A DNA stretch of 64,000 bases from Rhodanobacter sp. L36 (GTDB lineage Bacteria; Pseudomonadota; Gammaproteobacteria; Xanthomonadales; Rhodanobacteraceae): assembly GCF_009765755.1 (NCBI RefSeq), contig NZ_LMUV01000006.1, forward strand, positions 101,172 through 165,171. Reading direction: 5' to 3'. A model generated the notes under the pieces. It saw only the letters and a program-made list of their open reading frames with translations. It was not told where the DNA came from and made no database searches. Position 1 is the stretch's first letter; every line of letters starts with the position of its first letter. A program made the position numbers and the translations under genes. Positions 1 through 64,000 of this stretch are shown in pieces.

Positions 1-110
1 AAGGTGGCAACAAAGGCGGTGGTGGCGGAGCGGGCGCCGGCATGGGCATGGGCGCCGGCATGGGCCTTGGCGGCATGGCTCATCACGACGTACACGACGA
101 TCAGCCGTAG
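1..110 (+). CDS. C-terminal end of a Gly/Met-rich protein (partial)
   Basis: The frame starting at base 3 is open from the window edge to a TAG at 108-110. It encodes about 35 residues dominated by Gly, Ala and Met, ending in a His/Asp-rich tail (MAHHDVHDDQP). The start lies outside the window. Low-complexity Gly/Met tails occur in several unrelated exported and membrane proteins, so no function can be assigned. Confidence 0.5.
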   Translation, partial: GGNKGGGGGAGAGMGMGAGMGLGGMAHHDVHDDQP

Positions 111-200
111 CCATTCGCGGTCGCCGTGTGGTTTTCGCGCCATGGCGGATGGATGATGTGGCGCAGCTATCGTTCAAGATCACCACAAGGGAAAACACCG

Positions 201-1598
201 ATGAGTGCAACACGAGCACTGCGACCCGCCATCGCGGCCGCGCTGATTTTCTGCGCCGGCATCGGACAGACCTACGCAGCCAGCACCGCCGAAGCGCTGC
301 CTGAAACCATGTCCATGCTGAAGCACGCCATCGGCGTGCACACCTCCGAGGGGCAACATCAGGTTCCCGTGCTCGCCGCCTATCTCGCGGACAAACTCAA
401 GGCTGGCGGTTTTGCCGCCAGCGATGTCGAGATCATTCCCGTCGGCGAAACCGCCGCGCTCGTCGCGCGCTATCGCGGCACCGGTGAAGGCAAGCCGATC
501 CTGCTGTCCGGTCACATGGACGTGGTGGCTGCAAAGCGCGAAGACTGGACGCGCGATCCTTTCACCTTGGTCGAAGAAAACGGCTACCTCTACGGCCGCG
601 GCAGCGCGGACATGAAAACCGCCGTGGTCGTGATGGTCGAAACACTGATCCGTCTCAAGCGCGAAGGCTTCAAACCGCGCCACGATCTGATCCTGCTGCT
701 GTCCGGCGACGAAGAAACCGCCATGGCCTCGACGCTTGAGCTGGCGAAGCGCTACCACGACGCCGAATTCCTGCTCAACGCCGACGCCGGCGGCGGCACG
801 CTCGATCCCGCCACCGGCAAGCCCACCGTGTACGAAATCCAGGCGGCGGAAAAAACCTATGCAGACTTCCAGATCGCGCTGACCTCCGCCGGCGGCCACT
901 CCAGCGAACCCGACGCGCACAACGCGATCTACCGGCTCGCGCGTGTCATCGATCGTGTCGCCGCCTATCAATTCCCGCCGATGATCAACGACATCACCCG
1001 CGGCTCGCTGCACGCATCCGGCGCACATACACCGGGCAAGCTCGGCGCGGCCATGACACGCTTCGCCGCGCACCCGGACGATGCCGCCGCAGCCGCCACC
1101 CTCTCCGCCGACCCCGCCTACGTCGGGCAGATCCGCACCACCTGCGTCGCGACCATGCTCAATGGCGGCCACGCACTCAACGCGTTGCCGCAAAGCGCCA
1201 GCGTCAACATCAACTGCCGCATCTTTCCCGGTACTCCGGTCGCGAGCGTGCACGACACGCTGATCAAAGTGATCGCCGACAAAACCGCCACCGTCACCGT
1301 GCTGCCGCCCACGCCCGTCGCCAGTCCCGCATCACCCCTGCGCAACGACGTCATCGCCGCCATCACCGACGCCGTCCACCAGCGCTACCCCCATGTCGAA
1401 GTCGTACCCGGCATGTCCGCCGGCGCCTCCGACAGCATGTACTTCCGCAACGCCGGAGTCCCCAGCTACGGCATCGATGCCTCCTTCACCAAACCCGACG
1501 ACACCTTCGCCCACGGCCTCAACGAAAAACTGCCCGCGTCGGAGGTTGAGGCGGGGTTGGCGTTCTGGCATCGGGTGTTGGTGCAGTTGGCGAAGTGA
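201..1598 (+). CDS. Exported M20-family metallopeptidase/deacylase
   Basis: A zinc peptidase of the M20/M25/M40 family, 465 residues. The preferred start is ATG 201, because it follows AAGGGAAAA and begins a signal peptide (about residues 1-25, ending ...GIGQTYA-A); an in-frame start at 126 lacks this support. M20 signatures are in order: GHMDVV near residue 105 (metal His and Asp), GRGSADMK (bridging Asp), LLSGDEET (catalytic and metal Glu), NADAGG (metal Asp) and the C-terminal AHGLNE His. A dimerisation-domain segment (GGHSSEP) is present. Such proteins hydrolyse peptides or acyl-amino acids in the periplasm; the substrate is not predictable. The gene appears monocistronic. Confidence 0.88.
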   Translation: MSATRALRPAIAAALIFCAGIGQTYAASTAEALPETMSMLKHAIGVHTSEGQHQVPVLAAYLADKLKAGGFAASDVEIIPVGETAALVARYRGTGEGKPILLSGHMDVVAAKREDWTRDPFTLVEENGYLYGRGSADMKTAVVVMVETLIRLKREGFKPRHDLILLLSGDEETAMASTLELAKRYHDAEFLLNADAGGGTLDPATGKPTVYEIQAAEKTYADFQIALTSAGGHSSEPDAHNAIYRLARVIDRVAAYQFPPMINDITRGSLHASGAHTPGKLGAAMTRFAAHPDDAAAAATLSADPAYVGQIRTTCVATMLNGGHALNALPQSASVNINCRIFPGTPVASVHDTLIKVIADKTATVTVLPPTPVASPASPLRNDVIAAITDAVHQRYPHVEVVPGMSAGASDSMYFRNAGVPSYGIDASFTKPDDTFAHGLNEKLPASEVEAGLAFWHRVLVQLAK

Positions 1599-1896
1599 GG
1601 TCGGTGGCAGAACTGCCGCCCCGTCGCACATTCTCAGCTTCGACAATGGAACCTGCCAGTCAGCGGGCGCAGCAGCATCGCCAGAACTGTGACGTAGTCG
1701 AGCTGGAAGTGCCGAATGCTGGCATGAAGCTGGCTTTAAAAAGAACGTGACTTCGGATGATTTGAGCGAGGGCCCAAATACGGCAACGAAGTCCTGCACT
1801 CGTGGTTCTGTGCGCTTGCTGTGGGATTTGAGTCGCCTTGGATGTGCGTTCGGCCTGGAGCAGACGTTTTTTTAGATCGAAATCAAGGAGAGATCG

Positions 1897-2115
1897 TTGG
1901 ACATTCTTCAAGCGTTTTTGAATCGGGAAGAGATCGCGGGCGTTCTCTACATGCACAACGACTACGTGCGCGTCGTGGCCGGCAGGTTCGAGGATTCCCT
2001 GGGTTCGCTCGTGAACCTGGTGGATCTCCAGCCGGAACCACGCTTCGTTCTGGAGCTGGATACGGGCATGGACGTCCAGGTCAAACAGTCCGAAATCCAG
2101 CTCATTGCAAGATGA
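1897..2115 (+). CDS. Small conserved-looking hypothetical protein, TTG start
   Basis: A 72-residue soluble protein that I do not recognise. The start is TTG at 1897, supported by a strong Shine-Dalgarno AAGGAG at 1885-1890 with six-base spacing. The sequence has alternating hydrophobic residues (FVLELDTG, VQVKQSEIQL) suggesting a small beta-rich fold, and ends in IQLIAR. It has no signal peptide or membrane segment. It lies alone between the M20 peptidase and an exported unknown protein. The unusual start codon combined with a good RBS favours a real gene expressed at modest level. Confidence 0.55.
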   Translation: MDILQAFLNREEIAGVLYMHNDYVRVVAGRFEDSLGSLVNLVDLQPEPRFVLELDTGMDVQVKQSEIQLIAR

Positions 2116-2226
2116 CGAGCGTCGTTTGCGACCAACGCGAGCGTCGCAGCGTCGCAGCCAGGGCTTAGGTATCCTCAAGCCACGAACGATTCGTCGAACG
2201 AACACTCAGCAGAGCTGGGGAAGACC

Positions 2227-2763
2227 ATGAAGAAAGCATTGAGCGTGCTGCTGCTCTTGTTGGTGTGCGCGTCGGCTTTCGGTCAGCAGGGCTTTAGAGA
2301 CCAGCACGGACAAGTGTCGCCCAACACGGATTCCCGCAAGTCCATCGACGGATTCGCCGGCTGGTTGGTCGTGACGCCCGACGCGGACTGGAAGGCCAAA
2401 TGGGAAACGCCTGCCGACACCGTGCCCTACTTCGCCACGGCCAGCAGCACCACGCGTGGAAAGCAGCTTTTCGTGCTCATCTTTTTCGCAAACCCGAAAC
2501 TGGATGGCAGCAACGCTGCCGACATCCGTTGCGATATCGACGTATTGAAGCCGGATGGCAAGCCGTCGTTTCACCAGACCGGCATGACCTGCTTCAAAGG
2601 TGCCCTTCATGAACCCGCGACACACATGTTCCTGTCCGCACCGGTGATCGTCTGGACCGGTGACGCCACCGATCACTCCGGCACATGGGTCGTGCAAGTC
2701 ACCCTCAAAGACAACCTGCGGCACGTGACCATGCCACTGCGGACGTCGTTCGAGCTGAAGTGA
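2227..2763 (+). CDS. Exported hypothetical protein
   Basis: A 178-residue protein with a clear Sec signal peptide (MKKALSVLLLLLVCASAFGQ, predicted cleavage after SAFG or GQ). The mature part is beta-rich, with one Cys pair (IRCDIDV and MTCFKG) that could form a periplasmic disulfide. The sequence ends in a strand-like HVTMPLRTSFEL. I recognise no catalytic motif. A GGGGAAG-like RBS precedes the ATG. Members of this type occur as uncharacterised exported proteins in xanthomonads and other proteobacteria. The gene appears monocistronic. Confidence 0.75.
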   Translation: MKKALSVLLLLLVCASAFGQQGFRDQHGQVSPNTDSRKSIDGFAGWLVVTPDADWKAKWETPADTVPYFATASSTTRGKQLFVLIFFANPKLDGSNAADIRCDIDVLKPDGKPSFHQTGMTCFKGALHEPATHMFLSAPVIVWTGDATDHSGTWVVQVTLKDNLRHVTMPLRTSFELK

Positions 2764-2839
2764 GACCAGTGGATCAGGAGATGGTCGATCAAGCCGATCG
2801 TTTGATCGAATCCGTTTTCGAATCAACGCGAGCACTCAT

Positions 2840-3301
2840 ACCGTCGGTGAAAGTACGCAAGCGTCTGCGAAACATTTCCAGTTCAATGGCAATGTTTTTA
2901 TCTCCCGTGATGGCGACGTTGCACTTGCCGCTGCGTTCGGTGTCGCGCGTCGCGACAAGCACGTGCTCATGGATACGCAGACCAGGTTCCAGGTGGGTTC
3001 GGTTTCGAAATGGTTCACCACGTTGCTTGTGCTGAAACTCGTCGATGAACACAAGCTTGCGCTCGATCAGTCCATCACTTCGCTGTTGCCGGGTTATCCC
3101 GCAACGGTGGGTGACTCTGTGACCGTTGCCGACCTGTTGTCGAACACGATCGGCATCAAGGATCGTCTGCCGACCGAACTGATCAACCGACCGGACATGT
3201 CGGCCAGCAGCATGAGTGCTGCGCAGGCAACCACTCTCTACGGACACGGTCAATCACGAACTGGACCACAGCCTTCGTTGGGGCGACGAGCAAAAGCGTG
3301 A
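2840..3301 (+). pseudogene. Remnant of a class C beta-lactamase-like serine hydrolase
   Basis: One frame reads FQFNGNVFISRDGDVALAAA, then FQVGSVSKWFTTLLVLKLVD and VTVADLLSNTIGI, matching the start of a serine hydrolase/transpeptidase domain. The SVSK box supplies the nucleophile Ser and general-base Lys, and LLSNTIGI corresponds to the usual LLSHTSGI. There is no start codon with an RBS in front. After about residue 150 the reading becomes unrelated sequence and stops at 3301, so the YxN and KTG-like boxes are missing. This is a fragment truncated at both ends. An intact member of the same superfamily lies at 33055-34368. Confidence 0.65.
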
Positions 3302-3450
3302 GGCGACGACGCGACCGAAACGCCCGGAAAGGCACCACCCAGCCCGCGGACAGCCAACGTCAAGATCACCATCAAAACAAAGCCAGAACCCAAGGCCAAA
3401 TACCGATCCCGGCTACAATGGACAGCTAACGTTCAACCCGACCTCTGCGC

Positions 3451-5052
<1,602 letters not shown>

Positions 5053-5171
5053 ATAGCGATCGAACGGATGGATTGCAGCGCATAACAACAGGCCGAGCAC
5101 GCTTTCGTGATCGCCCGCTGGATGCCTTCGAAGCGGCGCTGTTAACCTGCTTCATCTCAAGGGGGCAGTGC

Positions 5172-6086
5172 ATGCAGAACCAACCCGTCGCCGGCGCGTC
5201 CGTCGCTTTCACCACACCGCAGGATGTGCCCGGCTGGAAACGCTGGCTCGTGTATTCGCCGCTCGCACGTATCGTGATTTTCGCCGCGCTGATTTTCGGT
5301 TTCGTTTTCATCATTCGCACGGTCATGGTGTCGATCGGCTGGCTGGCAAAGACGGCGCCGCCGCTGCACAACGCGCTGGCGACCTTGAGCATGCAGCTGC
5401 TGCCTGCGCTGATCGCCTATGTCGTGCTGGTGAAGCTGATCGAACGCCGGCGGATGAGCGAACTTTCACTGCGCAGCGTGCCGACGTTTGGCGCCGGTGG
5501 ATTGCTGCTGGGCATCGTGCTTTTCAGCAGCGCGGTCGGCATTTTGTGGCTGGTCGGGAGCTATCACGTCACCGGCACCGACCCGAGCGTGGACTGGCTG
5601 CCTGAAGTGCTGGTCGCCGGCCTTGGCGCCGGCATCGGCGAGGAGATCATGTTCCGCGGCGGCCTGTTCCGCATCGTCGAGGAAGGGCTCGGCACGTGGT
5701 GGGCGCTGGCGATCTCGGCGTTGTTTTTCGGTGCCGCGCACGCGTTCAATCCCGGCGCAACGTTGTGGAGTTCGGCGGCCATCGCGATCGAGGCAGGCAT
5801 CCTGTTCGGGCTGCTCTATCACCTCACCCGCTCGCTGTGGGCCTGCGTCGGGTTGCATGCGGCGTGGAACACCATGCAGGGCACGTTCTACGGCATCCCG
5901 GTGTCCGGCATGAAAGCGCACGGCTGGCTGGTGTCGTATCGCACGGGGCCGGACTGGTTGAGCGGCGGATCGTTCGGTGCGGAGGCGTCGGTGGTGGCAT
6001 TGCTGCTGTGCTCGGTCGTGTCGGTGGTGCTGGCGACTATCGCTCTGCGCCGTGGCTCGATCGTGCCGATGCGACGCTCACGCTGA
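5172..6086 (+). CDS. CPBP-family intramembrane metalloprotease
   Basis: A 304-residue integral membrane protein with about seven or eight hydrophobic helices. It carries the CPBP (Abi, CAAX protease/bacteriocin-processing) motifs: GAGIGEEIMFRGGLF, which holds the EExxxR motif; FFGAAHAF, with a metal His; and HAAWN near the C-terminus. The start at ATG 5172 follows AAGGGGGCAG; a further in-frame start at 5073 lies upstream without an RBS. Family members are intramembrane glutamate-type proteases involved in prenyl-protein processing, bacteriocin immunity or regulation; the substrate is unknown. The following kinase operon begins 90 bases downstream. Confidence 0.88.
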   Translation: MQNQPVAGASVAFTTPQDVPGWKRWLVYSPLARIVIFAALIFGFVFIIRTVMVSIGWLAKTAPPLHNALATLSMQLLPALIAYVVLVKLIERRRMSELSLRSVPTFGAGGLLLGIVLFSSAVGILWLVGSYHVTGTDPSVDWLPEVLVAGLGAGIGEEIMFRGGLFRIVEEGLGTWWALAISALFFGAAHAFNPGATLWSSAAIAIEAGILFGLLYHLTRSLWACVGLHAAWNTMQGTFYGIPVSGMKAHGWLVSYRTGPDWLSGGSFGAEASVVALLLCSVVSVVLATIALRRGSIVPMRRSR

Positions 6087-6176
6087 CTTCATGTGCAACG
6101 CTCATCATCGTCTGACGATGTCGCTCATTTTGAATCCGGTCACGGCCGCATCGGCTTGACCACCCGAGGATCATCG

Positions 6177-9100
6177 ATGGCTCCGCAAAAGCAACCCGCT
6201 CGGCCCAGGCTTTCGTGGCTGGTCAATCAGCCGCTGCAGCGCAAGACCACCATCGCCACCGGCATGCTGCTGACGCTGTTCATGATCACCAGCATCGTGA
6301 CGCTGGGTTCGTTGCTGCAACAGGAACGCAACCGCAGCTGGTCGACGCATACCTACCGCGTGCTGCTGCAACTGGCGGCGCTGGAGCGCACGTCGCAGGC
6401 GATGCAGATTGGCGCGCGCGGCTACATGCTGTCGCAGCGGCCGGACCAGCGCGCGATGTTCGAGGACGGCACGCGCGATCTGCACGCACGCGTGCAGGCT
6501 CTGCGCGAACTGGTCGTCGACAATCCGCTGCAACAGTCGCGCATCGACACGTTCGACACGCTGGCCACGCGCTGGCAGACCGAGATCCGCACCAACGCGA
6601 TCGATGCGATCGCGCGGTTGAAGGTCGATGATCCCGCGCAGTCGGCTTTGGCGCGGCAGCATGTGCAGACCAACTATCTCGAACATCGCACGGTGAAGGG
6701 CGACGACCTCGGTGTGGTGATCGATCAGATGACCGGTGAGGAAAATCGACTGCTGGTCACTCGCAACCAGACGCTGGACCGCACGCTCACCTTCACGGAA
6801 ATCTTCAGCGCCATCGCTGCGGTTCTCGGCCTGCTGCTCGGCTTCACCGTGATCAGGCAAACGACACGCATCGTGATTCGCCCGCTGCGCCGACTCACCG
6901 ATCAGATGACGCAGCTGTCCAATCACGACCACGATTTCGAGATACGCCGGCTGGATCGCCAGGATGAAGTGGGCGAAATCGCGCGTGCACTGCAGGTGTT
7001 CCGGCAGATGGCGATCAGCATCCAGTCGCAAAGCTGGCTGAAGACGCAGGTGTCCGGCATTTCGCATCGGCTGCAGCAGGCGACCACGCATCGCGAATTC
7101 GCGCAGTGGCTGACCAGCGAACTGGCGCCGCTGCTCAAGGCGGGCGTCGGCTTGTTCTACTCGTTCGACGAAACGCGCTTCCGGCTCGACCTGCTCGGCA
7201 GCTACGGCTTGCGGCTCGGCAGCCACGGCGCCGACCACTATGTCCCCGGCGAAGGCCTGGTCGGTCAGTGCGCGACGGAGCGCAAGGCGATCTTCCTCGA
7301 CCAGATACCCGACAACTACCTGCGCATCGATTCGGGCAGCGGCACGGCGCCGCCCGGACACGTGGCGATTCTGCCGGTGCTTTATCGCGACCGGCTGATC
7401 GGCGTGGTGGAGATGGCGGGTTTCGCGCCGCTCACCCCGTTGCAGATGCAGTTGCTGGAGGAACTGCTGCCGCTGGTGGCACTCACCCTGGAAAATCTCA
7501 ACCGCTCCATCAGCACACAGCAACTGCTGCTGCAGACGCAGGAACAGGCCGACGAGCTGCGCCTGTCCGAGCTGGTGATGCGCCAGCAGAAGGAAATCCT
7601 GCGCGACAACAACGAAGCCTTGCAGGCGAAGACGACCGAACTGGAGGAGCAGTCCGAACGGTTGATCGCGTCGGAGGAAGAACTGCGCGTGCAGGCCGAA
7701 GAACTGCAGGCATCCAACGAAGAGTTGCGCGAGAAAACCGAAAGCCTCAACCAGCAGAAACACGTGTTGGAAGAGTTGCAGAAGGAAACAGAAGACAAGG
7801 CCGCGGAGCTCGCGCGCGCCAGCCAGTACAAGTCCGAATTCCTCGCGAACATGTCGCACGAGTTGCGCACGCCGCTCAACAGCCTGCTGATTCTTTCGCG
7901 CAGCCTGTCCGACAACGACACCGGCAACCTCGACGCGGAACAGATCGAGTCCGCGCGGATCATCCACGACGCCGGCACCAACCTGCTGCACCTGATCAAC
8001 GACATCCTCGACCTCTCCAAGATCGAGGCCGGCAAGATGGATCTGTTGATCGACGAGATGCCGCTGGCGGATCTGGTACGACGCTTGCGCCGCACGTTCA
8101 GCCACGTGGCCGAGGAAAAGAAACTCGGCTTCACGCTCGAGGTCGATCCGCAGCTGCCGCCGATCCTGCGCACCGACGGCAGCAAGCTGGAACAGATTGC
8201 CAACAACCTGCTTGGCAACGCGTTCAAGTTCACCGCGCATGGCGCAATCGACGTGCGCATCGGCCCCGCTGCCGAGGGCGACGTTCCCGATTCGCTGCGC
8301 GGCATTCCGCTCATCGCAATCAGCGTCAGCGACTCGGGCATCGGCATTCCGCCGGACAAATTCGAACGCATCTTCAATGCGTTCGAACAGGTCGACGCAG
8401 GCACCAGCCGCCAGTTCGGCGGCACCGGACTCGGCCTTGCGATCTCGCGTCGCATGGCCATGCTGCTCGGCGGCGATATCGCGCTGCGCAGCGAGAGCGG
8501 CAAGGGCAGCCGCTTCACCATCCTGCTGCCGCAGACGCCGCCGGAACATCCGCACGAACAGGCGGAAAGCACGGCGCGCGCTGCGGCGCCGATTGTCGTG
8601 CGACCGCTCCATCCGCAGCTGCTGCCCGATGCCATCGACGATGATCGCGACACGCTGCAACCAGGCCAGACCACCATCCTCGTGATCGAGGACGATCCCG
8701 CGTTCGCGCGCATCCTGATCGACATGATCCATCGCAAGGGTCATCGCGCGCTGGCCGCGAACAATGGCGAGACGGGCCTGCAACTCGCGCGCGAACACCA
8801 TCCCACCGGCATCCTGCTCGACGTGATGCTGCCGACGATGGACGGCTGGACGGTGATGGACCGGCTCAAGGGCGATGTCGCCACGCGAACAATCCCGGTG
8901 CATTTCATTTCCGCCACCGACGAAGCCACACGCGGACTCGAACTCGGCGCGGTGGGTTTCCTGACCAAGCCGGTGAGCCGCGAATCCATCGGCCAGGCCT
9001 TCGAGAAGCTGCTGCATTTCGCCGAGGGCCAGCAACGTCATCTGCTGATCGTCGATGACGACGCCGACTCGCGCATCGCCGTGCGCACCATGCTGCGTGC

Positions 9101-9821
9101 CGACGGCGTGCTGATCGACGAGGCGGAGTCCGCCGAACAGGCGCTGGAACAGACCACACGCCAACGTTATGACTGCATCGTGCTCGACCTCGGCCTGCCC
9201 GGGATGTCCGGCCTGCAGCTGCTGGAGGAGTTGTCGAAATCGCCCACCGGCGTACCGCCGGTGGTGGTCTATTCCGGCCGCGACCTGAGCCGCGAGGAAA
9301 ACCTTCTGCTGCGCCAGTACACCGACTCGATCGTGGTCAAGGGCGCACGTTCGCCGGAACGACTGCTCGACGAGGTGAGCCTGTTTCTGCACAGCATCGA
9401 ACATGCACCGCGTCGCGCGGCAACGAGAAAATCATCGGACAGCGATCTGGCTGGCCATCGCGTGCTGCTGGTGGACGACGACATGCGCAATTTGTTCGCC
9501 CTGTCGAAGGTGCTGCGCGGCTGGGGCTTGGTGGTGGCGATGGCGCAGGACGGACAGAAGGCGCTGAAGGCGCTGGCCGATGACGAGACGCCCGAACTGG
9601 TGCTGATGGACATCATGATGCCGGTGATGGACGGCTATGAAACCATCCAGGCGATTCGCGCACAGCCGAAATTCGCAAGCCTGCCGATCATCGCGCTGAC
9701 TGCCAAGGCAATGCGCGGCGATCGCGAGAAGTGCCTGGAAATGGGCGCGAATGATTACCTGTCCAAACCGATCGACATCGACAAACTGTCGTCGATGATC
9801 CGCGTGTGGTTGCAACGTTGA
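6177..9821 (+). CDS. Hybrid sensor histidine kinase (CHASE3-HAMP-GAF-HisKA-HATPase-REC-REC-REC)
   Basis: A 1214-residue inner-membrane kinase. TM1 (about 28-50) and TM2 (about 207-224) flank a CHASE3-like periplasmic helical domain. They are followed by HAMP, a GAF domain (about 310-440) and a long coiled coil (about 450-545) that leads into HisKA with MSHELRTPLNS (His561). The ATPase shows the N box (NNLLGNAFKFT) and G boxes (DSGIGIP, GGTGLGLAISR). Three receivers follow with phosphoacceptors Asp882 (LLDVMLP), Asp1004 (VLDLGLP) and Asp1145 (LMDIMMP). ATG 6177 was chosen because it starts a typical basic N-terminus. The stop overlaps the cheR start (TGATG), so the genes are translationally coupled. 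Confidence 0.93.
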   Translation: MAPQKQPARPRLSWLVNQPLQRKTTIATGMLLTLFMITSIVTLGSLLQQERNRSWSTHTYRVLLQLAALERTSQAMQIGARGYMLSQRPDQRAMFEDGTRDLHARVQALRELVVDNPLQQSRIDTFDTLATRWQTEIRTNAIDAIARLKVDDPAQSALARQHVQTNYLEHRTVKGDDLGVVIDQMTGEENRLLVTRNQTLDRTLTFTEIFSAIAAVLGLLLGFTVIRQTTRIVIRPLRRLTDQMTQLSNHDHDFEIRRLDRQDEVGEIARALQVFRQMAISIQSQSWLKTQVSGISHRLQQATTHREFAQWLTSELAPLLKAGVGLFYSFDETRFRLDLLGSYGLRLGSHGADHYVPGEGLVGQCATERKAIFLDQIPDNYLRIDSGSGTAPPGHVAILPVLYRDRLIGVVEMAGFAPLTPLQMQLLEELLPLVALTLENLNRSISTQQLLLQTQEQADELRLSELVMRQQKEILRDNNEALQAKTTELEEQSERLIASEEELRVQAEELQASNEELREKTESLNQQKHVLEELQKETEDKAAELARASQYKSEFLANMSHELRTPLNSLLILSRSLSDNDTGNLDAEQIESARIIHDAGTNLLHLINDILDLSKIEAGKMDLLIDEMPLADLVRRLRRTFSHVAEEKKLGFTLEVDPQLPPILRTDGSKLEQIANNLLGNAFKFTAHGAIDVRIGPAAEGDVPDSLRGIPLIAISVSDSGIGIPPDKFERIFNAFEQVDAGTSRQFGGTGLGLAISRRMAMLLGGDIALRSESGKGSRFTILLPQTPPEHPHEQAESTARAAAPIVVRPLHPQLLPDAIDDDRDTLQPGQTTILVIEDDPAFARILIDMIHRKGHRALAANNGETGLQLAREHHPTGILLDVMLPTMDGWTVMDRLKGDVATRTIPVHFISATDEATRGLELGAVGFLTKPVSRESIGQAFEKLLHFAEGQQRHLLIVDDDADSRIAVRTMLRADGVLIDEAESAEQALEQTTRQRYDCIVLDLGLPGMSGLQLLEELSKSPTGVPPVVVYSGRDLSREENLLLRQYTDSIVVKGARSPERLLDEVSLFLHSIEHAPRRAATRKSSDSDLAGHRVLLVDDDMRNLFALSKVLRGWGLVVAMAQDGQKALKALADDETPELVLMDIMMPVMDGYETIQAIRAQPKFASLPIIALTAKAMRGDREKCLEMGANDYLSKPIDIDKLSSMIRVWLQR

Positions 9822-10684
9822 TGGTGAAAGTGACGCCACCGGTCGATCTTGCACTTGAGCAGCTCGAACTCGACCTGTTTCTGCAGGCACTGCGACGTCG
9901 GCACGAATACGACTTCAGCGAATACGCGCCCGCATCGTTGATCCGCCGCGTGCGCCAACTCGTGCGCGATCATCGTTGCGCGAGCATCAGCGAACTGACG
10001 GCGCGGCTGCTGCACGAAGACGGTTTCGAAGTGAGAGTCGTGCGCGGGCTGTCGGTGCCGGTGTCGGAAATGTTCCGCGATCCGGAAGTATTTCGCGCGC
10101 TGCGCGAGCGCGTGCTGCCGATGCTCGCCTCGTATCCGCGCATCAACGTGTGGCAAGCCGGTTGCGCGCACGGGCAGGAGGTCTATTCGCTGGCGATCAT
10201 GCTGGAGGAGGCCGGCCTCTACGAACGCAGCCACATTTTCGCCACCGACTTCAATGCGGACGCGCTGGAGCGCGCGAAGGACGGCATCTATCCTGCGCGC
10301 GATGCGCAGTTGTGGTCGCGCAATTACCTGCATGCCGGCGGCACGCAAACGCTGGCGAACTACTACAGCGCACGCTACGACTTCATCAGGATGCACGAAC
10401 GGCTTCGTCGCAACATCACGTTCGCCAACCACAACCTGGTGGTGGACAAGGTGTTCTGCGAAGCGCACCTCGTGCTGTGTCGCAACGTGCTGATCTATTT
10501 TTCCAACCCGCTGCAGAACCGCACGCTGGGCCTGTTTCGCGACAGCCTGGTGCGCGGCGGATATCTCTGCCTGGGCCTTCGCGAAACGCTGGACTTTGCC
10601 GAGGTATCGACGGACTTCAGCGCGGTCGATGCGAAGCTGCGGCTGTATCGGCGCGCCAGCCCGACCCATGCAGACGCGGCATGA
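9821..10684 (+). CDS. cheR: CheR-type protein-glutamate O-methyltransferase
   Basis: A 287-residue SAM-dependent methyltransferase of the chemotaxis CheR family. The all-helical N-domain (DFSEYAPASLIRRV) is followed by the catalytic domain with NVWQAGCAHGQEVYSLAI (the GCxxGEE-type SAM motif, here GCAHGQE), ATDFNADALERAKDGIY and LVLCRNVLIYF. ATG 9821 overlaps the kinase stop by one base. No chemoreceptor is encoded nearby, so the methylated target may be the partner kinase or a remote receptor. In HK-CheR-CheB gene sets of this kind the pair is thought to tune kinase signalling. The C-terminus overlaps cheB by ATGA. Confidence 0.92.
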   Translation: MVKVTPPVDLALEQLELDLFLQALRRRHEYDFSEYAPASLIRRVRQLVRDHRCASISELTARLLHEDGFEVRVVRGLSVPVSEMFRDPEVFRALRERVLPMLASYPRINVWQAGCAHGQEVYSLAIMLEEAGLYERSHIFATDFNADALERAKDGIYPARDAQLWSRNYLHAGGTQTLANYYSARYDFIRMHERLRRNITFANHNLVVDKVFCEAHLVLCRNVLIYFSNPLQNRTLGLFRDSLVRGGYLCLGLRETLDFAEVSTDFSAVDAKLRLYRRASPTHADAA

Positions 10685-11268
10685 GCCGGCCTGAAGTGAT
10701 CGCGCCTGCCGTCATTGCCATCGGCTGCTCGCTCGGCGGCCTCAACGCGCTGAAAACCGTGCTCGGCGGATTGCACCCGGATCTGGCGCAGGCTGTCGTC
10801 GTGTGTTGCCACACCGCGGGCAGCGTTGACGTGCTTTGCCGTCTGCTCGACAGCCACTCGTCGCTCGAAGTGATCGAGGCCGGTGAGCGGCACGCCGTGG
10901 CCGGCGGCATGGTGCATGTTGCGCCCGGCGGCTATCACCTGCTGGTGGAGAACGATCGGCATTTCGCGTTGTCGGTGGATGAACCTGTGTGCTTTTCGAG
11001 ACCTTCCATCGACGTGATGTTCGATTCCGTGGCGGAGGTCTACCTCTCGGCCAGCATCGGCGTGATATTGACTGGAGCCAGCCGCGATGGCGCCGAAGGA
11101 CTGGCGCGCATTCGCGCCTGCGGCGGCATCGCGGTGGTGCAGACGCCCGCCAGCGCCGAAGCTCCCGCGATGCCGCAAGCCGCACTGGAAACCGCAGGCG
11201 CCGACCACTGCCTGCCACTGGAAGAGATCCCCGCCCTGCTCAATCGCCTTTGCATGAGATCGCCGTGA
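10681..11268 (+). CDS. cheB: CheB-type methylesterase domain protein (no receiver)
   Basis: A 195-residue protein consisting only of the CheB catalytic domain. The nucleophile is in IGCSLGG (Ser17), the catalytic His in VVVCCHTAG (His44), and the Asp in GASRDGAEGL near residue 137, so the triad looks complete. The N-terminal receiver that gates canonical CheB is absent, so activity would not be directly controlled by CheA-type phosphorylation. The start overlaps the cheR stop (ATGA at 10681-10684) and the end overlaps the next gene's GTG. It would reverse CheR modification in the same operon. Confidence 0.88.
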   Translation: MSRPEVIAPAVIAIGCSLGGLNALKTVLGGLHPDLAQAVVVCCHTAGSVDVLCRLLDSHSSLEVIEAGERHAVAGGMVHVAPGGYHLLVENDRHFALSVDEPVCFSRPSIDVMFDSVAEVYLSASIGVILTGASRDGAEGLARIRACGGIAVVQTPASAEAPAMPQAALETAGADHCLPLEEIPALLNRLCMRSP

Positions 11269-12269
11269 CCCTGCCGAAAATCCTGATCGTCGACGACACC
11301 TACGCCAACCTCGTGGCCATGCGCCGATTGCTCGCGCACGTCGGCGCGGAACTGATCGAAGCGCGCGGCGGCAACGAAGCGCTGGCGCTGTGCCTGGACC
11401 ACGAGTTCGCCTTGATCCTGCTCGACGTCAACATGCCCGACATGGACGGTTTCGAAGTTGCCGCATTGCTGGGCGAGGCCGAGCACTTGCGCGACACGCC
11501 GATCATCTTCGTCACCGCGGCCTACGCCGATGACCTGAACCGATTGAAGGGCTACCGCTCCGGCGCGGTCGATTACATCGCCAAACCGATCAACGACGTG
11601 ATCCTGCAATCCAAGGTGCGCGTGTTCCTCGAACTGTATGCCGCGCGCGCCGACCTGCAGCGCGCGCTGACCGAGTTGTCCGAACGCAATCGACAGCTCA
11701 CGATCGAAATGGCCGAGCGGGAAGTGGTGGAGTCGATGGTGCGCCACCAGGCCAGCCACGACATGCTGACCGGCCTTCCGAACCGCGTGCTGTTTCACGA
11801 TCGCCTGCACGGCGCGATCCAGCGCGCGCAGCGCCAGCAGGCGCGGTTCGCACTCGCATGCATCGACATCGACGGCTTCAAGAACGTCAACGATCAGCAC
11901 GGGCATCCGGCGGGCGATGCGCTGCTTCAGGAGATCGCCGCGCGGCTCATGGCGAACCTGCGCGACAGCGATACGGTGGCGCGACTGGGCGGCGATGAAT
12001 TCGCGCTGATCCTCGAAGACATCGACTCGCCGGACATCGCCCTGCAGCTCTGTCGAAATCTGTGCGCGGCAATCGGCAAGCCCTACCGATTGATAGTGCA
12101 AGGCGTAGCGGTCGATGCCCGTATTGGCGCGAGCATCGGCATCGCGTCGTACTCGCCCGGTTCTCGCAGCGACGCCGACGAACAGTTGATCCAGTCGGCC
12201 GATCGCGCGATGTACGAAGCCAAGCGCGCCGGCAAAAACCGTTGCGTGCTGAGCGAAGACGCGAGCTGA
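11265..12269 (+). CDS. Response regulator diguanylate cyclase (REC-GGDEF)
   Basis: A 334-residue c-di-GMP synthase. The receiver (residues 1-125) has KILIVDD, phosphoacceptor Asp54 (LLDVNMPDMDG) and a YIAKPI Lys. A short coiled coil leads to the GGDEF domain, where LGGDEFAL (GGDEF 242-246) is intact and RDSD five residues earlier is a canonical RxxD inhibitory site, implying product feedback. The start is GTG 11265, overlapping the cheB stop as GTGA; no in-frame ATG fits. It is the likely output of the upstream hybrid kinase. A large hairpin follows at 12298-12330. Confidence 0.93.
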   Translation: MTLPKILIVDDTYANLVAMRRLLAHVGAELIEARGGNEALALCLDHEFALILLDVNMPDMDGFEVAALLGEAEHLRDTPIIFVTAAYADDLNRLKGYRSGAVDYIAKPINDVILQSKVRVFLELYAARADLQRALTELSERNRQLTIEMAEREVVESMVRHQASHDMLTGLPNRVLFHDRLHGAIQRAQRQQARFALACIDIDGFKNVNDQHGHPAGDALLQEIAARLMANLRDSDTVARLGGDEFALILEDIDSPDIALQLCRNLCAAIGKPYRLIVQGVAVDARIGASIGIASYSPGSRSDADEQLIQSADRAMYEAKRAGKNRCVLSEDAS

Positions 12270-12297
12270 GCGGAACGATCCGATGAGCGGTTGGTCA

Positions 12298-12330
12298 TCG
12301 CGGCGAATCGGCTGTACCGATCCGCCGCGA
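12298..12330. terminator. Hairpin between convergent genes
   Basis: A 14-bp stem (12298-12311 against 12317-12330) with one A/C mismatch and a five-base loop. It fills the gap between the diguanylate cyclase stop and the fadE stop. There is no T-tract on either side, so it may terminate weakly or protect 3' ends rather than act as a classical intrinsic terminator. Confidence 0.5.
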
Positions 12331-12336
12331 CGACGA

Positions 12337-14805
12337 CTACTGCGAGGCAGCGGCCTTTCTTTCTTCCGCTCGCGAGGTGAACGAGCGCAGTTCGTCCGGT
12401 TCGAAATCATCGACGGCAATGAACTCGGCCACGCCTTCGCGCACGCGCTTGAGCAGATCGAATTCGGCCTGGTTGATGACACCGCCCTGCAGCGCTTCGA
12501 TGTACTGATCGGCGACATCGTGCGCCTTGAACTGACCGGCTTTCTGCGCCTTCTGGAATTTGCGCTCGACCGGTTCGGCGGCGATCACATCCGGCAGCAA
12601 CGCGTTCATGCGGCCCACCGTGTTGTTCGCGTTCGGCGTGAGGTACACCCATTCGGTCAGCCGGCTGCGCGCCTCGTTCGGCGCCGTGAGCAGTGCGGCC
12701 ACGCGTCGACCGAGTCGATCCGATGGCGGCACTTCGCGACGGCCAAGCGGAAACACCAGTATGCGCAGCAGCCACGCGACGGGACGCACGGGGAAATTGC
12801 GGATCGCGCCATCGAGCGCGTTCTGGGTGAGCCACATGCATTCGTGGAAACCCCATGCCAGCAGTGGACGATCCGCGTCCGGCCGACCGGTGTCTTCGTA
12901 GCGCTTGAGCATGCTGCTGGCGATGTAGAGATAGCTCAACACGTCACCCAGCCGCGCGGAGAGTTTTTCCTTGAACTTCAGCTTGCCGCCAAGCACGCCC
13001 ATGAACACGTCCGCGCACAAGGCCAGCGTGGCGGAGTAGCGATCGAGCTTGCGGTAGTAGCGCCGCGTGTATGCGTCGCCCGCGGTTTCGCCGATACGCG
13101 CACCTGTCAGGCCCATCGCGAAACTGCGCACGGCGTTGGAGATGCCGAAGCCGAGGTGGCTGAACAACAGGCGGTCGAAGGTTTTCAACTGCTCGCCGCG
13201 ATCGGTGATCGACAGCGACTGCATTTCCTTGAGCACGTAGGGATGGCAGCGGATGGCGCCCTGGCCGAAAATCATCAGGCTGCGCGTCATGATGTTGGCG
13301 CCTTCCACCGTGATGGCGATCGGCACGCTGGCCCAGCCGCGTCCGGCGTAATTCTTCGGGCCCAACTGCACGGCCTTGCCGCCATGCACGTCCATCGTGT
13401 CGCTGGCGATGCGGCGCGCCCATTCGGTGGCGTGGTACTTGGCGATGGCGGACGTCACCGCGGGCTTCTCGCCGCGATCGACCGCGGCCGCGGTGGCGCG
13501 TGAAAGCGCGGCGGTGGCGTAGGTCAGGCCACCGATGCGCGCGAGTGCTTCTTCCACGCCTTCGAAACGCGCGATGGCCAGGCCGAACTGCTTTCGCATG
13601 CGTGCATACGCGCCGGTGGCTGCCGCCGAAGCGCGCATCGCGCCGGTGGCGTTGGACGGCAGCGAGATCGCGCGCCCGACCGAAAGCACTTCCACCAACA
13701 TGCGCCAGCCGTGGCCCGCCATCTGCGGACCGCCGATCAATACCGACATCGGCGCGAACACATCCTTGCCGTGGATCGGGCCGTTCTGGAACGGCACGTT
13801 GAGCGGAAAATGCCGGCGCCCGATCTGCAGGCCCGGCGTGGAACGCGGCAGCAGCGCGAGCGTGATGCCGAGGTCTTCCTTCTCGCCGAGCAGGTGCTCC
13901 GGGTCGTACATGCGGAAGGCCAAACCGATGACCGTGGCGATCGGCGCAAGCGTGATGTAGCGCTTGTCGAAGGTGAGCCGGATGCCGAGCGTTTCCACGC
14001 CGTCAACGGTCTGCTTGCACACGATGCCGTAATCAGGAATCGAGGTCGCGTCGGAACCGGCGGTCGGGCCGGTGAGCGCGAAACAGGGAATTTCATCGCC
14101 GACTGCGAGGCGCGGAAGGTAATGGTTTTTCTGCTCGTCGCTGCCGTAGTGCAGCAGCAGCTCGGCAGGCCCGAGCGAATTGGGCACCGCGACGGTCGAG
14201 GAAAGCGTCGCCGAAATCGTGGAGAGTTTCTGCAGCACCGCTGAATGCGCGAGCGCCGAGAACTGCAGGCCGCCGTATTGCTTCGGAATGATCATGCCGA
14301 AGAATTTGTGCTTCTTGACGAAGGCCCAGACGTCCGGCGGCAGATCCGCTAGCTCGTGGGTGATCTGCCAGTCGTCGATCATCGCGCAGAGTTCTTCGGT
14401 TGGCCCGTCGAGGAACGCCTGCTCCTCCACGCTGAGTTCCGGCTTCGGTTGCCTGAGCAGTTCGTGCCAGTCCGGCTTACCGGAAAACAGCTGACCTTCG
14501 AAACCGACGGTGCCGGCTTCCAGCGCGGTCTGCTCGGTCTCTGACAGCTTCGGCGTGACCTTGGCGAACAACTTGAGCAGCGGCGCGCTGATCTGGCGAC
14601 GCCGAAAATCGACAAGCAGCAGCGGCACCGCGATGGCGGCCTCGATGATCAGCAGGATCACCGTGGTCCACGGTGCATGCGCGAGCAAGCCGACGATGAG
14701 CGTGGCGAGCATCGTGGCGATGGCCCACGTGCGCAGGCTGCTTCGATGGTAGGCGCAAGCGCCGGTGGAAATCAGCGCCGCCAGCAAGGTCAGTATCACG
14801 GGCAT
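12337..14805 (-). CDS. fadE: Acyl-CoA dehydrogenase, FadE family
   Basis: The first enzyme of fatty-acid beta-oxidation: FAD-dependent desaturation of acyl-CoA with electrons passed to ETF. At 822 residues it matches the long FadE type (about 815), with an N-terminal hydrophobic region (residues 5-75, two or three helices) and then the dehydrogenase core: FFGMIIPKQYGGLQFSA, CFALTGPTAGSDATSIPD and MDVHGGKAVQLGPKNYAG. The C-terminal extension ending in FTSRAEERKAAAS is typical. It is downstream of, and 12 bases from, an alpha/beta hydrolase and probably co-transcribed with it. A divergent TetR gene is the likely regulator. ETF and its ubiquinone oxidoreductase are also encoded in this window. 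Confidence 0.95.
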   Translation of the reverse strand: MPVILTLLAALISTGACAYHRSSLRTWAIATMLATLIVGLLAHAPWTTVILLIIEAAIAVPLLLVDFRRRQISAPLLKLFAKVTPKLSETEQTALEAGTVGFEGQLFSGKPDWHELLRQPKPELSVEEQAFLDGPTEELCAMIDDWQITHELADLPPDVWAFVKKHKFFGMIIPKQYGGLQFSALAHSAVLQKLSTISATLSSTVAVPNSLGPAELLLHYGSDEQKNHYLPRLAVGDEIPCFALTGPTAGSDATSIPDYGIVCKQTVDGVETLGIRLTFDKRYITLAPIATVIGLAFRMYDPEHLLGEKEDLGITLALLPRSTPGLQIGRRHFPLNVPFQNGPIHGKDVFAPMSVLIGGPQMAGHGWRMLVEVLSVGRAISLPSNATGAMRASAAATGAYARMRKQFGLAIARFEGVEEALARIGGLTYATAALSRATAAAVDRGEKPAVTSAIAKYHATEWARRIASDTMDVHGGKAVQLGPKNYAGRGWASVPIAITVEGANIMTRSLMIFGQGAIRCHPYVLKEMQSLSITDRGEQLKTFDRLLFSHLGFGISNAVRSFAMGLTGARIGETAGDAYTRRYYRKLDRYSATLALCADVFMGVLGGKLKFKEKLSARLGDVLSYLYIASSMLKRYEDTGRPDADRPLLAWGFHECMWLTQNALDGAIRNFPVRPVAWLLRILVFPLGRREVPPSDRLGRRVAALLTAPNEARSRLTEWVYLTPNANNTVGRMNALLPDVIAAEPVERKFQKAQKAGQFKAHDVADQYIEALQGGVINQAEFDLLKRVREGVAEFIAVDDFEPDELRSFTSRAEERKAAASQ

Positions 14806-14817
14806 CTCAACACCTCA

Positions 14818-15717
14818 TCACGGTTGAACGGCGCCGGCGCGTTGCCGGTCGGCCGGTGAATCCAGACTTTGCACGAAACGGGTGACTTCGTGCGCAAATA
14901 CATCGTTGGCATCGCCCACCACCATGTGCGTGGCATGCGGCAGCTCGACATGCTGCGCGTGGGGCACGCGCTGCAGGAATTCCTCGACGGTCGCGCGCGA
15001 CACCACGTCGCTGCGCGCGCCGGAAAGCAGCAAGACCGGAATGTCGATGTTCGATGCGGCTGCCAGCAAACGCGGCTGGTAACGCTCGCTTTCCTGGACG
15101 AGATCGCCAGCCAGCAAGGCGGGATCCCAGTGCCAGCGCAGGCGACCATCCGCTTCCTCGCGCAACAGCGGACGAAGTTGATCTTCGGTTTTGCGCTCGC
15201 GTCGCTGCGGGAGATAGGCCGCGACCTGCTCGGCGGCTTCGGCATAACTTGCAAAACCTTCCGGATGTGCCTGCATGAAGGCGAGGATCCGCTCGACGCC
15301 AGCCGCTTCCCAACGCGGCGTGATGTCCACCAGCACGAGAGCGCGGAACGGTGCCGGGCGAATTTCGCCAGCGAGAACCAGCCCGAGCAAGCCGCCCATC
15401 GATGCGCCCACCAGAATCGGCGGCTCCGCCTGGACTGCAGCCAGTCGCAGCAGGTCGAGGGCGAATTGGTCGATGCGGTAATCGCCGTCGTGGACGCGAC
15501 CGCTTTCGCCATGCCCGCGGCTGTCAAAAGTCACGCAGCGACAACCCGCATCGGCCAGCGCATCGGCGGCGGCGTTCCACGCGCCGCGCGTCTGGCCGAA
15601 TCCGTGGGCGAACAGCAATGTCGGCCGGCCCTGCGGGCATCGCGTTTCGACCGCCAGCGTGGTGTCGGCAACGGCGAATGGGCTGACCGTGGAACGGGAG
15701 GAAGTCGACTGAACCAT
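14818..15717 (-). CDS. Alpha/beta hydrolase
   Basis: A 299-residue alpha/beta-fold esterase/lipase-like enzyme. The visible features are the oxyanion strand LLFAHGFGQTRGAWN, the DSRGHGES turn, the nucleophile elbow VGASMGGLLG and the C-terminal LPHATHMV, which supplies the catalytic His. It has no signal peptide, so it is cytoplasmic. As the first gene of a two-gene unit with fadE, it might act on acyl esters or thioesters feeding beta-oxidation; this is inferred from context only. The start codon lies inside a perfect inverted repeat (15714-15731) that could be an operator. Confidence 0.85.
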   Translation of the reverse strand: MVQSTSSRSTVSPFAVADTTLAVETRCPQGRPTLLFAHGFGQTRGAWNAAADALADAGCRCVTFDSRGHGESGRVHDGDYRIDQFALDLLRLAAVQAEPPILVGASMGGLLGLVLAGEIRPAPFRALVLVDITPRWEAAGVERILAFMQAHPEGFASYAEAAEQVAAYLPQRRERKTEDQLRPLLREEADGRLRWHWDPALLAGDLVQESERYQPRLLAAASNIDIPVLLLSGARSDVVSRATVEEFLQRVPHAQHVELPHATHMVVGDANDVFAHEVTRFVQSLDSPADRQRAGAVQP

Positions 15718-15731
15718 ACGGAGGAGTATGG
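15713..15731. promoter_or_regulatory. Candidate TetR operator at the hydrolase-fadE start
   Basis: A perfect inverted repeat, CCATAC-N6-GTATGG (15714-15731), covers the hydrolase start codon. The ten-base string ACCATACGGA at 15713-15722 occurs again at 15839-15848, just before the TetR start. Two copies abutting both divergent start codons are what an autoregulated divergent TetR system would show. The sites are observed; their function is inferred. Confidence 0.45.
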
Positions 15732-15838
15732 GCCGGCGCTTTGATGGCAGTCAACACCATAGCGATCGCACGTGAAGACACGGTCCACCTTCGAAACCTT
15801 CACCCCACGGAAGATTACAAAGACACAGGCGTGTGGCT

Positions 15839-15848
15839 ACCATACGGA
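15839..15848. promoter_or_regulatory. Second copy of the ACCATACGGA element
   Basis: An exact direct repeat of the element at 15713-15722, ending one base before the TetR ATG. Unlike the first copy it is not part of a perfect inverted repeat, so it may be a half-site or a weaker operator. Confidence 0.4.
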
Positions 15849-15849
15849 C

Positions 15850-16428
15850 ATGAATGTCAGCAGCAAGCCCGAACGTACACGCCTATCCGCCGAGGACTGG
15901 GAGCTCGCCGCCCTGCACCTGATCGCCGAGCAGGGCGTGGGCGCGCTGGCCGTGGAAGCACTGGCCCGCCAGCTTGGGGTGACCAAGGGCAGCTTCTATT
16001 GGCACTTCCGAACCCGCGAGGCGCTGCTCAATGCCGCGCTGGAACGATGGGAACAGTACGGCGAGCGCGAGGTCATCAGCCAGATCGAGCAGATCGCCGA
16101 CCCGCGCAAGCGTCTGCCCGAATTGTTTCGGCGTGTCGCGCACGAATTGCAGGCCCATCGCGTTTACGCCGCGTTGCTGAAAGCCCTCGATCACCCGCAG
16201 GTAGTACCGGTGATGGCGCGTGTTTCGCAGCGCAGGATGGAATTCCTCACCACCGCTTTTGCCGAGGCTGGCCTGCAGGCAACGCAGGCGCTGAACCGCG
16301 CACGGCTGACTTACGCCGCCTATGTGGGATTTCTGCAGCTCAACTTCACGCTCGGCCTGCCACGGATCAATCATGAAGAGTTCGACGCCTACGTCGAACA
16401 CATGATCGCCACCCTGATTCCGGCCTGA
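15850..16428 (+). CDS. TetR/AcrR-family transcriptional regulator
   Basis: A 192-residue one-component repressor. The N-terminal helix-turn-helix region (about residues 10-55) contains LHLIAEQGVGALAVEALARQ and LGVTKGSFYWHFRTREALL, a strong match to the TetR DNA-binding domain. The C-terminal ligand-binding domain is helical and not diagnostic. It is divergent from the hydrolase-fadE unit, and a repeated ten-base element sits at both starts, so it probably controls itself and fatty-acid catabolism; an acyl-CoA or fatty acid would be the expected inducer. The start at 15850 is preferred over in-frame 15772. An intrinsic terminator follows. Confidence 0.88.
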   Translation: MNVSSKPERTRLSAEDWELAALHLIAEQGVGALAVEALARQLGVTKGSFYWHFRTREALLNAALERWEQYGEREVISQIEQIADPRKRLPELFRRVAHELQAHRVYAALLKALDHPQVVPVMARVSQRRMEFLTTAFAEAGLQATQALNRARLTYAAYVGFLQLNFTLGLPRINHEEFDAYVEHMIATLIPA

Positions 16429-16450
16429 CACAACGCACAGTTACATCGAT

Positions 16451-16475
16451 ACGGCGCCCCACGGCGCCGTTTTTT
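16451..16475 (+). terminator. Intrinsic terminator after the TetR gene
   Basis: An eight-bp GC-rich stem (ACGGCGCC 16451-16458 with GGCGCCGT 16463-16470) with a four-base loop, followed by a run of T to 16475. Confidence 0.85.
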
Positions 16476-16553
16476 GTTGCGCGTCACCTTGCAATACCAG
16501 TTTGCGCAAACTACCGTTTCAGCTCTCTTTTTTGCCAAACCTCCGAGGACATG

Positions 16554-18338
16554 ATGGCCAGCACGCTGGAAGCGCTCGATCACTGGGTTACCGAGGTGGC
16601 CGCCATGACCCGGCCTGCGCGGATTCATTGGTGCGACGGCACCGATGGCGAATATCGGGCGCTGGTGCAGCAGATGCTTGAAAGCGGAACTCTGATCGAA
16701 CTCAACCAGCAGACCCATCCGGGGTGCTACTTGCATCGCTCGCATCCGTCTGACGTCGCGCGGGTCGAACACCTGACCTTCGTGTGCCACCCGGACGAGC
16801 AGGACGCTGGCCCCAACAACCACTGGATGGATCCGGCCGCGGCGCACGCGAAGATCGATGCGTTGTACGACGGGTGCATGGAAGGTCGCACGATGTATGT
16901 CGTGCCCTATTGCATGGGGCCGATCGATTCGCCGCTCGCGCGTTGCGGCGTGGAAATCACGGACAGTCCGTACGTCGTCGTCAACATGCGGATCATGACG
17001 CGGATGGGTGCCGCAGCGCAGGCGCGGATCGAACGCGAAGGACATTTCGTCAAAGGCCTGCATTCGGTCGGCGAGCTGGATCCCGAGCGTCGTTTCATCA
17101 TGCATTTTCCGGCCGAGCTGACCATCAAATCCTACGGCTCCGGTTACGGCGGCAACGCGCTGCTGGGCAAGAAATGCCACGCGCTGCGCATCGCCAGTCA
17201 TCAAGCGCGCAACGAAGGCTGGCTGGCCGAGCACATGCTGATCGTCGGCATCGAAAATCCACGCGGTGAGACGCACTACATCGCCGCCGCCTTCCCTTCC
17301 GCCTGCGGCAAGACCAACCTCGCCATGCTGATACCGCCCGAGGGATATCGTCGCGATGGCTGGAAAGTCTGGACTGTGGGTGACGACATCTGCTGGATGC
17401 GTCCGGGCGCGGATGGACGTCTATACGCCATCAATCCCGAGGCAGGATTCTTCGGGGTGGCTCCTGGCACCAGCGACGAAACCAATCCGAATGCTCTGCA
17501 AAGTGTCGCTCGCGATGCGATCTTTACCAATGTCGCGTTGACTGCAGACAGCCAGCCTTGGTGGGAAGGGCTGCCAGGTACGCCGGCCATCGACTGGCAG
17601 GGGCGTCCGTTCGATCCGGCTCATGGGCCTGCAGCACATCCGAATTCACGTTTCACTGTTGCCGCAAACCGATGCCCGACATGGTCCGCGCAAGCCGAAG
17701 CACCGCAAGGCGTTCCGATCAGCGCCATCGTGTTCGGCGGCCGGCGTCCATCGCTGCTGCCGTTGGTGATGGAAGCCCGCGACTGGACCCACGGCGTGCT
17801 GATGGGCGCTGCGATGGGTTCGGAAACCACCGCGGCGGCGACCGGCGCAGTTGGCGTGTTGCGACGCGATTCGATGGCCATGAAACCGTTCTGCGGCTAT
17901 CACTACGGCGACTACTTCAGGCACTGGCTTTCGTTCGATCAGCCAGACGCGGTGCTGCCAAAAATTTTTCACGTTAACTGGTTCCGCAAGGACAAGGACG
18001 GCACGTTCCTCTGGCCCGGCTATGGCGACAACCTGCGCGTGCTGGAATGGATGATCCAGCGCGTCGAAGGGCGAATTGAAGGCGTCCAGACACCCATCGG
18101 CATCCTGCCTGCGGCCGGCGAGCTGCGAGTGGACGGACTGAACCTTGATGGCCGCAAGCTCGATGTCTTGCTCGACGTCGATCACGTCGCGTGGCGCAGC
18201 GAACTCGCCGCCATCGGCGACTACCTGGCATCGTTTGGATCGCGACTGCCGGAAGCGCTCCGAATCGAGCAGCAACGCGTGGCTCGGGCTTTGGACAACG
18301 TCATCGAAGAACCACGACGCGAAGCGATGGCGCGCTGA
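16554..18338 (+). CDS. pckG: Phosphoenolpyruvate carboxykinase (GTP)
   Basis: Catalyses oxaloacetate + GTP to PEP + GDP + CO2, the entry to gluconeogenesis. About 594 residues, a normal length for the GTP class. Signatures: the PEPCK kinase P-loop in [15 protein letters not shown], the substrate region [23 protein letters not shown] (metal Asp) and [13 protein letters not shown]. Two adjacent ATGs occur at 16551 and 16554; the second gives about five bases to the GAGGA box and is preferred. It stands alone. Its pairing in this region with fadE suggests growth on fatty acids or acetate, but no shared regulation is visible. Confidence 0.96.
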
Positions 18339-18447
18339 TCAAAGTCGATTTCGGTTACTCGCCATTTCGGCGTGCGATGCAAACCATTTCGCATGGCAAG
18401 GCATCCAAGCTGGCAAGATGATCGCCTGCCCTGCCATCGGATACGCC

Positions 18448-18993
18448 ATGTCGCCCGCTTCGGTCGAAGCCAACGACCATGATGACGTGCGCGCCGCCGC
18501 GTCGGGCGACCGGCACGCATTTCAGCGGCTGTATCGCCTGCATGTGGGGCGCGTGCATGGCGCCGTGCTGCGCCTGGCTGGCTACGACCATGCACGCGCG
18601 GAAGACCTGACCCAGGAAGCATTCATCCGTGCCTGGCAGAAGCTGCCGGGTTTTCGTCACGAGAGCGCGTTCGGCACCTGGCTGTATCGGCTCGCCGTGA
18701 ACGTGGCGCTGATGGACATTCGTTCGCGCCATGCCGATCCGGTCAGCATGCTCGACGACGAACATCTGCCGGACCACGGCGAAACACCTTTCTGCGCCGC
18801 GGAGCGAAAAGAACTGGAACACGCGGTCGGCCTATTGCCGCCACGCGCCCGTGCCGTGCTGGTACTGCACGACATCGAAGGCTGGAAACACGAGGAAATC
18901 GGTGCCGAACTGGGTATGGCCGTCGGCACATCGAAAGCACAGTTGCATCGGGCGCGACAGCTGCTGCGCAAGGTACTGGGAGACAACACATGA
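18448..18993 (+). CDS. ECF-type RNA polymerase sigma factor
   Basis: A 181-residue sigma-70 family protein with region 2 (AFQRLYRLHVGRVHGAVLRL and YDHARAEDLTQEAFIRAW) and region 4 (LPPRARAVLVLHDIEGWKHE followed by IGAELGMAVGTSKAQLHRAR). It belongs to the RpoE-like group IV sigma factors. The start is uncertain: ATG 18448 is used, and ATG 18418 is also in frame; neither has a strong RBS. Its last four bases overlap the next gene (ATGA), which encodes a single-pass membrane protein in the position expected of an anti-sigma factor. Confidence 0.88.
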   Translation: MSPASVEANDHDDVRAAASGDRHAFQRLYRLHVGRVHGAVLRLAGYDHARAEDLTQEAFIRAWQKLPGFRHESAFGTWLYRLAVNVALMDIRSRHADPVSMLDDEHLPDHGETPFCAAERKELEHAVGLLPPRARAVLVLHDIEGWKHEEIGAELGMAVGTSKAQLHRARQLLRKVLGDNT

Positions 18994-19454
18994 ATGAGTT
19001 CGAGTGGCGTCGTCAGATGCGCGATCTGCGTCAGCCGGTCTCGCCACCGCGCGATTTATGGACGTCCATCGAGGCGGCACTGGATGATGCTGCGCCAGTG
19101 GATACGGCAACGGAAACGACTTCGACGCCGGTGCGATCGTCCGCTTACACGCGACGCTGGTTGGTCGGCGCGGGCCTTGCGGCTTCATTGCTGCTGGTCG
19201 CCGGGCTCAGCTTCCATCTGCGGCAGATGCCGGGTTCGACGACGGCCGCGATAGCCAGCAAGTCCGCACTTTCGTCGAAGTGGAAACCTGCCGATCCACG
19301 GCTGGCCGGCGCCGCCATCGAACTGGACGCCGCACGCATGGAACTCCAGCAGGCGATGCAGCAGGCTCCGGATTCGCCGGCTCTGCAACGCATCCTGGCA
19401 CGCACCGAACATCAACAAACGCAACTGCGTCAGTTGGCTCGCGAAGCCGGCTGA
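18990..19454 (+). CDS. Single-pass membrane protein, putative anti-sigma factor
   Basis: 154 residues: a cytoplasmic N-terminal part (about 1-50, MNEFEWRRQMRDLRQPVSPP), one transmembrane helix (WLVGAGLAASLLLVAGLSF, about 53-72), and a periplasmic helical tail rich in Ala/Gln (ELDAARMELQQAMQQAP...RILARTEHQQTQLRQLA). It lacks the HxxxCxxC zinc motif of classical anti-sigma domains. The assignment rests on topology and on the ATGA overlap with the sigma gene. It precedes a DUF4097 protein by ten bases, so the three genes form one operon. Confidence 0.7.
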   Translation: MNEFEWRRQMRDLRQPVSPPRDLWTSIEAALDDAAPVDTATETTSTPVRSSAYTRRWLVGAGLAASLLLVAGLSFHLRQMPGSTTAAIASKSALSSKWKPADPRLAGAAIELDAARMELQQAMQQAPDSPALQRILARTEHQQTQLRQLAREAG

Positions 19455-19464
19455 CCTATCGGGA

Positions 19465-20376
19465 ATGATCATGAAAACCGCTCGCTACGTTCCACTTCTG
19501 CTGTCGCTGTGCATCGGTCAGGCCATGGCCGACACACCGATTCATCTGCGTCATGACGCAACCGCCAATGTCCACGTGAGCATCAGCAATGTTGCCGGCA
19601 CGGTGAACGTGAGCGCGTGGGATCGCAACGAGGTGGAAGTGAGCGGACAGCTGGGCAATGGCACCAAGCCGCTGGCGATCACTGGCGGCAACGACGATCT
19701 TGCGATCAAGGTCGAGCCGGAAGGCGGTTCGGGTGGATGGTTCAACTGGGGCGGCGACAGCCGGATGGCGCCGAGCGAGCTCGAGCTGCACGTGCCCAAA
19801 GGTGCATCGCTGGATATCGGCGTCGTGAGCGCGCCGCTGGTCGTGGATGGATTCGATGGCGGCGAGATCGTGGTGAATACGGTGAGCGGGAAAGCGCGCA
19901 TCAACGCTCGTACGCCATCGCTGAAAGTGGATAGCGTCAGCGGCAATGTGGAACTTGCCGGTCACGCGGAGCAGGCAGATCTGCAGACAGTGAGCGGTGA
20001 CATTCTTGCGCCTGTCCTCGGTAGCGACGTAAAGCTGCAGACGGTGTCCGGCCGCATCCAGGGCAGCGGTGGGCCGTGGCAGAAGCTGACGCTGAGCACG
20101 GTGTCCGGCGAAGTGCAGCTGAGCGGCGGCGTTGCCGCCAATGGCAGCGTCGGCATCGACAGCATGAGCGGCGATGTGCAGCTGCAATTACCGGCCAGTG
20201 CCGCGGGAACTCTGCACGCCAGCAGTTTCAGCGGCGATCTGCGCAGCGACTTTGGCACACCGACGAAACCGGAGCATGGGCCCGGCAGCAGCCTGGACGT
20301 CCGTATCGGAACCGGCAACGGGCACATCAATGTCGAGACATTCAGCGGCGACCTGCGCATTCGCAAACAGGATTGA
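19465..20376 (+). CDS. Exported DUF4097-family beta-repeat protein
   Basis: 303 residues with a signal peptide (cleavage near QAMA-DTP). The mature protein is a series of beta-helix-like repeats with the recurring unit [V/T]xSGx[V/I/L]xx: NTVSGKARIN, DSVSGNVELA, QTVSGDILAP, QTVSGRIQGS, STVSGEVQLS, DSMSGDVQLQ, SSFSGDLRSD and ETFSGDLRIR. This is the hallmark of DUF4097. Function is unknown; such proteins often lie next to ECF sigma/anti-sigma genes, as here, and may act in envelope stress sensing. ATG 19465 and ATG 19471 are both possible starts. A strong terminator follows. Confidence 0.85.
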   Translation: MIMKTARYVPLLLSLCIGQAMADTPIHLRHDATANVHVSISNVAGTVNVSAWDRNEVEVSGQLGNGTKPLAITGGNDDLAIKVEPEGGSGGWFNWGGDSRMAPSELELHVPKGASLDIGVVSAPLVVDGFDGGEIVVNTVSGKARINARTPSLKVDSVSGNVELAGHAEQADLQTVSGDILAPVLGSDVKLQTVSGRIQGSGGPWQKLTLSTVSGEVQLSGGVAANGSVGIDSMSGDVQLQLPASAAGTLHASSFSGDLRSDFGTPTKPEHGPGSSLDVRIGTGNGHINVETFSGDLRIRKQD

Positions 20377-20427
20377 CTGCGGCATTGATAGACCGCTTTG
20401 CCTCAACGCCTATCGAACGACATCATG

Positions 20428-20457
20428 AAAAAAGCCGTCGCAAGCGACGGCTTTTTT
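20428..20457. terminator. Bidirectional intrinsic terminator
   Basis: A perfect 13-bp stem (20428-20440 with 20445-20457) with a four-base loop. Six A on the left and six T on the right make it work for both the DUF4097 operon and the convergent gene ending at 20476. Confidence 0.9.
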
Positions 20458-20475
20458 GTGCCCGACCAGACGGGA

Positions 20476-21390
20476 TCAAAGATCCTGGTGGTACTGCACG
20501 TAAGGCGTACGCGATTGATCCGGCTCAGGACCGACAGGCGTGTTTGCCGGCGTACCGGACGACCAGAGATTCTGCGCGCCCACGCTGAGAGAACCGCGCC
20601 ACGGCAAGCGCCAGGTCACACCCAGATCGATGCTGTTCCAGCGCCGATCCGAATTGAAACCGCCGGGAATACCGGCTTGCGGCTGCATGGTGCGACCCAC
20701 CAGCGTGCCACTCAACGGACCGTGATCGACGCCGAAACTCAGTGCCTTCTGATCCATCGTGTTGATGCCGAGCAGGTTGCCCGGCAACAGATGGATGCGC
20801 CCGACGCTGGCGCCCAGATCGATGCCGCTCTTGTTGCCCAGCGACAGACGACCGCGCGCATTCACCTGCGTGCTGCTATCGAAACTGGCGAGGCCATCGA
20901 CACCCGGCGCTGCGCCTGGAAGCACGCGTGGCAGCGGCACATTGTCGTTGTCGGGCGTGCTGTTGGTGGCCACGCTCAGGCCGACGGTATAGCGGCCCAG
21001 ATCGTAAGTTGCCCCGACCTCGCTGCCGATCACCCGCGACGGTTGATTGATCCACGAGTGCTGGCTGAATTCCGCATGCGCCTGCAGGTTCGGCGCCAAT
21101 CCGTACTGCAACCCGGTGGTCATCACGCTTGCGGCGTCCACCGCATGGAAAGCCAGAGGTGCGTTGTTGCGCAAGGCGCCGGTTTCGGAGTCGGTGTCCG
21201 CCTTGAGAACAAGCAGACGGCCATCCGTGCCACGCCAAAGCGGAACCACCACGCCGGGTTCGACCTCGGTGACCTGGTCTGGCGGCTGGCTCAGAAGGTG
21301 CTGCGCCAACGCGTTGTCGCCGCCCGCAGTCTGCCCGGCCGCGGCAAGCGGCAGAACGGATAACAGAAGCGTGGCGACAAGATGGCGCAT
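20476..21390 (-). CDS. Exported, probably outer-membrane, hypothetical protein
   Basis: 304 residues from the ATG at 21390, which begins a signal peptide (MRHLVATLLLSVLPLAAAGQ). The mature protein is made of alternating short strands and Gly/Asn/Asp turns (TTGLQYGLAPNLQAHAEFSQ, VGATYDLGRYTVGLSVATN, IDLGVTWRLPWRGSLSVGAQ), typical of a small beta-barrel with about ten strands. The C-terminus (YVQYHQDL) does not end in the usual aromatic. No enzymatic motif is seen. It converges on the DUF4097 operon across a shared terminator. Confidence 0.65.
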   Translation of the reverse strand: MRHLVATLLLSVLPLAAAGQTAGGDNALAQHLLSQPPDQVTEVEPGVVVPLWRGTDGRLLVLKADTDSETGALRNNAPLAFHAVDAASVMTTGLQYGLAPNLQAHAEFSQHSWINQPSRVIGSEVGATYDLGRYTVGLSVATNSTPDNDNVPLPRVLPGAAPGVDGLASFDSSTQVNARGRLSLGNKSGIDLGASVGRIHLLPGNLLGINTMDQKALSFGVDHGPLSGTLVGRTMQPQAGIPGGFNSDRRWNSIDLGVTWRLPWRGSLSVGAQNLWSSGTPANTPVGPEPDQSRTPYVQYHQDL

Positions 21391-21640
21391 GAGTGGGTCA
21401 ACAGCTCTCAGGTGACAAGCCCGGGACGCGAGCATATCGCATTTTACGTTTTGCTAACACCCCGGAACGACTTGAAAAGTCGGCAATACCTCACAAAAGT
21501 TGCCGCCCCGATGGGCTGGAGCCTTTGCTACGACCCGGATCCCCAACCACTGGTTCCCGCTGGCTACGAGGCCGGCTTACACGATATAAAGAGTGGTTGA
21601 TGCCGATCCCGCTGTACCGATCCGGAACTGACTGCAGCCG

Positions 21641-24544
21641 ATGAGCGCCACACCCACGATCCGTTCGCCCCAGCCGCCACCGATCGCCGGTGACGCAGCG
21701 ACATTGCATGGCGCGGTGGAGCGGTTGTTCAAGGCATCCGACGCGGCCAGTGTCATGGAAATCTGCGAGTTCATGCTTGGCCATTTCGGCGTGCATGGAC
21801 GGCTTCGCTGGCGCAACAGGGACGAACAGCTCGCCACGCCATCGAACGAACTGGTCGACCTGGCGGAGAACCCGCAAGGTCATCGAACGCTGACGCTTGA
21901 AGGCGCCGAGCTGCCGCTGGCCGAAGATGTTCGTGATCAGCTTTCCTGGCTTGGCCGCCTGGCGGATGCGCGGTTGCGACAGCTCGCCGAAACCAGCCGA
22001 CTCTATGAAGCCATTTCGCGACTCGCCCTGGCAGAGCGGCTGCAACGCGCGTTGTATGCGATTGCCGAACAGGCCAGCGCGCAGCAGGACATGCCCGAGA
22101 TGATGCGCTCGCTGCATTCCATCGTCAGCAGCCTGATGTACGCGGAAAATTTCTACATCGTGCTTTACGACAAGAGCACCGAGACCATCCGTTTTCCGTA
22201 CTACGTCGATATTGCCGACACCGATCCGCCGCTGCCCGACCAGAACACGCCGCTGCAGGAATTGCTTCACAGCCTGACCTGGAACCTCCTGCAGGAAGGT
22301 CGCCCGTTGATGGGCTCGCTGGACGAATTGAGGCAGCAACTCGGCGATCACTTCGTGCTGGTCGGCCCGCATTGCGAACACTGGCTCGGTGTGCCGTTAC
22401 TGCGTGGCGGCCAGATCGTCGGCGGCATCGTGATGCAGAGCTATCGCCCCGATACGCACTACTCAAGGCAGGATCTCGAACTGCTCAACTATGTTGCGCA
22501 ACACGTGCAGACCGCGCTCGAACGCCGCGAGGCGCATATCGAACTGGGTCGCCGGGTGGCTGATCGCACGACCGCATTGCGTGAAGCCAACCGCGTCCTT
22601 CGCCAGCAGGTTCTGCAGCGCCAGCGCGGCGAGCGATTGCAGGCTGCGCTGTTCCGCATTGCCGAACTGGCCAACACCACCGACAGCCTGGAAAAATTCT
22701 ACGCGGCGGTCCATCAGGTCATCAGCGGCCTGCTCTATGCGCGGAATTTCTATATCGCGCTGGTGGACGAGGACAACGGCTATCTCACTTTTCCTTATTC
22801 AGTGGACGAGGTCGACAACGTGCGCCCGCCACGCGCTCACGGACGCGGAGCGACCGAATATGTTTTACGAAGCGCAAAACCTCTGCTCGCCGATCCGAAA
22901 GAAATCGAGCGGCTGGCCGCGCTCGGCGAGATCAGCCATTTCGGCGCGCGATCGGTTTGCTGGCTCGGCGTGCCGTTGCTGTGGAGCGGAAAAGCGATGG
23001 GCGTGCTTGCCCTGCAGAGCTATTCGCCGGAGCACACATACAACGAGCGCGACCAGGAACTGCTCACCTTCGTCAGCTATCACATCGCCAACGCATTGCA
23101 GCGCAAGCATGCGGCCGCGGCGTTGAAACAGGCTTATGCCGGACTCGAACGTCGTGTGACCGAACGCACGCGCGCCTTGGCGCTGGCCAACCGCGATCTG
23201 CGCGAACAGATCGCCGAACGCGAACGCGTCGAGCGTCGACTCAAATACGAAACCCTGCACGATTCGCTGACCGGACTGCCCAATCGCACGCTGCTTTTGC
23301 AACGACTCGAACAGGCCATGCAACGCTACACAGACAATCCGAATGAGCAGTTTGCTGTGCTGTTCATCGATCTGGATCGCTTCAAGGTCATCAACGATTC
23401 GGTGGGGCATCTGGTCGGTGACGATCTGCTGTTCCAGGTCGGTGGCCGCATCCGCGCCTGCCTCAAGACGCGCGATGTGGTCGCGCGGCTGGGCGGCGAT
23501 GAATTCGCTGTGTTGCTCGAAGGCATCGTTGAACAGGGCAAGGCAGCGTTGATCGCCGAGCGCATCATCGTCGAACTGCAAACGCCGTTCCGGCTCGGCA
23601 CCAAGGAAATATTCACTTCCGCATCGATCGGCATTGCGTTGTCCAGCCCGCACTACCGTCAACCCGAAGAGTTACTGCGCGACGCTGACGCTGCCATGTA
23701 CAACGCGAAGGACGGCGGCCGCCATCGTGCGGCCATGTTCGACGATCGCCTGCGCCGCGAAGCGCTGTCGCTACTGGATATGGAAAGCGATCTGCGCCAT
23801 GCGTTGAGTCGCAATGAATTCGTGCCGTTCTATCAGCCGATCGCCGAGCTTGCCGATGGTCGCGTCACCGGCTACGAGGCGTTGCTGCGCTGGCATCATC
23901 CGGAACGCGGCCTGCTGTCGCCAAGTGATTTTCTGCTGATCGCCGAGGAGTGCGGTTGCGCCGAAGCGATCGACTGGCAGATTTTCGAGCAGGTATGCGC
24001 GCAGGCCGTGCAACTGATCGGTTCGGATGGCTTCATCAGCATCAACGTGTCCGGCCGGCATTTTCGTTCAGCCGATCTCGACCAGCGTTTGCTGGACTTG
24101 TTCGCGCAGTACAAGGTGCCGACGAGCTGCATACGGATCGAGGTCACCGAACGTGCATTGCTGGAGAACCCCACGCAGGTCAAGCAGATGTTGAAGAACC
24201 TGCGCAGCCACGGCGTCGGCATCGCACTGGATGATTTCGGCACCGGCTATTCCTCGCTCAGCTACTTGCATCAGTATCCGTTCGAGACGCTGAAGATCGA
24301 TCGCTCGTTCATCACCGCCTTGCCGACGGGCGATGAAGAAACACAGGGCCTGGCGCTGGTTCGCGCGATCCAGGTTCTCGCCGATTCCCTGCAGATGAAA
24401 GTGATCGCCGAAGGCATCGAGGAAGAATCCCAGCGGCAGGCGCTGCTTCGCGTAGGCTGCCGTTATGGACAGGGATTCCTGTTCTCGACACCGCAGCCGG
24501 CCGAAACCTGGTTGAACACGGATCGGCCACTGCTGCTCGCGTAA
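21641..24544 (+). CDS. GAF-GAF-GGDEF-EAL c-di-GMP turnover protein
   Basis: 967 residues, soluble. Two GAF sensor domains (about 150-290 and 330-490) share the pattern LMYAENFYIVLYD / LLYARNFYIALVDED, followed by a coiled coil (RVTERTRALALANRDLREQI). The GGDEF domain has an intact LGGDEFAVLLEG (about residue 618), but the upstream inhibitory position reads KTRD rather than RxxD, so product inhibition is doubtful. The EAL domain keeps YEALLRWHHP, SINVSGRHF, RIEVTERALL, DDFGTGYSS, LKIDRSFI and VIAEGIEEES, so phosphodiesterase activity is expected. Either activity may dominate; the GAF ligand is unknown. Confidence 0.93.
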   Translation: MSATPTIRSPQPPPIAGDAATLHGAVERLFKASDAASVMEICEFMLGHFGVHGRLRWRNRDEQLATPSNELVDLAENPQGHRTLTLEGAELPLAEDVRDQLSWLGRLADARLRQLAETSRLYEAISRLALAERLQRALYAIAEQASAQQDMPEMMRSLHSIVSSLMYAENFYIVLYDKSTETIRFPYYVDIADTDPPLPDQNTPLQELLHSLTWNLLQEGRPLMGSLDELRQQLGDHFVLVGPHCEHWLGVPLLRGGQIVGGIVMQSYRPDTHYSRQDLELLNYVAQHVQTALERREAHIELGRRVADRTTALREANRVLRQQVLQRQRGERLQAALFRIAELANTTDSLEKFYAAVHQVISGLLYARNFYIALVDEDNGYLTFPYSVDEVDNVRPPRAHGRGATEYVLRSAKPLLADPKEIERLAALGEISHFGARSVCWLGVPLLWSGKAMGVLALQSYSPEHTYNERDQELLTFVSYHIANALQRKHAAAALKQAYAGLERRVTERTRALALANRDLREQIAERERVERRLKYETLHDSLTGLPNRTLLLQRLEQAMQRYTDNPNEQFAVLFIDLDRFKVINDSVGHLVGDDLLFQVGGRIRACLKTRDVVARLGGDEFAVLLEGIVEQGKAALIAERIIVELQTPFRLGTKEIFTSASIGIALSSPHYRQPEELLRDADAAMYNAKDGGRHRAAMFDDRLRREALSLLDMESDLRHALSRNEFVPFYQPIAELADGRVTGYEALLRWHHPERGLLSPSDFLLIAEECGCAEAIDWQIFEQVCAQAVQLIGSDGFISINVSGRHFRSADLDQRLLDLFAQYKVPTSCIRIEVTERALLENPTQVKQMLKNLRSHGVGIALDDFGTGYSSLSYLHQYPFETLKIDRSFITALPTGDEETQGLALVRAIQVLADSLQMKVIAEGIEEESQRQALLRVGCRYGQGFLFSTPQPAETWLNTDRPLLLA

Positions 24545-24576
24545 CTGGCGGTCGCGCAAGCCTTCAAACGGCTGAC

Positions 24577-25467
24577 TTACTGCTCGGTATCGGGCGCACC
24601 GAGCGCGGCGCTTTCACTCAGCAGATGTTCGGCATCGATGCGATCGAAGTAATAGCGCTGCGCACAGAACTCGCAGATCACCTCGATTTCGTCATCGCGC
24701 GCCGCAAGCGCCGCTTCGACTTCGTCGCGTCCGAGCGAACGCAGCATCGCGCTGACGCGTTCGCGACTGCAACTGCAGCCGAAGGCCAGCGGACGTGGCT
24801 CGGAAAGGCTCACCGATTCTTCGTGATAGAGCCGATACAACAGTTGCTCCGGCGGTGTCTCCAGCAGTTCCTGCGCGCTCAGCGTGGACGTGAGGTGCAC
24901 GACGCGGTTCCACGCATCCTCATCCGGCACCACGTCGTGTCCGCCCTCGTCCGGCATCTTCTGCAGCATCAGTGCCGCTGCATGTTCGCCGTTCACGGCC
25001 AGCACGATGCGTGCAGGCAGTTGTTCGGATTGCACGAAATAATTTTCCAGCGCGTCGGACAAACTCGCGTGCCGAAGATCGACCAGCCCCTGATAGCGTT
25101 GCCCGCGTTCCACGTTGCCGATGGTGATCGCCATGATCGCCTCGGGAAGTTCATCCAATGCCAGCGTGACCGGCAGCGGATCGTCCCATCGCGCCAGTCC
25201 GCGCAGTCGACCTTGATCGTTGCATTCGGCGAACAGCATGCGCAGTGCGCCCGCACTCTTGAGCTCTATCGAAAGCGCGCCGTCCAGTTTGATGTTGCCT
25301 GTGAGCATCGCGCTGGCGGCCATGGCCTCGCCGAGCAGCGTGTGCAGCTGCGGTGGATACTCGGCACGTGCGGCCACGTCGCGCCACGCTGCACCGAGCC
25401 GGACCAGCACGCCGCGCACGCCAGCGCGTTCAAGCAGGAAGCGATGCATCATGTCGTCGGCGATCAT
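24577..25467 (-). CDS. hslO: Hsp33 redox-regulated holdase chaperone
   Basis: 296 residues, the usual Hsp33 size, starting at the ATG at 25467 (MIADDMMHRFLLERAGVRG). The C-terminal zinc redox switch is present as FGCSCSRERV followed about 30 residues later by CEFCAQRYYF (CxC...CxxC). The N-domain contains the family stretch MLTGNIKLDGALSIELKSA. Under oxidative stress the cysteines release zinc, the linker unfolds and the protein binds unfolding clients in the cytoplasm. It is convergent with the GGDEF-EAL gene, with only 32 bases between stops. Confidence 0.95.
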   Translation of the reverse strand: MIADDMMHRFLLERAGVRGVLVRLGAAWRDVAARAEYPPQLHTLLGEAMAASAMLTGNIKLDGALSIELKSAGALRMLFAECNDQGRLRGLARWDDPLPVTLALDELPEAIMAITIGNVERGQRYQGLVDLRHASLSDALENYFVQSEQLPARIVLAVNGEHAAALMLQKMPDEGGHDVVPDEDAWNRVVHLTSTLSAQELLETPPEQLLYRLYHEESVSLSEPRPLAFGCSCSRERVSAMLRSLGRDEVEAALAARDDEIEVICEFCAQRYYFDRIDAEHLLSESAALGAPDTEQ

Positions 25468-25569
25468 GGTTTCCAATGGGGTGTTCTCTTGATGTTCAAG
25501 CGTCCCAGATGGGGGCGCGGTCGATCCGGGACAACACCTATACTGCCTGCACTTTCCGACGTGCACCTC

Positions 25570-26310
25570 ATGAAAAGTCTGCTCGGCCACTCGCGCACGC
25601 GCCGCCTGCTGCGTGCGCTACTGATCCTTGCACTGGCCTGGCTGGCACTGAGCTGGCTGGTCGTGCTGGTGCTGCGCTTCGTGCCGCCATGGACATCCGC
25701 GGTGATGCTCGAGCGTCGCGTCGGCGCGGTGGTTCATGGCGAAAAGGATTTCCGATTACGCCATCGCTGGGTGCCGTGGAACGAGGTATCGCCCTGGGTG
25801 CCGTTGGCGATGGTGGCGGGTGAGGATCAGAAATTTCCTTATCACCACGGTTTCGATTTCGATTCGATCCAGGACGCGATGGACGCGGCCGACGATGGTC
25901 GCCGCTTGCGTGGCGCCAGCACGATCAGCCAGCAGACCGCGAAGAATCTTTTTCTGTGGAACGGACGCAGCTTCGTGCGCAAGGGCCTGGAAGCGTATTT
26001 CACCGTGCTCATCGAGGCGACTTGGCCCAAGCAGCGAATCCTCGAGGTCTACATGAATGTCGCCGAGCTTGGGGATGGCGTCTACGGCGTCGGCGCAGCC
26101 AGCGATGTCTACTTCGGCGTGCCGCCGGGCCGTCTCGGTCCGGAGCAGGCCTCTCGCCTCGCTGCCGTATTGCCAAGCCCTCGGCGCCTGCACGCCGATC
26201 GACCCAGCGCTTATGTCCAGCGCCGCGCCGCATGGATTCAACAACAGATGAGTCGTCTTGGCGGACCCGGATATGTTGAAGGTGGCGCGCCCGCACGTGC
26301 GCCGCATTGA
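25570..26310 (+). CDS. mtgA: Monofunctional biosynthetic peptidoglycan transglycosylase
   Basis: A GT51 glycosyltransferase that polymerises lipid II glycan strands at the inner membrane. 246 residues with one N-terminal transmembrane helix (about 13-36, LRALLILALAWLALSWLVVL). GT51 motifs: VAGEDQKFPYHHGFDFDSIQ (catalytic Glu), RLRGASTISQQTAKNLFLW, KQRILEVYMNVAELG and AARLAAVLP-like ASRLAAVLPSPR. There is no penicillin-binding domain, hence MtgA rather than a class A PBP. ATG 25570 was chosen because it begins just before the basic/TM region. A -10-like TATACT lies at 25539-25544. Confidence 0.95.
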   Translation: MKSLLGHSRTRRLLRALLILALAWLALSWLVVLVLRFVPPWTSAVMLERRVGAVVHGEKDFRLRHRWVPWNEVSPWVPLAMVAGEDQKFPYHHGFDFDSIQDAMDAADDGRRLRGASTISQQTAKNLFLWNGRSFVRKGLEAYFTVLIEATWPKQRILEVYMNVAELGDGVYGVGAASDVYFGVPPGRLGPEQASRLAAVLPSPRRLHADRPSAYVQRRAAWIQQQMSRLGGPGYVEGGAPARAPH

Positions 26311-26359
26311 TGATGCACGATTCTTCGCCACTCGCGCACGCGCGTGAGACATTTTTCAA

Positions 26360-26790
26360 GTGACGCCCTCCAAGCCCAGCCTGACCGTCGTCGTTCCTGC
26401 GTTCAATGATTCAGAGGTGCTGTGGTCGTTTCATCAACGGCTGCAGCGCGCGCTCGCGACTCCGCACTGGATTGCACCGTGCTTTATGTCGACGACGGCA
26501 GCGAGGACGACACATGGGCGATCATCCAGTCGCTGATCTCCGCCGACGCCAACGCCGGCGCCACCAAGTTGTCGCGCATTTCGGAAAGGAAGCCGCACTG
26601 ACGGCAGGACTGGATCACGTGACGGCTGATGCAGCCGTGGTGATCGATGGTGCAGATGCTGGCGCGCGGAGTGATCGGCGAATACCTGGATCGCAACCAC
26701 GTCGAGAGCAAGCGTCGGCCACTGTATTTCATCGAGCAACGGCAGCTGCCTCGCGTGGTCGACCAAGCGTTTCCAGGTCTCATCTGCAAC
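26360..26790 (+). pseudogene. Decayed GT2 glycosyltransferase (DPM1/GtrB-like)
   Basis: From a GTG at 26360 the reading begins SLTVVVPAFNDSEVL, then shifts frame to LDCTVLYVDDGSEDDTWAII (the UDP/metal-binding Asp region), then shifts again to FGKEAALTAGLDHVTADAAV followed by VVID. After an apparent internal deletion of most of the catalytic and membrane domain, a C-terminal-like end appears: GVIGEYLDRNHVESKRRPLY. At least two frameshifts and one large deletion are needed to explain this, so the gene is dead. The intact GtrB-like gene at 52512-53474 shows what the family looks like. Confidence 0.75.
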
Positions 26791-26862
26791 TTCACGACAT
26801 TGCTACACGCGCGGGAATCGGCAGCAGTAGACTCAAGTTCCTCCACGAACGGGAGAGCACGC

Positions 26863-27291
26863 ATGAGTCAGGTCAGGCATCTGCTGGAAGGCAAAGGCAG
26901 CGAGATCTTCTCTATCGCGCCGGACGCGCCGGTGCTCGAGGCGATCAAGCACATGGCCGAACATCGCATCGGCGCATTGTTGGTCATGCGCGGCAACGAA
27001 CTGGTCGGCGTGGTGTCCGAACGCGACTACGCGCGCAAGGTGATTCTGCAAGGCCGCTCGTCGGCGCAGACCGCGGTGTCCGACATCATGCACGTGCAGC
27101 CGTTGACGGTCGGCCCCGATACGGACGTGTTCGATTGCATGCGCCTGTGCACCGATAGCCGTGTGCGCCATTTGCCGGTAGTGGATGGCGGCAACATCGT
27201 CGGCGTCATTTCGATCGGCGATCTGGTCAAGGCGGTAATCGACGCGCAGGCCGATCAGATCGAGCACCTGCAGCGCTATATCACCAGCTGA
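26863..27291 (+). CDS. CBS-domain-pair protein
   Basis: 142 residues made of two CBS motifs. Signatures are IGALLVMRGNELVGVVSERD with YARKVILQG (CBS1), then VRHLPVVDGGNIVGVISIGD and LVKAVI (CBS2). Stand-alone CBS pairs bind adenine nucleotides or SAM and act as energy or redox sensors in the cytoplasm. The start at 26863 has GGGAGAG at the right spacing; a longer in-frame reading would run into the glycosyltransferase remnant. It is convergent with the transporter gene. Confidence 0.9.
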   Translation: MSQVRHLLEGKGSEIFSIAPDAPVLEAIKHMAEHRIGALLVMRGNELVGVVSERDYARKVILQGRSSAQTAVSDIMHVQPLTVGPDTDVFDCMRLCTDSRVRHLPVVDGGNIVGVISIGDLVKAVIDAQADQIEHLQRYITS

Positions 27292-27339
27292 GATTGCGAT
27301 ATCGGCGGGTTGCGCGACGACAAGTCGACAGCGTTACGC

Positions 27340-28707
27340 TCAGCCTGATGCCGATTTTTCCGATGTCGAATGCTCCGGCAACAAGTCGGGTGAATTCCCG
27401 GCACGCCGTGCGAACCGTACTGCGATCGCGGAAACGCCAGCGCCAATGGCCGCCATGCCAGCCACGCCGATGCCGATTTTTCCGAGCCCGAAGACGCCGC
27501 TGGTCACGATGAAATCGCCAAACCGCCATACTGCGGTTTCGATGAAATTCTTTCCCTTGTAACGGGGTTCGCGCGGCACGCGGGTATACAGCGCATCGAC
27601 AGCGGGTTTGGTCGTGCCATACGCAAAGCCGCGCGTGATCACCAGCATGATCGTGAGCAGTGAAAGGCCATACGTCGACATCGCGGTGTGCCGGCCCAGC
27701 AACCACGCGGGCAAGTCGATCCATCGTGTGGGCGCGCTGAAATCCAGTTCGAAGAAATGGCCGAAGGCGAACGTCATGACTGTTGCCAGCAATAAAGTAT
27801 TGATGATCGCCGGCAGCACCAATCCCCAGCCAGCGCCGTGACGCACCAGCAACCAGCGCGTGATGGTCAGCTGCAGCACCGCACCGAGCACATTCGTCGC
27901 CAGATCGATGTCGTTGTAAAACGCAGTGCGCAGCGCGTTGTTGTGGAAATGCGCGCGGGCGTAATCAGCCACCAGCGCATAGGCCAGCGTCCCGATGCCG
28001 TCTCCCAGCAACATCAGGATCGCCATGTAACGAAGAAATGGCCTCGACCAGAGTTCCTTGAGGCCGGCCCATAGCGAGCCGCCGATCGGTTCTTCGGTCG
28101 CGCCGTCTGTGCGCCTCTCGTCCTGCGTGGACAGCTTCAGCAACAGCACCAGCGACGCGCTCAGCATCAGCGCCGACACCGCCAGTAGTGGCGCTACGCC
28201 GAGCAGGCGCACGAGCACACTGGTCACAATCGGTCCGAATAGCGCGCCGGCCATGCCGCCAAGCGCGATCAACGAAAACACGCGACGTGCAGAGCCGCTG
28301 TTGAAGATGTCCGCCATGAAACTCCAGAACAGCGACACCACGAACAGGTTGAACACGCTCACCCACACGTAGAACACCACGCCCAGTGCTCGCGCACCGA
28401 TGCGATCCTGCAGCAGAAACGCGGGAACAAACGCGAGCAGACACACGACGAAGAAACTGTAGACCCATGCCAACAATTTCCGGCGCGGGAACCGAGCCAC
28501 CAGCGCACCGAACACCGGCGTCAGCAGCAGCATCACGATGAAGGTTGCGAAGAAGAACAGCGGCAACGCACTCGAACCCACTGCGCCGCTCAGCTGATCG
28601 CGCACTGGCCGGATGATGTAGTACGAGGTCATCACGAAGAAAAACGCCAACGCGGAAAGCATTGGCGCCGTGCCTTGTTCCGCATGGGCTGGACGTTGCA
28701 AACTCAC
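27340..28707 (-). CDS. NTP/NDP-exchange-transporter-like MFS protein
   Basis: 455 residues with about 12 hydrophobic helices. The N-terminal SYYIIRPVRDQLSGAVGS with FARFPRRKLL-like VARFPRRKLLAWVYSFF and FWSFMADIFNSGSARRVFSL resemble the bacterial relatives of ATP/ADP translocases (Npt1/Npt2/COG3202). In free-living bacteria these are of unknown substrate. The start is GTG at 28707; ATG at 28662 is an alternative with AAGG upstream. The last seven residues are encoded by a copy of a 17-bp direct repeat (27347-27363 and 27469-27485). The gene is divergent from the GMC oxidoreductase. Confidence 0.75.
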   Translation of the reverse strand: MSLQRPAHAEQGTAPMLSALAFFFVMTSYYIIRPVRDQLSGAVGSSALPLFFFATFIVMLLLTPVFGALVARFPRRKLLAWVYSFFVVCLLAFVPAFLLQDRIGARALGVVFYVWVSVFNLFVVSLFWSFMADIFNSGSARRVFSLIALGGMAGALFGPIVTSVLVRLLGVAPLLAVSALMLSASLVLLLKLSTQDERRTDGATEEPIGGSLWAGLKELWSRPFLRYMAILMLLGDGIGTLAYALVADYARAHFHNNALRTAFYNDIDLATNVLGAVLQLTITRWLLVRHGAGWGLVLPAIINTLLLATVMTFAFGHFFELDFSAPTRWIDLPAWLLGRHTAMSTYGLSLLTIMLVITRGFAYGTTKPAVDALYTRVPREPRYKGKNFIETAVWRFGDFIVTSGVFGLGKIGIGVAGMAAIGAGVSAIAVRFARRAGNSPDLLPEHSTSEKSASG

Positions 28708-28810
28708 GGAACTATCCGAGACATGGGCGGGGCAAGCCTACCATGCGTGCATCTCCCGCGGCCGATGCACGGAAAGGCAGTACGCAGAATGACGATCCAC
28801 AGGGATGCTG

Positions 28811-30400
28811 ATGAACACATACGATTTCATCATCGTCGGCGCGGGCTCCGCCGGTTGCGTGCTGGCCAACCGGCTCAGCGCGCAACCGGGCAAACGCGTA
28901 TTGCTGATCGAAGCAGGTGCGTCCGATTCCAATCCCCTGATCCACATGCCCGCAGGCATCGCGCGGCTTGCGAATAACCGACGGCTCAACTGGAACTATC
29001 ACACCGAGCCCGAGCCGCAGCTTCACCATCGGCGCCTGTGGTGGCCGCGAGGCAAGACACTGGGCGGCTCCAGTTCGATCAACGCCATGTGCTATGTGCG
29101 CGGCGTGCCGGCCGACTACGATGCCTGGGCGCAGGCGTGTGCGGATCCGCGCTGGTCTTGGTCGCAGGTGCTGCCGTGGTTTCTGCGCGGCGAGAACAAC
29201 ACGCGCGGCGCCGACGCGCTGCACGGCGTTGGCGGTCCGCTCGGTGTTTCCGATCTGCGTCACCACAACGTGCTTTCGTCGGCGTTGATTGATGCAGCTT
29301 GCGAAGCAGGATTCGAGCGCAATGACGATTTCAACGGAACGCATCAGTCGGGCTTCGGGCTCTATCAGGTAACGCAACGCGATGGTCGCCGCTGTTCGGC
29401 AGCTGCCGCGTACCTGAAAACCGTGCGCCATCGCGTCAACCTGCATGTGCGCACGGGTGCGCTGGTCGAACGGGTACTGATCGAGCAGGGTCGTGCTGTC
29501 GGCGTAATGTTGCGACACGGGCACCGCACATCCGAGCGCATCGAAGCGGGCGAAGTCATCTTCGCGGCCGGCGCGATCAACACGCCACAGTTGCTGATGC
29601 TTTCCGGGCTCGGGCCCGCCGATCACTTGCGCGAGCACGGCATCGACGTGATCGCCAACTTGCCCGATGTCGGCGCGAATCTGCAGGACCACCTCGACAT
29701 CTGCACGCTCGACGGAAGCACGCGCAAAGTCACCTACGATCATCTCAACGAACTGACCACGGGCCTGCGCTGGTTGATGCATCACGACGGGCCGGGTAGT
29801 TCGAACATCGCCGAAGCCGGTGGTTTCGTTCGCAGCCGGCTGGCCGACGATGCGCGCTGCGATCTGCAATTCCATTTCGTGCCTGCGCTGCTGGACGACC
29901 ACGGCCGTCATCGTCTGGACGGCTATGGCTACACCTTGCACGCGTGCTATCTGCATCCGCGCAGTCGCGGGCAGCTGCGACTGCGGTCGGCCGATCCGCT
30001 ACAACCGATCGCCATCCACGCGAATTATCTCAGCGACCCGGAAGGCAATGACATGCGTCGCATGATTGAAGCAGCGCAACTTTCGCGCGAGCTGTTCGAT
30101 CAACCGGCATTCGATGCTTATCGCGGGCGTCCTGTATTCCCCGAACAGCGACTCGACGGCGACGACGATTACGCCGACTTCATCCGGCGCAAGGCTGAAA
30201 CGATTTATCACCCGGTTGGCAGTTGCCGGATGGGCAGCGACGATCGTTCGGTGGTCGACAGCGAGTTGCGCGTGCGCGGTGTGGCGGGCTTGCGCGTCGT
30301 CGACGCATCGGTGATGCCGACCCTGCCGAGCGGCAATACGAATGCGCCGACGATCATGATCGCGGAGCGAGCCGGCGCGCTGATTCTTGGCGACGCATGA
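28811..30400 (+). CDS. GMC-family FAD oxidoreductase (choline/alcohol dehydrogenase-like)
   Basis: 529 residues. An N-terminal FAD-binding Rossmann motif (FIIVGAGSAGCVLANRLS), GMC signature 1 (GKTLGGSSSINAMCYVRG), GMC signature 2 (GAINTPQLLMLSGLGP), the active-site His region YHPVGSCRMG and the C-terminal VVDASVMPTLPSGNTNAP are all present. These flavoenzymes oxidise primary alcohols or choline; the substrate cannot be told from sequence. ATG 28811 fits the AGGG box at 28801-28804 better than ATG 28805. It has no neighbour in the betaine pathway, which argues against a dedicated choline dehydrogenase. Confidence 0.92.
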   Translation: MNTYDFIIVGAGSAGCVLANRLSAQPGKRVLLIEAGASDSNPLIHMPAGIARLANNRRLNWNYHTEPEPQLHHRRLWWPRGKTLGGSSSINAMCYVRGVPADYDAWAQACADPRWSWSQVLPWFLRGENNTRGADALHGVGGPLGVSDLRHHNVLSSALIDAACEAGFERNDDFNGTHQSGFGLYQVTQRDGRRCSAAAAYLKTVRHRVNLHVRTGALVERVLIEQGRAVGVMLRHGHRTSERIEAGEVIFAAGAINTPQLLMLSGLGPADHLREHGIDVIANLPDVGANLQDHLDICTLDGSTRKVTYDHLNELTTGLRWLMHHDGPGSSNIAEAGGFVRSRLADDARCDLQFHFVPALLDDHGRHRLDGYGYTLHACYLHPRSRGQLRLRSADPLQPIAIHANYLSDPEGNDMRRMIEAAQLSRELFDQPAFDAYRGRPVFPEQRLDGDDDYADFIRRKAETIYHPVGSCRMGSDDRSVVDSELRVRGVAGLRVVDASVMPTLPSGNTNAPTIMIAERAGALILGDA

Positions 30401-30436
30401 TGTGCGCGGCCCATGACGTGGGGGAAGAACGGTCGA

Positions 30437-32359
30437 TCAGATGGGTAGCGGGCAATGCAGGCTGGCACAGATCACCCGCAACAAGGCCGCTTCATCCGCG
30501 TTGACGACGCCGTCGGCGCGAATCGCGCTGACCAGACTCTGGACGAGCACGTCCTTGGCGATCGGCATCAACCCGTCCAGATCATCCAGCGCGCGCTCGA
30601 ACGGTGCCTGCCAGGCAAGGGGTGGCGCTTGCCAGTTCATCGCCTCGCCCGGAAACGCCTGCTGCATGGCGAGCAACCACGCGCGCCGCGATGCCGACTC
30701 GTCATTGCTGCCGTTGGCGGCCACGATGGCGCAGACCAGCACCACGCTGTCGCGGCACGAAGGAAGTTTCTTCAGGCCTTCCATCGGCGTGCGATTCGGA
30801 CGCTGCGCTTCCAGCAACTGCACACGCAGCAAACGGATCAGGCAATATTCATCGAGATCCACGCGTCCGTCGGCGCGCACGAGCGCATCCAGCGTGTCGA
30901 GCAGTGTCTGCCTACGACCATCGGGCAACTGTTTCAGCGCGGGAAAGGCGAGCGCTGCCAGCGGCAGTCGCAACTCTGGCGACAATGTTTCGACGTCGAC
31001 GAATGCGGCATCGGCATCGCGTCGCGCATCGTCACCGAAAGCATCAGCCACGATGCCGCGTTGACGCGCCTGCAGATCCGGCTGTGCGGATATCGCAAGC
31101 GACAGCACAACGACCAGTGCCGATTCCGGCTGACGAACTGCCGATGTGAGGCTGTCGGGAAGACTCCGACGCAATGCACCGGCCTGCTCGAAATCCGGCC
31201 CGCCCACTGCGGCTTGGGCGACGACCGCGCCGGCAACGATCGGAGGCAGCGATGACGGAAGCGAGATGCCCGGCATCTGCAGCGGATTCGATGCGGTTCC
31301 GGCACCCGGCGTGGACGATGGCGATGATGACGGCGCCTCGGCCTTCCTTTGCAGCGATACCGCGAACTGCACCAGATCCTCTTCGCGAAATCCCGGTTCG
31401 AGATCGCGGATGCGATCGACCAACGGCGGATGCGTGGCGAACAACGCGCTGAATTTTCCAGCTTCGCCAAAAAGCATGTGTGCCACTTCCTGTTTGTTGG
31501 CGACCTGCAATTCGGAGCCTTCGCTCAGCACCGCGATTTTTTTCAGCGCACCGGCGATGCCGTCGGTCTGTCGGGTGAACTGCACCGCCGATGCATCGGC
31601 CAGTGATTCGCGCGAGCGCGCCACGGCCGCCTGGATCAGACGTCCAAAGAAGTAGCCGATATAGCCCACCACGATCAGCGCCAGGCCGATCATCCAGACC
31701 TGACCGCCACCGCCATCGCGGCGACTGCTGCGCCCGCCGCCGAACCAGATCACCCGGCGCCCGACGACCGCCAGCACCAGGATGCCGAACAACAAACCCA
31801 TCAGGCGAATGTTCAGGCGCATGTCACCGTTGAGTACGTGGCTGAACTCGTGCGCGATCACGCCCTGCAGCTCGTCCCGATTGAGGTTGTCGAGGCAGCC
31901 TTGCGTCACGCATACCGCTGCGTCGGATGCCGAGTAACCGGCGGCGAACGCATTGATGCCGTGCTCTTCGACCATCAGGTAGATGTCAGGCACCGGCACG
32001 CCTGCGGCGATCGCCACTTCCTCGATGACGTTGCGCAGCTGACGCAATTGCGGATCGTGCGGATCGGTCGGAACCATCACCGCACCGACGCTTTCGGCGA
32101 CTGTCTTGCCGCCGCCGGAAAGACTCATGATGCGGAACAGGGAACTCAGACCGATGCCCGAGAGCACAACGACCGTGCTGGTGAAAATCAACGACGCGTT
32201 CGATGCAGTCGGTCCGCCGTCCGCCGGCCGGTGGTGGCCCATGGCGATCCATACGACCACATCGATGGCCACGACGATCGCGATCACCGCCAAGGCGAAC
32301 AACAGCACGAGTCGCCGGCTGCTGCTGCGCACGCGCGCTTGTTGCGCAAAGAAATCCAT
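30437..32359 (-). CDS. M48-family (HtpX/Ste24-like) membrane metalloprotease
   Basis: 640 residues. Two N-terminal transmembrane helices (about 18-40 and 56-76) precede the zinc-protease domain with VIAHEFSHVLNGD (HEFSH at 170-174). A further hydrophobic pair follows (LLFGILVLAVVGRRVI, MIGLALIVVGYIGYFFG) and then the downstream metal-ligand region SRESLADASAVQFTR. The C-terminal half (about 370-640) is a soluble extension, longer than HtpX, ending in a TerB-like acidic helical segment (RADGVVNADEAALLRVICAS). Its start has GGAG upstream. It follows lemA by 52 bases; LemA plus a large M48 protease is a common pair. Confidence 0.9.
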   Translation of the reverse strand: MDFFAQQARVRSSSRRLVLLFALAVIAIVVAIDVVVWIAMGHHRPADGGPTASNASLIFTSTVVVLSGIGLSSLFRIMSLSGGGKTVAESVGAVMVPTDPHDPQLRQLRNVIEEVAIAAGVPVPDIYLMVEEHGINAFAAGYSASDAAVCVTQGCLDNLNRDELQGVIAHEFSHVLNGDMRLNIRLMGLLFGILVLAVVGRRVIWFGGGRSSRRDGGGGQVWMIGLALIVVGYIGYFFGRLIQAAVARSRESLADASAVQFTRQTDGIAGALKKIAVLSEGSELQVANKQEVAHMLFGEAGKFSALFATHPPLVDRIRDLEPGFREEDLVQFAVSLQRKAEAPSSSPSSTPGAGTASNPLQMPGISLPSSLPPIVAGAVVAQAAVGGPDFEQAGALRRSLPDSLTSAVRQPESALVVVLSLAISAQPDLQARQRGIVADAFGDDARRDADAAFVDVETLSPELRLPLAALAFPALKQLPDGRRQTLLDTLDALVRADGRVDLDEYCLIRLLRVQLLEAQRPNRTPMEGLKKLPSCRDSVVLVCAIVAANGSNDESASRRAWLLAMQQAFPGEAMNWQAPPLAWQAPFERALDDLDGLMPIAKDVLVQSLVSAIRADGVVNADEAALLRVICASLHCPLPI

Positions 32360-32411
32360 CGGGTCTCCTGCCGAGCGATCACCGCGACTCACGTCGCGGT
32401 GACGCAGACGA

Positions 32412-32999
32412 TCAGGTGAAGGAAACCTTTGGCGCGTCGCGCACGGCCGGATCCTCGACCTTCAGCGGCTCGGCCGCGACAAACCCGAAGCTGTTGGCCA
32501 CGAACGAGGCCGGAAACACTTCGCGCTTGTTGTTATAGGTCATCACCGAATCGTTATAGGCCTGACGCGCGAATGCGACACGGTTTTCCGTGGAGGTTAG
32601 CTCCTCGGAGAGCTGCATCATCGTCTGGTTGGCCTTCAGATCAGGATACGCCTCACTGAGTGCGAACAAACGACCCAGATTTTGTGTCAAAGCATTTTCG
32701 CTGCTTGAAAGTTGCTGCATCGCCGCCGGGTCGCCAGGGTTTGCCTTGGCACTTGCCAATCCACTCACCGCCGCATTGCGGGCCTGTACCACCGCTTCCA
32801 GCGTGCCGCGTTCATGGGCGAGATAGCCCTTCGCGGTTTCGACCAGATTCGGAATCAGGTCGTGACGTCGGGTCAGCTGCACATCGATCTGCGCAAAGGC
32901 ATTCTTGTAGCCATTACGCGAAGTCACCAGTGCGTTGTAGATCGCCACGAAGTACAAGACAATCAGAACGACAACAATCAGAACAATGATCAGACCCAT
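32412..32999 (-). CDS. lemA: LemA family protein
   Basis: 195 residues: one N-terminal transmembrane helix (MGLIIVLIVVVLIVLYFVAI) followed by the LemA helical domain with YNALVTSRNGYKNAFAQIDV, QLTRRHDLIPNLVETAKGY and ENRVAFARQAYNDSVMTYN. The start at 32999 follows GGTGGAGGA. LemA proteins are inner-membrane proteins of unclear biochemical role, often co-operonic with M48 proteases, as here. Only 55 bases separate it from the divergent serine hydrolase, so promoters must overlap. Confidence 0.93.
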   Translation of the reverse strand: MGLIIVLIVVVLIVLYFVAIYNALVTSRNGYKNAFAQIDVQLTRRHDLIPNLVETAKGYLAHERGTLEAVVQARNAAVSGLASAKANPGDPAAMQQLSSSENALTQNLGRLFALSEAYPDLKANQTMMQLSEELTSTENRVAFARQAYNDSVMTYNNKREVFPASFVANSFGFVAAEPLKVEDPAVRDAPKVSFT

Positions 33000-33054
33000 C
33001 GCTATATCCTCCACCCAACGGCGCTTCCCCACGCCGGAATCAAGCCAGAATACC

Positions 33055-34368
33055 ATGCAGTTTCGAAAGTTTTTCCTGTTGATCGCCGGCGCGATCACGC
33101 TCGTATGTCCGCCCGTTTTCGCGGGTACTCAAGGCGCTGCGCCACGGCCTGTCGTGGACGCACCAGGCAAGCTGTCTTCGTTGCCATCCGCACGCGTGAA
33201 GGCGACGTTCGCCGACTACCAGCACTGGCTCGACAAGCTCGATGAACGCCATGCGGTGGCCGGCCTGGCGACCGCGGTGGTGGTCGACGACAAGGTGGCA
33301 TTCGAACGCACCATCGGATACGCCGATGCGTCGTCGCATCAGCCGATCACACCGAACACCGTGTTTCGCCTCGCGTCGCTGTCGAAAGCTTTTGCGACGG
33401 CGTTGACCGGCTTGCTTGTCGATGACGGCAAGCTGGCGTGGGATACCCGCCTGATCGACGTGCTGCCTTACTTCAAGCTCAAGGACATGCAGGCGTCGCA
33501 ACAGGCCACCGTCGCCGACATCATGGGCCAGCGCCTGGGACTGCCGCACAACACGTACGACAACATGCTCGAAGGCGACATCCCGTACGAAGAGCTGGTG
33601 CGCAAACTCGACGAAGTCGACATGACCTGCGCCGTGGGTCAGTGCTACGGCTATCAGAACGTGGCGTTCGGCATGATCGGTGACGTGGTGCAGGCGCGCA
33701 CCGGCGATTTTTTCTATCGGCTGGTCGACAAGCGCATCTTCTATCCGCTGGGCATGACAACGGCGAGTTATGGCCGCGCCGCGCTGGAAGCGAGCAAGAG
33801 TTGGGCGCGTCCGCATCGACCATCGGGCCGCGGCTGGGTTCCGTTCGAACCCAGCGAAACTTATTACCGCGTCGCGCCCGCCGCAGGTGTCAATGCCAGT
33901 CTTCATGACATGGAAAAATGGCTGATAGCGCAGATGGGCGGACGTCCGGATGTGTTGCCGCCGGCGATGCTGGACATCGTGCATGCGCCCGGTGTGCCGA
34001 CACCCACCGAGCTGCGTGCCACGCCGTGGCGCAGCGCGCGACTGACTGCAGCGCACTACGCCATGGGCTGGCGCGTTTACGAATACGGCGGCGAAACGTT
34101 GATCTATCACGCAGGCGCGGTGGCGGGCTATCGCACGATGATCGGCTTCTTTCCGAAGTACCACGTTGGCGTGGTCACGCTGTGGAACTCCACCGGTCCC
34201 GTACCGAGCGGCCTGATGCCGATGGTGTTCGACAGCTTGCTCGGGTTGCCGCACGTCGACTGGGCCGGCGTCGAAAGCGAAGCTCCCGCGAAAGCAGCAG
34301 CGCCGAAGCATGGCAAGAAGAAAGCAAAGGCTCGCACGCGCAAGCATCGGCCTGTACGTCGTCACTGA
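33055..34368 (+). CDS. Exported class C beta-lactamase-like serine hydrolase
   Basis: 437 residues with a signal peptide (MQFRKFFLLIAGAITLVCPPVFA-G). The penicillin-binding/AmpC-like domain shows RLASLSKAFATAL (SxxK nucleophile), CYGYQNVAFGMIG (YxN) and YHAGAVAGYRTMIGF (HAG in place of KTG). The C-terminus is a Lys/Arg/His-rich tail (KHGKKKAKARTRKHRPVRRH) of unknown purpose, perhaps binding anionic envelope polymers. Such enzymes hydrolyse esters, D-amino peptides or beta-lactams; activity is not predictable. A strong hairpin follows the stop. Confidence 0.9.
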   Translation: MQFRKFFLLIAGAITLVCPPVFAGTQGAAPRPVVDAPGKLSSLPSARVKATFADYQHWLDKLDERHAVAGLATAVVVDDKVAFERTIGYADASSHQPITPNTVFRLASLSKAFATALTGLLVDDGKLAWDTRLIDVLPYFKLKDMQASQQATVADIMGQRLGLPHNTYDNMLEGDIPYEELVRKLDEVDMTCAVGQCYGYQNVAFGMIGDVVQARTGDFFYRLVDKRIFYPLGMTTASYGRAALEASKSWARPHRPSGRGWVPFEPSETYYRVAPAAGVNASLHDMEKWLIAQMGGRPDVLPPAMLDIVHAPGVPTPTELRATPWRSARLTAAHYAMGWRVYEYGGETLIYHAGAVAGYRTMIGFFPKYHVGVVTLWNSTGPVPSGLMPMVFDSLLGLPHVDWAGVESEAPAKAAAPKHGKKKAKARTRKHRPVRRH

Positions 34369-34390
34369 ATCGGAACAGCGATGGTTACAA

Positions 34391-34421
34391 AGAAAGGGCG
34401 CATGAAACATGCGCCCTTTCT
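34391..34421. terminator. Bidirectional hairpin terminator
   Basis: A perfect 14-bp stem (34391-34404 with 34408-34421) and three-base loop between convergent genes. The plus side is followed by GTTTT. Partly A/T-ended arms let it serve both strands. Confidence 0.8.
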
Positions 34422-34446
34422 GTTTTCCACTTCCATATCGCAGCGG

Positions 34447-35487
34447 TTAGAGTTTGAACTCGATGCGTTGCTGCTTGACGCTGTCTACCGCAACACCGCC
34501 TTTCATCGCAGGCGTGAAGCGATATTTCTCGATGGCATCCAGTGCGGCGCGTTCGAAAACGTGGCGAGGCTGTGCGTCGACCACCTTGACGTCCGACGTG
34601 CGACCGTCCGCACCGACCGTGAACGACACCATGACCCAGCCTTCCTGCCGCGCACGCATCGCCGCCGTCGGGAAGCGAGCCGGCGACGCCCGCAACAAGA
34701 CAGCGTCACTGTTTTGTCCACCTGCCGCGCTGGCCGCCGGACTCTGCTCGGATTGCAGCGGTTGCGCCGCGGCCGTCTGTTGCTGTGGCGTCGGCTGCAC
34801 GACACGCGCCTGTGCAGCCTTCTGTTGCTCGGCAAGCCTCGCCTTCTGCTGTTCGGCAGCTGCCAGTTGATCCGCAGCCAATTTGTCCGCTGCGGCCTTT
34901 TGCGCCGCGGCCAGCTGGGCCTTCTGCTGATCGACCACATCCTGTTGTTGCTTGTCGAGCAACTTGCGTTGCGCGTCGAGCTTGGAACGCAGGATGGTCA
35001 AGGTGAAGTTGGCGGGGTCGGCTTTGGCGAGCAGATCGATCTGACGCTGAGCTTCATTGAAGTCGCGTGAGTTGACTGCCTGTTCCGCCGATGTCGCCGC
35101 GAACGGAAAAGTCTCGCGCAACGCATCGGACGCCACCTGATTCCCCGGCTGTTTCGTGAGCACGCGCAGATAGAACTCAAAGGCGTTGTTGCCAGCCGGT
35201 GCGAGATATCGCTGCTCGTTGATGGCTTTGCGTGCCTCGCCGAGCAGCTGATCGATATCCATGCCGGCAACATTTGCTGGCGGCGGTGGCGCTGCGCGTT
35301 CCGCAGCGGACACCGGCGTGGACGGATGGCCACCGCCGTCCTCCATCACCAGTTCCTGATGCGGCTTGATGATGAGGAACCATGCACCGATGGCAAGCAA
35401 GGCGATGATGGCAATGATGGCAATGACTAAAGGCCTGACGGCCCCGCGCGCATGCCGGCGCGCAGCAGTTCTCGTTCGGGTATCCAT
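34447..35487 (-). CDS. TonB-family energy-transducer-like protein
   Basis: 346 residues. A basic N-terminus and one transmembrane helix (LVIAIIAIIALLAIGAWFLI, about 22-41) are followed by a periplasmic helical region with TPR-like spacing. A long Lys/Gln/Ala coiled coil (about 175-235, KLLDKQQQDVVDQQKAQLAA onward) then leads to a C-terminal TonB domain (RQEGWVMVSFTVGADGR ... ALDAIEKYRFTPAMKGG). No exbB/exbD neighbours are present, so it may borrow a remote motor or act as a periplasmic scaffold. The start at 35487 follows GCGAGAG. Confidence 0.82.
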   Translation of the reverse strand: MDTRTRTAARRHARGAVRPLVIAIIAIIALLAIGAWFLIIKPHQELVMEDGGGHPSTPVSAAERAAPPPPANVAGMDIDQLLGEARKAINEQRYLAPAGNNAFEFYLRVLTKQPGNQVASDALRETFPFAATSAEQAVNSRDFNEAQRQIDLLAKADPANFTLTILRSKLDAQRKLLDKQQQDVVDQQKAQLAAAQKAAADKLAADQLAAAEQQKARLAEQQKAAQARVVQPTPQQQTAAAQPLQSEQSPAASAAGGQNSDAVLLRASPARFPTAAMRARQEGWVMVSFTVGADGRTSDVKVVDAQPRHVFERAALDAIEKYRFTPAMKGGVAVDSVKQQRIEFKL

Positions 35488-35710
35488 GGTCTCTCGCTGA
35501 GTGTCGACAGATACCCGCGCTTTTTCCCCCTGTAGGAGCAACCAGTCCCCCGGACTTGTTGCGGCGCGGATGAGCGAAAGGTAACTCCAACGGGCCGAGA
35601 CGGCAAATGGCCGTCCGCGTGGTGGTCGAAGAATCTTGCTATCGGTTGTACCGGGCTTCGCGGGCGTTGCCTCACGCGGTCGGAAAGTTTCTCGATCCCT
35701 GAAACGAAGA

Positions 35711-35776
35711 ATCCCGGCCGGGCCGGGATGAATCTTCTTCGAAGTGCTCTCCCCGCGCTGGGCACCGCGGGGAGAG
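35711..35776 (-). terminator. Two successive hairpins downstream of the MetJ/H1-like gene
   Basis: Reading the minus strand, an 11-bp stem (35747-35757 with 35766-35776) comes first, then a seven-bp GC stem (35711-35717 with 35723-35729) followed by TTCTTCGTTT. Together they probably end the transcript of the gene stopping at 35821. Neither has a long T-run. Confidence 0.5.
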
Positions 35777-35820
35777 AAGTCGATTTACCTATTATTAGTG
35801 TGCAGCGTATTGCGTGACGC

Positions 35821-36324
35821 TTACTTCTTGGCTTTTGCGGTCTTGGTGGCTTTCATCACCTTGGCCGGTGCAGCTTTCTTGGCGGCGGCCTTCTTCGGCG
35901 CAGCCTTCTTGGCGACTTTCTTCACCGCAGCTTTCTTTGCGGTTTTCTTGGCGGCGGCCTTCTTCGGCGCAGCCTTCTTCACGGCTTTCTTGGCTGCCGG
36001 CTTCTTGGCGGCAACCTTCTTCACGGTGGATTTCTTGGCGGCCTTCTTGGCGGCCGGTTTCTTTGCAGCGGATTTCTTGGCAGTGGCCATAGTTCGTCTC
36101 AGCTCCTCATCAGTTGGCAGTGGTTGCCCAGTAAAAGCGTGCAGGAACGCTTCGACCAACAAGTCGCTGTTGGTAGCGTGCCGTAAATTGTTCACTTGAC
36201 GGTGCGTGCGCAAATCGGAAAGCCGCCGCAAGACATGCAGCGGAATCGAGACAGTGATCTTGCGAACTGCGTTCGCCTTTTCACCGTGCTCAACGTACGG
36301 CTTGATGAATTTTGCTGTCGCCAT
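35821..36324 (-). CDS. MetJ-like ribbon-helix-helix domain fused to a histone-H1-like Lys/Ala tail
   Basis: 167 residues in two parts. Residues 1-77 read as Met[18 protein letters not shown], then [12 protein letters not shown] and [13 protein letters not shown]. The beta-strand Lys and Thr that contact DNA in MetJ (K22, T24 here) and the helix with Glu58 and Phe64 are kept, while the MetJ Arg42 position is His41. At Met79 the MetJ sequence stops and an H1-like tail of AAKK/APKK units runs to the end. The normal MetJ C-terminal third is missing. The start at 36324 has GGGGAAAG; Met79 (36090-36088) could serve as an internal start. Probably a nucleoid-associated or specialised DNA-binding protein; its role is unknown. 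Confidence 0.85.
35830..36087 (-). repeat. Lys/Ala-coding low-complexity repeat tract
   Basis: The tract encodes about 85 residues made almost only of Lys, Ala, Pro, Val and Thr in 3-6 residue units such as AAKKPAAKK and APKKAAAKK. At DNA level near-identical blocks recur (for example GCAGCCTTCTTCGGCGC-like units), so length variation by slippage or recombination is expected between strains. Confidence 0.8.
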
Positions 36325-36352
36325 AACGCACTTTCCCCGTGATCTGTTGCGA

Positions 36353-36381
36353 AAGCTATCCCCGAAGATTTCCGGTGTCAA
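36353..36381 (-). promoter_or_regulatory. Predicted sigma-70 promoter of the MetJ/H1-like gene
   Basis: On the minus strand a consensus -35 TTGACA (36376-36381) and -10 TAGCTT (36353-36358) are separated by 17 bases. The start codon lies 28 bases beyond the -10 box. Confidence 0.6.
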
Positions 36382-36404
36382 TTGATTTTAGCCATGAAAT
36401 CAAT
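36381..36404. promoter_or_regulatory. Inverted repeat abutting the -35 box
   Basis: A perfect eight-bp inverted repeat, ATTGATTT (36381-36388) and AAATCAAT (36397-36404), with an eight-base spacer. It touches the -35 hexamer, the position of an operator or activator site for a dimeric regulator. Confidence 0.45.
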
Positions 36405-36477
36405 CGGCTCCGACAACCCCGAAACCCTCAAAGCCCGATGCAGCAACGGCTCGCGGCCAATACGGCAATATTTAATT

Positions 36478-36497
36478 GGACGTCCATACGTCCATAC
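36478..36497. promoter_or_regulatory. Tandem octamer repeat resembling MetJ met-boxes
   Basis: The octamer CGTCCATA occurs twice head-to-tail (36481-36488 and 36489-36496). In the met-box register the two units are GGACGTCC and ATACGTCC, each six of eight matches to the known MetJ consensus AGACGTCT. It lies about 155 bases upstream of the MetJ-like start. MetJ dimers bind tandem eight-bp sites, so this is a candidate autoregulatory operator. Confidence 0.35.
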
Positions 36498-37020
36498 AAA
36501 AAAGTCATGAAAAGCGGCCTGTGCTTCGAAAGCATTGCTGCGCAAGGGTTTCAGGGCAATTGGCAAGTCCGGCGATGCGACGAGAATTTTTCTTCTCCGA
36601 AAATTGCTCATTGAAATTTTGCGATGTGCCTGCTTGTTCCGGACATGAACGCAGGGCCACTGAGGGGCTCGGAAGGGTCAAAAATAATTTGCAAATATCC
36701 GAGCCGCGCATCCGTTTTCGGTCTCGAACATCTTTCGAAGGCGACGAGTCATGTCGACTGACTCGTTTGTTCGCGATGCGATGCCGATCATTTTTTCGAT
36801 GCGCGCGATCGCTTCACGAGAAAATTTTCGGCCACATTTTTCTCTCGTCGATCACGTCGTGCGACTTTGAAGCGAAGCATCGCAAGAAGATTTAGCAGGC
36901 GCACTGGTCGATGACGATCGATATCGAAATCGTGATGCGATGCGTGCACTCGGCGTGACGATGCAATGAAAAACTTCAGGGCTCGAAGAGCAACGGAATC
37001 CGGTGCCGAATATCAAATGA

Positions 37021-37045
37021 AGACGGCCGCACAAGGCGGCCGTCT
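37021..37045 (-). terminator. Hairpin terminator after gcvH
   Basis: A perfect ten-bp GC-rich stem (37021-37030 with 37036-37045) with a five-base loop, 24 bases past the gcvH stop. On the minus strand it is followed by a T-rich stretch (TCATTTGAT). Confidence 0.75.
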
Positions 37046-37068
37046 AAAAAAAGAGTTCGGAGTGAAGC

Positions 37069-37464
37069 TCAGTGGTCTTCGTTTTCCACCAGCTCTTCGT
37101 ACTCGTTCGCGTCCATCAGTTCGTCGAGCTCGCCGCGATCGCTCGGACGCACCAGGAAGATCCAGCCCTCTCCGAAGGCGTCCTCGTTGATGGTTTCCGG
37201 CTTGTCGTTGAGCTGCTCGTTGATCTCCACCACTTCACCGGAAATCGGCGAGTAGATATCGGAGGCGGCCTTCACCGACTCCACCACGGCTGCACCGGTG
37301 CCTGCCTTCACGGCGGAACCGACTTCGGGCAGCTCGACATAGACCAGATCGCCCAGTTGCTCCTGCGCGTGGTGGGAAATGCCCACACGAACCAGACCGT
37401 CATCTTCGATGCGGGCCCACTCGTGGGACTTGAGGAATTTCAGATCGCCAGGAATCTCGCTCAT
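37069..37464 (-). CDS. gcvH: Glycine cleavage system H protein
   Basis: The lipoylated carrier of the glycine cleavage complex, shuttling the aminomethyl group between the P, T and L proteins. 131 residues, normal length. The lipoylation site is Lys65 in [19 protein letters not shown]. The N-terminus ([19 protein letters not shown]) is characteristic. It lies 91 bases downstream of gcvT in the same direction; gcvP is not in this window. A terminator follows. Confidence 0.97.
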
Positions 37465-37555
37465 GATCGGGTCCAGTAGTTGGTTTTAGTCAGCTTGCGA
37501 TCGGTGATTCTATCTGCATCGCACGGTGCGCAAAACGTGTCATGGATGGCAACGC

Positions 37556-38656
37556 TCAGATGCCGTCGCAAGGTTTGCCATCGCGCACGAACGGGTACTT
37601 CACCATCCGCACGGGCACTTCCCGGCCGCGGATGTCGACGCGGACGTCGCCGGGTTCGCCGGCAGGAATTCGCGCAAAGGCTACCGCCTTGTTGAGGGTG
37701 GGCGAAAAACTGCCGGAGAGAATTTCGCCCTGGCCGTTCGCGGTCAGCACTTTCTGGCCGTGGCGCAGCACGCCTTTATCGTCGAGCACCAGACCGACCA
37801 TCACGCGTTTCACGCCGGCCACCTTCTGGGCTTCGAGCGCATCGCGACCGATGAACCTGCGACCTTCGTCGAGCGTGATAGTCCAGCCGAGATTCGCCTC
37901 CCAAGGCGAAACGTCCTCGTCCATGTCCTGACCGTAGAGGTTCATGCCCGCTTCGAGCCGCAGGGTGTCGCGCGCACCGAGGCCGGCCGGCGCGACACCG
38001 GCAGCGGCCAATGCATCCCACAACGCGACTGCGTGATCGTTCGGCACGATGATCTCGAATCCGTCTTCACCGGTGTAGCCCGTGCGTGCGATGAAAAGAG
38101 GCATGCCATGCGGACCCTGCGCCGCGGCGGCAGCGAACTTGCCGAGCTTCTCGATGCGCGCACGATCGACCTCGTGCAGCAGGCCCAGCACCTTCGCGCG
38201 TGCCTGCGGACCCTGCACCGCGATCATCGCGAACTCCGGGCGCTCGATCACCTGCACATCGAACGCGGCGGCCTGCTGTTCGATCCATGCCAGATCCTTC
38301 GCGCGTGTCGCCGCGTTCACCACCAAACGGAAATGTGCTTCGTCGAAAAAATAGACGATGAGATCGTCGATCACGCCGCCGCCCTCGTTCAACATGCACG
38401 AGTAAAGCGCCTTGCCGGTGATCTTGAGCTTGTCGACACTGTTGGCCAGCAGGTGGCGCAGGAATTCCCGCGTGCGTGCGCCATGCAGATCGATCACCGT
38501 CATGTGCGACACGTCGAACATGCCGGCGTCGTTGCGCACGGCGTGGTGTTCGTCGATCTGCGAGCCGTAGCTGATCGGCATGTCCCAGCCACCGAAATCC
38601 ACCATGCGTGCTCCGAGCGCGCGATGGGTGGCATTGAGCACGGTCTTGTCGGTCAT
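37556..38656 (-). CDS. gcvT: Glycine cleavage system T protein (aminomethyltransferase)
   Basis: Transfers the methylene group from H-protein-bound aminomethyl to tetrahydrofolate, releasing ammonia. 366 residues, the typical size. Family features include [42 protein letters not shown] (folate-binding region) and [17 protein letters not shown]. The start is the ATG at 38656 ([18 protein letters not shown]); upstream in-frame sequence lacks an RBS. It probably forms an operon with gcvH. No glycine riboswitch could be recognised in the 102-base gap upstream. Confidence 0.96.
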
Positions 38657-38758
38657 TGCGGCGCAGCCTGATGAAGTGAGTTGCGCATTATCGCCGCGGA
38701 CCCATGGCAATCCAAGCGCGGGCGGAACGGCGGCAACGATGTTTGCGCGACGCGCAAC

Positions 38759-40624
38759 TCAGATTGCCGGAATCCGCTCCGCGACCTGCTCCGCCATCTG
38801 CTCGGCACGCCGCCCGGCCGTGACCAGATGAATGTCCGGTGCCTGCGGCCGCTCGTAAGGCGCATCGATGCCGGTGAAGTTCCGGATCAGGCCGGCGCGC
38901 GCCTTGCGGTAGAGGCCCTTCGCATCGCGCGCCTCGCATTCCTCGACGGTGGCATCGACGAATACTTCGAAGAATTCGCCCGGCTCGAACAGCTCCCTCG
39001 CGGCGCGGCGTTCGCTTTCATAAGGAGAAATGGCGCTCACCAGCACGATCAGGCCCGCATCGACCATCAGATGCGCGACTTCGGCAATGCGGCGGATGTT
39101 CTCCACGCGATCCTCGGGCGTGAAGCCGAGATTCTTGTTGATGCCGTGGCGCACATTGTCGCCATCCAGCAGATAGGTATGGAAACCCAACGCATGCAGG
39201 CGACGTTCGACCAGGTTGGCGATCGTCGATTTGCCGGCGCCCGACAGGCCGGTGAACCACAGGCAGAGTGGACGCTGATTCTTGCTGGCGCCGCGCACGC
39301 TCTTGTCAATGTCGAGGTGTTGCCAATGCACATTGGCGGAGCGGTCCAGCGCGAAATCCAGCATGCCGCAAGCCACCGTGGCGTGGTTCTCGCGATCGAC
39401 GAGGATGAAACCACCCAGCGTCCGGTTGACGTTATAGGGCTCGAAGGCGATGTCGGCGTCCAGACCCAGCGTGCAATAACCGACTTCGTTGAGTTCCAGG
39501 TGTCGCGTCGCAAGCTTGGCCTGCGTGTTCACATCCACCTTGTGCTTGATCGACATCACGCGCGCGTTGACGGTGCGCGTGCCGACCTTCAACCAGTAAG
39601 TGCGATTGGGCATCAATGGAACGTCGCCCATCCACAGCAGATGGCAGGTGAACTGATCGGCCACCGGTGCTGCATGCAGAGCATCGGCGATGACATCGCC
39701 ACGCGTCACATCGATCTCCCGATCCAGGCAAAGCGTTACTGCCTGGCCGATCTCCGCCGCGTCCACATCGCCCTCGGGCGACACCACGCGTTCGACCCGC
39801 GCACGCTGGAAGCCGGGCTGCACGACAATCTCGTCACCGCGTGCCACGCGCCCACCGCAAATCGTGCCGGCGTATCCGCGGAAAGAATGATCCGGCCGAT
39901 TGACCCATTGCACGGGCATGCGGAAGTCCGATGCGCCCGCAACCGCAATGTCGATCGATTCCAGCAGCTCCAGCAATGATGGCCCGCGATACCAGGGCAT
40001 GCGCGACGAGCGCGCGCCGACATTGTCGCCGCTCAATGCGCAAACCGGCAGGTAGTGGACTTGTTCGATGCCGAGCTCAGGCGCCAGCTCGCGATATTGC
40101 GTGACGATCTCGTCGTAAACCGTTTCGTCGTAACCGACCAGATCCATCTTGTTGATCGCCAGCACGACCTGGCGAATACCCAGCAACCCGCAGATAAAAC
40201 TGTGCCGGCGCGTCTGCGTGAGCAGGCCCTTGCGCGCATCGACCAGCACGACGGCGAGCTCCGCGTTCGACGCGCCCGTGGCCATGTTCCGCGTGTACTG
40301 CTCGTGCCCCGGGCAATCGGCGACGATGAAACTACGGCGCACGGTATGGAAGTAGCGATACGCCACGTCGATGGTGATGCCTTGCTGCCGCTCCGCGTCC
40401 AGCCCGTCGGTGAGCAGCGAGAAATCCAGCACGTCGCCCGCGTCGGCATGCAGGCGACGGCTGTCGCCGGCGAGCGCGGCGAGTTGATCGTCCGGCACCA
40501 CGCCGGCGTCGTAGAGCAGCCGGCCGAGCAACGTGCTCTTGCCGTCGTCCACGCTGCCGCAGGTGATGAAACGCAGCAGGCCCTTGGCCACAACGACGCC
40601 GGATTTTTCGGAGGACGTCGTCAT
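38759..40624 (-). CDS. cysNC: Bifunctional sulfate adenylyltransferase subunit 1 / adenylylsulfate kinase
   Basis: A fused CysN-CysC enzyme of assimilatory sulfate activation, 621 residues. The CysN GTPase part (1 to about 430) has [18 protein letters not shown] (P-loop), [18 protein letters not shown] and LAINKMDLV; it drives ATP sulfurylase by GTP hydrolysis. The CysC part (about 440-621) has [20 protein letters not shown] and [16 protein letters not shown] and phosphorylates APS to PAPS. The start overlaps the cysD stop by one base (TGATG), giving a coupled cysD-cysNC unit. Confidence 0.97.
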
Positions 40625-41541
40625 CAGAAATACCCTTCCTGTTTCTTGCGCTCCATCGAGGCCGACGGATCCTGGTCGATCACCCGGCCCTGCCGTTCGG
40701 AGCTGCGGGACGTGGCCATCTCCTCGATGATCTTGTCGAGCGTATCCGCGGAGGATTCAACCGCACCCGTCAGCGGATAGCAGCCGAGCGTGCGAAAACG
40801 CACCTCGCGCATCTGCGCCATCTCGCCTTCGCGCAACGCATAACGATCATCGTCGACCATGATCAGCGCGCCGTCGCGTTCGACCACCGGACGCGGCTTT
40901 GCGAAATACAGTGGCACCACCGGAATGTTTTCGCGCTGGATGTAAAGCCACACGTCGAGCTCGGTCCAGTTCGACAACGGAAACACCCGCACGCTTTCCC
41001 CCTTGCTGACGTGCGTGTTGTAGGTGTGCCAGAACTCGGGGCGTTGGTTTCGCGGATCCCATCGGTGCTGCGCATTGCGAAACGAGAAGATGCGTTCCTT
41101 CGCGCGGGATTTCTCCTCGTCGCGTCGTGCGCCACCGATCGCCGCATCGAACGCGTACTTGTCCAGCGCCTGCTTCAACGCCGCAGTCTTCATCACGTCG
41201 GTATGCACGGTCGCACCGTGCGTCAACGGCGACACGCCCTGACGCAAACCTTCCTCATTGATATGCACCAGAACGTCCAGATCGCCGGCCGCGGCTACCT
41301 GTTCGCGGAAGGCGATCATCTCGCGGAATTTCCAGGTCGTATCCACATGCAGCAAGGGCATCGGCGGGCGCGCCGGATAAAACGCCTTGCGCAGCAGATG
41401 CAGAAGTACGGATGAATCCTTGCCGATCGAATACAGCATCACCGGACGCTGGAACGACGCCGCCACTTCGCGAAAGATGAAGATGCTCTCGGCTTCGAGA
41501 TCATCGAGATGGGAGCGTGCTGGAAGCAAGGAAGTCGTCAT
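40624..41541 (-). CDS. cysD: Sulfate adenylyltransferase subunit 2
   Basis: The catalytic ATP-sulfurylase subunit that makes APS from ATP and sulfate with CysN. 305 residues (usual about 302). The PP-loop motif [18 protein letters not shown], the substrate region [13 protein letters not shown] and the [15 protein letters not shown] loop are all present. The start at 41541 ([18 protein letters not shown]) matches family N-termini. It overlaps cysNC by one base. It sits 86 bases downstream of the amidase gene on the same strand, and no cysH, cysI or cysJ is nearby. Confidence 0.97.
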
Positions 41542-41627
41542 GCCATCGGATTTCGAAAGTGGTTCGCCACGACAACGCACAGCGTCGTCGCCGGACATTG
41601 GAACTGGGGCGCCATCTTACGCGATGC

Positions 41628-43025
41628 TCAGGCCAGCACGGGATACACCGGCTCCACATCCAGCGAGGCAGCGCACACCGAAGCCAGTTCGAGCAGGCGC
41701 AGATCCGAACCGCGTGCACCAACCATCTGCAGGCCGATCGGCAATCCGTTCGGCAACGTGCCCATCGGCAGGCTCACCGCGGGACAACCGGCGAGGCTGG
41801 CGAAACTCGTGAGGTCGGCCACGGAATCGGGCTCCGGGCCGTCCAGCAGAAACGCGCCCTGTGGCGTGGTGGGCAGCACCAGCACATCGACCTGCGCGAA
41901 CAGGCGGCGCATCTTCAGCGTGGCCGCATCGAGCACGCGATCGGCAGACGCATAATCCGCGGCGCTTCTTTGCGCGGCGAAATCGAGCATGTGGCGGAAC
42001 CGATCGGATACCGGTTGCGCGGTATTCGTCATGTCGTCGGCGAACGTGCCAAGCATTTCCGCTTCCATCAGCAAGAGTCCGGCACGACGAGTGCGGCCGA
42101 AATCCCAGTCGTCGAAATCCACCTTGCGACGATCGTTGAGCGCGTGCGTCAGCTTCGCGAGCGCCGCTTCGAATACATCGATGACCTCCGGTTGCACGCG
42201 GACCGCGGCGAGGTCAGGCAACAAACCGGTGCGCAGATTGCCCGGCTCCCAGTCCGGCAGCGCGAACGCAACGCGACGACGACGCGAGCGCGCGTCGTCC
42301 GCGTCGTAGCCGGCCAGCACCTGCAGCAGCACAGTGAGATCGTCCGCGCTGCGGGCCATCAAACCCACTGCATCGAGCCGACGCGCCGCGGGCACCAGAC
42401 CGCGCGCGGAAATTTCGCCATGTGTCGGCTTGAGCGCATAGATGCCGCAGTAGCTCGCGGGTATGCGGATCGAGCCAAGGCTGTCCGAACCAACGGCTGC
42501 GACAGCGAGCCCGGCGGCAACGGCCGCTGCCGCACCACCGGACGAACCGCCCGCGCTGTAACCATGGCGATGCGGATTGTGGGTGGCGCCGAAGTGCGGA
42601 TTGTCGGTGGCTGCGCCCAGCGCGCCTTCGTCCATGTTGGTCTTGCCGACGATCACCGCGCCGGATGCGCGCAGCCGCGCGACCACATGCGCATCGTCCT
42701 GCACCGGTCGACGACGGCCCGGCAAGCCCGCGCGAGTCGGCCAGCCGGCCATGTCGAAATTGTCTTCCAGCGCGAGCGGAATGCCGTCGAGCCGGCCGAT
42801 CACACCGTCACGCCGGCGCCGGTCGGCCATCTGTGCCTGCTCCTGCATCAGCGCCATGCGCAGGTCGATATACGCGTTCAATTCCGGATTGAGGCGCTCG
42901 ATCGCCTGCTGATACGCATCGGTCAACGCCTGCGGTTGCACGCGGCCCAGTGCCAGCCAGTGCAGTAACTGGCACAGCGACGCGCGACGCAGGTCCTGAT
43001 CGGCGATCGGTGGCATCGAATTCAT
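41628..43025 (-). CDS. Amidase-signature protein with Glu at the catalytic Lys position
   Basis: 465 residues of the amidase signature family (GatA/FAAH type). The Gly/Ser region YSAGGSSGGAAAAVAAG contains the cis-Ser (Ser161), and GSDSLGSIRIPASYCG contains the nucleophile Ser185. The Lys of the Ser-cisSer-Lys triad normally sits in GIPxAVKD; here the segment is GIPLALEDNFDMAG, with Glu87 (GAA) in its place. The oxyanion segment also has Leu where Gly is usual. The enzyme may be inactive or altered. The ATG at 43025 is used; it is divergent from the ETF-QO gene. Confidence 0.85.
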   Translation of the reverse strand: MNSMPPIADQDLRRASLCQLLHWLALGRVQPQALTDAYQQAIERLNPELNAYIDLRMALMQEQAQMADRRRRDGVIGRLDGIPLALEDNFDMAGWPTRAGLPGRRRPVQDDAHVVARLRASGAVIVGKTNMDEGALGAATDNPHFGATHNPHRHGYSAGGSSGGAAAAVAAGLAVAAVGSDSLGSIRIPASYCGIYALKPTHGEISARGLVPAARRLDAVGLMARSADDLTVLLQVLAGYDADDARSRRRRVAFALPDWEPGNLRTGLLPDLAAVRVQPEVIDVFEAALAKLTHALNDRRKVDFDDWDFGRTRRAGLLLMEAEMLGTFADDMTNTAQPVSDRFRHMLDFAAQRSAADYASADRVLDAATLKMRRLFAQVDVLVLPTTPQGAFLLDGPEPDSVADLTSFASLAGCPAVSLPMGTLPNGLPIGLQMVGARGSDLRLLELASVCAASLDVEPVYPVLA

Positions 43026-43195
43026 GGGCTCTCCCTGATAATTGACGTGATTATCACCGTGGCGCGTGACTTGATTGCAAGCGGTGGCGCAGCACGCGTT
43101 GCCGCGCCGTACGCGAAACCGGACAATGCGCCACTGATTCGCGTCGCCTCGCATTGAAGATGCGCGCGCCGCCCACTGCACGATCGGAGTTCACC

Positions 43196-44797
43196 ATGAG
43201 CGAACGCGAAACCATGGAATACGACGTCGTCGTCGTCGGCGCCGGACCGGCCGGGCTTTCGTTTGCGATCCGGCTCAAGCAGCTCAAGCCCGATGTGAAT
43301 GTGTGCGTGATCGAGAAGGCCTCGACCATCGGCGCGCAGATTCTTTCCGGCGCGGTGATCGAGCCGCAGCCGCTGGACGACTTGCTGCCCGGCTGGCGCG
43401 ACAACCCGCCGCCGATCTGCGTGCCGGCCGGCGAGGACGAATTCTGGTTGCTGAGCAAGGACGGCGGCCGCAAATTGCCGGTGCCGCCGGGCATGCGCAA
43501 CCACGGCAACTTCATCGTGTCGCTCGGCGCGATGTGCGCGTGGCTCGCGCCGCAGGCCGAAGCGCTGGGCGTCGATGTGTTCCCCGGCTTCGCCGCCGCC
43601 GACACCATATATAACGAGGACGGCTCGGTCGCCGGCGTGCGCATTGGCGACATGGGCGTGGCGAAAGACGGCACGCACAAACCCGGCTACACCGAAGGCA
43701 TCGACATCAAGGCCAAGGTCACCGTGCTTGCCGAAGGCGCGCGCGGCAGCCTCACCAAACAATTGATCAAGCGCTTTGCGCTGGACAAGGACAGCGATCC
43801 GCAGGGCTACTCGATCGGCATCAAGGAACTTTGGCAGGTGCCGGCCGACCGCGTGACCCCGGGAAAGATCGTGCACAGTTTCGGCTGGCCCGCCGACAAC
43901 CACACGTATGGCGGCAGCTTCCTCTATCACCTGGACAAGGACCGCATCGCGCTCGGCTACATCAGCGGGCTCGACTACAGCGATCCCGAATACAAACCGT
44001 GGGAAGCCTTCCAGCAATGGAAGAACCACTCGATGATCAAGCCGCTGCTGGAAGGCGGCAGCATCCTTTCCGCCGGCGCACGCGCGATCGTCACCGGCGG
44101 ATTCCAGTCACTGCCGAAAACCGAGATGCCCGGCGCGCTGCTGATCGGCGACACCGCAGGTTTGCTCAACGTGCCGAAAGTCAAGGGCACGCATCAGGCG
44201 ATCCGGAGCGGCATGCTCGCCGCGGAACATCTTGCCGCCAGCGATTTCGTCGCTGCCGGATTCGACGCGAAGTTGCGCGATTCGTCGATCGTGGCCGAGC
44301 TGCGCAAAGTGCGGAACATCAAACCCGCTTTCAAGAAAGGTCTGTGGTTCGGCCTGCTCAACGCCGGTTGGGAAACCGCAACCGCCGGACTCTCGCCGTG
44401 GACGCTGAAGAACAAGGCCGACTGGTCGTCGCTACACAAGCTTGGCGCGCAGGAAGAACCCAAGCGCGATTATCTTCAGCGCACGCTCGCGCCGCGCGAT
44501 CGCCTCGCCGGCGTGTACTTCGCCGCCACCGAACATGACGAAGACCAGCCCATTCATCTGCACGTGGCCGACACCTCGATCTGCATCGACCGTTGCACGA
44601 CCGAATACGACAACCCGTGCACGCGCTTCTGCCCCGCCAACGTCTACGAAATTGTCGCCGATGGCGAAGGCAAGCGATTGCAGATCAACGCCGCCAACTG
44701 CGTGCACTGCAAGACCTGCGACATCAAGGACCCCTACGAGATCATCACCTGGGTGACACCCGAAGGTGGCTCGGGTCCGAACTACCAGAATCTGTGA
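43196..44797 (+). CDS. etfD: Electron transfer flavoprotein-ubiquinone oxidoreductase
   Basis: A membrane-associated flavo-iron-sulfur enzyme that passes electrons from ETF to ubiquinone, completing the acyl-CoA dehydrogenase chain. 533 residues, a typical length. FAD motif DVVVVGAGPAGLSFAIRLKQ, the long ubiquinone domain, and a C-terminal ferredoxin-like 4Fe-4S segment with CTTEYDNPCTRFCPANVYE and NCVHCKTCDI. The start at 43196 has GGAG upstream. The ETF subunits lie 2.3 kb downstream, separated by a glycosyltransferase gene, and FadE is encoded at 12-15 kb. Confidence 0.97.
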   Translation: MSERETMEYDVVVVGAGPAGLSFAIRLKQLKPDVNVCVIEKASTIGAQILSGAVIEPQPLDDLLPGWRDNPPPICVPAGEDEFWLLSKDGGRKLPVPPGMRNHGNFIVSLGAMCAWLAPQAEALGVDVFPGFAAADTIYNEDGSVAGVRIGDMGVAKDGTHKPGYTEGIDIKAKVTVLAEGARGSLTKQLIKRFALDKDSDPQGYSIGIKELWQVPADRVTPGKIVHSFGWPADNHTYGGSFLYHLDKDRIALGYISGLDYSDPEYKPWEAFQQWKNHSMIKPLLEGGSILSAGARAIVTGGFQSLPKTEMPGALLIGDTAGLLNVPKVKGTHQAIRSGMLAAEHLAASDFVAAGFDAKLRDSSIVAELRKVRNIKPAFKKGLWFGLLNAGWETATAGLSPWTLKNKADWSSLHKLGAQEEPKRDYLQRTLAPRDRLAGVYFAATEHDEDQPIHLHVADTSICIDRCTTEYDNPCTRFCPANVYEIVADGEGKRLQINAANCVHCKTCDIKDPYEIITWVTPEGGSGPNYQNL

Positions 44798-44873
44798 CTG
44801 CATCGATGAGCACAGGTGACGGCAAACGTGTTGCACTCGCGCGGATGGTCAAGCTCCCCCTGTCGAGAAGCGG

Positions 44874-46955
44874 ATGCCGATCAGCACGCTGACATGGCGC
44901 CTGAAGCGCTTCCACTACTTGCTGCAACGCATCGTCGGCAGCATGGCCCAGCGCGGATTGCGCGGCACGTTCGCGCGAATCTCTCAGGAATTTCGCGCGC
45001 GTCCGGCCGAAGATACGCAGTGGAACCTGGTGCCGCTTGATGCGCCGTTCCAACCGTTCGCTCTGCCGAAGAGCGACGTGCCGGAGGTTTCCGTCATCAT
45101 CCCTGTTCACGGAAAACTCGCGTGGACAGTCGCGTGCCTGCGTTCCATTGCCAAGCATCCACCGACTGCGCCGTTCGAAGTCATCGTGGTCGACGATGCA
45201 TCACCGGACGATACGGCCGAGGTGCTCGCGCAGGTCGATGGACTGAACTTGCTGCGCAATGAAACAAACCTTGGTTTCATTGGCAGCAGCAACGCAGGCG
45301 CCAACGCCGCGCGCGGTCGCTATCTGCTCTTTCTCAACAACGACACGCAAGTCACGCCCGGCTGGCTCGATCGGCTTGTGCAGACCTTCGCCGAAGAGCC
45401 GCAATGCGGCATCGTCGGCAGTCGGCTGGCATATCCGGACGGCCGCCTGCAGGAGGCCGGCGGACTGGTTTATGCAGATGCCCAGGCATGGAACGTGGGA
45501 CGGTTCGAGCAGCGTGAAGATCCGCGCTATCTGTATCGCCGTGACGTCGACTACGTGTCTGGCGCCGCACTGATGATCGAATCCGCGTTGTTCAGACGCG
45601 TGGGCGGATTCGACACGCTTTACGTCCCGGCCTATTGCGAGGATATGGATCTGGCCTTCGCCGTGCGCGCGCTCGGGTTGCGGGTGATCTATGAACCGTC
45701 GAGCCTCGTGGTGCACTGCGAAGGCATCAGTTCGGGTACCGATCCGTTCGTTGGCGTGAAGCAATACCAGATCGCCAATCGTGCGAAGTTCGTGGAAAAG
45801 TGGCGCGATACGCTGCAAAGCCAGCCAGCGCCGCGTACACCGGTCGAACAAGCGATTCACCATGGCCGGCGCCACATCCTGATCATGGATGCGCTTGCGC
45901 CTGAACCCACACGGGATGCGGGTTCGATGCAGCTGTACAACATCATGCAGTTGCTCCACGGCATGGGTTGGCGCGTGACGTTCATGGCAGACAATCGCCA
46001 GGCCACGCCTGATGAAATACGCACGCTGGGTCGTGTTGGTGTGCAGACGCTATGCAAGCCCTGGTCGCCATCGCTCACGAGTTGGCTGGCGCGCGAGGGA
46101 GACACGCTGAATGCAGTAATGCTGTGTCGCCACTACGTGGCCGACTCGAATCTTTCGCTGATCCGTCGCTTGGCGCCGAAAGCGAAACTGTTGTTCGACA
46201 CCACCGATCTGCATTTCCTGCGCGAGCAGCGCGCGGCAGAACACACAGGCAGCGCCGCACTGGCGCGACAGGCAGCCGCGACGCGCAAGCGGGAGTTTGC
46301 AGTGATGCGCGCGAGCGACGCCACCTTCGTCGTCAGTACGGCGGAGCAGGAACTGCTTGCGCGCGAACTTCCGCAAGCAAATGTGCTGTTGCTTCCAAAC
46401 ATGCATGCGGTGCAGAAACGCGGTCCGGATTTTCAACACCGCGAAGGTCTGGTGTTCGTTGGAGGTTTCGGTCATCCGCCTAACGAAGACGCCGTGCGAT
46501 GGCTGGTGACGGACATCTATCCCAAGGTACGCGCGCAACGGCCGGAGATTTCGCTGCATCTCATCGGTGACATGCCGGACGCTGCCAGGCAACAATTTCA
46601 GGGCGATGGCATCGTCGTGCACGGCCGCGTCGAGGATCTTTCCGGATGGATGCACAGCACTCGCATCGCGCTGGCGCCACTGCGATACGGCGCCGGAGTG
46701 AAGGGCAAGGTGAATACGGCGATGAGCTACGGACTTCCCGTCGTGGTCACCTCCATCGCAGCCGAGGGCATGCGCCTGCGCGACGGCGACAACGTACTGG
46801 TCGCTGATGACGCAGATGCGTTTGCAGCGGCCATCCTGCGTCTTTACGACGACGAACTGCTTTGGAACCGCATCTCGACGGCGAGCATGGCGCACGTGCA
46901 ACGATATTTCTCGTTCGAAACAGCCCGCGAAACGTTGAAGGCCGCCCTGGGCTGA
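44874..46955 (+). CDS. Two-domain glycosyltransferase (GT2 + GT1/GT4-like)
   Basis: 693 residues. The N-terminal part (about 65-320) is a GT2 domain with SVIIPVHGKLAWTVACLRS, FEVIVVDDASPDDTAE, ARGRYLLFLNNDTQVTPGWL and FDTLYVPAYCEDMDLAFAVRA (DxD and catalytic ED). The C-terminal part (about 340-690) is a GT-B domain: LVFVGGFGHPPNEDAVRWLV, VVHGRVEDLSGWM, APLRYGAGVKGKVNTAMSYG and LPVVVTS. It has no membrane segment, so it is cytoplasmic. Proteins like this build rhamnan or O-antigen-like glycans with two linkages. It is likely the first glycan gene of the polysaccharide region, although etfB-etfA follow it. Confidence 0.88.
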   Translation: MPISTLTWRLKRFHYLLQRIVGSMAQRGLRGTFARISQEFRARPAEDTQWNLVPLDAPFQPFALPKSDVPEVSVIIPVHGKLAWTVACLRSIAKHPPTAPFEVIVVDDASPDDTAEVLAQVDGLNLLRNETNLGFIGSSNAGANAARGRYLLFLNNDTQVTPGWLDRLVQTFAEEPQCGIVGSRLAYPDGRLQEAGGLVYADAQAWNVGRFEQREDPRYLYRRDVDYVSGAALMIESALFRRVGGFDTLYVPAYCEDMDLAFAVRALGLRVIYEPSSLVVHCEGISSGTDPFVGVKQYQIANRAKFVEKWRDTLQSQPAPRTPVEQAIHHGRRHILIMDALAPEPTRDAGSMQLYNIMQLLHGMGWRVTFMADNRQATPDEIRTLGRVGVQTLCKPWSPSLTSWLAREGDTLNAVMLCRHYVADSNLSLIRRLAPKAKLLFDTTDLHFLREQRAAEHTGSAALARQAAATRKREFAVMRASDATFVVSTAEQELLARELPQANVLLLPNMHAVQKRGPDFQHREGLVFVGGFGHPPNEDAVRWLVTDIYPKVRAQRPEISLHLIGDMPDAARQQFQGDGIVVHGRVEDLSGWMHSTRIALAPLRYGAGVKGKVNTAMSYGLPVVVTSIAAEGMRLRDGDNVLVADDADAFAAAILRLYDDELLWNRISTASMAHVQRYFSFETARETLKAALG

Positions 46956-46977
46956 TCCCGCGCCGTTCCAGCCGCGC

Positions 46978-47007
46978 TTCAAACGAATGTTCGTCGCCCG
47001 CTACAAT
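46978..47007 (+). promoter_or_regulatory. Predicted promoter of etfB-etfA
   Basis: A -35-like TTCAAA (46978-46983) and -10 TACAAT (47002-47007) with an 18-base spacer, 48 bases before the etfB ATG. Confidence 0.45.
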
Positions 47008-47054
47008 GGCGGCTTGGCGCCGCGTCGAAGTGGCAACGAAGCAGGATAGTGCAG

Positions 47055-47801
47055 ATGAAAATTCTAGTCGGCTACAAGCGTGTCGTGGATTACAACGTGC
47101 GCATCCAGGTGAAGCCCGATGGCAGCGGCGTGGTGACCGACGGCGTGAAACTTTCCGCCAATCCGTTCGACGACATCGCGCTGGAAGAAGCGCTGCGCCT
47201 GCGAGAAAAAGGCGTCGCCGAAGAAGTGATCGTGGTGGGCATCGGCCCGGCCGATCTCACTGCGCACTTGCGCAACGGGCTGGCGATGGGCGCCAACCGC
47301 GCGATCCATGTAGTGACCGCCGAGGCTGTGCAGCCGCTGACTGCTGCGCGCGTTTTCCTCAAGCTGATCGAGAAGGAACAGCCGGGCCTGGTGATTCTCG
47401 GCAAGCAGGCGATCGACGACGATGCGAATCAGACCGGCCAGATGCTGGCTGCGCTGTGGGATCGTCCGCAGGCAACGTTTGCTGGCAAGGTCGAGATCGC
47501 CGATGGCAAGGCCACCGTCACACGCGAAGTCGATGCTGGCCTCGAAGTAATCGAAGCAGAACTGCCGGCAGTGATCACCACCGATCTTCGCTTGAACGAG
47601 CCGCGCTTCATCAAGCTGCCGGACATCATGAAGGCGAAGTCCAAGCCGATCGACAGCATCGAGCTGGCATCGTTGAACGTCGAAGCACACGATCATCTCA
47701 AGACCACCCACTATGCCGCGCCGGCAAAACGCAGCAAGGGTGTGATGGTGAAGGATGCAGCCGAACTGGTCGCTGCGCTGAAGCAGAAAGGTCTGCTTTG
47801 A
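47055..47801 (+). CDS. etfB: Electron transfer flavoprotein beta subunit
   Basis: The small AMP-binding subunit of ETF, 248 residues. MKILVGYKRVVDYNVRIQVK, the loop ALRLREKGVAEEVIVVGIGP and the signature VEIADGKATVTREVDAGLEV with LPAVITTDLRLNEPRF are typical. The ATG at 47055 lies eight bases from AGGA; a GTG two codons earlier is less likely. It is followed by etfA after 22 bases, forming a dimer that collects electrons from FadE-type dehydrogenases. In Xanthomonas these genes mark one border of the LPS locus. Confidence 0.97.
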   Translation: MKILVGYKRVVDYNVRIQVKPDGSGVVTDGVKLSANPFDDIALEEALRLREKGVAEEVIVVGIGPADLTAHLRNGLAMGANRAIHVVTAEAVQPLTAARVFLKLIEKEQPGLVILGKQAIDDDANQTGQMLAALWDRPQATFAGKVEIADGKATVTREVDAGLEVIEAELPAVITTDLRLNEPRFIKLPDIMKAKSKPIDSIELASLNVEAHDHLKTTHYAAPAKRSKGVMVKDAAELVAALKQKGLL

Positions 47802-47823
47802 GCAGCCGCACGGGAGAACAAGC

Positions 47824-48765
47824 ATGAGCAAGATTCTGGTCGTCGCCGAACATCTGGACGGCAAACTCAACTCTTCCACCGCGCGCGCCGTAAGCGCAGC
47901 TGCAGCGGTCAAACCCGACAACATCGACGTGCTGATTCTTGCCGACAGTGTCGACACCATCGCCACCGACGCGTCGAAGATCGAAGGCGTGAGCAAGGTG
48001 CTCACCGTTGCCCGATCCGAAAACTCGCATCCTCTGGCCGCTGTCCTGGCGCCGCAGATTGCCAAGGCAGCCGCTGGCTACAGTCACGTATTTTTCCCAT
48101 CCACCACTTTCGGCAAAGACGTCGCGCCACGCGTCGCCGCGCTGCTGGGCGTGGCGCAAGTCAGCGATGTGATGACCATGGAGGCTGCGCATACATTCAC
48201 GCGTCCGATCTACGCCGGCAATGCCATCATCACGGTCGAAGCGCATCCGGACCACGCGGTGGTCGCGACCATTCGCACCGCATCATGGCCCGCTGCTGGC
48301 AGCGGTTCGCAGAGCGCGACCATCGAAGCGTTGTCGCTCGACGTCGCACTGCCGACGCACACGCGCTTCATCAAACTGCGCCAGGGCAACAGCGATCGCC
48401 CCGACTTGCAGAGCGCGGGCAAGGTGGTTTCCGGCGGACGCGGGGTCGGTTCGAAAGAGAACTTCGACATCATCTACAAGCTGGCCGACAAGATTGGCGC
48501 TGCCGTGGGTGCGTCGCGCGCAGCAGTCGATGCCGGTTATGTGCCCAATGAACTGCAGGTCGGCCAAACCGGCAAGATCATCGCGCCCGAGTTGTACATG
48601 GCGATCGGAATCTCCGGCGCCATTCAACATCTCACCGGCATCAAGGACGCCGGCACCATCGTCGCGATCAACAAGGATGCCGAAGCACCGATCTTCGAAA
48701 TCGCCGACCTCGGTCTGGTCGGCGATTTGTTCAAGCTGATTCCGGAACTCGAACAGGCGTTGTAG
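47824..48765 (+). CDS. etfA: Electron transfer flavoprotein alpha subunit
   Basis: The FAD-binding subunit of ETF, 313 residues. The C-terminal FAD domain shows VVSGGRGVGSKENFDIIYKL, PNELQVGQTGKIIAPELYMA, IGISGAIQHLTGIKDAGTIV and AINKDAEAPIFEIADLGLVG. It is co-transcribed with etfB. Immediately after it gene orientation changes and the composition drops to lower GC, the start of the accessory surface-polysaccharide locus. Confidence 0.97.
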   Translation: MSKILVVAEHLDGKLNSSTARAVSAAAAVKPDNIDVLILADSVDTIATDASKIEGVSKVLTVARSENSHPLAAVLAPQIAKAAAGYSHVFFPSTTFGKDVAPRVAALLGVAQVSDVMTMEAAHTFTRPIYAGNAIITVEAHPDHAVVATIRTASWPAAGSGSQSATIEALSLDVALPTHTRFIKLRQGNSDRPDLQSAGKVVSGGRGVGSKENFDIIYKLADKIGAAVGASRAAVDAGYVPNELQVGQTGKIIAPELYMAIGISGAIQHLTGIKDAGTIVAINKDAEAPIFEIADLGLVGDLFKLIPELEQAL

Positions 48766-48797
48766 CCGTTCCTCGATAATACGGGCACCGATGCTGC

Positions 48798-48820
48798 GCC
48801 AAGGCTAAGCAAGTCTTGGC
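48798..48820 (+). terminator. Weak hairpin after etfA
   Basis: A six-bp stem GCCAAG/CTTGGC with an 11-base loop, followed by TATTGCATT, between convergent genes. It is weak as an intrinsic terminator. Confidence 0.3.
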
Positions 48821-48833
48821 TATTGCATTCAGA

Positions 48834-49268
48834 TCAATCCGCCGATGCAGGTCTCGGTGCCGTCGCACTTGCCACAGGCGCTCCTGGACAATCCGTCGAC
48901 TCGAGCGTGCGCTTGGTGATTTCCCTGCCCTTCGCGTCCATCAATATCAACGAAGTGCCGTCCCTCATCCATTCACCTGTGTCCTGTACTCCCTTCGAAT
49001 CTCCGGTGTACCAAAGCTGTGGAGTACTTCCCAAGTTATTGACATAGATGCTGATGGGACGGGAATACCTTCTTCCCACTTCCCATGTCACATGTACAAC
49101 GGTGTTACCTCCGTTGCATTCGGAGAAATTTTCCGGCGTTATTTCCAGCGACGATCCGAAGAAAATCCAATGGCCACTCAGCAATCCCAGAACAAGCATC
49201 GCCATGATCGCCACGAGCATGCGGCGCTGGGCGCCCCATCGAAAAAAATCGCGGGCGGGGCGCATCAT
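48834..49268 (-). CDS. Small membrane-anchored Ig-like/beta-domain protein
   Basis: 144 residues: one N-terminal transmembrane helix (LVAIMAMLVLGLLSGHWIFF) and a periplasmic beta-rich domain with conserved-looking Pro, Cys and Trp. The pattern ITPENFSECN / HVTWEV / ISIYV / DTGEWMRDGTSLILMD / STDC recurs in the lipoprotein at 61805-62227, so the two are homologous; the two Cys probably pair. It overlaps the LTA-synthase-like gene by ATGA (49265-49268) and is translated with it, suggesting a partner or polymer-binding role for that enzyme. The function is otherwise unknown. Confidence 0.7.
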   Translation of the reverse strand: MMRPARDFFRWGAQRRMLVAIMAMLVLGLLSGHWIFFGSSLEITPENFSECNGGNTVVHVTWEVGRRYSRPISIYVNNLGSTPQLWYTGDSKGVQDTGEWMRDGTSLILMDAKGREITKRTLESTDCPGAPVASATAPRPASAD

Positions 49269-51085
49269 GGGTGCACCTCGGCGGCTGTGATTTTCTCGAT
49301 ATCCTTATCGAGTTGCCCGGTGAGATAGAGCCGTGATATCGAATCGACCCCTTGCATGGCCGCGCCCTTGCTCGCATTGTCCCGGTTTTGCATGATGCCT
49401 TCGGCCTTGCTGACAAGCTGATAGTACAAAGGCTTGTTCACCCCCGCCGCTTTCAGAATTTCGCCTCCCAGCATCCACGCATCAATATGCTTTCGAGGCA
49501 TCTCGACACCCTGGCTGGTAAGAATGAACCAAGGCACGAATTCTTCAGGGCCGCTGAGCTTGTCGTCGAAACCACTGGCCTGATAAACCTTGTCGAGGCC
49601 TGGCAGATGGTCGCCATAAAATGCGAGAACATAGGGTCGTCGCCGGGTCTGTAGATAAGCCCAAAGACGACCGAGTTGCTGATCCGCATTCTCGATGTGG
49701 TACATATAATTCTTGTAATCGTTAACCGCGCCGGCAGGCCATTTTTCCGGTGCCTGAATGCTGTCGCGTCTTGCTTTGTCGCCCACCGGAACGATGCCGT
49801 AAGGCCCGTGACCTTCGATGCTGACGGCGAAAACAACCATCGGCGACTTTGCTTTGTCCAGAAGACCGATGATCTGGTCCGTCATGGCACTATCGGACAG
49901 GAACCAACCCTCGTGAATGGCGTTTGCCGGAAAATCTGCCGCGGTCAGGAACCGATCGAAGCCCATGGCATGAAATGCCTTCGCTCGATTCCAGAAGTTT
50001 CCATCATTGCCATGAACTGCGTATGCCGCATAACCCGCGTCGTGAAGGACACCGACAAGGCTCGGGATGTGATCCTTGTTGATCTGAAGATAGGGAAAGT
50101 CGATTTCCGGATAAGCCTCCATCGGAATGCCGGTCAGTACTTCAAACTCGGTGCGCAAGGTGCCGCCGCCAAAGGTCGGAGCTTTCATTGTGCCTCCGGT
50201 TCCTTGATCCATCGCTCGATGCAGATTCGGAAGCGATGTCTTGGTATCAGCGATGTCCTTCAGGATAGAAGGATCGAAAAAGGACTCACTCTGGATGATG
50301 ACGATATCGGGTCGAACGTTGTCCGCTATTGCGTCTGAAGACGCGGTCGCGCCGGCACTGGAGGCCACGGAAGGCATGTCCACGAATGCTTTCACGGCGT
50401 TGTTGTCCACCGGAACATTGAGTGCCTTTGCATAATCGAGATTCGAATATTCGATGGAGCTCGCCAAACCGCCGTGCAAAATCGTCAGCACAGGAGACCA
50501 GGGAACCAGCCTGATTGCGATGGGATCGTATACGCGCGACGTCCAGCCTGCGGCCGTCACAAATGTGACTGCTAAATAAAATGCTGCCACACCCAACAAC
50601 AGTCGCACCCAACTTCCTTTCCTGAAGAAAGCCCATTCAAATCGCCACGACGCGATGGCCCAGGCTATCAGGAGCAACGCAGCCAGCAGCAAATACCAGA
50701 CCTTCGCATAGTTGGACAACAGATGAATCGTCGACAGGTGTATATCGCGAAGCAGGTACAAGTCACTGAAAGCCACAGGCACCGACAGGAATTTCAGCTT
50801 GAGAAAATTGGCGACATACAGCGCCAAAGCCAAAACCAGTGTGACCGACATGGCCACCGTCAGGCGGTTGATCGACACAAGAAACAGCAGAAAAAAAACT
50901 ACAAAAGGTATGGCGTTGACGAAGAAACCATAGCTACCTGCATACGTCGACAACGCGACCTGCAGTGAAGCGCGATCCATGGTCCATATCAATGCGGCAA
51001 GCACCATGCACGACGCAATGAGGAGCATGCATTTCGCGGCTCCATGCCTCAAACCGACATACTGCTTCGAATTCATCCTAGCCAT
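49265..51085 (-). CDS. LTA-synthase-family membrane sulfatase-fold enzyme
   Basis: 606 residues. Five N-terminal transmembrane helices (within 20-180) precede an extracytoplasmic alkaline-phosphatase-fold domain. Metal and catalytic motifs match LtaS/OpgB: IIQSESFFDPS (Glu267), FGGGTLRTEFEVLTG (nucleophile Thr309), VHGNDGNFWNR and AFYGDHLPG. In Gram-negatives this family transfers phosphoglycerol or phosphoethanolamine to glucans or glycans. The start at 51085 has AGGGG. It is coupled to the small beta-domain gene by ATGA. Beside an LPS-type locus it most likely decorates a surface polysaccharide or osmoregulated glucan. Confidence 0.87.
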   Translation of the reverse strand: MARMNSKQYVGLRHGAAKCMLLIASCMVLAALIWTMDRASLQVALSTYAGSYGFFVNAIPFVVFFLLFLVSINRLTVAMSVTLVLALALYVANFLKLKFLSVPVAFSDLYLLRDIHLSTIHLLSNYAKVWYLLLAALLLIAWAIASWRFEWAFFRKGSWVRLLLGVAAFYLAVTFVTAAGWTSRVYDPIAIRLVPWSPVLTILHGGLASSIEYSNLDYAKALNVPVDNNAVKAFVDMPSVASSAGATASSDAIADNVRPDIVIIQSESFFDPSILKDIADTKTSLPNLHRAMDQGTGGTMKAPTFGGGTLRTEFEVLTGIPMEAYPEIDFPYLQINKDHIPSLVGVLHDAGYAAYAVHGNDGNFWNRAKAFHAMGFDRFLTAADFPANAIHEGWFLSDSAMTDQIIGLLDKAKSPMVVFAVSIEGHGPYGIVPVGDKARRDSIQAPEKWPAGAVNDYKNYMYHIENADQQLGRLWAYLQTRRRPYVLAFYGDHLPGLDKVYQASGFDDKLSGPEEFVPWFILTSQGVEMPRKHIDAWMLGGEILKAAGVNKPLYYQLVSKAEGIMQNRDNASKGAAMQGVDSISRLYLTGQLDKDIEKITAAEVHP

Positions 51086-51727
51086 TCTTTATCCCCTGCA
51101 GATCAGACAGCCGATGAAACCCGCCCTCCCCCGGGGCTCGTGACACTCGCGGCAAGTCTTGGCTTTGTAATGGTCCTACACGTACGTGCCAGCACCTAGG
51201 CACCAGACAATCCATTCTCGAATGGAAACATTTGATCGGCGTAACAACTACTAATCTTGAGCCTAACATGTTCAGTGACCTGTCCAAATAGAAGCCATCC
51301 CGACAGGAATCCTCTGAACCGTTTCGGCAAGGTCGCGGTTCGATCTCGGCCATGCCAAATTTAAAAAATACCAAGGTTAGTGGCGGCGCAATAGCGGGAT
51401 CAGCATCGAGCGTTCACGCGGTAAGCGGACCGCCACTTATGACAGATAGAGTGTGGTCGTGGCTTCTTTCAAGTACAGGTTGCGTCAACGGTGTTGTGAC
51501 ATCAGGTATCCCTCAATCGAAGATGTCGGCGCGCAGCATATCTTGCGATACCTTTCGCCAAAGAAATCTGGAGTAGCGACTTGGGTCGCTGAAACGCTGC
51601 TAAAATACCGGCTTTGACGACGAGCTTCGCCACAGATGCATCTGTCTCGCGCCACCTTTTTTCTTCTCATGTCGTGAAGACAAAACCTCAAATACACGCT
51701 CTCCCTTCATCTTTTGCAGGCATCATC
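51086..51727. other. 642-base intergenic region between divergent polysaccharide units
   Basis: It must contain the promoters for the LTA-synthase-like gene (left) and the SDR-GtrB-GtrA operon (right). A -10-like TAAAAT lies near 51599, but with no good -35. A 74-codon open frame from 51352 lacks an RBS and natural composition and is not called. No ops/JUMPstart element was seen. Confidence 0.4.
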
Positions 51728-51784
51728 ATGAGCAGCCTCTGGATCTGGCTAGTGAGCGCTGCTGCCAGCTGGAGTCATTCATGA
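51728..51784 (+). CDS. Eighteen-codon ORF coupled to the SDR gene (leader peptide or remnant)
   Basis: ATG 51728 opens a short frame encoding MSSLWIWLVSAAASWSHS. Its TGA overlaps the ATG of the next gene exactly as ATGA (51781-51784), the same junction used further down this operon. An AGG lies eight bases before the start. It is Trp-rich and hydrophobic, and could be a leader peptide, a tiny membrane peptide or the leftover end of a deleted gene. Confidence 0.35.
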   Translation: MSSLWIWLVSAAASWSHS

Positions 51785-52515
51785 TCATCGGCAAGGGATT
51801 GCTGGCGTGCGCCTTCGGGCCGTACCTCGAACAGCGTTCTGATATTGTCGTCTTTGCGTCGGGGGTGTCGAATTCTCTCGAAACGCGCCTCGAAGAATTC
51901 GCTCGTGAAGAGGCGCTTTTGCGCGAGCGACTCGACACGGAAGCTCGGCGATTCATCTATTTCAGCAGTTGCGGCATTACCGATGCAGCGCCAAACCTCA
52001 CGCCTTACATGCAGCACAAGCGCGCGATGGAGGCGCTCGTGCTTTCCGCATCACGTGGGCTGGTGCTCCGCCTTCCACAAGTTGTGGGCAAGACCAATAA
52101 CCCACATACGCTGACCAATTTTCTGCGGGATCACATCCTGTCCGGGCAGCACTTCAAGGTTTGGAGCTCTGCGGAACGCAACCTCATTGATGTCGACGAT
52201 GTAGCCACGATCGGTGTGCAGCTGGCGATCGACCTGTCGCCTGAACCCGCCATCGTTTCCATCGCCTCCACACACTCGAAACTCATGCCTGAAATCGTGG
52301 AAATATTTGAACGCGTACTCGGAAAAGCCGCAAATTGCTCGTACGTTTTGAAAGGGACGCCGATGATTATCGATACCGCCCAAGCTGAGAGTATTGGCAA
52401 AAAATTGGGCATTGACCTCGGCGTTGGCTACATCGAACGTGTCATTCAGAAATATTATGGCTCCCGCATTGAAGACGACCCCGATACGTCGCTGAGTCCG
52501 GCAGATAGAGCATGA
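51781..52515 (+). CDS. SDR-family nucleotide-sugar epimerase/dehydratase-like protein
   Basis: 244 residues, shorter than typical extended SDRs (about 300). The N-terminal IIGKGLLACAFGPYL is a variant Rossmann GxGxxxxxF, followed by FIYFSSCGITDA (catalytic Ser strand) and PYMQHKRAMEALV (YxxxK with Tyr and Lys). The region LVLRLPQVVGKTNNPHTLTN and NLIDVDDVATIGV match sugar epimerases. It probably makes the activated sugar used by the downstream GtrB/GtrA pair. GGAG at 51772-51775 supports the start; it overlaps the next gene by ATGA. Confidence 0.78.
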   Translation: MIIGKGLLACAFGPYLEQRSDIVVFASGVSNSLETRLEEFAREEALLRERLDTEARRFIYFSSCGITDAAPNLTPYMQHKRAMEALVLSASRGLVLRLPQVVGKTNNPHTLTNFLRDHILSGQHFKVWSSAERNLIDVDDVATIGVQLAIDLSPEPAIVSIASTHSKLMPEIVEIFERVLGKAANCSYVLKGTPMIIDTAQAESIGKKLGIDLGVGYIERVIQKYYGSRIEDDPDTSLSPADRA

Positions 52516-53474
52516 ACAACACGCTGAGCAATGAAGAGCTGCTGAAAGTTCCAAGCGTTTCCGTTGTTGTCCCCGTCTATGGTGGCAGCGCGGCACTGCC
52601 AGAATTATGTCGGCGACTCGACCTGACACTTCGATCGGCGGGACTCAGCTACGAGGTCATCCTGGTCGACGATCGAGGGCAGAACGAGGCTTGGGCAGCC
52701 ATTTGCTCCGTCGCAGCGAAATATTCTCAGGTACGCGGGTTGCGCCTGGGTCGAAACTTCGGTCAGCACGCGGCCACCATCTGTGGCATCGCACACGCGC
52801 GTGGCGAATGGATCGTCACGATGGATGATGACCTTGAACATCCGCCCGAATCGGTTCCGGATTTGCTCGCGGCCGGCGACGAGGACCATCCTCTGGTCTA
52901 TGGCGTGTTTGAGAAACGAACACATGCCGCCTATCGCAATATGAGCTCGAAGTTGATGCGTCGCATGCTCAAACGCGCATTTCCCGATCTCAACGAAGAT
53001 TATTGCTCGTTCCGTGTAATCCATGCGCCCTTAGCCAAGCAGCTCGACCGTTTCGGCCTCAATCGTCCCTATATTGACGGCATGCTTTCATGGATGACGT
53101 CGTCAACTCGCAGTATCAGTGTGCCCCACGAACAGCGGCAACATGGCGAAAGCACTTACACCATGCGCAAGCTGGTTTCCCACGCGGCGAATATTTTCGT
53201 CACTTTTTCATACCTGCCATTGCGAATCGCCACGTTCAGCGGAGCTGCTCTGGCGGCGATCAATTTTCTGTATCTGCTATACGTCATCTACGGTCGGCTA
53301 AGCGGCAGCATCGTCAATCCAGGTTACGCATCGCTCATGTCTGTAGTGTTGTTTGCCTGTGGCATACAGCTGTTGATCCTTGGCGTAGTCGGCGAATACG
53401 TAGGTCGGCTGATGGGGGCCACATTCCGGCGACCTGTTTATGTCGTCGATTGTCAGACAAACGTCGTTGAATGA
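52512..53474 (+). CDS. GtrB/ArnC-like polyprenyl-phosphate glycosyltransferase
   Basis: 320 residues of family GT2. SVSVVVPVYGGSAALPELC, YEVILVDDRGQNEAW, GLRLGRNFGQHAATICGIAH and VTMDDDLEHPPESVPDLL supply the nucleotide and metal sites. Two C-terminal transmembrane helices (FSGAALAAINFLYLLYVIYG and VLFACGIQLLILGVVGEYVG) anchor it. It transfers a sugar to undecaprenyl phosphate on the cytoplasmic face. It overlaps both neighbours by ATGA, including a GtrA-like flippase, forming the classical GtrA/GtrB glycan-modification module. Confidence 0.92.
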   Translation: MNNTLSNEELLKVPSVSVVVPVYGGSAALPELCRRLDLTLRSAGLSYEVILVDDRGQNEAWAAICSVAAKYSQVRGLRLGRNFGQHAATICGIAHARGEWIVTMDDDLEHPPESVPDLLAAGDEDHPLVYGVFEKRTHAAYRNMSSKLMRRMLKRAFPDLNEDYCSFRVIHAPLAKQLDRFGLNRPYIDGMLSWMTSSTRSISVPHEQRQHGESTYTMRKLVSHAANIFVTFSYLPLRIATFSGAALAAINFLYLLYVIYGRLSGSIVNPGYASLMSVVLFACGIQLLILGVVGEYVGRLMGATFRRPVYVVDCQTNVVE

Positions 53475-53905
53475 GCAGCGACTTCATGCACGCCTTGAGA
53501 ATGGTCCTATCCAAACTGCGCCATCCCATGCTGAATCACGTTTGGGTTGGAGAGCTACTGCGATTTCTGATCGGCGGCATCTTGAACGTCGCCGTTGGCT
53601 ACGGTAGCTATCTGATATTTCTGCTCTGGTGTCGATACGAAGTGGCCTACCTGGCATCGTACGTCGTCGGTATCGGCGTATCGTATGTATTCAGCGCACT
53701 CTACGTTTTCAAGCAGCCCTTGCGTTGGCGCTCTGCGCTTCGATACCCCCTTGTGTATCTTCTGCAATTTCTTCTGGGTCTGGTCCTGCTCAAAATTCTG
53801 ATCGAAGCTGCACATATATCGCCACGATTGGCGCCACTGGCGGTTTCCATACTCACAATACCAGCGACATTTTTCGCATCGCGGATCATTGTCCGCGTAA
53901 ATTGA
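53471..53905 (+). CDS. GtrA-family membrane protein (putative lipid-linked sugar flippase)
   Basis: 144 residues with four transmembrane helices. The family start LLRFLIGGILNVAVGYGSYL and the region VAYLASYVVGIGVSYVFSAL with YVFKQP are characteristic. GtrA proteins move undecaprenyl-phosphate-linked sugars to the periplasm for addition to O-antigen. The start overlaps the GtrB-like gene by ATGA, so the two are made together. The third component, a dedicated membrane glycosyltransferase, could be the GT-C-like protein at 55076-57253. Confidence 0.9.
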   Translation: MSSDFMHALRMVLSKLRHPMLNHVWVGELLRFLIGGILNVAVGYGSYLIFLLWCRYEVAYLASYVVGIGVSYVFSALYVFKQPLRWRSALRYPLVYLLQFLLGLVLLKILIEAAHISPRLAPLAVSILTIPATFFASRIIVRVN

Positions 53906-53933
53906 ACAATGCCCTTGTCTCGGCGGACTCAAC

Positions 53934-54641
53934 ATGAACAAACAAATCAAACCCGAATTTGATAAGTATGCTGAGGAATACACGGATCTCCATCAAGCCA
54001 GCATACGAGCCAGCGGCGAAGATCCGGCATTTTTCGCTGCCTATAAGACCCGCTACATGGCTGCATGGCTGGGAGACGCCGTTCGCTCGAAACCGCTCTC
54101 CGTACTCGATTTTGGTTGCGGCGTCGGCAATACCATTACACACCTACGCGAGGCATTTCCCTCGGCATCGCTGAACGGTGTTGATCTGTCAGGCGAAAGC
54201 ATCCGGCTTGCCACCGAATCGCATGCCCTTGAGGCAGAGTTTCGCATCATCGACAACACAAACATTCCACACGAAAACGAGAGTTTCGACGTTGTCATGG
54301 CGGCCTGCGTCTTTCACCACATACCCCCCGCTGAACGAGAACATTCAATAAACGAAATCCGACGGGTGTTGAAGCCTGGTGGTCATGTTTTCGTGTTTGA
54401 GCACAACATGCTCAATCCCTTGACGTTGAAGACGGTCCGAGACTGTCCTTTCGATGAAGACGCCATTCTATTGCCACGCTCGGAATTGCTCGGACTGGTT
54501 CGACGTGGGAATTTCAATGACGTCAGCTCTCGCTACATTGTGTTCTTTCCCCGGATGCTCTCCGTCCTGCGCCGAGCCGAGCCGTGGATGGGGTGGATCC
54601 CATTTGGCGCCCAGTATGTCGTTCATGGTATCGCCCGCTAA
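53934..54641 (+). CDS. Class I SAM-dependent methyltransferase
   Basis: 235 residues. Motif I VLDFGCGVGNTITHL, a downstream acidic loop LNGVDLSGESIRLA, motif IV-like FDVVMAACVFHHIPPAERE and the post-motif VLKPGGHVFVFEHNMLNPLT identify the UbiE/COQ5-like methyltransferase fold. It is the last gene of the plus-strand polysaccharide operon, 28 bases after the GtrA-like gene, so it probably methylates a sugar or end-caps a glycan; a small-molecule substrate cannot be excluded. Confidence 0.88.
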   Translation: MNKQIKPEFDKYAEEYTDLHQASIRASGEDPAFFAAYKTRYMAAWLGDAVRSKPLSVLDFGCGVGNTITHLREAFPSASLNGVDLSGESIRLATESHALEAEFRIIDNTNIPHENESFDVVMAACVFHHIPPAEREHSINEIRRVLKPGGHVFVFEHNMLNPLTLKTVRDCPFDEDAILLPRSELLGLVRRGNFNDVSSRYIVFFPRMLSVLRRAEPWMGWIPFGAQYVVHGIAR

Positions 54642-55075
54642 GCAAACGCTTCCAACGGTGTTCACCAGCGAAATGGATGCACCGTATTTCCATATACTGG
54701 AACGATGCGGTGCAGCACGACGACATCATCGTCTTTCGCAACAACGTCGCTCTGATAATTCCGGCGCACCCAGCTTTGGCAGCGAGGTGCCCTTCTGGTT
54801 TTGCCGTATCTTGGCAAAGCTTAGGAATGGCAGGTCGGCGATTTCGACCCACGTTATAACGTCATTCAATGCCATAGCCTAATGGCCTAGTTCAACAAAC
54901 AGTGTGCCAATGCTCTTGGCCATATTTCTCCGATCAAGTGAAGTAGGCATCTATAAAACATAAGCCATGAATTCCGGAATCAGAATTGGGAACTTTTAAT
55001 CGCACCGTGCGCGCCAAAATCCTGTAACGGAATCGGGGCATTTCGCACTCTGGACGCGGCCAAGGAAGAACCAGC
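54642..55075. other. 434-base gap between convergent polysaccharide operons
   Basis: A/T-rich, with no convincing gene. A plus-strand frame around 54647-54882 encodes a short run starting MDAPYFHILERCG before the composition becomes unnatural, and may be a gene remnant. No clear terminator hairpin was found. Confidence 0.4.
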
Positions 55076-57253
55076 CTAATTTAGCTTCCAGAGCGTAAAG
55101 CGATCCCCTGTTACAACGATCCTCGCTTGATGTTTTGCGCTGAGATCGTCGACTGCTTGCTTCGCGATCAAGTAGAGCGCACCTAGTTCTTCTTTGGAAC
55201 TTTTTGTCGGCAGCATGACATATTGAATACGATCCTTTATAAGGAATTCTTTGATTGCTTGAGGTGATTGAGCAAACGTCGGCATGAACATATAGATCGT
55301 GAGCAGCGATTCATTCCTGACCGGCAACCAGCTGTCCGGTACTTCTCCGCTCACAGCAGGTGGTACTACGCTGACCACCCGCGTATCTCTAGGCAGCGAG
55401 CGGAGAAAATTACTTATCGGCAACATTCCATAATAGGTCAATTTTTTGTCCGTTAGACCGCGGAGATCCCTTGGTGGTCGATTAAATTTCAGATCAAATG
55501 CATATGTACCTGGCCCCCAAGATCCTGTAACCAAGGCCACGAGTATGGAACTAACAGCAAATATGCTCACGACCGATCGCAAGCTTCGGCCAGTTACACC
55601 CTCATGTAACAGATAGTCTCCTACAAATGCTATGCCCAAAATTATGAGACATAGCACCGGGACTATAAAATAGTTACCGTCCCCACCTCGATCAGGAAAA
55701 TACACAAGCAATAAAATGGCGAACCAGGTGGCCGAAAACAGCCAGAAAATACCTAGTTCACTAAAGGCTATCAATTTGAATCGATTCAGCCATAGACCAA
55801 TCAAAAGAAAAAATGCCCAAGCTGCCCCGGTCCAACTTATGACTATGTGGGACATCCTTCCTGGTCTGAAAACCAAATCAAACAAGACGGTAAATATTTC
55901 GTGGTTTAGTCTTATGTCCTGGGGTGGCGCATTGCCGGCCGGAAATTGACGTACAAAACCTATTTTTTCTGCGACTCTTACAAGGACTCCCGGCTCAATG
56001 AAGGGAATGCCGGCCAACAGATAAGTGCGTGTCGTAACCAATGCAAACAGAATGAGGGCCGCCACAGAAACCCAAAGCCAGATTCCCAGCTTAAGTGGAG
56101 CCATGTCGCTTGGCCTGGCTTTAGAAGCATCTTTTACGAGATAAAAAACCCCAATCGACGCAAGCAAGCCAGCGTAGATGAATGAAGACATCCGATACGA
56201 GACGGCGGCCAACGCAGCCGCCAACATCAATATTAACCAGCGCCAGTCTTTGGATTGGCGGTAGCTGATAAAGCCATGTATTCCGAAAAATATCCAAAAT
56301 GCGGCAAGTACATCTCCCTTAGCGGTGATGGCGGCGTTGAGGACTGCTGGCGTGGATAAAGCCACCGCTACCATCACTAAACTCAGCGTAGATTTCCAAC
56401 CAAGACGTTCACTGACGGCGAACAAGCAAAAACCTAGTGCGAGTACGCACCAGATGGCAAAACCAAAAATTCCGGGCACGCTATGCAGCGCCGACAAGGG
56501 TATTAATAGGAGCTCGTAAGCTTGGGGTGCGTAGTGAATAGGGGCCACTAAGCCGAGGCCGTGAAAAACGGAACCTGAAGAAACAAGGAGACGATCCCCT
56601 CTCATCCCATACCATAGCGAATCGTAGCCGATGGAAATAGCGGATTTCGCGAAGAGCATGAGTACGACCACGCATACGAACGAACAGGACAACGCTGCTG
56701 CAATGTTTCGCTCCCTAAGCCGCGAAGTGGCGAGCGCAAGCATTGGCGCACGTCTTTCCAGCAACAACGCGCCACCCAGAATAACCGCCGCTGCATATTC
56801 GAGATCGCGCAGTGAGCCCAGCCCAAAGGCCGATATTGTCCATTCGATGCAGGACCAGGTAAGCAAGCCAATGGCTATCGCCATCAGGTGATCTTCGACC
56901 ACAGAACGACCGATCCGTACGAATCTGCGGTATATAAAAAATCCCAGGCTTACGATCCCCTCAAAGTAGATCAATGAACCAAGGACAGCGAAATCGACGC
57001 CTTGACGTCGCGAATAGGCAGCGCATAGCAAGAGAAGTAGCAACCAGCGCTTCCAGCCATGCAGATAGTAAGTTGCGCAGCCAATCAACATAGCCAAGAC
57101 CGCTAACTCGATAGCTCCCTGCCATGCACCAGGCTGCTTCACCGCCCAACTGAACGGCCCTTCTGCCACAAGCTCTATTGGACCCCAGATGGCAAATAAC
57201 ACACCAACGATTAGGATTAAACCTGCTTTTATATAAACTTTATAAGACGTCAT
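55076..57253 (-). CDS. Large polytopic membrane protein, GT-C glycosyltransferase-like
   Basis: 725 residues with about 12-14 hydrophobic helices in the first 560 residues and a soluble C-terminal periplasmic domain (about 590-725). The loop IGYDSLWYGMRGDRLLVSSG after an early helix resembles the acidic first external loop of GT-C enzymes (PMT/ArnT-type), which use lipid-linked sugars. No specific family signature is certain. In context it could be the transferase that uses the GtrA/GtrB-made lipid-linked sugar, or a decorating enzyme. Codon composition is lower in GC than the housekeeping genes. Confidence 0.7.
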   Translation of the reverse strand: MTSYKVYIKAGLILIVGVLFAIWGPIELVAEGPFSWAVKQPGAWQGAIELAVLAMLIGCATYYLHGWKRWLLLLLLCAAYSRRQGVDFAVLGSLIYFEGIVSLGFFIYRRFVRIGRSVVEDHLMAIAIGLLTWSCIEWTISAFGLGSLRDLEYAAAVILGGALLLERRAPMLALATSRLRERNIAAALSCSFVCVVVLMLFAKSAISIGYDSLWYGMRGDRLLVSSGSVFHGLGLVAPIHYAPQAYELLLIPLSALHSVPGIFGFAIWCVLALGFCLFAVSERLGWKSTLSLVMVAVALSTPAVLNAAITAKGDVLAAFWIFFGIHGFISYRQSKDWRWLILMLAAALAAVSYRMSSFIYAGLLASIGVFYLVKDASKARPSDMAPLKLGIWLWVSVAALILFALVTTRTYLLAGIPFIEPGVLVRVAEKIGFVRQFPAGNAPPQDIRLNHEIFTVLFDLVFRPGRMSHIVISWTGAAWAFFLLIGLWLNRFKLIAFSELGIFWLFSATWFAILLLVYFPDRGGDGNYFIVPVLCLIILGIAFVGDYLLHEGVTGRSLRSVVSIFAVSSILVALVTGSWGPGTYAFDLKFNRPPRDLRGLTDKKLTYYGMLPISNFLRSLPRDTRVVSVVPPAVSGEVPDSWLPVRNESLLTIYMFMPTFAQSPQAIKEFLIKDRIQYVMLPTKSSKEELGALYLIAKQAVDDLSAKHQARIVVTGDRFTLWKLN

Positions 57254-57396
57254 ATCAGTTTCCCTACCTATTCAGACGACATGCGAACTCAAACTAGGCT
57301 AAAGGTTAATCTCTCAATAGGTTCCGCTTGAAATGGGCTGGATTTTCGAATAACTTTGACCTCTAATGATGACGTTTGACACATCGTCGTCGCTTA

Positions 57397-58479
57397 TTAG
57401 CTATTTTTATAAAACGGCAGGATTTTTATAGATTTCAGCCGCAATACCTGACGCTCTACCAAATGCCAGGAGACGTAACCAAGCAACAGCGCCCCCAAAC
57501 CAGCTGTCACGAAAGCCATATGCGGCGACATCCCTGGAAAGCGCCATGCAAGGAGCTGCAAGACCGGCCATCCCCATAGATAAGCTCCATATGAGGGATC
57601 ACCGAAAGCGTCAACGTTCAAGAGCTTTAGACGGTAGCCAAACCAAAAACAAAAATAGGCGAGCGTTATGGCAAATGAGTAAGGATAGAGATGGGTCCCG
57701 CGAAACAGGAATGTCATGAACGCCAGAGCGACCATGGCTTCGTGACTGATAGTGATTTTTTCTCGGTACAGTTGTATAAGAATTCCCAACACGAAAAACC
57801 CTGATAGGCGAACCCACATCGGATGGAGCGGTAATAGTCCGGGATTTATAAGTGCGATAACCCAAAGAGCTGCCAATATCAGCGTCAACATCACTCTGGA
57901 TTGAAATAGACCGAGCGCTCCTAAAATGGCGACAAACACATACATGCGAAATTCTGCAGGCAGTGTCCACAGGCTGCCATTTACTGTCAGCTTGTGCGCA
58001 TTGGTTTCAAAAACTCCCGGCAGTGAAAATTGCATCGCGGATGAGAATTGCATGTCGTTCCAAACATAAGACAGAACATCCGGCGAATTGAAGTAGTCAC
58101 GCATACTCAGTGTCGTGACCAGCGGGCCAATAATGTAGGCGCTGATCAACAGGCATACAAGCAAAGCGGGAACGATACGTAGAATTCTTGCTTTCAGAAA
58201 TTGAAAAAGTCCTGCACGCCGCATGTAGCTTCCGCTGACCATAAATCCGCTGACTACAAAGAAAATGTCTACGGCGATGTCTCCGCTATATATTCCCCAG
58301 TGCCAGATGTTCGAGAAAATTTCTCGCTCGTCTGAACCCGGAAACATCGGAAAACTGTGACCGTAGATGACAAGCACTGCGGCTATAATCCGAAGGAGAA
58401 GAAAATTATCTTTCCTGCTTTCCAGCCCGCTAGCAACGGTAACAGCGGGTAGTTTCGAATTTGACGTTCCGGATTTCAT
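57397..58479 (-). CDS. Acyltransferase-3-family membrane protein
   Basis: 360 residues with about ten transmembrane helices. The family start FLLLRIIAAVLVIYGHSFPM carries the catalytic-type His, followed by DIFFVVSGFMVSGSYMRR and a basic FLKARILRIVPALLVCLL. These OafA/NodX-like enzymes O-acylate sugars of LPS or capsule, with acyl groups delivered across the membrane. The gene is 33 bases downstream of a small lipoprotein and upstream of the GT-C-like protein, all in one direction. Confidence 0.9.
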   Translation of the reverse strand: MKSGTSNSKLPAVTVASGLESRKDNFLLLRIIAAVLVIYGHSFPMFPGSDEREIFSNIWHWGIYSGDIAVDIFFVVSGFMVSGSYMRRAGLFQFLKARILRIVPALLVCLLISAYIIGPLVTTLSMRDYFNSPDVLSYVWNDMQFSSAMQFSLPGVFETNAHKLTVNGSLWTLPAEFRMYVFVAILGALGLFQSRVMLTLILAALWVIALINPGLLPLHPMWVRLSGFFVLGILIQLYREKITISHEAMVALAFMTFLFRGTHLYPYSFAITLAYFCFWFGYRLKLLNVDAFGDPSYGAYLWGWPVLQLLAWRFPGMSPHMAFVTAGLGALLLGYVSWHLVERQVLRLKSIKILPFYKNS

Positions 58480-58512
58480 AACATACCCGCTTTATTTATA
58501 GTCTTATAGCGT

Positions 58513-58947
58513 CTACTTCACCACGAAAGTAACGTCATTGCTTTGTATGGAAACCGTTCCTCTTTTCGTAATGATATGCAGTATGTGGGTGCCTGCTTTG
58601 CCGTAGAAGATGGCCGGAATGTCTGCAGTTATATGCGGTCCGGAGATCGCGCTATGGAGCGGCACTCCATCCATAGTGATGACCGAGTCGTTGCCGTCGA
58701 GAGACTGATTGGCTCGCATCCAGATTGCAGCATTTCCATCGGGTTGCGTATTGAAAGAGACGCCCGCGCTGGTGCCGTGAGGGCCCCATACGTCAATTCT
58801 CAAATTAATTGATGCAGGATCTACAACAGGAGCAAGGACCCCGGCATTTGGCGAGGAGTAACCACCTTCCTTGCTACATCCCAGCAGGGTTGCTCCGAGT
58901 GCCAGACTCGTCAACGCAGGTGCTATCCATTTATTTTTTGATTTCAT
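58513..58947 (-). CDS. Small lipoprotein with a beta-rich domain
   Basis: 144 residues. The signal peptide ends in the lipobox ATLLGC-S (Cys24), so the mature protein is a lipoprotein. The mature part is a compact beta domain (INLRIDVWGPHGTSAGVSFN ... TADIPAIFYGKAGTHILHII ... DVTFVVK) resembling an Ig-like fold. It precedes the acyltransferase gene by 33 bases and is probably co-transcribed. It resembles the proteins at 48834 and 61805 in size, export and neighbourhood, although I could not align it clearly with them. Confidence 0.75.
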   Translation of the reverse strand: MKSKNKWIAPALTSLALGATLLGCSKEGGYSSPNAGVLAPVVDPASINLRIDVWGPHGTSAGVSFNTQPDGNAAIWMRANQSLDGNDSVITMDGVPLHSAISGPHITADIPAIFYGKAGTHILHIITKRGTVSIQSNDVTFVVK

Positions 58948-59040
58948 GAACTTAATTCTGTTCGTACGTCATCCAACGAGTGTAGCGCAGCTGGCATAGC
59001 TGCCCCTGATCCGAAATTCGTAAGAACATGGCCGCGAGAC

Positions 59041-59586
59041 TTAGATAACTGGCTTTTTACGAGGCGAACCGCCAAAGATGCGACTTTCTAGGGCTCTGAG
59101 CGTGGGCAGCAAATCGCCTCCGAGAAGAAAACATGAGCCTACCCCAGCCGCATTGCCAGCTTGGATGTCCGAAGCCTTGTCGCCGATCAGCACCGATGAC
59201 GCGAGATCAAGATTCAGCTCGCGTTGAGCCTGCAGGATCATGCCTGGTGCTGGCTTGCGACAGTCACAGACTTGCAAATAGGCGCCCTCACCTTCCGATG
59301 GATGATGTGGACAGAAATAAATGGCGTCGATACGCGCGTGATGTGTAACGAACTCTTTGGCCATCCATTGCATGTACGCGTGGAATTCCTGCTCACAGTA
59401 GTAGCCGCGCGCAATGCCCGCCTGATTGGTGATCACTACGACGAGGTATCCATGGTCTTTGGCCTTGCGACACAAATCGAAGATGCCGTCGACAAATTGG
59501 GTTCTCTCGGGTGTATAGACGTAACCGTGATCAACGTTGATCACTCCGTCACGATCGAGAAACAAGGCTCGTCGTTTAGCGTTCAT
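59041..59586 (-). CDS. gmhB: D-glycero-D-manno-heptose 1,7-bisphosphate phosphatase
   Basis: 181 residues of the HAD superfamily. The nucleophile motif ALFLDRDGVINVDHGYVY (Asp and Asp+2), VVITNQAGIARG, the zinc-binding CPHHPSEGEG...CDCRKPAPGM loop and SVLIGDKASDIQAG are all GmhB features. It removes the C7 phosphate from heptose 1,7-bisphosphate. It overlaps hddC by 11 bases and lies in a minus-strand cluster with gmhA and hddA, so it serves GDP-heptose synthesis here. Confidence 0.93.
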   Translation of the reverse strand: MNAKRRALFLDRDGVINVDHGYVYTPERTQFVDGIFDLCRKAKDHGYLVVVITNQAGIARGYYCEQEFHAYMQWMAKEFVTHHARIDAIYFCPHHPSEGEGAYLQVCDCRKPAPGMILQAQRELNLDLASSVLIGDKASDIQAGNAAGVGSCFLLGGDLLPTLRALESRIFGGSPRKKPVI

Positions 59587-60295
59587 GCAACCCGGGCATC
59601 GTTAATTCGTTCTGCGCGCGTAAGTAGTCGTCCGGCACGCCGATGTCAATGAATGCCCGGGTCTGCGTATAAGCAGCTAGCGCCTTGCGCGACGCAGCCG
59701 GCACCAAGACGTCGGTCTCGAAGGAAAAGCTTCCCTTCTTTTCAAGAAAGTCGCCAATTAGCGTGCGGTCGATTCGGTAGACACCTGCGTTGATGTAGCC
59801 AGGCCCCCGGCGACCCTTTTCGACAAAACCTTCAACGAACCCTTGCTGGACATTGACAGCACCATAACGCGACGTGTCTTCCACGTTGGCGAGTGCCATG
59901 CCCAATGGAATCTTCGCGTCATGCATCGCTACATCGAAGGCACGGTAATCCACTTCCAGCCACGTATCGCCATTTATCGCAAAAAAGGTGTCGCTTTGTA
60001 TCTGTCGTGCTGCTTGTGCAATAGCCCCGCCCGTACCCAGCGGCTCGTGCTCGTGCGAATACACCAAGACCATTCCGCGCCAGTGCGCACCCAGCGCCGC
60101 GGCAACGAGATCACCTAGGTAACCTGTCGCGAGAACAACCCGACGCATCCCTTGATCCGCCATCGCATCCAGCAGCCATGCCACAAACGGACGTCCGCGA
60201 ATCGGCGCCAACGGTTTGGGTACATCGCTCACGACGCTTTGCAAACGAGTTCCAAAGCCTCCTGCCAGGATCACGGCTTCTTCAGTGCAATTCAT
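59576..60295 (-). CDS. hddC: D-glycero-alpha-D-manno-heptose 1-phosphate guanylyltransferase-like nucleotidyltransferase
   Basis: 239 residues of the sugar-phosphate nucleotidyltransferase family. AVILAGGFGTRLQSVVSD with the PKPLAPIRGRPF continuation forms the NTP and sugar-phosphate site, FFAINGDTWLEVD holds the metal Asp, and FVEKGRRGPGYINAGVYRID follows. HddC is assigned because the gene is coupled to gmhB and near gmhA and hddA; by sequence alone other mannose/glucose-1-phosphate enzymes are possible. Three in-frame ATGs exist (60325, 60304, 60295); the last has AGGA at good spacing and is used. Confidence 0.85.
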   Translation of the reverse strand: MNCTEEAVILAGGFGTRLQSVVSDVPKPLAPIRGRPFVAWLLDAMADQGMRRVVLATGYLGDLVAAALGAHWRGMVLVYSHEHEPLGTGGAIAQAARQIQSDTFFAINGDTWLEVDYRAFDVAMHDAKIPLGMALANVEDTSRYGAVNVQQGFVEGFVEKGRRGPGYINAGVYRIDRTLIGDFLEKKGSFSFETDVLVPAASRKALAAYTQTRAFIDIGVPDDYLRAQNELTMPGLHER

Positions 60296-60431
60296 GCCCG
60301 ACATTTCCTGTTCGATGGAACGCATATCAATCTGGTGAAAATATGTCGCGTTTTAATCAGGATGCTTATGGATCTCACGAAAATCTGTTCACTGATGTCT
60401 TTGACTGGCGGAGTCATCAATTGAGACAAAC

Positions 60432-61541
60432 TTAGGATTCCCACGGTGGCAACTCATGCTGCAGTTTTTTTCCGCCGCTGGAGAGCGATCTGATCGCTTT
60501 CCTCAGCGGACTTTCGACAAGCTTGAACATGGCAACCGAAAGCATGACCAGCGTAAGAACGTAAAAAACAAGCCGCATGCTACCGGTGATTCCAAATTTG
60601 TCGAATATTCCGGAACGCTGAATCGTCTCAAGCCAGGGGATCTGCAGGAGATAGACCGAGTAGCTTGCTTCGCCAAGCAGCAGGAATGGCGCGAGCTCAA
60701 ACACCTTAGCCCATTTGCCCCTGCAGCGCGGAAGGCCGTAAATGAAAGCCAGCATCAGAGGCGCCAGAGCCCCGTTCGGAAAGCTGTTTGTGGGAACGAA
60801 GATCGAGCGAAAATAATCCTGATACGCAAGCAGCGCTGCGATGGTGATGGCCGCCACGACCGTAAGAATGTCGTAGCGATATCCAACGACGCCAGGCGAC
60901 TGTCGGCGTGACCACGCACCGCACACACCACCCAGGAAAAACTCGTTGAAATGAAATATCGGGGAATAGAACAAGGTGTCGTGCAACCCCGATGGATACG
61001 GGTAGGAGGGGTAGAAGCTTGTGAAAACGTACTCGTGCATCTCCTGGGAGAACACCCAGAAGACGATCACAAGCACCGTAGTAACCGGCAACCATTTCTT
61101 GCCGAGAGCACCAATGAACAGGGGAAACGCCAGGTAGAAGGCAACCTCCGTAGACAACGACCAACCTGGCGGGTTGCCACTCAATGCCGAACCCGGGATC
61201 CAGGCTTGTAACAGGGTCAGGTTGAGGAACCATTTTCCAACGCTGAGCCCACCCAGAAGACCGAACCAGACGAGTGCAATGAGGTAGACAGGATAAATTC
61301 GTGCAATGCGCGCAATCCAGTATTGAATGGGCTTAAATACGCCGTCAGGGCTATACGCAATCGCCATCACGAAGCCGGAAAGGCAGAAGAAATAACTGAC
61401 GGCCGTGGGGCCACTGGAGAACAGATTCATCACACTGTGGTTGGTGAAAAAATCCGTGGTCCACGTGAGATGAAACAGCACGGCACTAAGTGCCGCGAAA
61501 ATCCTCGTCGAGGTAAGTCTGGCCGTGGCTTGTTTTGTCAT
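60432..61541 (-). CDS. Acyltransferase-3-family membrane protein
   Basis: 369 residues with about ten transmembrane helices. STRIFAALSAVLFHLTWTTD (His in the first helix), VSYFFCLSGFVMAIAYSPDG and RIARIYPVYLIALVWFGLLG identify the OafA-like family. It is a second O-acyltransferase in the locus and would modify a sugar of the surface polymer. The start at 61541 (MTKQATARLTSTRIF) is chosen because it directly precedes the first helix. A small lipoprotein gene lies upstream on the same strand, echoing the pairing at 57.4-58.9 kb. Confidence 0.9.
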   Translation of the reverse strand: MTKQATARLTSTRIFAALSAVLFHLTWTTDFFTNHSVMNLFSSGPTAVSYFFCLSGFVMAIAYSPDGVFKPIQYWIARIARIYPVYLIALVWFGLLGGLSVGKWFLNLTLLQAWIPGSALSGNPPGWSLSTEVAFYLAFPLFIGALGKKWLPVTTVLVIVFWVFSQEMHEYVFTSFYPSYPYPSGLHDTLFYSPIFHFNEFFLGGVCGAWSRRQSPGVVGYRYDILTVVAAITIAALLAYQDYFRSIFVPTNSFPNGALAPLMLAFIYGLPRCRGKWAKVFELAPFLLLGEASYSVYLLQIPWLETIQRSGIFDKFGITGSMRLVFYVLTLVMLSVAMFKLVESPLRKAIRSLSSGGKKLQHELPPWES

Positions 61542-61804
61542 TTGGCTTGCCGTCCATATTCGCAATAAAAATTTGCCGTTCGGCAAGCAACGCAAAGTGC
61601 CGTTTCTGGAAAATAGGTCAATCTTCCCCGAAACAGTTAGACCACAAGACGCCGGTGGCGAGGCGGCTTATAGTTCTGAACTATGCCAACTCGAGATCAG
61701 GCATTGACGAGATGGTCTTGCCGGATATCCGCAATAAGAGAGGTCGCGAATTCCTCATTGCGGTACGTTATCTAAAACCTGTCAACTCGCTGAAGCATGT
61801 GAAG

Positions 61805-62227
61805 TCATTTGCATGCTGGGCCGGATACCTTGACCTGATCCAGAATGTTGCCAGTTGACTTGTCCTTCAGGACAAAAAGGGTACCGGGCCGCGTCCAATT
61901 TCCAGTCTGGGCCTGCCCTGCCGCACCGCCCTCTGCTAGAACTTTCGGGCCTTGCGCGTCCGAAGTCACAAAAAGTTGCACGCTGGAGATGCCTGGATGA
62001 TCACTGCCCACGCTCCATTTGACCGTGGCGACTGCAGCAGGGTCACACGAGACCATGGACCCAGGATCTACCGACATCGACGTCGATTGTTTGACTGTTG
62101 CTGACGCGGCAGACGTCGACGTCGCAGCCTGAACCGGACTGGCCGCATTCGCAGGCACATTTTTCTGACAGGATACCAAGCCCACGATGGCGGTCAGCAC
62201 GAGAATTGAAGTGAGCAACTTTTGCAT
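61805..62227 (-). CDS. Small lipoprotein related to the 48834-49268 protein
   Basis: 140 residues. The signal peptide ends in the lipobox IVGLVSC-Q (Cys20); a Ser/Ala/Thr-rich linker (about 25-50) follows, then a beta-rich domain. The domain pattern MSVDPGSMVSCD / VKWSV / VQLFV / QTGNWTRPGTLFVLKD / SGPAC aligns position by position with the membrane-anchored protein at 48834-49268, including two Cys and the Trp in TGxW. It is 58 bases after gmhA and upstream of an acyltransferase. A periplasmic accessory or polymer-binding role is inferred. Confidence 0.72.
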   Translation of the reverse strand: MQKLLTSILVLTAIVGLVSCQKNVPANAASPVQAATSTSAASATVKQSTSMSVDPGSMVSCDPAAVATVKWSVGSDHPGISSVQLFVTSDAQGPKVLAEGGAAGQAQTGNWTRPGTLFVLKDKSTGNILDQVKVSGPACK

Positions 62228-62285
62228 GTGAAATCCTGTTTGCGTGTATTTGCCATGGAGCAGCGAGTCGCCAGTCCCACTGAAC

Positions 62286-62891
62286 TCAGCGTCCACCGTG
62301 CGATTTGCCAAAGATTTCCTCTTCGATCATCCCGCACAGGAGATGGCCGAGAAATTCATGACCTTCCTGGACTTTCGGCGTCTCGGACGAAGGCATTTTG
62401 AAGCAGATATCGCATTGGTCTCCCATTTGGCCGCCCGACTGACCCGTAAACCCCACGACGAGGATGCCTGCCGTTCGCGCTGCGGTGATGGCGCGCAGGA
62501 TGTTTTTCGAATTACCCGATGTCGAAAGGACGTACAGGACATCGCCTTCGCGTCCGAGTGCTTCCACCTGGCGTGCAAACGCATACTCGTAGCCGTAGTC
62601 GTTGCCGATCGCGGTGAGGATGCTGGTATCGGTGGTAAGCGCGATGCCTGCCAGGCCCGGCCGGTCGAAATTGAAACGGCTGACCAGCTCGCCTGCCCAG
62701 TGCTGCGCGTCGGCCGCGCTGCCACCGTTGCCGGCGAAAAGAATCTTGTTTCCGCGGCCCAGGGCATCCACCGACATCTTCACTGCTTCGCGGATCTGTT
62801 CGCGCAGCGCGACATCTTCCGACATGTCCTGTAATAGCTGGATGGATTTGGTGAATTCGAGACCAATCGAATCGGTCAGCTGACTTGCCAT
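62286..62891 (-). CDS. gmhA: Sedoheptulose-7-phosphate isomerase
   Basis: 201 residues of the SIS family. It converts sedoheptulose 7-phosphate to D-glycero-D-manno-heptose 7-phosphate, the first heptose step. Motifs: ILFAGNGGSAADAQHWAGEL, SRFNFDRPGLAGIALTTDTS, DVLYVLSTSGNSKNILRAI and HEFLGHLLCGMIEEEIF (active-site His/Glu). The start at 62891 (MASQLTDSIGLEFTKS) overlaps the hddA end by 16 bases. A much longer upstream in-frame extension exists only as a shadow of hddA. Confidence 0.95.
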   Translation of the reverse strand: MASQLTDSIGLEFTKSIQLLQDMSEDVALREQIREAVKMSVDALGRGNKILFAGNGGSAADAQHWAGELVSRFNFDRPGLAGIALTTDTSILTAIGNDYGYEYAFARQVEALGREGDVLYVLSTSGNSKNILRAITAARTAGILVVGFTGQSGGQMGDQCDICFKMPSSETPKVQEGHEFLGHLLCGMIEEEIFGKSHGGR

Positions 62892-63904
62892 GATGTCGCC
62901 CCCTGCTGGGTGAAATGGAAATCCAGAATGCTGCCGCCTTGCTGAAGCAAGGCGCGTATCAAGCGAATGCGCTGGTTCGGAGAACAGAGGAAAATCATGA
63001 ATCCGCCACCGCCCGCTCCCGAGACTTTTGCGGCGTACGCGCCATTGGCGAAAGCGACTTTCTCGACTTCCTCGATCAGCGTGTTGCTGATGCTGGTCGC
63101 GGTGATTTTCTTGGCTTCCCAACCTGCCTGCAGCGTCGTTGCCAGTCTGCGCAAATCGCCCTTCAGAATGCATTCCTTCATCTGGATCGCCTCCTGTTTT
63201 AGACGGTGCGTGGCATCGATCGAAGCCTGATTCCTGTCTCCGATGTTGCGCGATTGCTGGTCGATAATGTCTGCCGATGCGCGTGAGACACCGGTGAAGT
63301 ACAACACCATCGACGCCTCGAGTTCGGCCCACACCCAATCCTTGATGCGCAACGGATTGACGATGACGCGATCCGATTCGTAGAACTCCATGAAATTGAA
63401 ACCGCCGAAGGTCGCCGCGTATTGATCCTGCTTGCCACCCGCCAGGCCGAGGTCGCTTCGCTCGATGTTGTACGCCAGATGCGCGACTTCGTATTCGCCC
63501 AGGGGCAATGAAAAGTGCTCGACGAATGCCTGCACCAGCGCGACGACCATGGTGGACGACGAGCCCAGGCCCGAGCCGGGCGGCGCATCGGAAAACGTCT
63601 GGATGCTGAGCGCTGGCTGTTTTCCACCGAGGTAATCCTTCACCACTCGCGCATAGACACCTTTCAACAATCGCAGCGGTCCATCCGTGGAGATCGTGGT
63701 CGTGACATCGAGTTCTTCACGCAGCTCCACGTCAACCGCGTGAAACTCCACTCGCCCGTCATCTCGTTCGTCGATCAATGCGTAGGCATAGCGATCGATG
63801 GTGACATTCATGACGTTGCCGCCATAGACATCGCAATAGGGCGATACGTCCGTACCGCCTCCCGCCAATCCAAGGCGAAGTGGAGCGCGCGCTCGCGTAC
63901 TCAT
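62876..63904 (-). CDS. hddA: D-glycero-alpha-D-manno-heptose-7-phosphate kinase
   Basis: 342 residues of the GHMP kinase family. RAPLRLGLAGGGTDVSPYCD (substrate region), SDAPPGSGLGSSSTMVVALV (ATP-binding GHMP motif) and VSGAGGGGFMIFLCSPN (C-terminal GHMP motif) are present. It phosphorylates C1 of heptose 7-phosphate in the alpha configuration, which directs flux to GDP-heptose rather than ADP-heptose. ATG 63904 overlaps the upstream epimerase stop (ATGA), and the end overlaps gmhA, so the genes are tightly coupled. Confidence 0.92.
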   Translation of the reverse strand: MSTRARAPLRLGLAGGGTDVSPYCDVYGGNVMNVTIDRYAYALIDERDDGRVEFHAVDVELREELDVTTTISTDGPLRLLKGVYARVVKDYLGGKQPALSIQTFSDAPPGSGLGSSSTMVVALVQAFVEHFSLPLGEYEVAHLAYNIERSDLGLAGGKQDQYAATFGGFNFMEFYESDRVIVNPLRIKDWVWAELEASMVLYFTGVSRASADIIDQQSRNIGDRNQASIDATHRLKQEAIQMKECILKGDLRRLATTLQAGWEAKKITATSISNTLIEEVEKVAFANGAYAAKVSGAGGGGFMIFLCSPNQRIRLIRALLQQGGSILDFHFTQQGATSWQVS

Positions 63905-64000
63905 GCGGGCGCTCCGTCGTTCCGTGGATGATGCAGCCGCCAATAGGCAAGCATGTCGACGAGGGTCTGCTCGAGCTGGATCTGCTGCTTCCAGCCGGTT
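63901..64000 (-). CDS. NAD-dependent sugar epimerase/dehydratase, C-terminal end (partial)
   Basis: The frame entering from the right edge encodes TGWKQQIQLEQTLVDMLAYW and ends at a TGA overlapping the hddA start. The LGWxPxxxLEQTLxDxLxYWR pattern is the usual C-terminus of extended SDR sugar epimerases and 4,6-dehydratases. The catalytic part lies outside the window. Given its position it could act on GDP-heptose (dehydratase or epimerase), but this is only inferred. Confidence 0.7.
   Translation of the reverse strand, partial: TGWKQQIQLEQTLVDMLAYWRLHHPRNDGAPA

Follow-up and report, generated by a model that had tools for sequence, protein, structure and literature searches.

The 64,000-nucleotide stretch of Rhodanobacter sp. 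L36 DNA analysed here (the window) carries at positions 35821-36324 a single open minus-strand reading frame in which a MetJ-type domain and a Lys/Ala-rich, histone H1-like tail are encoded in one frame (Table 1). We refer to the gene as metJ-H1 and to its product as MetJ-H1. The initial annotation had placed the locus at the correct coordinates and omitted the strand; the plus-strand frame that begins at 35821 is not open and contains an internal stop. Upstream of metJ-H1 the window holds minus-strand frames (37069-41598) that read, by eye, as gcvH, gcvT, cysNC and cysD. A gcvH-like motif occurs near metJ-H1 in 24 of the 33 loci of the Rhodanobacteraceae (hereafter the family) that are long enough to judge, the window being searched whole.

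Table 1. Features of the metJ-H1 locus in window coordinates
Feature	Position	Strand	Basis
Candidate operator, tandem pair of met boxes, reading GGACGTCC ATACGTCC on the plus strand	36478..36493	.	Pattern search
-35 hexamer TTGACA	36376..36381	(-)	Upstream in 76/76 family genes, 75 at -55 to -63
-10 hexamer TAGCTT, 17-nt spacer	36353..36358	(-)	Conserved; too far from TATAAT for the consensus promoter scan
Coding sequence, MetJ-H1 fusion protein, 167 aa	35824..36324	(-)	ATG at 36324, stop codon 35821-35823
MetJ ribbon-helix-helix domain, residues 5-77	36094..36312	(-)	Profile and structure matches, residue conservation
44-nt block frozen at synonymous sites	36095..36138	(-)	Identical in 33/76 family genes
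GAGGAG, Shine-Dalgarno-like, 12 nt before internal ATG	36103..36108	(-)	Conservation, anti-Shine-Dalgarno energy
Internal in-frame ATG, Met79	36088..36090	(-)	ATG in 74/75 genes; in L041 the corresponding codon is GTG
Lys/Ala-rich H1-like tail, residues 79-167; also putative free nested product	35824..36090	(-)	Composition
Terminator-like hairpin, 3' of the gene	35711..35729	(-)	Consensus match alone; the region has 6 of these against 2.3 expected

Profile searches place the N-terminal domain in the MetJ family, as the initial annotation had proposed. Residues 5-89 match the Pfam MetJ profile PF01340 (E=2.5e-35; 120.8 bits, cut-off 25), residues 4-93 match the NCBIfam MetJ equivalog NF003622 (PRK05264.1; 125.9 bits, cut-off 110), both curated cut-offs being exceeded, and residues 4-89 match the solved E. 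coli Met repressor (E=6.4e-31). This is the sole MetJ match in its own genome. Family membership still stands despite the missing helix C region, which participates in the response of MetJ to SAM (PMC2775130) and is absent both from MetJ-H1 and from 11 tail-less MetJ proteins of the order that were examined. The AlphaFold model of MetJ-H1 (pLDDT 50) is uninformative and was left unused. Removal of non-family loci, the window copy and identical proteins leaves 76 distinct family proteins, own included; K23, T25, R40, R43, E59, H63, F65 and L70 are identical in all of them, K23 and T25 presumably serving as DNA-contact or core residues, and position 37, a threonine in MetJ, is serine in 75. R40, R43 and E59 are DNA-contact or core residues of MetJ (PMC2775130). 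According to a simulation paper, SAM strongly contacts Glu39 and Arg42 of MetJ (PMC2775130), and both contacts are lost in this genus, where MetJ-H1 has Leu39 and His42. The histidine at MetJ position 42 and the retention of Glu59 and Phe65 had been read correctly from the outset; the replacement of Glu39 by leucine had been overlooked. Both E39 and R42 are kept in 61 of the 76 family proteins, Leu39 occurs in 14, each without Arg42, and a single protein combines E39 with H42. A tree of the domain gives a minimum of 6 (E39) and 7 (R42) changes, which is not reliable, 1 of its 63 inner branches being starred. Control of the protein by SAM may be looser in this genus.

The tail is readable in 75 of the 76 distinct proteins, L019 being cut by a contig end. 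In all 75, own included, lysine, alanine and arginine make up a fraction of at least 0.65 (median 0.76), with lengths from 35 to 310 aa (median 99) and group median net charges of +35 to +49. Like the bacterial histone H1-like proteins it is Lys/Ala-rich and variable in length; unlike them it is joined to a specific DNA-binding domain and stays below the profile cut-offs, with a weak likeness to Hc2 (PF07382; 17.2 bits, cut-off 40) and to the H1-like model NF038053 (20.0 bits, cut-off 80). Another Lys/Ala-rich stretch (G000 C4:1650416-1650901), weakly similar to H1-like proteins at 25.8 bits, lies within an open frame of 263 codons elsewhere in the same genome. The fusion of MetJ to an H1-like tail is confirmed, and a sequencing error or frameshift at residues 77-79, which would have separated two genes, is rejected because the identical in-frame joint recurs in 75 distinct family proteins. 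It is very improbable that MetJ-H1 is an ordinary MetJ with a functionless low-complexity extension: tail sequence and length do drift, but a tail of the same composition is present in all 75 readable distinct proteins from 26 genera, and the frozen element that precedes it (see below) points to selection on what follows.

A MetJ match was obtained in 146 of 147 genomes drawn from the Rhodanobacteraceae, representing 26 of 26 genera; three of these genomes give MetJ as two pieces, and the loci examined comprise at least one per genus (26 genera) rather than every genome. A scan of named genomes confirmed at least three loci, among them one from Dyella choica, Dyella being a member of the family, and one from a Rhodanobacter metagenome-assembled genome. 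Beyond the family the taxonomy rests on coded genomes: in a sample of 121 genomes of the order, 34 have MetJ, 19 of them Rhodanobacteraceae and 15 belonging to families f9 and f12, and none of the 11 examined among these 15 carries a Lys/Ala tail. The combination of MetJ and tail, whose taxonomic range the initial annotation had proposed to map, was observed in 26 genera of the Rhodanobacteraceae and in none of the 11 relatives examined in the order. A class-wide search returned 2 of 229 genomes, own included, with a sampling that was even by family and is poorly informative on MetJ-rich orders. Two f12 proteins end right at the junction (PTDEELAKAEE* and PTDEELARPE*), and nine f9 proteins end 14-20 residues past PTDEEL/DL/NL. 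Because the f9 and f12 MetJ proteins are short and tail-less, loss of the E. coli-type C-terminal part probably preceded acquisition of the tail; the earlier description of a tail that replaces the C-terminal third was right about the presence of the tail and probably wrong about the replacement.

Synonymous sites in the last ~14 codons of the MetJ part are frozen across genera, a feature that is new to this analysis and had escaped the initial annotation. Over 75 compared genes the observed/expected synonymous difference is 0.25 in the 14 block columns versus 0.82 in 58 columns of these genes outside it (p=9e-7, Mann-Whitney test over columns), and the lowest 13-codon window outside the block reaches 0.67. 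Within the block the codons ACT (75/75), GGG (74/75), CCA (74/75) and GAG (74/74 and 75/75 at two Glu columns) are nearly fixed, and AGA accounts for 68/68 Arg codons at one column as against 14/436 elsewhere in the domain, while the Asp and Leu codons of PTDEEL stay variable. The non-identical 44-mers carry 1-5 differences, and L041 carries 10. With up to 3 mismatches allowed, a 38-nt part of the block has a single occurrence in each of 19 family genomes and none in the 102 other genomes of the order; in 12 MetJ genes without a tail, 12-20 of the 44 positions are different, with amino-acid replacements among the differences. An in-frame ATG (74/75) follows the end of the block after 1 or 4 nt. 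GAGGAG and this ATG are each kept in 74 of 75 genes, with a variable residue alongside (T 47, D 15, R 10, I 1, A 1). Computed on the 20 nt before each start, the mean anti-Shine-Dalgarno energy is -10.3 kcal/mol at the internal ATG, -6.0 at the annotated start and -4.0 at random in-frame positions, 1.5% of which reach -10.3; the internal site has the better fit in 72 of 74 genes. The simplest reading of the frozen block is an internal start that would additionally yield the tail alone; two proteins, the full MetJ-H1 and a free H1-like tail from Met79, are probably made from the one gene.

The block is longer than a ribosome-binding site requires, since ~30 nt extend upstream of the Shine-Dalgarno-like motif, and the spacing between GAGGAG and ATG, 12 nt in 64 of 74 genes and 9 nt in 10, is mostly long. 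These two features would fit a methionine repressor with a tail and no internal start, in which Met79 is a leftover of the fusion and the block serves another role at the RNA or DNA level, such as a small-RNA target, an RNA-protein site, ribosome pausing between domain and tail, or mRNA processing. We consider this unlikely: the invariant features are precisely those of a start site, GAGGAG and ATG at 74/75 each, with a variable residue alongside, and the only strongly decayed block (L041; all others have at most 5 differences) has GACGAG and GTG in their place. Several RNA elements were considered as well. Rfam returned nothing above threshold on the block. A type II hammerhead ribozyme scored 16.4 of 37 bits (E 3.8 and 0.44) and was rejected, and the GAA sought after the block for the hammerhead core is, by eye, missing in many relatives. 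A hairpin that sequesters the Shine-Dalgarno motif was likewise rejected, its inner stem being broken without compensation in the L013/L024/L048 group and the fold being no better than shuffles. A check for a fourU-like thermometer recovered GCUUUU/AGGAGC pairing in the commonest predicted fold (20/75) at a fold z-score of 0.04, with no covariation visible by eye in this hairpin. By eye, the other reading frames through the block share no common start codon.

Tandem 8-bp repeats are the known operator form of MetJ (PMC4239095), and such repeats recur 5' of metJ-H1. Two head-to-tail octamers, AGACGTCT twice with at least 11 of 16 positions matching, are present in 64 of 76 family genes and in 3.3% of dinucleotide shuffles; at the stricter level of at least 12 of 16 the figures are 51 of 76 versus 0.45%. 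All 64 pairs sit 166-191 nt before the start codon. A consensus scan gave no promoter within the metJ-H1 gene, a scan that also misses the conserved TTGACA/TAGCTT pair; TAGCTT, TAATTT, TAGTTT or TAACTT follows TTGACA after 17 nt in 75 family genes. In 62 of the 64 genes 89-110 nt separate the end of the boxes from the conserved -35 hexamer, a distance too great for simple occlusion of that promoter; another promoter, looping or spreading would be needed. A terminator-like hairpin (36406-36426, minus strand) lies between the boxes and the conserved promoter, and a short leader or a small RNA could conceivably begin close to the boxes.

When up to one mismatch is allowed, the box-pair pattern gives 63 forward and 53 reverse matches in the own genome, compared to 7 and 7 for the reversed pattern; forward and reverse matches are mostly the same places because the pattern is near-palindromic. 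Five genomes searched with spacers of 0-10 nt contain 73 exact pairs, of which 64 are spacer-free, 6 have 8 nt and 3 have 2, 6 or 7 nt (counted by hand, overlapping pairs within one array separately). According to tblastn, box arrays adjoin metX-metB in 5/5 of these genomes, aspartokinase in 4/5, a TonB receptor in 3/5 and metE in 2/5. One-mismatch sites in the own genome are located at aspartokinase, the recurrent TonB receptor and mtnB, between cysK and cysB, and before glutamate synthase, and in G146 an exact pair lies between cysB and a sirohaem synthase gene. Targeting to met-box-like sites, one of two outcomes envisaged by the initial annotation, is supported computationally by boxes at the own gene and at methionine and sulfur genes. 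The other outcome, a MetJ fold reused for dimerisation alone, is not supported, as box arrays recur at met genes. Adjacent TonB-dependent receptor genes at G000 C8:78731-81507 (L163, L105) each have met boxes upstream, and their best match is the B12-receptor model, below its cut-off.

A SAM riboswitch occurs exactly once in each of 12 family genomes searched and lies at metX-metB in all five genomes of the spacer search. A box array is found 36-48 nt 5' of it in 8 of the 12 (G000, G039, G146, G045, G023, G012, G008 and G024), and in the other four (G014, G006, G017 and G004) an exact-pattern pair at the riboswitch is absent. At metX-metB the distance is 36-38 nt in all five genomes (L129, L139, L150, L154 and L156); in the own genome the riboswitch spans G000 C11:91729-91844 and the boxes 91880-91903 (L129), and the other four loci are arranged likewise. 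Apparently metX-metB is under double control in these five genomes, by protein and by RNA. Boxes accompany the metX riboswitch in genomes with a contact-less protein and in one that keeps the SAM contacts (G023, L031). At metE the predicted met boxes directly abut a cobalamin riboswitch (L106 1501-1726; L131 1303-1528), roughly 400 nt before the metE profile match in both genomes.

Not every match has this character. Many of the 57 own-genome box loci inspected fall inside genes, edd carries an in-gene match in four genomes, one conserved pair sits in a convergent intergenic region, and many box matches are not credible operators. AGAAGTATAAACGTCT is present in two copies (L167 and L168; G000 C4:15419 and C4:23217), one of them 5' of a pro-kumamolisin-type gene, which has no evident link to methionine. 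In three genomes (L102, L137, L143) GGACGTCCAGACGTCC is conserved where two genes converge, and it resembles a terminator more than an operator. Among seven family genomes scanned for exact pairs, G014 has the fewest (0) and G004 the most (6 forward, 5 reverse), and the reversed-pattern control exceeds the pattern in five of the seven (G008, G012, G014, G006, G017) and about equals it in G045 (five-genome scan). The reversed control is an uneven yardstick because f2 genomes give 1-10 such matches per strand; exact box pairs number 0 in five f2 genomes and one f10 genome, all without MetJ. Among genomes with tail-less MetJ, G157 (f12) has 7 exact pairs per strand and G185 (f9) has 0, with 0 and 0 for the reversed control. 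Regulon size clearly varies among the family genomes.

Dozens of box-pair matches, many of them not at methionine genes, tails of 35-310 residues with their high charge, and the loss of both SAM contacts in this genus could alternatively point to a nucleoid-associated protein, in which the MetJ domain mainly dimerises and seeds binding at met boxes, the tail widely coats and compacts DNA and methionine control is secondary. A nucleoid role of MetJ-H1 is possible, but as the principal function it appears to us rather improbable: box arrays recur at the classical targets and in eight genomes keep a constant spacing to the metX SAM riboswitch, E39 and R42 are kept in 61/76 proteins, and the core residues are invariant.

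On balance we favour, with somewhat more confidence than doubt, the reading of MetJ-H1 as a met-box repressor of methionine and sulfur genes that is equipped with an H1-like tail and contains a nested start for the free tail. The interpretation offered initially is partly borne out, and should shift to a methionine repressor with an H1-like tail and probably a nested start. MetJ-H1 is the only MetJ orthologue in a genome of the Rhodanobacteraceae type; its C terminus is fused to an H1-like cationic tail, and it most likely binds tandem met boxes. The flexible, polycationic tail would add sequence-independent DNA affinity; it may raise occupancy, help neighbouring dimers to array or bridge DNA, and it may relax the need for SAM by providing tail charge in place of the sulfonium. 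At the joint the same mRNA would contain an internal ribosome-binding site with its start codon, from which the tail alone is probably also made as a small H1-like protein. We infer as the likely history a two-gene operon in which the end of a short metJ housed the ribosome-binding site of the H1-like gene behind it; the metJ stop codon was then lost and the second start kept. Computation establishes the fusion, its conservation, the box arrays and the frozen start region; binding, repression, the function of the tail, internal initiation and this history are inferred. A further-reaching version, which we advance tentatively and judge not quite an even prospect, is that one gene encodes two chromatin-type proteins, an H1-armed methionine repressor and the free H1-like arm; the element may be regulated and set their ratio, and tail charge may replace that of SAM where the contacts are lost, the riboswitch keeping the SAM response of metX-metB.

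MetJ-H1 resembles the E. coli MetJ (PF01340, NF003622) in its ribbon-helix-helix domain, its DNA-contact residues, its tandem 8-bp met boxes and its predicted target types (methionine, sulfur, BtuB-like). It differs from MetJ in that the MetJ part ends near residue 77 without a helix C region and continues into the tail, in the loss of E39/R42 in this genus, and in the nested start signal. The tail-less MetJ proteins of f9 and f12 have a similarly shortened domain, with box pairs in G157, but lack the tail and differ in the block region at 12-17 of 44 positions. SamR/MetR regulation of methionine genes in Xanthomonadales concerns the same order and overlapping target genes (PMC4239095). Leyn et al. 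2014, who described SamR, list no MetJ regulon for four Xanthomonadales genomes in their Table 1, and Rhodanobacter, Dyella and Luteibacter are absent from the main text (PMC4239095). In the proteome of Rhodanobacter R12 a putative MetJ is reported to go up with nitrate and four methionine-biosynthesis enzymes to go down (PMC12146267). Our search of the open-licence literature found neither a MetJ with an H1-like tail nor experiments on MetJ-H1.

In the textbook repressor MetJ, SAM tunes the affinity through its charge. A permanent polycation on MetJ constitutes a natural test of this electrostatic model, because family proteins that keep the SAM contacts can be set against those that have lost them. 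Should the nested start prove real, a specific regulator and a nucleoid-like protein would arise from one gene, with the tail-less relatives as controls. In addition, a MetJ regulon would be added to an order whose four genomes had none in the 2014 survey (PMC4239095).
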